Shown: positions 1-20,074 of the stretch, piece after piece
Layout: each line of letters begins with the position of its first letter
How positions within the stretch are numbered: the first letter of the stretch is position 1
Source: a virus
Strand: one strand, 5' to 3'
Length of the DNA stretch: 20,074 nucleotides
Virus record (IMG/VR): IMGVR_UViG_3300030419_000575
Location: 1-20,074 of that record
Position numbers and translations under genes: made by a program
Notes under the pieces: generated by a model
The model's input: the letters and a program-made list of their open reading frames with translations, nothing else
The model's database searches: none
Told to the model about the DNA's origin: nothing

Positions 1-88
1 GTAAGTCAAGTGTTTCGTTATATTGATCTACAAGGATTTGTAATTCAGCTTGTAGTTCTTCTTGTTTTGCTTGGATGGTATGTGTCAT
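1..88 (-). CDS. Partial small hypothetical protein, probable coiled coil
   Basis: The reading frame starts with ATG at 88 and stays open to the window edge, giving 29 residues beginning MTHTIQAKQEELQAELQ. Leucine and isoleucine spacing among Glu, Gln and Lys suggests an amphipathic helix or coiled coil. The start lies one base after the stop codon of the preceding fibre gene, and a weak AGAGG Shine-Dalgarno sits about 10 bases upstream inside that gene's end, so the two are probably co-translated. Small coiled-coil proteins are common next to fibre genes in marine phages, but I cannot assign a function. The C-terminus lies outside the window. Confidence 0.7.
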   Translation of the reverse strand, partial: MTHTIQAKQEELQAELQILVDQYNETLDL

Positions 89-89
89 T

Positions 90-386
90 TTATTTTGCCT
101 CTAGGGCGGTTACTTTTGTTTCAAGGGTTTCGATTTTTGCAACAGCTCCTTGTAAAGCGGCTGTTAATAGAGGGACAAGTTTAGATTGGTCTATACCTTG
201 CATTCGTTCACCATCTTTCTCTCCAGTTATAGCTTCTGGTACTGCAGGTGTGACTTCATGAGCAAAGAAACCATCAACTGTTTTAGAAGGTTCAGATTTA
301 AAGTTAAATCTATATGGTTTAAGAAGTTTTAATCTTGTTATAGCATTAGTTATTGCTACCTGATTTTCTTTTAATCTATAATCAGA
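90..386 (-). other. Peptidase S74 domain of second fibre
   Basis: This region encodes residues 396-493. It begins with the canonical SDYRLK motif, whose Ser and Lys are five residues apart as in endosialidase chaperones. It continues through GFFAHEV and ends in the heptad-like AKIETLETKVTALEAK. Self-cleavage before Ser396 is predicted from the family and not observed. Confidence 0.85.
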
Positions 387-1571
387 ACTTGTATTATAAG
401 CAGTACTATTTGTACCTGTAATATCAATACTTCCAGCATCTGCTTGAGTTGTGCCATCTGTATATCCATATCTAAATCTAATCGCTTCACCACCACCAAT
501 AATATTCACTTCTGAATGATCATTAGATTTAACGTAGATTCTACCTGTTCCAGTAAGGTTAATACCTGTATTATTTCCAGTATCTACAGCTAAAGCATCA
601 ACAGTAGTACCTATATTTAGCTGGCCACCTGATGTGATACGCATCCTCTCACTACCTAATGCACCTGTATGGAATCTAACAAAATCTGCTGTCTCACCAT
701 ATGTACCTATAGATAGGCCATAATCAGTATCATTTTCACAGAAAATAGTAGCAATTCTAGCACCATCATCTCCATCTTTAAAGTCAATGCAACCAGATTT
801 AGTATCACCTGTACCTTTAAATACGATAGTTTCTACACCTGTGCCAAATTGAGCTGGTGCTACTCCTAAACCAAGACTACCTACAAACTGAGTTCCGTTT
901 AAATGCGTTGAGAGCCTTAGGTTGTTATTGTGATGAAGATCTACGCTTCCATCTTTTGTAGATTTAACAGTCCAATGTTGTTGACCGTCTAAAAATCCAA
1001 TTTCAGTTGCACCGTTACCATAGATATATCCGGCAATACCTGATGAATTAGAGAATTTTGTCCAAACACTTGTCGCTGTTGCATCTTGAATATCAACTCC
1101 TGTTTCACTTGTAGAAAGCTTTAGTTCGTTGTTATGGTAAAGTTCTATTGCTCCATCAGTTATTACTTTAACTCCAGTTTCTCCAGCTTTAGGATTTAGA
1201 TATATATCACCATCTGTACATTGAAGTTTCACATCACCAACTGGTGCTTCAAACCAGTTAGTAGTGGAACTAGATTCATGATAGATTTTTAAATCACTAC
1301 CAGTACCAAATATTGCTTTTTGATTATCTAACCATTTAACATCAGCATCTAAGTCTTCTATATGCTCAGCACCTACTGCATCATCTGCAATTTTAGCCCC
1401 TGTGACAGAATCTGCTGCTAGTTCAGAAGTATCAACTGCTCCTGTTGCAATTTGAGTAGCAGTAATAGTGTTATTAGCAATATGTGCGGCATCAATAGAT
1501 GCGTTTACATAATGTTCTGAATCAATTGCATCGTCTGCAATACTGTTCTTACTTATTTTTGTTAATGCCAT
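90..1571 (-). CDS. Second tail fibre-like protein with S74 intramolecular chaperone
   Basis: This 493-residue protein is a probable trimeric host-recognition fibre. It starts MALTKISKNS and goes straight into decapeptide repeats (about residues 11-72). Next come fibre motifs also found in the neighbouring fibre: GTGSDLKIYH near residue 90, and LYHNNELKLST and LHHNNNLRLST cassettes. The C-terminal 98 residues match the peptidase S74 chaperone: SDYRLKEN with cleavage Ser396 and Lys401, then GFFAHEV (434-440), then a heptad tail. In this family the chaperone trims itself off after trimer folding, which would leave about 395 residues. It lacks the T7-type virion-attachment domain, so it must bind the particle differently, perhaps through the first fibre or an adaptor. 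A clear GGAGG Shine-Dalgarno supports the start. Paralogy with the upstream fibre is inferred from shared repeats and C-termini. Confidence 0.88.
   Translation of the reverse strand: MALTKISKNSIADDAIDSEHYVNASIDAAHIANNTITATQIATGAVDTSELAADSVTGAKIADDAVGAEHIEDLDADVKWLDNQKAIFGTGSDLKIYHESSSTTNWFEAPVGDVKLQCTDGDIYLNPKAGETGVKVITDGAIELYHNNELKLSTSETGVDIQDATATSVWTKFSNSSGIAGYIYGNGATEIGFLDGQQHWTVKSTKDGSVDLHHNNNLRLSTHLNGTQFVGSLGLGVAPAQFGTGVETIVFKGTGDTKSGCIDFKDGDDGARIATIFCENDTDYGLSIGTYGETADFVRFHTGALGSERMRITSGGQLNIGTTVDALAVDTGNNTGINLTGTGRIYVKSNDHSEVNIIGGGEAIRFRYGYTDGTTQADAGSIDITGTNSTAYNTSSDYRLKENQVAITNAITRLKLLKPYRFNFKSEPSKTVDGFFAHEVTPAVPEAITGEKDGERMQGIDQSKLVPLLTAALQGAVAKIETLETKVTALEAK
1356..1541 (-). repeat. 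Decapeptide repeats at N-terminus of second fibre
   Basis: Residues 11-72 form about six ten-residue units, such as IADDAIDSEH, IATGAVDTSE and LAADSVTGAK. The unit and its phase match the repeats in the upstream fibre gene, so this segment probably derives from the same duplicated module. Confidence 0.8.
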
Positions 1572-1574
1572 AGT

Positions 1575-1901
1575 TTATGCTGCCTCCAGTGCTGCGACTT
1601 TTGTTTCAAGGGTTTCGATTTTAGCTATAGCTTCTTGTAAAGCTTTTATAATAATTGGATCCCATGCTTGTTTAATACCTTTCTTCATAACTGGCGTATC
1701 TCCTTCTTTAGCTATATTATGTTCAGTTATTAAAGAAGGGAATACTTCTTCTACTTCTTGAGCTATAAAACCAAGTTTTTTATATTTATATTGTTCTGGA
1801 TGATAAGAAGATTTCCAATTAAAGTTACGTACTTTTAGTTTTTTAATATCTTCTAATTTAGAAGTAGCATCAACAATATTTTCTTTTAATGTTTCATCAG
1901 A
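1575..1901 (-). other. Peptidase S74 domain of first fibre
   Basis: This region encodes residues 1232-1339. It begins SDETLKENI, contains GFIAQEVEEVFP and ends AKIETLETKVAALEAA. The predicted autocleavage serine and lysine keep the five-residue spacing of the family. The tail is nearly identical to that of the second fibre. Confidence 0.85.
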
Positions 1902-4900
1902 AGATAACGTTCCGTCATCCGCAGTCCATACGTCTCCAGATGAGTAAACTGCAAATTTAGAACCAACATTATCTTGACCATAGAGGAAATAATCACTACC
2001 GTTATCAGGAGCATCGTCTGAGAAAAAAATTAAAATTCCATTCGGATCGCTATTATTAGAATGTTCAACAGTTAAAGCAGAGACATTACCATTATTACTC
2101 TGTAAGACATGACGATCAAGAGTTGTAAAATCTGAATCAGTCCTTAACCCATGAGCATGTAAAAATCCTGTAACTTTTGCTCCATCGTCATCTGTCTCAA
2201 ACTTCAAGCCATCATTATATTTAAGTCCTACAGCACCGCCTTCAATAGCATACATCAAGGTGTCAGTACCTGCTGCATTTTGTACAGTAAATTGATTAGA
2301 TCTAAGTCTTAATTCACCTGTACCTGAATCTTCTATATAACTGTGGTCTCCATCGTGGTAGATCTGTAGATCATTGCCAGTACCTACATATAATATAGCG
2401 TCATCAACTAGTTTTGCATTCCCTAGTATATCAAGTCGAGTATTAGCTTGACATGAAATAACTCCATCGGACGCCATGCGCATCACTTCTTTTGCTGTAT
2501 TACTAGATTCTAATTGAAAAGTTATATCATTTGAACCTGCTCCCTTCCTGACTGATGCAATTTGTGCAGTAGCAGCAGAAGTATCACCAGCAGTTAAACG
2601 TAATGCTGCATATGTATCAGTTGTATCTGATAAGTTCTGGACTTGATAACCGCACTGTGTTGTATCTGTAGCACTATAAGTATTAGTAGCGGTAAATTTC
2701 TGTGTAGCAATTTTACCTGTTATTTCTATACCATCATCAGTAGTTTCAAGCGTCTTATCACCATCGTAATAGAGTTCTACGGCATCATCAGGTTTAATGA
2801 TAATTCCGTGATCAGTGCCGAAAACAGGTTGTAGTTGAATTTGACCATTAGTAGCTCCTATATATGTATTATGTCCAGTAGTAGCCCCAACAATGTAGTT
2901 ATTAGAACCATTATGGTATATCTCTAAATCATTACCTGTTCCTAGCCTTAATTTACCTGTATCATTTGGTATATTTACATTACCACTTGAATCTATATTA
3001 AGTCTCTCAGTATTATTATAACCATTAAACTGTAACTTCTCACCAGCAGTTCCGTTGTGATAGATTATATTACCTCTTACTGCATCTGCACCATCTCCAA
3101 ACTTTATTTCACATGTGCCATTATTAGCAGATTGTAATGCTAAAGTAGGGTTAGCTGATGTATTGATTATACTAACAGTAGCATCAGATGTAATACCATT
3201 AGTTACATCAAGAGAACCGGCAATATCTATATTATTTGCTAGTTTAGTTCCATCTACAGCATCGTTAGCTATATGAACTGTGTCTATACTTCCGTCTGTA
3301 TAGTGCTCAGAGTCTATAGCATTATCTGCAATCTTCGTACCGTCTACAGCATCTGTAGCAAGCTTAGCAGTTTCAACAGCACCAGATTGTATCTTAGCTG
3401 CACTTACTGTATTATCACTAGGTGTACCAATTGAAACAGTGTCACCTAAGACAACTACAAAATAATCAGATCCAGTAGCTGGTGCGTTAGATAATTTAAG
3501 TGTATTATTACTTATAGCAAAACCTTCACTAGGTGTACTTTCACCAGCATTAGGTTTTTGTATAACACCGTTGATACTGACAATAGTTGACTGAGCATCT
3601 GTGGCTGAAGTAGACATTGTAAAGTCTGTCCTAGACCCATCAAATGCTTCAGTTAATGTTACTATATATGAAGAAGATGAACTCGCTACATCGTCCCATT
3701 CAGAAGTAGTAGCATTATAAACCTTCATTTTGTTGGCAGTTGTATCATAATACAAATCACCAGCATCATTACTAGATCCGGGTGCAGATGAAGCTACACG
3801 ATATCTAGCATTAAAGTCGTTAATATCATCAGATAATTTTTTTATATCATCTTCTTTACCTAATATCTTATGATAGTTATATGTCTGACTTGATCCTGTA
3901 GAGCTAACCATCATACCTACACCAGCAACTAAAGTCTCACTGTAAAGACTAGAAGGTGCTCCGTTAATGGTTACAGTAGAGCCTCCTACAGTTCTACCTG
4001 TAGTACTGACTCCAGATCCATTAAATACTACACCACCTGCATCAGATATAGATATAACTACTCCAGCAACTGGTTGTGTATTAGGGAATAAAACTTCTGT
4101 AGCTATAACTTCAAATCCACCAAATGGTAGTAGTTGTGCTTCTACATAATCAACAACAGCTCCTGAAGTTGGATAATGAACATCACTATCTGTTATGGTA
4201 GCTTGTTTAGTCATACCATCACAAATACCATTGATTTCAGTATTTGTAGCAGCTAAGGCTGTGCTATCTGCAAGTATTGAAGCAGTAGCCCCTTGCATAC
4301 CAGCAAGTACTTTTAATTCAGCATCGGCTATCTTTGCAGTTGTGACTGCATCAGCAGCTATCTTAGCTGTAGTGACTTGTAAATCAGCTATATGAGCTGT
4401 ATCTATACAACCAGCAGTGAAGTGTTCAGAATTAATACAAGTATCATTTAACTTAGTACTATCTATAGCATCGTTAGCTATCTTACCTCTAGTGACTTGT
4501 AAATCACCTATATGATCTGTATCTATTGAGCCATCGACATAATGCTCAGAATTTATAGCATTATCTTCAATTTTAGTTCCATCTATAGCATCGTTAGCTA
4601 TTTCAGCTTTTGCAATAGTACCATTACTTGCAGCAGTTATTCTACCTTGTGCATCTACAGTAAGATCAGTTGCAGTATAAGAACCAGCTGTTACGGATGT
4701 ATTTGCTAATTTAGCTGCTGTAACCTGATCATCAGCTATATGAGCTGTATCAATACAACCAGCAGTGAAATGCTCAGAGTTAATACAAGTATCATTTAAC
4801 TTAGTACTATCTATGATATCTGCTGCTAAGTGTACTCTATCAATAGATCCATCTGCATAGTGTTCAGAATTAATAGTGTTGTCAGCTATTTCAGCCCCTG

Positions 4901-5594
4901 TTACAGCATCAGCTCCAATTTTAGCATTTGTTACAGCATCATCAGCTATCTTAGCTGTAGTAACAGCACTAGTTGCTAGTTTAGCTGTAGTAACTTGTGA
5001 ATCAGCTATATGAGAAGTATCAATACTACCATCTGCTAATTCAGATGAATCAACACAATTTTCAGATAATTCAGTTGCTGTGATTTGATCTGCTAAGCCA
5101 GTTACTACTACATTACCTGTATGATTAGGTAATGTGATAGTTCGATCAGCTGTAGGATCAGCAGCCTCTAATCTAGTTTCATAACTATCATCTGTCGTTC
5201 CTTCAAATGAGACTCCAAAGCCTCCTCCACAAAGCATGTCACCTTGCATAGCTGTATCGCCCAAGGTGCTCATAGCATTGTTATCAACCTCTTGAGCTAC
5301 GTAGAGGATTTGGTCAAAGTTATTATTTAAGTCTTCTGCTTTAATAGCTGAACCAGCATAGAATGTACTTTGTTTATTATCATTACGAGTGTTTCTATAG
5401 ATAATAATTTTATCATTAACTGCTGGTGCAACAGTCATCTGTATTGTCGTAGCATTGGCAAATGAATATGCGGTTATAGCTTGTGTGACACTATTCAATT
5501 TGACTTGAACATCTGTCTTATCTAAATATGGAAATGTAAATGCGAATTGGGTTGTTGACCCATCCCCTGTGTATGTATTTTGTGTGACTGCCAT
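1575..5594 (-). CDS. 17: Tail fibre protein, T7 gp17-like N-terminus with S74 chaperone
   Basis: This is a 1,339-residue main tail fibre; T7 gp17 has 553 residues. Residues 1-110 resemble the T7 tail-fibre N-terminal domain that anchors the fibre to the tail (MAVTQNTYTGDGSTTQFAF, then IIYRNT and AIKAEDLNNNFDQ). Residues 171-300 and 329-424 are decapeptide repeats, separated by a linker containing LTVDAQGRITAASNG. Mid-fibre motifs follow, including GDLYYDTTANKMKVYN, two GTGNDLxIYHxG units and paired ETTDDG-type cassettes. The C-terminal 108 residues are a peptidase S74 chaperone: SDETLKEN with Ser1232 and Lys1237, then GFIAQEV at 1275-1281, then a coiled-coil tail. Cleavage would leave about 1,231 residues. 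The usual Arg of SDxRxK is Thr here. The gene lies 30 bases after the gp16 gene with no clear Shine-Dalgarno, in the gene-17 position of T7. Confidence 0.93.
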   Translation of the reverse strand: MAVTQNTYTGDGSTTQFAFTFPYLDKTDVQVKLNSVTQAITAYSFANATTIQMTVAPAVNDKIIIYRNTRNDNKQSTFYAGSAIKAEDLNNNFDQILYVAQEVDNNAMSTLGDTAMQGDMLCGGGFGVSFEGTTDDSYETRLEAADPTADRTITLPNHTGNVVVTGLADQITATELSENCVDSSELADGSIDTSHIADSQVTTAKLATSAVTTAKIADDAVTNAKIGADAVTGAEIADNTINSEHYADGSIDRVHLAADIIDSTKLNDTCINSEHFTAGCIDTAHIADDQVTAAKLANTSVTAGSYTATDLTVDAQGRITAASNGTIAKAEIANDAIDGTKIEDNAINSEHYVDGSIDTDHIGDLQVTRGKIANDAIDSTKLNDTCINSEHFTAGCIDTAHIADLQVTTAKIAADAVTTAKIADAELKVLAGMQGATASILADSTALAATNTEINGICDGMTKQATITDSDVHYPTSGAVVDYVEAQLLPFGGFEVIATEVLFPNTQPVAGVVISISDAGGVVFNGSGVSTTGRTVGGSTVTINGAPSSLYSETLVAGVGMMVSSTGSSQTYNYHKILGKEDDIKKLSDDINDFNARYRVASSAPGSSNDAGDLYYDTTANKMKVYNATTSEWDDVASSSSSYIVTLTEAFDGSRTDFTMSTSATDAQSTIVSINGVIQKPNAGESTPSEGFAISNNTLKLSNAPATGSDYFVVVLGDTVSIGTPSDNTVSAAKIQSGAVETAKLATDAVDGTKIADNAIDSEHYTDGSIDTVHIANDAVDGTKLANNIDIAGSLDVTNGITSDATVSIINTSANPTLALQSANNGTCEIKFGDGADAVRGNIIYHNGTAGEKLQFNGYNNTERLNIDSSGNVNIPNDTGKLRLGTGNDLEIYHNGSNNYIVGATTGHNTYIGATNGQIQLQPVFGTDHGIIIKPDDAVELYYDGDKTLETTDDGIEITGKIATQKFTATNTYSATDTTQCGYQVQNLSDTTDTYAALRLTAGDTSAATAQIASVRKGAGSNDITFQLESSNTAKEVMRMASDGVISCQANTRLDILGNAKLVDDAILYVGTGNDLQIYHDGDHSYIEDSGTGELRLRSNQFTVQNAAGTDTLMYAIEGGAVGLKYNDGLKFETDDDGAKVTGFLHAHGLRTDSDFTTLDRHVLQSNNGNVSALTVEHSNNSDPNGILIFFSDDAPDNGSDYFLYGQDNVGSKFAVYSSGDVWTADDGTLSSDETLKENIVDATSKLEDIKKLKVRNFNWKSSYHPEQYKYKKLGFIAQEVEEVFPSLITEHNIAKEGDTPVMKKGIKQAWDPIIIKALQEAIAKIETLETKVAALEAA
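1583..1587 (-). promoter_or_regulatory. Shine-Dalgarno of second fibre gene
   Basis: GGAGG on the minus strand lies 11 bases before the ATG at 1571. It sits inside the last codons of the upstream fibre gene. It is one of only a few canonical ribosome binding sites in this window. Confidence 0.7.
3232..3416 (-). repeat. Third decapeptide repeat block of first fibre
   Basis: Translated units include AVETAKLATD, AVDGTKIADN, AIDSEHYTDG and SIDTVHIAND. They match the two upstream blocks after an interruption of roughly 300 residues. Boundaries are approximate. Confidence 0.75.
4323..4610 (-). repeat. Second decapeptide repeat block of first fibre
   Basis: Residues about 329-424 contain roughly nine ten-residue units of the type AIDSTKLNDT and CIDTAHIADL. 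The DNA period is about 30 bp. The block contains one copy of the 84-bp near-identical repeat. Confidence 0.85.
4383..4466 (-). repeat. 84-bp direct repeat, copy A
   Basis: This 84-base segment matches 4731-4814 at 80 of 84 positions by eye. It is offset by 348 bases, an exact multiple of three. Both copies encode the same peptide, which includes TCINSEHFTAGCIDTAHIAD. Confidence 0.9.
4695..5084 (-). repeat. First decapeptide repeat block of first fibre
   Basis: Residues 171-300 divide into 13 ten-residue units in constant register (for example IDTSHIADSQ, VTTAKLATSA, VTNAKIGADA, INSEHFTAGC). The regular hydrophobic positions suggest a stacked beta structure along the fibre shaft; that fold is inference. 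Confidence 0.88.
4731..4814 (-). repeat. 84-bp direct repeat, copy B
   Basis: This is the partner of 4383-4466. The four differences I count fall at synonymous positions (ATA/ATT, CAC/CAT, GAA/GAG, AAT/AAC). Confidence 0.9.
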
Positions 5595-5624
5595 GTGTAC
5601 TTTTAATAGAGATTTCTGGGTAGA

Positions 5625-8600
5625 TTATTTAGCCATTTTTTCAAGTTCTTTGATTTGTTTATGTACTTTTTCTTCTTTACTATATTCACCTTGCATTCTT
5701 AATTGATTGCCTAGTAAATTAGCATTATGTAATGATTCCAAACTAGCAGCTTTAGATCCTAATTTATCGTCAGCTAGTAGGTATGACCAAGCTGTGACTT
5801 TAGCTCTACTAAAGATGAGGTTAATAGGACCATGATGGAAATAAGTTTCAGGAGCATGGATTTTACCCTGTTTTCTGTCCTTCTCCATTCTTAGAATTGA
5901 TTCTATTATACTAGGATTTTTAAATAATTCTGTTAGTTGAGCCTCTACATTTTGTTGGCCCATATGGAATTGATACCTAGATTTAAGATCAGGATGTTCT
6001 TCTAAGGATGCACCACTAGGAGTTGTATTGAAAGTTTGTTTTAATTTTAAACCACTTCTAAATAGTAATTCTCTAGTTTCATTAGTACCTACATTAATAT
6101 TAAATGGTAGTAAACTATCTACTACACGAGGTAGTAATCCTTCATGATATCGTATTTTACTTCCATCTAAAATATCATATTTATAAGGCATTTGTTCACC
6201 AGGAATTAAAGCATCTGCCCAAAGATTACGGTTACCAACAGTCTGCCAGAAACCAGTTTCTAATTCTCTCATTCCAGGTGATAAGAGTTTACCAACTTCA
6301 TTACGTAATCCACTAAGAGGTAGTTGATTATTTGCAAATAAAGCAGCAACTCTTGGTAAATCTTTAAAGTTACTTACCAAGATATCTTGCATTTGCAATA
6401 ATCCTGCCATGAATGATTTGTTAGTAACATTCTGAGCTATAATAAAACCAGCTTTACCGAAATTATCAGAAGCCCATTCTTCACCCATTACCTTTTGTGA
6501 ATCTACCACATCTGCTACAAAACTAAAGAACATATTAAATGGTTCTAAAGATTCATAACTAACATATTTATTACCAATTTTAAATGATCTTGGTTGCCAA
6601 TTTTGTTGTATCCAACTATCTCGTATAGCTCTATCTGGTGGTCCATTTCCTGTTATAGTACCATTTAATGCCATTAATGCAGCTGTACTTGTAAACATAT
6701 ACCCAACTGATACTCTACCACGCATAGTAGCTTGAGCAATTTCAAGATCTTGAGCACTCTTAATACCATACCTAATCATTACTGGATCATCCCAAGCTTT
6801 ATGCATGATATCAGAATTCTCTTTTAAGAATCTGTTAAGTATAGGAGTATGTTTAGTAGTCATCTTTAACGCATTAATACCAGTCTTAGCAAATAAAAAG
6901 AAAGGTCTTAAGAACGGAGCTCTTTGAAAAGCTCTATCAAAATCAGCAGCTATACCTTGTAATTCAGCTGTTAGTTTCGCTTCATCTGCTGCAAATAATG
7001 CTAATTCATCAGTTACTTTACCATCAGCATCAAATACTTTACCTTCAAAAGCGGCTTCTGCAGCCTCTTGTAATTCATGGAAATCAGTATCTGAAATAAT
7101 TTTACCTGATTCTTTTACTCTAGAATAGACATCATTGAATGCTAATTGACGTAATCTACCACGTCCTATTAATTGTGTAAACCCAGCATCTAAGGATCTC
7201 ATAATCCTAGGACCATAACTGAAGATAGGTAATCTATTTAAATCACGTATACTATCAGCCATTATATAAGCAGCTCTTTCACCAGCTGTACCGTTTCGTT
7301 CAAAGAATTTACCCATAGAACGCCATTCAGCGTTATCTTGAGCTTTAGTAAAATCTCTCCAACCATTATTATCTATACCATATGATTGAAAATCAGCAAT
7401 TGCTTTCTTCCAAGCATCATTCCTAGCATCCACCATACCAGATATATTAGCAAAAGCACCACGTAATACTTCATCATTACCTTTCATATAATCCCCTAAA
7501 CTACCTAAAATAGTAGATACTGGCCTCATAATTGTACCTATACCAGTACCAATTAAAGCTCTCATAGGAGTTTTAGGGCCGGACAACATAGAGTTAACAC
7601 CCATTGTTGCCAGTTCATTTAGTATAGCATTTCGTTGGTACTCATTACCGTTTCTATATCCATGTAATCTACGTCTAAAGAATGCATGAAGATCTTTCCA
7701 AGACTGTTTATCACCATTAGTAGTAGCAGCGAAATGAAGAAATGATTGTAACATATCATCATCTATGTCATCTCGTAATAATCGTTTCAACGTAGCAACT
7801 TCATTTGCGGCTGAATCAGATGCTTTCCCTTTTAACTCTACTTCCTCAATAGTTTCTTTTAACTTACCACCAGCATTATGTTTACGTAACTCAAAACTAG
7901 ATAACATACTAGTTTCTTTTCGTAACCTAGCTACACCAGCATAACGTGCTAGTATACCGTCTAATAAAGATCCAGGTGCTGATGTATCAATTTGATCTGC
8001 TACACTTAAAGCAGCTTTTGATAAGTCTCTAGCTTCAGCAAGCATTTGACCTATCAAGACATCAGTAGCAACAAGTTGTGATTTGTTGAGTGTGCCAATT
8101 CCTTCAATAACAGTTGGTTTACCAGCATCTATAGACTTAATGTATTTAATAATATCTTCTTGAGGTACATCTACTAAACGACTATGACCAGAATCATTCA
8201 TAAATTTAATTAGATCAGCAGTTGCTGAAGCAAAATCACTTGCAATTGCTGAAGGCATAGCTTCACCATATAATACTTGATATGCAGGAGAAGCTTCTAA
8301 TGCTTTAGCTATAGAGTTACGTTCTGCTATTGTTGTACCTGGTGCTGAGTATTCAAATCTACGTATCTTAGCTTCACTCGTAGTGCCTCTAGGAGAGCCG
8401 TATTTTTGATCTAGGTTATTCCTTATCTGAACCATATCTCTAACGGCCTTCACGGGCTGTGTAGAGTGCGCTAGAGCTTGATTATCAGTTACATCACCAC
8501 CTCTATAATAAGCAGGGTTCTCTCTAGGTGAACCAGTTTTTAAATCAAGTTCTAATTGTTCTGTAGCAAGTTCAACATTAGCATCGCCTTGTTTTAAAGT

Positions 8601-9668
8601 TCTTCTAGTTAGACTACGAGTTTCTCCCCAATCTATATTATTCTTATCAGCATAGGATTCCATAAACCTATACTTTTGTTGATCATCTAAAATATCCCAA
8701 GGTTTTGTTTCTTGTCTCCATTGATCTATTTTAACATCTTTGGAAACCATCTTTCTGTTCTTTAGTTTACGGAATAAAGAACGTTCATACTCTTGCTTTG
8801 CTTTTAATTCAATATTATTTGTTTTAACTTTATAATCTACATCACTACTAGTATCTATTGCTTTTGATAAGTTATCAACTTCTATGTTTTTATTTTTATA
8901 TTTTATTTTAAAAGCATCTGTTGATAAACTTCTAGAAATCCATCCAGCACCTTCAGCAGCAATACCGAGGAATCCACCTAGGCCAAGTCCTTCAAAAGAA
9001 TTATATACGGATTTATCATGTGGTGACATGTCCTCACGTGTAGCAAGAGGACTAAAAATACCTGCAGTTTGTGGCCACTGATCAATAATAGTACGTGCTA
9101 AGTTTGCTTCTCTGGATTGATTACTAATATAATCATAACCAAAACCTCCTACAGCATCAGTACCTACCCTTGTTACAACACCTTTTACTTTATTAGCTGT
9201 ACCTAAGTTTTTAAGAAATGGTAATCCTCTTAGAAGACCACCAGACATCATTGTACCTGCTACTAATTCTGTGGCATTTGCGATAAACCCACCCCATTTA
9301 GTTTTCATAATGGGTTTATTTTTAATCAACCACGGAGCATCGTATTTCCAAGGATTGTTTGGATCAGTTGGTTCGTAGAATCTTTTATCAAATAACTGTG
9401 GAATTGATGCAACACTATTGTAAAGTTGTGCATAACCACCAACTATAGCTCTACCAAGTTCACCTTCATAAGCAGGTATATCTTCTGGTGCTCTAGGATC
9501 TTCAGGGCGACTAAAGTCAAGCCATTTCCTACCATCAGTTGTTGGTGTTGGCTCGACTTTTTCAACAGAAGTTTCAGTTAAAGCTTGAGCTTCATCATTC
9601 TTTTGCTGTTCAGCAGCAGCTTCTTCTAATTCTTGGGTGTACTGATTTTTTATACTTTGTTCATCCAT
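5625..9668 (-). CDS. 16: Internal core/ejection protein, gp16-like
   Basis: This 1,347-residue protein has almost the length of T7 gp16 (1,318) and occupies the same place between gp15 and the tail fibre. T7 gp16 is an internal core protein ejected into the host envelope to help DNA entry. Residues 1-60 are a polar Glu/Gln-rich segment. Small-residue-rich hydrophobic stretches occur near residues 126-150, 226-242, 700-725 and 980-1000, fitting a membrane-active protein. The C-terminal third carries a FKIGNKYVSYESLEPFNMFF segment of a type I associate with large podophage ejection proteins. I see no soluble lytic transglycosylase catalytic region at the N-terminus, unlike T7 gp16. The start overlaps the gp15 stop as TAATG, implying coupled translation; only a loose GGGGG lies upstream. 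Confidence 0.85.
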   Translation of the reverse strand: MDEQSIKNQYTQELEEAAAEQQKNDEAQALTETSVEKVEPTPTTDGRKWLDFSRPEDPRAPEDIPAYEGELGRAIVGGYAQLYNSVASIPQLFDKRFYEPTDPNNPWKYDAPWLIKNKPIMKTKWGGFIANATELVAGTMMSGGLLRGLPFLKNLGTANKVKGVVTRVGTDAVGGFGYDYISNQSREANLARTIIDQWPQTAGIFSPLATREDMSPHDKSVYNSFEGLGLGGFLGIAAEGAGWISRSLSTDAFKIKYKNKNIEVDNLSKAIDTSSDVDYKVKTNNIELKAKQEYERSLFRKLKNRKMVSKDVKIDQWRQETKPWDILDDQQKYRFMESYADKNNIDWGETRSLTRRTLKQGDANVELATEQLELDLKTGSPRENPAYYRGGDVTDNQALAHSTQPVKAVRDMVQIRNNLDQKYGSPRGTTSEAKIRRFEYSAPGTTIAERNSIAKALEASPAYQVLYGEAMPSAIASDFASATADLIKFMNDSGHSRLVDVPQEDIIKYIKSIDAGKPTVIEGIGTLNKSQLVATDVLIGQMLAEARDLSKAALSVADQIDTSAPGSLLDGILARYAGVARLRKETSMLSSFELRKHNAGGKLKETIEEVELKGKASDSAANEVATLKRLLRDDIDDDMLQSFLHFAATTNGDKQSWKDLHAFFRRRLHGYRNGNEYQRNAILNELATMGVNSMLSGPKTPMRALIGTGIGTIMRPVSTILGSLGDYMKGNDEVLRGAFANISGMVDARNDAWKKAIADFQSYGIDNNGWRDFTKAQDNAEWRSMGKFFERNGTAGERAAYIMADSIRDLNRLPIFSYGPRIMRSLDAGFTQLIGRGRLRQLAFNDVYSRVKESGKIISDTDFHELQEAAEAAFEGKVFDADGKVTDELALFAADEAKLTAELQGIAADFDRAFQRAPFLRPFFLFAKTGINALKMTTKHTPILNRFLKENSDIMHKAWDDPVMIRYGIKSAQDLEIAQATMRGRVSVGYMFTSTAALMALNGTITGNGPPDRAIRDSWIQQNWQPRSFKIGNKYVSYESLEPFNMFFSFVADVVDSQKVMGEEWASDNFGKAGFIIAQNVTNKSFMAGLLQMQDILVSNFKDLPRVAALFANNQLPLSGLRNEVGKLLSPGMRELETGFWQTVGNRNLWADALIPGEQMPYKYDILDGSKIRYHEGLLPRVVDSLLPFNINVGTNETRELLFRSGLKLKQTFNTTPSGASLEEHPDLKSRYQFHMGQQNVEAQLTELFKNPSIIESILRMEKDRKQGKIHAPETYFHHGPINLIFSRAKVTAWSYLLADDKLGSKAASLESLHNANLLGNQLRMQGEYSKEEKVHKQIKELEKMAK

Positions 9669-12490
9669 TATTGGTTAGCCCCCAGTTTTGTTTTTAACAC
9701 AGTTTCAATTTCTGGTGTGAATTTAAAAGGATACCATCCCTTTTTAGCGAGTTCTTCTTGATATACTGTATAAGCTAATTCACTAAATGGAGATACTTTA
9801 GAAGCTGTTGTTGAGATATTATGCCCCACACCAGGTATTGCAACGTTATTTGCGAAAAATGTACCAGAAGCATCATATTGTTTTAATTCTTGGGCACGGC
9901 GTTGAACGTGTTCATCAAATAAAGTATCAGATGTAAAATACCCTTGATCAGTAAATCTAATTAAATCTTCAACTGGTAGTTGCCAAGCTCCAACAGTTAA
10001 TACTGTACCAGCTCTAAATCGATCAGATACTTCTTGAACAGTATGTTGAGTGAGAGGTATTTCAAAAGTATCCTCACCAAATTGAACTCCTTCACCTTTA
10101 GTATTGTTACCGCCACTTTGAAAAGCGTCATAAGGATCTCTATTTTGTTGTTTAGCAACAAAGTTACTTTCTTTATCTTGTGTTATATTTGTAGAAACTT
10201 TTGATCCTTCATTACCAGTTAGCTTATCTGTTTGTTCTATAGCTCTAGTTGTACGAGCCCATGATGGCATACTTTCAGTTAGTTTTCGATATAAAGGATC
10301 TACATAACTAACGACTTTAGCTGCACCTGGACGTTGTATTAAGTCTTTTTCACCATAACCATTAGCAGCTAATATATTATTAGCTAAATCATAACGATCA
10401 ATTTTTAAATCATGAGCTGTTCGATCAATCCAAAGAGGTAATGGTGATCCAGATTTATGCCCATGAATTAATTTTAAATTAGTTTCATCAACAAAACCTT
10501 TTGTATATAATTGCTTAACTCCCCCTTTTGCTTTATCGTTAGCTGCTTCACGGTATGCAACACCTTCAGCATTATACTTCCAACCTTTATCTAAATATCT
10601 AAAACCTCTACCAGGTCCAGCCATAATAGGAGTACCGTTAGTATGCCTATTAACATCCCAAATACCGGATTGAGATTTAATTTCTTGACTTAATCGTAGA
10701 CTTTCATTTTCTAAAATCTTACCAACATCTGTACCACCAGCTGTAATGATAGCTTTTTTAACACGGAATTTCAGGATCTCTTCCGCTTTATCTTGCATCC
10801 GTTTGGTATCACCTCTAACACCTTGATCAGTTGTAGGTAGTACTGAGTTAACTGATCCTAATACATCAGCTCTTACGGCAGCTATTTGATTATCTAACTT
10901 ATCTTTATATCCAGATTTTTGATTTTCTGGATTGTCAATAACTTGTGGATAATATTCAGTAACCAATGCTTGACTATAATGGCCGCTAAATAATTCTTGC
11001 ATTGTTAAGCCGTTTTCAGACATAAGCTCCTCTTCTAGGACACCTTTACCTGCATTGTATTCTAACTCCTGCCTGCTTTCTAGATTCTTCAGCCATTCAG
11101 GTGTTTCTCTATCTGGGAAATATGCCTTATAGGTATCCTTCCACTCTTGAATGGTACGTTTATCAGGAGCTACTTTGTGTTCAAGTGCGATACTGCTATA
11201 TGATGCTTGTACACGTTGATTAAATACAGTATATTCTTCTTCTCTTCTTTCTTCAATTAACTCTGCTCTTTCATTTAAAGCAGTTGTAACAGCTTGTGTG
11301 TCCTTAGAATACTGTTCTCCCCAAAGAACTTTTTTACCACCAACTTCTATTTCTGTATTGTAAATTTTCCACCAAACTTCTGGTTTTAATTCACCAGACT
11401 TAGCCATACTTGTTAGAATACGTATACCTTTTCTTCTGGCATCACCCATATATTCTGGTTTACCACCAGCGAAAGCACGTACAGTATCTAGAAAATTCTG
11501 ACCAGGACTATCTCCTCCAAATTTAAATAAAGCAGATTTTACAAGAGTTACATCTTTTTTATTTTGTAATGTAACTAGTGTTCCTCTATCTCTTTCAGCT
11601 TGTTTTGATTCTAGCTCTTTCCTGAGTTTATTCATCCCAGGTCTCATATGAGCAGTTAGAGCTTCAACTTTATACCCATTACCTGGATTACCTATTCCAG
11701 TAAATTTACTTATATATTGTGTTTCCCAAAATCTAAGAGCTACTTGATATTCCTTCATCCCTAATTTACTATCATCTCCTTCAATATCAGCTAAGGATCT
11801 ATTAAGGGTAGGGATTTTTACATGTAACTTTTCAGTCAAATAATTCTTCCAAGCATCTCCACCGGCACGAGACAAAGAGTATTCCATAGCTCCTTGCATC
11901 TCACGGCCACTGAGATCCATAACATACTTAATTTCTTGAGGGGTAGCACCCATCAATTCCATACGTTTTTGTACAGCAGTGAATGCAGTATCAACCCATA
12001 AATTATTCTTATCTCCATTCTTAAAAGCGAGTAGCTCTTCGGGAGTTAAATTATATCTAGAAGCTATTTCATAACCTTTAGCTACAATTTCAGGTGTACG
12101 TTCGGTTTCAAATTTAAGATAAGTATTAAGTGCTGTTACAGAGAGTTCTTTAACTTTATCCCATTTCTCTCTATCTCTCTCCATTTCTTGACGTTCAACT
12201 TCAAGATCTTGCATCTCAACCCTATGCTTCTGCTTAGCAGCTTGCCTAAAAGCTTGAGCATAAGTATTACTTAAACTAAGATCGTGAGCTCTGAACCTTG
12301 CTTGAGTTTGTTGTTGTTCTTTTCTAGTTCTAAGAACAGCATCCCTAGATTCTTTATGAGCATTCGCAACATCCTGCATACCTGCAAGTTGAATCTTCAT
12401 CTCCTCAAGAATCTTATGTGAGGTGTCAGGTACTTGGATAGGTTCGAATGAAGCACCTCCCATCTGACGCCTATATTGTCGTTTTTGCAT
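9668..12490 (-). CDS. 15: Internal core protein, gp15-like
   Basis: This 940-residue protein (T7 gp15 has 747) is assigned mainly from its place between gp14-like and gp16-like genes. It would form part of the internal core and, after ejection, of the trans-periplasmic conduit. The N-terminus is basic (MQKRQYRRQMGG). Residues about 40-125 are strongly coiled-coil (for example EMQDLEVERQEMERDREKWD). The rest looks soluble and mixed helical, with no hydrophobic membrane stretch. The start lies 28 bases after the gp14 stop in an AT-rich gap without a Shine-Dalgarno. Its stop overlaps the gp16 start. I recognise no enzymatic motif. Confidence 0.8.
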   Translation of the reverse strand: MQKRQYRRQMGGASFEPIQVPDTSHKILEEMKIQLAGMQDVANAHKESRDAVLRTRKEQQQTQARFRAHDLSLSNTYAQAFRQAAKQKHRVEMQDLEVERQEMERDREKWDKVKELSVTALNTYLKFETERTPEIVAKGYEIASRYNLTPEELLAFKNGDKNNLWVDTAFTAVQKRMELMGATPQEIKYVMDLSGREMQGAMEYSLSRAGGDAWKNYLTEKLHVKIPTLNRSLADIEGDDSKLGMKEYQVALRFWETQYISKFTGIGNPGNGYKVEALTAHMRPGMNKLRKELESKQAERDRGTLVTLQNKKDVTLVKSALFKFGGDSPGQNFLDTVRAFAGGKPEYMGDARRKGIRILTSMAKSGELKPEVWWKIYNTEIEVGGKKVLWGEQYSKDTQAVTTALNERAELIEERREEEYTVFNQRVQASYSSIALEHKVAPDKRTIQEWKDTYKAYFPDRETPEWLKNLESRQELEYNAGKGVLEEELMSENGLTMQELFSGHYSQALVTEYYPQVIDNPENQKSGYKDKLDNQIAAVRADVLGSVNSVLPTTDQGVRGDTKRMQDKAEEILKFRVKKAIITAGGTDVGKILENESLRLSQEIKSQSGIWDVNRHTNGTPIMAGPGRGFRYLDKGWKYNAEGVAYREAANDKAKGGVKQLYTKGFVDETNLKLIHGHKSGSPLPLWIDRTAHDLKIDRYDLANNILAANGYGEKDLIQRPGAAKVVSYVDPLYRKLTESMPSWARTTRAIEQTDKLTGNEGSKVSTNITQDKESNFVAKQQNRDPYDAFQSGGNNTKGEGVQFGEDTFEIPLTQHTVQEVSDRFRAGTVLTVGAWQLPVEDLIRFTDQGYFTSDTLFDEHVQRRAQELKQYDASGTFFANNVAIPGVGHNISTTASKVSPFSELAYTVYQEELAKKGWYPFKFTPEIETVLKTKLGANQ

Positions 12491-12518
12491 ATTTATTTAA
12501 GAGGTTAATGTATCGGAT

Positions 12519-14168
12519 TTATCCAAATAGACTCAGTAAGGCAACACCAGCACCAATAGCCCATCCTACCGGATTTGACGCCAGCGCAGTACCCATAAGT
12601 GCTGAAGTAGCAGTAGCAGCTCCAACACCTGAAGCGATTGCACCTACGGCACCTTGAGCAGTTATACTATTATCTGCTTTCATTACAGAACCTTTAATTG
12701 GTTTAGGTGCTTCTTTAGGTTTAATTGGATCTTGATATTCAAGCATCTCTATTTCAATTGGTTCAGGTATATCTGGCTTTTCCGTCGGCTCCAGCATCCT
12801 ATAAGCTTCAACTTTTAAATCAGCTCCATATTTTTGTTCAATTAATTTTCTTCTATCTATTAATTGCTTTTGGACAGCCATATCAAACTGAGATTTTATT
12901 ACAGCTTGACTATGTTTATAATCGGTTCCAAGATTATCTAAATCCCAATCAATTTTTTTCTGATCTAAACCTGCTTTTTTCTGAGCTTCAGCAAGTTGAC
13001 CTTCAATGTCCCGTGTAGCTAATTCAGTTTGTTCAGTAAGTTGTAATACTTCTTGATTAATTTGATCAAAATCCAACTGGCCTTTTAGTTCTGCTACATT
13101 TAAACCACGTTCTGCTTCAGCAACATCTAAATCAACTTTTGAGATTGCATCTAATAAACCTTCATCTAATTCGGCTTCAGCCAAAGCTGCTTTTTGAACA
13201 TCACTTAAAGCTTTCTCAGCATTCTGTCTGGCTTGTACTTCTGCCATACCTTCTTGCCTAAACAAAGCATCAATTAAATAAGTATTCTGCCTACCTATTT
13301 CAGCAAAGACATTTTTAGTTATAAATCCATTAGCTGATTTACCTGTAATACCTTGTGCGGTAAATTGACCATATGCTTGTAAGGCTTCGATATTACGTTG
13401 TTGTACATCATGAGCTGTTTTAGCACCAGCAGCTTGTACTTGTTTTAATAAGTAAGTGTTTTCTGCATCACTTCTAGCTTCAGCATCTCTAGCTCCAATA
13501 CCAGTTAAAGCTTTTTGTATTTCAGTTTGTTTTCCTTTTGATTCTAATCCTAACGCAAGCCCTGCTTTAGTATGATCAACTTGACCTGCTGCATTTAACA
13601 AACTTACTTGCACATCACTTCTTTGTATTTCTGCTGCTTTAGTCGCATGCTTTAATCCCATCAATTGTTTTTCTTCTTCAACCCCAAGCATACGTTCTGT
13701 CGTATCTAATCCTAAATCAAGAGCAACTTGTTGGAACCCAGCTGCTCCTGTTGATTCATATAACTCTTGCATTAATGCAGCATTATCAAAAGAATTAGAT
13801 ATCATCAACTCCTCTTCAATTAGATCCTGTTCTGCTAGGGCTGTTTCTAAACCCATTACATTGTATTCTAATTGAGTATCAGCAACATGATCTGATTTTG
13901 CCTTTGCTTTAACTCGTTCATTAAACTCCCAATTTTGAGCTTCTACTTGATAATTATGTTGCTGTTCTGCAGTCTCATTCTGATACTTAATATTTTGCTT
14001 ATCATTCTCCTTTTGAATTTTTACTGTTTCTTTCTTATGATCATATAACCTTTCGTTCTCGTCAGTAGTAAATTTATGAACTTTCTTATCATATTTATAC
14101 TGCTTCTCCATAACTTCCCTTTGGAAGTCTTCGTTCCTTTCTTGCTGATCAGGTCCAAACCAACCCAT
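12519..14168 (-). CDS. 14: Internal virion protein, gp14-like, expanded coiled coil
   Basis: This 549-residue protein sits at the gene-14 position but is nearly three times the length of T7 gp14 (196). T7 gp14 is a core protein that forms the outer-membrane part of the ejection channel. Residues 1 to about 455 are almost all charged helical coiled-coil sequence, opening MGWFGPDQQERNEDFQREV. A Pro/Glu/Lys-rich linker follows (about 457-500, DIPEPIEIEMLEYQDPIKP). The last 45-50 residues are Ala/Gly-rich and hydrophobic (VGAIASGVGAATATSALMG to VALLSLFG), a plausible membrane-inserting segment. A good AGGAG Shine-Dalgarno lies 10 bases upstream, within the end of the preceding gene. Function is inferred from synteny and the hydrophobic tail. 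Confidence 0.78.
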   Translation of the reverse strand: MGWFGPDQQERNEDFQREVMEKQYKYDKKVHKFTTDENERLYDHKKETVKIQKENDKQNIKYQNETAEQQHNYQVEAQNWEFNERVKAKAKSDHVADTQLEYNVMGLETALAEQDLIEEELMISNSFDNAALMQELYESTGAAGFQQVALDLGLDTTERMLGVEEEKQLMGLKHATKAAEIQRSDVQVSLLNAAGQVDHTKAGLALGLESKGKQTEIQKALTGIGARDAEARSDAENTYLLKQVQAAGAKTAHDVQQRNIEALQAYGQFTAQGITGKSANGFITKNVFAEIGRQNTYLIDALFRQEGMAEVQARQNAEKALSDVQKAALAEAELDEGLLDAISKVDLDVAEAERGLNVAELKGQLDFDQINQEVLQLTEQTELATRDIEGQLAEAQKKAGLDQKKIDWDLDNLGTDYKHSQAVIKSQFDMAVQKQLIDRRKLIEQKYGADLKVEAYRMLEPTEKPDIPEPIEIEMLEYQDPIKPKEAPKPIKGSVMKADNSITAQGAVGAIASGVGAATATSALMGTALASNPVGWAIGAGVALLSLFG

Positions 14169-14173
14169 AGTTT

Positions 14174-14632
14174 TTAATCTCCTAGTTTAGCTTTAAAATT
14201 TTTTCTCATGTGATCAGATACTTGTTCCATTTGTTTGTAGCTTTGAGTCAATAATGCTACAATAGGTAGTATCTCATTTATAGTATCTGGCCATACATGA
14301 GCGTACATTTGTTCAGTTTCATCACCATCTAGCCACTTATTAGAAGCCATCCAAGCATTGTATGCTGAAATATGTTGTGATAAAAGTATCTCTCTATGTT
14401 GATTGAAAAAACCATTTACTGGTAATTTAACAAAAAGATATTCAATAATTTCTAATAATTGTTTACGTGTAATTCCAGCTGGATTATCTTGATCATATAT
14501 GTCATCCCATACACGTGTTATGCGGCCAACCATATATAAATATTCTTTAGCAGATTTATTATCACCTGCTGCCGTAGCGATAATTTCATGAATAAATTTA
14601 TCTGCAATAACACGTTGTTCTGGGGTGGACAT
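14174..14632 (-). CDS. Hypothetical protein at the gene-13 position
   Basis: This 152-residue protein lies between the gp12 and gp14 homologues, where T7 has gene 13 (138 residues). I see no convincing sequence link to T7 gp13, so the match is by position and size only. It looks mainly helical and soluble, with Trp-rich patches (RVWDDIYDQDNP, YNAWMASNKWL) and no signal peptide or membrane segment. Its ATG overlaps the gp12 stop as TAATG. An AGGAG Shine-Dalgarno six bases upstream makes this one of the better supported starts. A virion-assembly or minor core role is possible. Confidence 0.85.
   Translation of the reverse strand: MSTPEQRVIADKFIHEIIATAAGDNKSAKEYLYMVGRITRVWDDIYDQDNPAGITRKQLLEIIEYLFVKLPVNGFFNQHREILLSQHISAYNAWMASNKWLDGDETEQMYAHVWPDTINEILPIVALLTQSYKQMEQVSDHMRKNFKAKLGD
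14179..14183 (-). promoter_or_regulatory. Shine-Dalgarno of gp14-like gene
   Basis: AGGAG on the minus strand lies 10 bases before the ATG at 14168, inside the 3' end of the preceding gene, and fixes the gp14 start. Confidence 0.7.
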
Positions 14633-17304
14633 TAAGCTCTCCTATAAAATCTTGGTGAATAATAACCTTCCCACATCATTGATGATAATGAAACAGGGAA
14701 AGGCGAGTCACTATAAACTCTTAAATTAAAATTACTATTTTTTTGATGTATTGGAACTGTTACAATCATCTGATTATCTAATGGTACATCATTAGCTTTA
14801 TTTAAATCTGCCATAAAGACAGGGTTAACATCAGTATAATCGGTTGTTCCTAATCTATTTAATCTAAATCCTACAACACCTGAAAGTCCCGTAAAGAATT
14901 TCATCCTAGCTATAGTTAATGTCGCAGTGAAATCAGACAGTGTTCCTTGAGGATCAAGTCGAAAATATGTTTTAGGTATATGAACATCGAAAAGATATTT
15001 ATAACCAACAACTGTTTTAGCTGCAACAGCTGTTAAATCTTTTTGTGGTACAGCAAAGTACTCACCTACTCCATCTAAATCAACATCTGGTGTAAGTGTA
15101 AATCCAGATTCAACAAATGTTGGATTAGTTAAGTCAGACTCATCACTAGCAACTACTAAGATTGGATCTAAATCATCATCATTTTTAAAAGGTAAGTATA
15201 CTTTAGTACCATCATAAATGGTACAAGTAGCAGCAGCATTACTGCCCCCACCTCCTGAAAATGCAACAAGAGCTCCTTCTTCATAACCAGAACCAGCATT
15301 AGTTAGTGTGATAGCAGTTACTGCTCCACCGGATACAGTAGCAGTAGCAGTAGCACCACTTCCTACTCCTGATTGTTTAGGTGTTATAGTTACAGTAGGT
15401 GCAGATGTATAGCCAGTACCAGCATTAGTTATAGTAAAAGCATCGATACCTTTAAATTTTGCAGAACTAGCAGCTGAATATAAATCTATACATGGATTCA
15501 TTTTTTCACCTTCAGAGTTAACCAAAATCATCTCTTCAGGAGTTTGGTTAAGACTAGCACTAACTAAAACATACTCATCTTCTTGCTCAGTAACAGCATA
15601 TAAAATATCTGAATCAACAGAAATAAATTGAACTTTTCCAGGGCAAAGCCATCTAAACCAAGATTGCATTATTTCTTGTTGACCATCTGAGAAGGTTCTG
15701 TAAAAATAAATGTCTGGTTTAGTAGGACCATACATTGCAATGAATGAGTTCTGAGGACTAGCTGCCAATTCAGTAACAGTATCAGGAACCCATTCAGACA
15801 CAACTCTACCTATGTCTAAAACAAGTGGATTCATTTCCTGCCCCCTTGTGGTCATGGAATAAATCCTTGTGTAACCAGGTGTTTTACTTATAAATGATAT
15901 ATTAGTACCATTATCTACTGGATCAACATTGATATCCATCTCATAATTAGAGATACCACGGATTGTTGTAGTAGAAGGTGTTAGAACACCGTTCTCAGCA
16001 AACATTAAGAATTGTTGATTCTTACTAAATAAGATTAAACCTTGAGGTTGTGGTATAACACCGGTTAAAACAGTAGGTCTAATAGTAGAGCAACTTAAGT
16101 CTATAGGATCTGATGCTATCTGAGTCATTGCTGAGCTAGCATAAAAATTATAGAATTCATTAGTTCTACTTAATATTACATTAGCTCCAGTAACAAATCC
16201 TAATCTATTTAAATGGAAGAATGATTGTTGTATCTTGTTCCCAACAAAACTAGGTTGACTATTTGTAGTATCATCACCAACTAATCTGTTGATCCATGTT
16301 GCTGCTTTAAAAGTAAACGCATTAGTACCTGTATTAACTAATTCATGTGGCATTGTAGTTGCCGTGAGTCCAGGTGAAACATCAGGGGCTATGAATTCTT
16401 CCCAGAATCCAGAACCAGAAACACCATCATCTGCAATAAATCTAGTCCAATAACTATCTGCAGCTGTATTAGATGTGTTAACAACTTTAACAAGTCTATG
16501 ATGTTTTGATCTATCTGGTAGATTACCTACATTAGGAACTTGATCCTGGTATGTTTCAAGTCGTTCATTATCTGTACCACCTTTACCACTTAAAGTAAAT
16601 GTACCTGTACTAATAGATAATTCTATACTAGTATCAAGTTTAGTACCTGTTATATTAGTAATACCATTTAATCCACTAGCAGCATTTGTATGTGAATAAG
16701 TACCATCGGTACCATTAGCACCTGTATTTAATCCAGTTAATATATCATCAGCATTAGGAGCATCACTTGTTGTATATTTAGCAACATGAGTTGTACCACC
16801 TATCACTACAGTAACACTATATTCTGTATTAGGTGTGATGGCTCTTAATCTGGCTGTTCCTACTTGTTTAAGTGTAAAACTAGGAGTAGCTTGTGCTGTT
16901 ACTGTTACTGTTTTATTAGTAACAAAAGTTGTATCTTGTACAGTAAGTATGTCATAATCAGTTGCTTTGGTACCTGTTAAATAATTTGTATTTGCATTAC
17001 TATCATATGTAAGAGTAGCTGCAACACCACTTGTAGCATTCCAAATTTTAAATTCTGTACCTTTAATACAACCTACATATTTTTCATCACCATCTCTATG
17101 TATATAAAACCATTTAGCATCTGATAACGTACCATCATTACCTAAAGCTTTTATAAATTTTAAACCAGGTCTTTTTGTAAGACCGAATGTTGGGTCTGGG
17201 TATCCGTTGATACAATCTGCAACTTGACCAGGTAATTTTTTATTATCTGGTTGTCTAGAGACCCCACCTAAATAATTAGGTATTGTTTGTGTGACATTAG
17301 GCAT
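14632..17304 (-). CDS. 12: Tail tubular protein B (nozzle), gp12-like
   Basis: This 890-residue protein (T7 gp12 has 794) forms the hexameric nozzle at the tip of the short tail. The N-terminus has the family signature YLGGVSRQPDNKKLPGQ, then YPDPTFGLTKRPG. The C-terminus ends with an aromatic and basic tail (WEGYYSPRFYRRA). Residues about 618-698 form a Gly-rich beta module with two related units, TNAGTGYTSAPTVTITP and TNAGSGYEEGALVAFSG. This module probably accounts for much of the extra length over T7. The ATG overlaps the gp11 stop as TAATG with no Shine-Dalgarno, so translation is probably coupled to gp11. The downstream gene is joined by the same overlap. Confidence 0.93.
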   Translation of the reverse strand: MPNVTQTIPNYLGGVSRQPDNKKLPGQVADCINGYPDPTFGLTKRPGLKFIKALGNDGTLSDAKWFYIHRDGDEKYVGCIKGTEFKIWNATSGVAATLTYDSNANTNYLTGTKATDYDILTVQDTTFVTNKTVTVTAQATPSFTLKQVGTARLRAITPNTEYSVTVVIGGTTHVAKYTTSDAPNADDILTGLNTGANGTDGTYSHTNAASGLNGITNITGTKLDTSIELSISTGTFTLSGKGGTDNERLETYQDQVPNVGNLPDRSKHHRLVKVVNTSNTAADSYWTRFIADDGVSGSGFWEEFIAPDVSPGLTATTMPHELVNTGTNAFTFKAATWINRLVGDDTTNSQPSFVGNKIQQSFFHLNRLGFVTGANVILSRTNEFYNFYASSAMTQIASDPIDLSCSTIRPTVLTGVIPQPQGLILFSKNQQFLMFAENGVLTPSTTTIRGISNYEMDINVDPVDNGTNISFISKTPGYTRIYSMTTRGQEMNPLVLDIGRVVSEWVPDTVTELAASPQNSFIAMYGPTKPDIYFYRTFSDGQQEIMQSWFRWLCPGKVQFISVDSDILYAVTEQEDEYVLVSASLNQTPEEMILVNSEGEKMNPCIDLYSAASSAKFKGIDAFTITNAGTGYTSAPTVTITPKQSGVGSGATATATVSGGAVTAITLTNAGSGYEEGALVAFSGGGGSNAAATCTIYDGTKVYLPFKNDDDLDPILVVASDESDLTNPTFVESGFTLTPDVDLDGVGEYFAVPQKDLTAVAAKTVVGYKYLFDVHIPKTYFRLDPQGTLSDFTATLTIARMKFFTGLSGVVGFRLNRLGTTDYTDVNPVFMADLNKANDVPLDNQMIVTVPIHQKNSNFNLRVYSDSPFPVSLSSMMWEGYYSPRFYRRA
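14639..14643 (-). promoter_or_regulatory. Shine-Dalgarno of gene-13-position protein
   Basis: AGGAG on the minus strand lies six bases before the ATG at 14632, within the last codons of gp12. It supports both independent and coupled initiation at the TAATG junction. Confidence 0.7.
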
Positions 17305-18200
17305 TAGCGTCTTAAAGCTTCGTAAGGTTTATAGCTAGTATACCTATTAGGTAGATTGGCAGGGTGTCCAAAATAAGTAAACTGTCCTTGATTGCATTCA
17401 TATTCTATAGCACCAGCTCTGCAGTATAACTCTTTCTCTTGACACATTCTATATAGATTTGCATCTCCAACCATTCTACTTACAGCAAATGTAGTAGCAC
17501 GAGCTGTTATATAATCTTGTATAGGGCCAGGTAAATCAACCCAATCATAGAACCATACTATATCAAAATCATATTTATTACCAGTAAATTCAAAGGTATG
17601 ATTCTGTCTATCATAACATAATCCTCTAGCTTCTGTAGTCTCAGAAACTGTTCCAGTTACATCATCTGTTGTACCAGCATCAGCTTTAGCTATTATAATT
17701 TTATCACTTTTAATATAATTAACTCCTGCTTTAATAACACTTATAGCACTTACTACATTACTTTCAATTTTTAAATTGACAGTTAATCCTGATCCTGATC
17801 CAGTAGTTGTAGTAGGTTTGTTTAAAACAGTACCATTTGTACCTCCTCCAGTTCCGTTATCATTAACAGTAATGGCAGTAGGGAATACAGTGAATTGACC
17901 TGTTCTACGTACAACATCTTTTTCTCTATTATCTGCCGTATCAGATAAATCCATTTGCAACGCGTTCGTTGGAAATAAGATATGCTTATCTGCATCTGGT
18001 TTTAAAGGGTAATGATATTCTTTATTAAATGTCCAGCCTTCTGCTTGTACTTCCCTTGATACTTGTAGTAAAGTATCGTATGCAATCGCAACGTCCGGGT
18101 TGGTTTCATCTAGGGTCGTGACTGGTGCTTGACCAACCGACGCCAATATTTGGTTTATAGCTGGTAATTCTGATGCAGCATTAGTTGTTGGAAAAGCCAT
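17304..18200 (-). CDS. 11: Tail tubular protein A (gatekeeper), gp11-like
   Basis: This 298-residue protein (T7 gp11 has 196) forms the dodecameric ring under the portal to which the nozzle and fibres attach. The ATG at 18200 gives MAFPTTNAASELPAINQIL, the usual start for this family. The frame extends further upstream, but those codons read through the terminator and capsid end and do not look like gp11. Family landmarks are ASVGQAPV, LDETNPDVAIA, DVVRR and CYDRQNHTFEFTG, then WVDLPGPIQDYITARA. Between VVRR (about residue 99) and LCYDR (about 194) lies an insert of about 90 residues with a Gly-rich beta module (TGSGSGLTVNLKIESNVVSA). No Shine-Dalgarno is visible; the start lies just after the terminator U-tract. 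Confidence 0.92.
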   Translation of the reverse strand: MAFPTTNAASELPAINQILASVGQAPVTTLDETNPDVAIAYDTLLQVSREVQAEGWTFNKEYHYPLKPDADKHILFPTNALQMDLSDTADNREKDVVRRTGQFTVFPTAITVNDNGTGGGTNGTVLNKPTTTTGSGSGLTVNLKIESNVVSAISVIKAGVNYIKSDKIIIAKADAGTTDDVTGTVSETTEARGLCYDRQNHTFEFTGNKYDFDIVWFYDWVDLPGPIQDYITARATTFAVSRMVGDANLYRMCQEKELYCRAGAIEYECNQGQFTYFGHPANLPNRYTSYKPYEALRR

Positions 18201-18216
18201 GTTAATATTTATGAAT

Positions 18217-18241
18217 AAAAAAAAGGGACCCGAAGGTCCCC
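18217..18241 (-). terminator. Intrinsic terminator after the capsid gene
   Basis: On the minus strand GGGACC, loop TTCG and GGTCCC form a perfect six-base-pair stem with a cUUCGg tetraloop, followed by eight T. It lies 15 bases after the capsid stop codon and ends just before the gp11 start. T7 has its late terminator Tphi at the same place. Partial read-through would set the capsid-to-tail expression ratio. Confidence 0.93.
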
Positions 18242-18256
18242 ATGTGTTGATTAAAT

Positions 18257-19405
18257 TTAGAAGGCAGCGTCGCCTGTAGCAGCTCCAGCGAACAGTTCTA
18301 CGCAAGCAGCAGGATTGAGCCAATCCGCTCCCATTGCAAGACGTCCGAGGATTACATCACCTTGATAGATGACAGAAACGTCACCGCTAGTGATTTGTAC
18401 TTGAGGTCCGATAGCTTCTACACAACCTGCAGCTTCACGTTGGAAGATCAGGCCGCAAGACTTATCGAACTCATCAGCTGCACCGTACTCATTATTGATA
18501 CCGGTTGCAGCAGCGTCAGCAGCTTCAAGTTCAGTGTCACTACCAACAAATGAACCTGTGTTACCTGGTGAAGCAACGTCAGGATCAGTTGTACCTCCAG
18601 TAGTACCGTACTTAGTACCGTAGTTACCAAAGAATGGAATGTTCATTGACTTGTAAATCTTGATACCAGCAATCTCTACGATGCCGTTACCAGATTGTAA
18701 TGCTGAACCCTGCTCATCACGGTTAATAAGTCCGTTATTACCCACCTCTTGTATCAAAGCATAGTACTGCCTTGGGTTAAGTACACCTACACGTCCTTCG
18801 GTACTGACACCCTTTTCGTCAAGGGCTGCCGCTGCATCGAAGAAAGCTTTTGTTAGAGATTGAGCGTTATAAGCATCGGAAAGCTGAGCGTTAGTACCAA
18901 CACGGATTTGTGTTCCGCCTGGTTCTACGAAGTTAGCCTTAGTGATAAGACTTGCCTTACGAGCACCGTTAGCAATTGCACGGAAGATAAGACGGTCATA
19001 TTTCTGAGCCAATGCATAACCAATCTTACGTGAGATTTCAGATCTCAAATCATAATGAGCTAGAACTTCGTCTAATTCATATACGAACGCTGAACTGATT
19101 AAGAGGTCATCAACCGTAATTGTCTTCTCGTTTACTGGAGGTGCACCGTCAGAGTTACCTAAGATGCTCTGTCCAGGGACATGATATTCAGCAGATGTAC
19201 GACCTGTATAGATGAACTGTAATGACTTACCGTTCTTCAAGGTACGCTTCATAATAAGATCGCGAGCGATAGTATTATTCTGGAATCCTTTGAACATCTC
19301 TCCACTGAACAGCTTCAAATATAGAGCCCTTGCATCGCCGGTCGAGTTCGCCTGACCCGGCCGCGTAAGATCAGCAAGAGGCTCGTTACTATTCTGATGA
19401 GCCAT
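18257..19405 (-). CDS. 10: Major capsid protein, T7 gp10A-like
   Basis: This 382-residue protein (T7 gp10A has 345) is the HK97-fold shell protein. Recognisable features are the N-terminal FSGEMFKGFQNNTIARDLI, then GKSLQFIYTGRTSAEYHVPG, the conserved FVYELDEVLAHYDLRSEIS segment, and LNPRQYYALIQ. A Gly/Ser/Asp-rich stretch at about residues 262-312 could be a surface loop. Its base composition and codon choice are less AT-rich than in the fibre and core genes, as expected for strong expression. The ATG at 19405 has no visible Shine-Dalgarno but an AT-rich leader. Hairpins lie on both sides (19529-19563 and 18217-18241). The scaffold and portal genes are presumably to the right of the window. 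Confidence 0.95.
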   Translation of the reverse strand: MAHQNSNEPLADLTRPGQANSTGDARALYLKLFSGEMFKGFQNNTIARDLIMKRTLKNGKSLQFIYTGRTSAEYHVPGQSILGNSDGAPPVNEKTITVDDLLISSAFVYELDEVLAHYDLRSEISRKIGYALAQKYDRLIFRAIANGARKASLITKANFVEPGGTQIRVGTNAQLSDAYNAQSLTKAFFDAAAALDEKGVSTEGRVGVLNPRQYYALIQEVGNNGLINRDEQGSALQSGNGIVEIAGIKIYKSMNIPFFGNYGTKYGTTGGTTDPDVASPGNTGSFVGSDTELEAADAAATGINNEYGAADEFDKSCGLIFQREAAGCVEAIGPQVQITSGDVSVIYQGDVILGRLAMGADWLNPAACVELFAGAATGDAAF

Positions 19406-19528
19406 TTATATGGGATAAAATGTATTGTTTACTTTCTTTATACGTATAAAATTTTTCGATCGTTTTTGTGGTCTTTCCCACCGTCTAGACAGCTTGAGGG
19501 TATCCACCGTAGCGGGCCAAAAGCCAAT
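19406..19528 (-). promoter_or_regulatory. Capsid gene leader, palindrome-rich, possible promoter
   Basis: This is the non-coding stretch before the capsid ATG after the upstream hairpin. It holds a 14-base perfect palindrome TTTATACGTATAAA (19437-19450), CGATCG (19457-19462) and GTCTAGAC (19483-19490). It also holds a 7-base direct repeat CCACCGT (19479-19485 and 19504-19510). No T7-type promoter consensus and no Shine-Dalgarno is visible. A late phage promoter is expected here by analogy with T7 phi10, but none can be named from sequence alone. Confidence 0.4.
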
Positions 19529-19563
19529 GAAAGGGAGGTCCGACTCTGAGGTGCCTCCCTTCC
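19529..19563 (-). terminator. Strong hairpin before capsid gene (terminator or processing site)
   Basis: The arms AAGGGAGG and CCTCCCTT pair perfectly. One G-U and one G-C pair extend them to about ten base pairs around a 15-base loop. The hairpin begins directly after the stop codon of the 45-residue gene. The following sequence has only a short T-run (TTTCATT), so it may be a weak terminator or an RNase processing or stability element. Confidence 0.6.
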
Positions 19564-19565
19564 TT

Positions 19566-19703
19566 TTACTCTCCTAAGAGAGCTTCCTCTAATGATTGAG
19601 GCATGTCATCTTCTTTCTCTTCTGGTTCTGGATCTTTAATATCTGGAGTCATAGGAGAAATATAAGTTACTTTAGCAGGATTACCTGCGCTTTGATGTGC
19701 CAT
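19566..19703 (-). CDS. Small acidic hypothetical protein (45 aa)
   Basis: This short frame encodes 45 residues, MAHQSAGNPAKVTYISPM at the start and a strongly acidic C-terminal half (DPEPEEKEDDMPQSLEEALL). Its ATG overlaps the stop of the upstream gene as TAATG, a junction used at three other places in this window, which is the main support for it being real. A hairpin follows directly after its stop. Its first four residues (MAHQ) match those of the capsid protein downstream. It lies where T7 has the end of its scaffold gene, so a capsid-assembly accessory role is possible but unproven. I recognise no family. Confidence 0.65.
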   Translation of the reverse strand: MAHQSAGNPAKVTYISPMTPDIKDPEPEEKEDDMPQSLEEALLGE

Positions 19704-20068
19704 TAGAAATTTAGTTTTGCGCCGACTTTGGTTGACCAAGCTTTGTCATCATCTTCGTCCTCAGCAGTTAGTACTGCGAGTTCTCCATAGACACCAAGAG
19801 CATCTGTTGCATTGACGTTGATACCAACTTTACCTGATAGGCGAGTGTCGTTATCTTCTCCATCTTCTGCAACAATAGCTGGCCCTCCCTGAGCATACCA
19901 TCCAATAGTCTCACCACCACCTTCTACACCAACGTGTAGGTCAGTGGTACGGCTGTCATAATCCGAGCCGGTATAACTGGCGTTGCTCTCTACGTTTACG
20001 TAGGCACCGGCGAAAGCAGGAGCTGTCGCTGATAGAGTGGCTGCGAGGGCTAGTGCTAATCTTTTCAT
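19703..20068 (-). CDS. Secreted outer-membrane beta-barrel-like protein
   Basis: This 121-residue protein starts with a clear signal peptide: MKR, a hydrophobic core LALALAATLSA, and an AFA cleavage site after residue 20. The mature part shows about six alternating-pattern segments (GAYVNVESNASYTG, TDLHVGVEGG, IGWYAQGGPAIV, RLSGKVGINVNA, LGVYGELAVL, WSTKVGAKLNF). Two acidic loops (EDGEDND, EDEDDD) separate some of them. It ends in phenylalanine, as outer-membrane barrel proteins usually do. It is shorter than a standard eight-stranded barrel. A cell-envelope role, such as blocking superinfection or altering the host surface, is a guess. Only six bases upstream of the ATG are in the window. 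Its stop overlaps the next start as TAATG. Confidence 0.82.
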   Translation of the reverse strand: MKRLALALAATLSATAPAFAGAYVNVESNASYTGSDYDSRTTDLHVGVEGGGETIGWYAQGGPAIVAEDGEDNDTRLSGKVGINVNATDALGVYGELAVLTAEDEDDDKAWSTKVGAKLNF

Positions 20069-20074
20069 TGTTAA

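Follow-up and report, generated by a model that had tools for sequence, protein, structure and literature searches.

The stretch of DNA analysed here (the window) is a virus record of 20,074 bases in which all of the large genes lie on the minus strand. Read in that direction, these are an outer-membrane-protein-like ORF (OMP), a small ORF and the genes for the capsid protein, tail tubular proteins A and B, large virion-type proteins and tail fibers (Table 1). The capsid protein is 73-79% identical (about 75%) to those of T7-like Synechococcus and Prochlorococcus phages, and we therefore take the virus to be a fragment of a T7-like cyanophage; no lysogeny genes were seen within the window. The start of the 45-aa ORF overlaps the OMP stop codon (TAATG), and both this ORF and the capsid protein begin with MAHQ. 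A first-pass annotation had placed the OMP gene directly upstream of the capsid gene. The two are indeed close, but the 45-aa ORF and a 100-nt structured RNA lie between them.

Table 1. Features of the OMP region, numbered along the window
Feature	Position	Strand	Basis
OMP-like gene, 121 aa (PF24653 / PHROG 417 / cyanophage gp222)	19703..20068	-	ORF call and family matches
Signal peptide, residues 1-20, AxA site, predicted cut after A20	20009..20068	-	Sequence; A18/A20 conservation; AF2 helix 2-14
Mature domain, residues 21-121, six predicted beta strands	19706..20008	-	AF2 model; fold search
Predicted strands, OMP residues 21-33, 36-51, 55-67, 74-86, 91-100 and 110-119			AF2
C-terminal BAM-type beta-signal KVGAKLNF, ending in the invariant Phe	19706..19729	-	Family alignment
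Final 6 nt of the OMP leader, TTAACA	20069..20074	-	Identical in L004 and L009
45-aa ORF, MAHQSAGNPAKV...	19566..19703	-	Many relatives have a homologue at this site
Major capsid protein, T7 gp10A-like, PF21703	18257..19405	-	Profile match and identity to isolates

Family membership and predicted fold

The OMP of the window belongs to an already known family. It matches Pfam PF24653 (Phage_OMP; in full, "Cyanophage outer membrane protein like beta barrel domain") with an E value of 1.3e-42 and 145.3 bits against a cut-off of 27, over its full length (residues 1-121 on model positions 2-122), and it matches PHROG 417, a group of unknown function, at 4e-40. A tblastn search returned 467 phage records of both T4-like and T7-like types, all from cyanophages or marine phages and nearly all from phages of Synechococcus or Prochlorococcus. 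Judged by this E value and the number of homologous records, the ORF is real, far beyond chance. We found no cellular homologue: the sole match on a genome contig was L107, assigned to a Rhodobacteraceae MAG. We rejected this candidate; its neighbors are glycosyltransferase and oxygenase genes and a PhotoRC-II RNA, which suggests a misbinned contig of a cyanomyovirus.

The same family appears elsewhere as Syn9 gp222, T4-GC 241 and P-SSM2 PSSM2_246 and PSSM2_247 (g247), and it is labeled "DUF680 domain-containing protein" in S-TIM4, S-SM2 and S-SZBM1. In a Pfam scan, the members from S-TIM4 (ORF224), Syn9, S-SM2, P-SSM2 and S-SZBM1 all matched PF24653, while the DUF680 profile matched neither the window OMP nor any of these proteins; going by the profiles, the DUF680 label on the T4-like GenBank members tested is a misannotation. 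The window OMP shares with Syn9 gp222 and P-SSM2 g247 its full length, the signal peptide, the six-strand region, the C-terminal Phe and cyanophage hosts, and it differs from the T4-like members in coming from a T7-like phage. The family is frequent in T7-like cyanophages and near-universal in marine T4-like ones (15/16; PMC3037559), yet it has no known function.

Several features read from the window in the first-pass annotation are held in common by the family. The signal peptide (MKRLALALAATLSATAPAFA, followed by G) carries an AxA cleavage site, the proposed AFA, in which A18 and A20 do not vary among 16 diverse members from podo- and myoviruses. The C terminus follows the pattern K-[VIL]-G-x-K-[YFL]-x-F, and the terminal Phe is invariant in all 75 aligned sequences. 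The proposed alternation of beta strands is not significant in the window sequence alone (p=0.18), but it holds for the family profile built from 75 aligned relatives (1.88 versus 1.29+-0.21 after shuffling; p=0.004), and AF2, run on the 75 sequences, predicts a single chain of six strands (pLDDT, 84.5; pTM, 0.68), with means over 10-residue blocks of 86-94 across the mature protein except for one block at 79. A PDB sequence search gave no significant match. When the model itself was searched against the PDB, the most probable matches were outer-membrane barrels, in agreement with the barrel first proposed: OmpX (probability 1.00), OprF and Omp32 (0.99 each), and also FapF and Ail, with a best E value of 0.14 and none below 0.1. 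Viral matches at E <0.001 were mostly named members of the PF24653 family.

Conservation within the predicted barrel is uneven. Inward-facing polar or small positions (N25, E27, N29, H45, G47, E49, Q60, S78, K80, E96, K114 and K118) are invariant or nearly so, and outward-facing hydrophobic positions exchange freely among the 75 aligned relatives, which is the pattern of a membrane barrel. The outward glycines G61, G79 and G95, on strands 3-5, are also conserved and could form a packing surface. The acidic loops noted at first pass are there too, with partial conservation (D36, D69, D72 and D108, the last three nearly invariant). With dN/dS at 0.07-0.14, the gene is under strong purifying selection. 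Signal peptide, amphipathic strands and C-terminal beta-signal are the general marks of an outer-membrane barrel, and, to go by these and by the model, we think it very probable that the protein enters the outer membrane of infected cells.

The OMP has a polar interior, short turns and a beta-signal in common with OmpX, Ail and OprF, which are among the best fold matches, but those proteins have eight strands, whereas the AF2 model has six within about 101 residues. To our knowledge, eight strands make up the smallest outer-membrane barrels, so that oligomers or an open sheet are possible forms of the predicted protein. A barrel of this size might also act as a decoy or lysis helper, engaging BamA so as to slow the assembly of host barrels or to weaken the outer membrane late in infection. 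The canonical beta-signal with its invariant Phe and the presence of only six predicted strands would suit such a role, as would the selective loss of the gene in one host (PMC6224464). However, the invariant charged residues of the interior imply a folded, functional barrel rather than a mere tail signal, and a decoy leaves the nutrient wiring described below unexplained; we consider this explanation very improbable. Lambda Lom-type proteins, to which the gene had been compared, embody the same idea of a phage-encoded outer-membrane protein. The OMP differs from them in its T7-like context, in which no lysogeny genes were seen, and in matching none of these families in Pfam.

An accessory island with a glutamine riboswitch

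In about 95 IMG/VR loci, as far as the contigs reach, portal and scaffold come first, then accessory genes (psbA among them or not), OMP, in many cases a small ORF, and finally capsid; psbA follows OMP in a minority. The isolates 9515-10a and S-RIP2 and MedDCM S45-C4 have the same island order. At this site P-SSP7 carries hli and psbA and no OMP, and AP013539 has neither psbA nor OMP annotated and no PF24653 match; its capsid is the closest to that of the window, yet the OMP gene is absent. The first-pass suggestion that the OMP occupies the position of the T7 scaffold gene (gp9) did not survive this comparison. Relatives keep portal and scaffold upstream, with a separate scaffold homologue ahead of OMP, and the gene is therefore an accessory of the island and not a scaffold replacement. 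As separate observations, seven loci have a tRNA gene in the OMP-capsid interval (L012:3986-4056, L041:1609-1679, L053:6872-6942, L063:6879-6949, L065:4801-4871, L075:1504-1574 and L080:1040-1110), and group I introns lie inside the major capsid gene of two relatives (L094:8009-8217 and L081:2366-2594).

Only 6 nt of the window lie upstream of the OMP start, and relatives serve as a guide to what may lie beyond the contig end. An Rfam search found a Glutamine-II riboswitch (RF01704), a sensor of the nitrogen signal glutamine, above the gathering score in 58 of the 77 OMP loci scanned, each time directly upstream of the OMP start; the 77 include five T4-like-type loci, all without it. The gap between riboswitch and OMP is 72-127 nt (median, 86 nt). 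Near relatives of the window with this arrangement are L002, L003, L004, L005, L006 and L009; the OMP of L002 is 98% identical to that of the window. The space between aptamer and OMP encodes a short leader peptide, marked by the motif YRGVxYTK, whose coding sequence typically stops 0-15 nt short of the OMP start codon (the peptide was taken by script as the longest ORF, which in some loci picked another frame). In L004 and L009, moving upstream from the TTAACA that they share with the window, a YRGVPYTK leader peptide comes first and the riboswitch after it.

RF01704 (Downstream-peptide) units described from cyanobacteria and marine sequences also consist of an aptamer followed by a short conserved peptide (PMC2864571); in the phages, an outer-membrane protein gene comes next, typically about 0-15 nt after the peptide. 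In cyanobacteria, this aptamer class precedes ORFs of 17-100 aa, and expression has been described as falling when nitrogen is depleted (PMC2864571); in earlier work cited in PMC6698751, a GFP fusion showed the aptamer to act as an ON switch. The literature that we surveyed, which covers the field in part, yielded no report of a link between this riboswitch and the PF24653 phage protein. The protein joins a known family; the linkage to a riboswitch and leader peptide, seen in relatives, is the new part. The association is not exclusive. P-SSP7 and AP013539 have the riboswitch without an OMP gene, and in several genomes with OMP beside psbA (L017, L021, L022, L093 and L094) it lies downstream of OMP, before another small ORF. 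Together with its absence from the scanned T4-like loci, these cases suggest that the riboswitch belongs to the island no less than to the gene. Pho boxes upstream of OMP genes showed a slight excess, but the best site in the loci inspected falls inside the leader-peptide coding sequence, and we did not count them.

Proposed role in the infected cell

In T4-like phages, some family members have phosphate genes as neighbors in place of the riboswitch found in T7-like relatives. An OMP copy of S-SM2 lies by pstS/phoA, and in the PSSM2_246-247 pair of P-SSM2, pstS starts about 10 nt after PSSM2_247; both pstS-linked copies match PF24653. Transcripts of g247 and pstS are said, in work by Lin from 2016, to be enriched under phosphorus limitation in P-SSM2. 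Each of these two phages carries two adjacent OMP copies (L024:3932-4303 and 4554-4928 for S-SM2; L110:10758-11147 and 11382-11738 for P-SSM2). The copy beside pstS is divergent in both and lacks many otherwise conserved residues, so that the family may have two subgroups.

Published data bear on the role of these proteins. At BATS, PstS and a "DUF680" cluster are over-represented together (PMC3686209). In S-TIM4, the OMP gene acquired 13 mutations, many of them inactivating, which reached about 100% frequency on nutrient-replete WH8102; the authors read it as a nutrient-response gene lost under replete conditions (PMC6224464). The phosphate neighbors, the co-enrichment with PstS and the S-TIM4 mutations together support an auxiliary, nutrient-linked envelope protein.

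Our main reading, to which we give a probability of about 0.55, is that the OMP is a small, cyanophage-specific outer-membrane beta-barrel, responsive to nitrogen, that alters envelope permeability or uptake, and that its gene is an auxiliary host-remodeling gene rather than one for a part of the virion. We reached it by comparison, drawing on the family, the signal peptide, the predicted six-strand fold, the beta-signal, purifying selection, the position in the island, and the riboswitch and leader peptide of relatives. Production of the protein would follow the cell's nitrogen state; Sec would export it and BAM would place it in the outer membrane of the cyanobacterial host, where it would change permeability or solute uptake. 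It would probably act as an oligomer, since we know of no pore-forming monomer with as few as six strands. The gene would then be a conditionally useful one. A more specific version, which we consider possible but rather unlikely, is that the six-stranded protein, smaller than known barrels, forms an oligomeric solute channel that is switched by the glutamine riboswitch in T7-like phages and by the phosphate regulon in T4-like ones. Remodeling of the host surface, as first proposed, is plausible in this light, and it fits the sweeps of loss-of-function mutations in S-TIM4 on one host (PMC6224464).

The main rival to a nutrient-linked role is the exclusion of other phages, raised at first pass, in which the barrel would mask or replace a surface receptor or block the entry site. 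The predicted outer-membrane location is compatible with this, and so is the near-universal presence of the family in marine T4-like cyanophages (PMC3037559), a group without the r genes that T4 has for superinfection and lysis inhibition (PMC2984593). Selective loss during single-phage passage would also be expected of a costly exclusion gene (PMC6224464). However, the predicted exposed loops are short and change no faster than the strands (median dN, 0.19 versus 0.21), and D69, D72 and D108 hardly vary. Moreover, wiring to a riboswitch and to pstS is unexpected for a constitutive shield; the glutamine riboswitch in T7-like phages and the pstS/phoA neighbors in some T4-like ones point to nutrient status instead. 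Exclusion is thus possible but rather unlikely, and we favor a nutrient-linked envelope protein.

Alternatively, the OMP may be a minor structural or entry protein packaged in the particle. In T7-like phages its gene has head genes around it, and one member, a PF24653 homologue by Pfam scan, was detected by LC-MS in CsCl-purified particles of S-SZBM1 (2 peptides, 1.06%; PMC9146016). This is the one piece of evidence for a virion component, which the first-pass annotation had held would speak against its own reading, and it may reflect carry-over of outer membrane. The S-TIM4 authors, on the other hand, call the protein nonstructural, their phage having lost it and kept its infectivity (PMC6224464). 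P-SSP7 and AP013539 do without the gene, and the protein itself has a cleavable signal peptide and a beta-signal. We regard a virion role as unlikely. The original view of an outer-membrane protein that is probably not a shell component is upheld by the family, the fold search, the beta-signal and the published loss-of-function mutants.

For the nutrient-linked envelope protein that we favor, the riboswitch gives a direct handle on the timing of its production in T7-like phages and connects a phage envelope protein with the nitrogen status of the host. If the OMP does change uptake, infecting viruses would be altering how permeable abundant phototrophs of the ocean are.

A structured RNA before the capsid gene

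A conserved RNA of about 100 nt, at positions 19465-19564 of the window on the minus strand, has homologues in 150 loci (for example, L004:5267-5363, L020:4951-5048, L022:3843-3938 and L023:3854-3951). In T7-like cyanophages it lies a median of 60 nt (45-138) before the start codon of the major capsid gene. The inner five pairs of its P1 hairpin are kept at 119-122 of 122 distinct sequences, with GC/AT/CG exchanges, and four pairs of P5 at 121-122 of 122, with TA/AT/GC exchanges; two-sided compensation occurs at 16 of the 24 pairs in A4. These exchanges mark a strongly covarying RNA. It had no match in Rfam 15 and is apparently undescribed so far. BLAST found it in 33 phage records, P-SSP7 among them, with one copy in each, and it is unannotated wherever annotation exists. 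It could be a leader of the capsid mRNA, a processing site or a packaging RNA.

Follow-up and report, generated by a model that had tools for sequence, protein, structure and literature searches.

A small cyanophage protein co-varies with the N-terminus of its own phage's capsid protein, and a conserved RNA fold precedes the capsid gene

A genuine gene for a 45-residue protein lies upstream of the capsid gene in T7-like cyanophages, a group that abounds in sunlit ocean waters. Within a phage, the first residues of this protein and of the capsid protein co-vary at the protein level. The small gene is separated from the capsid gene by a strongly conserved non-coding stretch; the RNA fold formed there shows covariation, and almost every locus tested has it in front of the capsid gene. 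We propose tentatively, with somewhat less than an even chance of the whole being right, that the small protein mimics the N-terminal arm of the capsid protein and docks at the arm sites, and that the RNA, termed here the capsid-leader RNA, is processed and protects the capsid mRNA.

The small frame is a gene of T7-like cyanophages

The window analyzed here is an entire virus record of 20,074 bases. The small acidic gene lies on its minus strand at 19566–19703 and contains 45 codons and a stop codon (19568–19566). Read from 19703 down to 19566, it encodes MAHQSAGNPAKVTYISPMTPDIKDPEPEEKEDDMPQSLEEALLGE; translation of 19566–19703 on the plus strand yields no open frame. The upstream gene on the same strand (19703–20068) matches Pfam PF24653 Phage_OMP (E 1.3e-42), a cyanophage outer-membrane-like barrel, and its stop codon and the small gene's start codon share one base in a TAATG junction (19701–19705, minus strand), present at 19705–19701 as the first-pass annotation had described. 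Downstream, also on the minus strand, the gene for the Gp10A-like major capsid protein (PF21703) occupies 18257–19405; the nearest solved relative of this capsid is that of P-SSP7 (2xd8). Its N-terminal arm, about the first 20 codons, is the part that the small protein resembles. The hairpin following the stop of the small gene had been regarded as a gene boundary. It is present, at 19563–19529 by fold, and it is more than a boundary, being the first helix of the conserved structured RNA before the capsid gene.

A tblastn search with the small protein among 50,697 phage records returned six records, which represent four phages, two of them twice; each match had E = 6 and covered at least 80% of the query. 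In NATL2A-133, an isolated Prochlorococcus podovirus, the relative is CYPG_00031, annotated as 'predicted protein'. In NATL2A-133 and P-SSP6 the relative has the barrel gene on one side and the capsid gene on the other, with an extra small gene in between on either side; across the three phages inspected (P-SSP6, NATL2A-133 and P-SCSP-R27W) its place is between these two genes, or upstream of the capsid, and one small gene intervenes. The description of the protein as unannotated therefore holds for P-SSP6, whose relative carries no annotation, but fails for NATL2A-133 and apparently for 9515-10a, where two annotated features lie beneath the match. A further conserved small gene, MRTQLINALKAHANGE..., is found between the acidic gene and the RNA in P-SSP6 (L002 3710–3913) and NATL2A-133 (L003 3713–3916). 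The window protein also matches PHROG 23119, a 44-position family of unknown function, weakly (E 0.026; residues 1–45 on profile positions 1–43 of 44). Five of eight relatives tested match the same family, at 1.7e-29, 3.6e-9, 2e-7, 2.1e-4 and 0.0064, the best of them being the NATL2A-133 relative.

The check for purifying selection that had been proposed gave dN/dS values of 0.19, 0.21 and 0.25 on three sets of pairs. The first set consists of 20 disjoint pairs of acidic ORFs (n = 75; pS 0.399, pN 0.102, dN/dS 0.19) and the second of 10 pairs of Cys-rich ORFs (n = 25; dN/dS 0.21). Because the pairs of both sets were chosen by ORF likeness, the estimate was repeated with pairs chosen by capsid closeness, for which 36 pairs were formed and the 28 with the same kind of tail were used (pS 0.358, pN 0.111, dN/dS 0.25). 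Frame and start are kept in relatives, and the one-base overlap recurs in 36 of 77 loci, these being the loci with a barrel gene within 2.5 kb among the 134 that carry a module ORF (see below). The relatives, the dN/dS values and the recurring overlap bear out the view of a real, bounded and often translationally coupled gene.

The tip of the small protein changes in step with the capsid N-terminus

Codons 1–13 of the small gene (19665–19703, minus strand) encode a capsid-like N-terminal module, MAHQSAGNPAKVT. The similarity first noticed in the window, MAHQSAGNP against MAHQNSNEP at the start of the capsid (19405–18257), was confirmed and proves to be general and co-varying. A survey of capsid pairs covered 517 elements in 517 loci (among the matches listed), 460 of them distinct; 368 of the distinct ones remained once 16 lacking a capsid start on their contig and 76 with fewer than 220 bases upstream had been set aside. 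Locus counts throughout are counts among the matches listed and not abundances, and contigs fetched several times were merged only if the compared stretch was identical. A module ORF was defined by a length of 30–75 codons, a start of the form M-x(1,2)-[HQ]Q and an end within about 125 bases upstream of the RNA core. Such an ORF was found in 134 of the 368 loci (among the matches listed). Both proteins have the plain form in 124 of the 134 (10 were dropped), which gave 86 distinct ten-residue pairs. By comparison, among ATG frames of 30–70 codons 2.5% (259/10,235) begin M-x(1,2)-[HQ]Q, in a background pool that includes the module ORFs themselves.

Residue 3, either H or Q, agrees between ORF and capsid in 79 of the 86 pairs, against 43.0 ± 4.7 when pairs were shuffled, and none of 5000 shuffles reached 79. 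The ORF/capsid combinations are H/H in 41 pairs, Q/Q in 38, H/Q in five and Q/H in two, and the seven disagreements count against mimicry. A smaller earlier count agrees (40/45 matched, against 22.5 ± 3.4). Residues 5–8 show 1.09 identities per pair versus 0.72 ± 0.06 for shuffled pairs. The likeness, which is confined to about the first 8–13 residues, can be close: L089 and L019 have the ORF MAQQATHSPAF and the same-phage capsid MAQQATHSNAS, L121 has MSQQQSGG and MAQQQSGS, and L013 and L124 have MSHQNS and MAHQNS. Among 62 annotated proteins of NATL2A-133, only the capsid and the small protein start with M-x(1,2)-[HQ]Q; in S-RIP2, the capsid alone does so (52 proteins examined of 54 annotated).

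Module ORFs also keep company with a particular capsid type. They lie alongside MA[HQ]Q capsids in 127 of 242 loci and alongside other capsids in 7 of 126 (both among the matches listed). Three of the seven exceptions are frames beginning MVQQLVT.. beside MANATQ capsids and are taken to be spurious; in the other four the capsids begin MAVSQQ (twice), MTVNHQ and MAVAQQ and carry the HQ or QQ two residues later. The 115 MA[HQ]Q loci without a module ORF in the stretch searched count against mimicry, and in some of them the ORF may lie further upstream beyond another gene, as it does in NATL2A-133 and P-SSP6. P-SSP7 has neither a module ORF nor an MA[HQ]Q capsid.

Shared ancestry was addressed with a quickly searched tree of 113 capsids from which the arm had been omitted; on it, residue 3 has changed at least 19 times in the capsid and at least 22 times in the ORF. 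Nine independent, well-supported pairs on this tree have different capsid residues at position 3. The ORF differs in the same direction in, on average, 5.5 of them, in the opposite direction in 0.0 and not at all in 3.5, and the sign test is only just significant (median p 0.031). A first tree of 55 capsids gave the same trend without significance (median p 0.25), and one random pairing on it contained one change in the opposite direction.

Explanations of this likeness other than mimicry of the arm make different predictions about codons and positions. The small gene could be a historical remnant, produced by duplication or gene conversion of the capsid start and having no present role in capsid binding. 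The two genes are adjacent and on the same strand and the likeness is limited to about the first 8–13 residues, as such an origin would leave them. Recent copying of DNA, however, would have given a different codon pattern from the one found: where the residues of a pair are the same, the codon is identical at 165 of 323 sites, against 150.5 expected from usage, and of 56 serines common to ORF and capsid, 24 are encoded from different codon boxes in the two genes. Codon agreement barely above usage indicates that the likeness of the tips is kept at the protein level and argues against DNA copying as its source; an old duplication alone would not hold H and Q in step in 79 of 86 pairs, and we consider a remnant improbable. 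Selection for translation start on both N-termini (ATG GCA CAT CAA ...), acting on two highly made late proteins that share no binding site, would account for residues 2–4 lying directly after the ATG, and favorable codons near the start are common where translation starts efficiently. Yet H and Q differ only in the last base of CAY/CAR, and the ORF still follows its own phage's capsid; the likeness extends to residues 5–8, often through different codons; and only 2 of the 62 annotated NATL2A-133 proteins begin in this way. We give this explanation very little weight. Harder to separate from mimicry is a shared N-terminal signal read by a third partner, such as the scaffold, the portal, a protease or a host factor, instead of by the capsid groove, given that co-variation says only that both proteins meet the same constraint. 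Indirectly against it stands the known place of the arm in a relative: in P-SCSP1u, according to the parts of the structural report used here (PMC10575957), the long capsid N-arm fastens capsomers together and docks on the E-loops and P-domains of its neighbors, which are capsid–capsid contacts. A third partner is on balance unlikely. For a free peptide whose tip changes in step with that of the capsid, a docking site shared with the capsid arm is the best explanation, and it is this reading that we develop below.

Different tails follow the same module

The C-terminal tail of the window protein, SLEEALLGE and the stop codon (19566–19595, minus strand), represents one of several types. Among 124 distinct ORFs (among the matches listed), 53 have a SLEEAL-type tail, 22 another acidic tail, 25 a Cys-rich tail and 24 some other tail. 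In an alignment of 15 relatives, whose rows were picked for the SLEEAL-type tail, M1, Q4, S37, E39, E40 and L42 are invariant. AlphaFold2, given 13 rows, predicts an extended chain with no fold (mean pLDDT 68.5, pTM 0.16) and, with low confidence, a single short C-terminal helix at residues 38–42. The difference of tails behind one module suggests that the module could be an address tag carrying exchangeable payloads.

The Cys-rich tails are basic and have the look of a zinc ribbon (FKRCGHCGDKKPQCRKQKKCLKGLL); they stand behind the same N-terminal module in L005, L010, L026 and others, in many phages. The one Cys-rich relative tested has no match in Pfam or PHROG, and four relatives of the small protein have none in Pfam. 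A match of the window protein to the heavy-metal-binding Pfam family HMBD (E 0.012; 16.0 bits against a cut-off of 23.6; 15 residues) was taken as chance. Small acidic proteins ending in PSY or GDPSY are also encoded upstream of the capsid gene in L053, L072, L081, L121, L095 and L160, and PSSP7_028 of P-SSP7 (L004 3229–3348) is another such protein, without the capsid-like tip.

Two roles had been put forward for the small protein. A capsid-assembly accessory would fit. A relic of a scaffold C-terminus is not supported: seven scaffold C-termini are unlike ...SLEEALLGE, and a separate scaffold gene is present in the isolates read. Counted against the mimic reading is that P-SCSP1u and P-SSP7 are reported, in the parts of PMC10575957 used here, to have no decoration proteins.

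A covarying RNA fold lies just upstream of the capsid gene

The core of the capsid-leader RNA spans 19467–19527 on the minus strand and is defined by covariation, by a covariance-model match (E 3.9e-17, the window being one of the 46 training rows) and by the fold of the window itself. It contains P2 (19525–19522 with 19494–19491), two inner pairs (19518–19517 with 19499–19498), P3 (19515–19512 with 19507–19504), which is closed by a UACG loop, and P5 (19481–19478 with 19471–19468), whose loop follows GA(N)AGA. In 46 aligned cores, 98.3% of the cells pair and eight of the 14 pairs are changed on both sides; the covariation score of these 46 sequences is 0.460, compared with 0.116 ± 0.013 after shuffling. 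Nearly all of the 46 have four P3 pairs. They replaced an alignment of 101 cores, and the other 55 were omitted from the pair count because P3 was out of register in that alignment. RNAalifold recovers the same core helices unaided, and the minimum-energy fold of the window RNA shows them as well.

The covariance model matches 84 of 87 window-group sources at E ≤ 1, once each and just upstream of the capsid gene; 83 of these matches are at 8e-5 or better and one, in L079, is weak (0.15). Three sources were missed (L018, L057 and L062), all of them contigs that start at most 70 bases before the capsid. Of the S-CBP4-like loci, 78 of 80 are matched, again once each and just upstream of the capsid gene, and the two missed (L361 and L364) start at most 57 bases before it. 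Among 93 further sources (13 isolates and 80 P60-like loci), 36 are matched at E ≤ 0.01, all upstream of the capsid. P60 itself is matched at E 0.0012 and SS120-1 reaches only 0.028; S-CBP2 has no match to the core model at the place upstream of its capsid gene. Isolates from eleven named genera are matched at E ≤ 0.01. Some of the sources contributed rows to the model, and the loci had been collected through their capsid likeness or the motif, so these searches bear on place and copy number more than on occurrence. Rfam has nothing near its gathering thresholds at the window (listed up to E 10, best 0.15), the matches to snoRNA, lncRNA, microRNA and other families being far below gathering and due to chance, and no Rfam match covers the core in the 12 loci searched.

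A candidate helix P4, the hairpin CCGTC..GACGG, was excluded; none of its pairs is changed on both sides, and its 5' strand overlaps P2. Palindromic hairpins recognized by eye also follow P2 in the P60-like loci L436, L437, L440 and L447 (GGTGCTAGCGCC, GGTACCGGTGCC, GCGAAGCTTCGC and GGTGGCCACC). Like CCGTC(TA/AT)GACGG in the window group, they overlap the 3' strand of P2, an overlap that could allow a switch of strands.

Exact copies of an 18-mer from the P5 region occur in 118 stretches of bacterial genomes. Seven are cyanophage-like contigs (L207, L227, L263, L265, L290, L306 and L310), and most of the others look scattered and were set aside. Two of three Acidimicrobiales loci tested lie in tmRNA (L211 and L225), where the P5 hairpin sequence probably occurs by chance. 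The cyanophage element together with a capsid-like start is found in metagenome-assembled genomes of Dehalococcoidia, Porticoccaceae and Neomarinimicrobiota (L207, L227 and L265), which look like cyanophage contigs binned with bacteria; L263 belongs to a Prochlorococcus genome.

A hairpin, a T-arm-like form or a tRNA precedes the core

P1 of the capsid-leader RNA (19529–19563, minus strand) is in the window a stem around the loop CACCTCAGAGTCGGA, with no tRNA match by ARAGORN, and elsewhere its place is taken by a tRNA or a T-arm-like domain. We sorted 232 distinct flanks by the form of P1. The hairpin with CACCTCAGAGTCGGA or a close variant of that loop is present in 135; 79 fall into a T-arm-like class (about 30% of flanks), which was assigned by a rule of this analysis, and 18 fit neither form. 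Inspection by eye divides the 18 into nine hairpin forms, seven T-arm forms and two with neither. In 150 distinct hairpin forms, gathered with the stem not required, positions 1–5 pair in 94–100%, as against 53–86% with shuffled partners. Of 425 copies of the loop, 24 lack the core motif within the next 110 bases. Of the 79 T-arm-like forms, 70 lie within 15 bases of the core and the rest look spurious. An acceptor-like stem of five or more pairs is present in 43 of the 70, against 15 with the upstream sequence shuffled. The majority of T-arm-like forms do not qualify as tRNAs, ARAGORN detecting one in 2 of 38 sources that were mostly picked for that form.

Four loci have a full tRNA whose end is flush with the core or leaves a gap of a single base. 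In L330 an annotated tRNA-Gly occupies 2430–2500 and the core starts at 2501; in L012 the tRNA runs to 1563 (Rfam) or 1564 (ARAGORN) and the core begins at 1565; in L036 a tRNA-Leu found by ARAGORN only runs to 3868, before a core from 3869; and in L008 a tRNA with a marginal Rfam score ends at 1521, with the core from 1522. The tRNA model also matches at P1 in L146, an overlapping copy of L008. Since these tRNAs abut the core, the core begins where the 3' processing of a tRNA would cut. In L036 the tRNA is immediately preceded by a match to abiF RNA (RF03085; 3755–3791).

Between the RNA and the capsid start, the window has a spacer-less 14-nt palindrome, TTTATACGTATAAA (19437–19450, minus strand). 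Perfect spacer-less palindromes of at least 10 nt occur in 303 of 398 distinct capsid-proximal spacers versus 42 of 398 when shuffled; the sequence varies while palindromy is kept. The palindrome could serve RNA dimerization or be a DNA site. Glutamine-II riboswitches (RF01704) lie upstream of the whole block in L004 (3355–3408), L008 (703–755), L012 (789–843), L330 (1194–1250), L328 (2303–2367), L446 (587–641), L460 (765–817), L207 (1586–1642) and L263 (4317–4368). They precede the barrel gene in L008 and L012 and gp222 in L330; a counterpart in the window would fall just past its edge at 20074.

The hairpin and core might instead act as DNA, as a promoter for a phage RNA polymerase or as an intrinsic terminator. 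Their position is intergenic, Syn5-like promoters exist in cyanophages, and the window RNA is of unremarkable stability, little more stable than its shuffles (z −1.48; z +0.76 on a stretch that cuts P1). Against this stand the core pairs changed on both sides (8/14; 0.460 against 0.116 ± 0.013) and the different tetraloops that, by eye, interchange on P3 (UACG, CAAG, UAAG, GAAA and GCAA). Each of two whole genomes has a single significant copy of the core, tRNAs replace P1 in some loci, and the sequence 3' of the window P1, TTTCATTGG, has no long T run. We regard a promoter or terminator as highly unlikely and prefer an element that works as RNA.

Discussion

In the reading we prefer, the small protein would be a detached, unfolded version of the N-arm of its own capsid, joined to an exchangeable tail. 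The mimic arm would dock in the groove for the capsid N-arm, formed by the E-loop and P-domain of neighboring capsid subunits, and docking would bring the tail to the shell. The docked arm may shield free capsid subunits before assembly, or it may fill empty arm sites at special vertices. On the RNA side, cleavage at the 3' end of P1 would leave a capsid mRNA that opens immediately with the P2/P3 fold. Lying two bases inside the newly made 5' end, P2 would protect the mRNA and so give a separate, stable capsid message. In its most far-reaching form the model would have a class of modular peptides wearing the capsid N-arm as an address tag, carrying tails to the growing shell and co-evolving with the capsid residue by residue, followed by an RNA whose first part, be it tRNA, tRNA mimic or hairpin, is removed so that the capsid mRNA keeps a folded and protected 5' end. 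That this complete picture is right we consider doubtful.

If true, imitation of the capsid arm would add a new route by which shell assembly is steered or a peptide reaches the shell, and the capsid N-arm could be put to use as an address tag. The leader RNA stands before the gene for the most needed late protein and could show how the capsid outproduces neighboring products greatly. The literature surveyed, mainly openly licensed and by title and the start of the abstract, contained no such leader RNA or capsid-arm mimic in cyanophages.

Several known systems resemble parts of this arrangement. PHROG 23119 aligns with the window protein over its full length; it differs in that the match reaches only E 0.026 and the one Cys-rich relative tested does not match, and the family has no function recorded. 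Capsid assembly chaperones and size-determining proteins, such as scaffolds and CpmB of SaPI (as far as described in the parts of PMC5644958 used here), act on capsid subunits during assembly, whereas the small protein bears the likeness of the capsid's own N-arm; the comparison made here is with scaffold C-termini. The cement or decoration, knob and horn proteins of podoviruses (Syn5, and the parts of PMC10575957 used here) are likewise accessory proteins of a T7-like capsid. These are proteins of the virion surface, whereas the small protein has 45 residues, is unfolded in the model and is not known from the virion. The Glutamine-II riboswitch (RF01704) occupies the same phage region as the leader RNA but is a separate element, located further upstream. 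Message ends set by hairpins or tRNAs are familiar from the RNase III sites of T7 and from the tRNA punctuation of organelle transcripts. The capsid-leader RNA is similar in that the message of a gene may be delimited by the hairpin or tRNA immediately in front of that gene, but differs in that a hairpin, a full tRNA and tRNA-like forms without a D-arm exchange with one another before a single conserved core.
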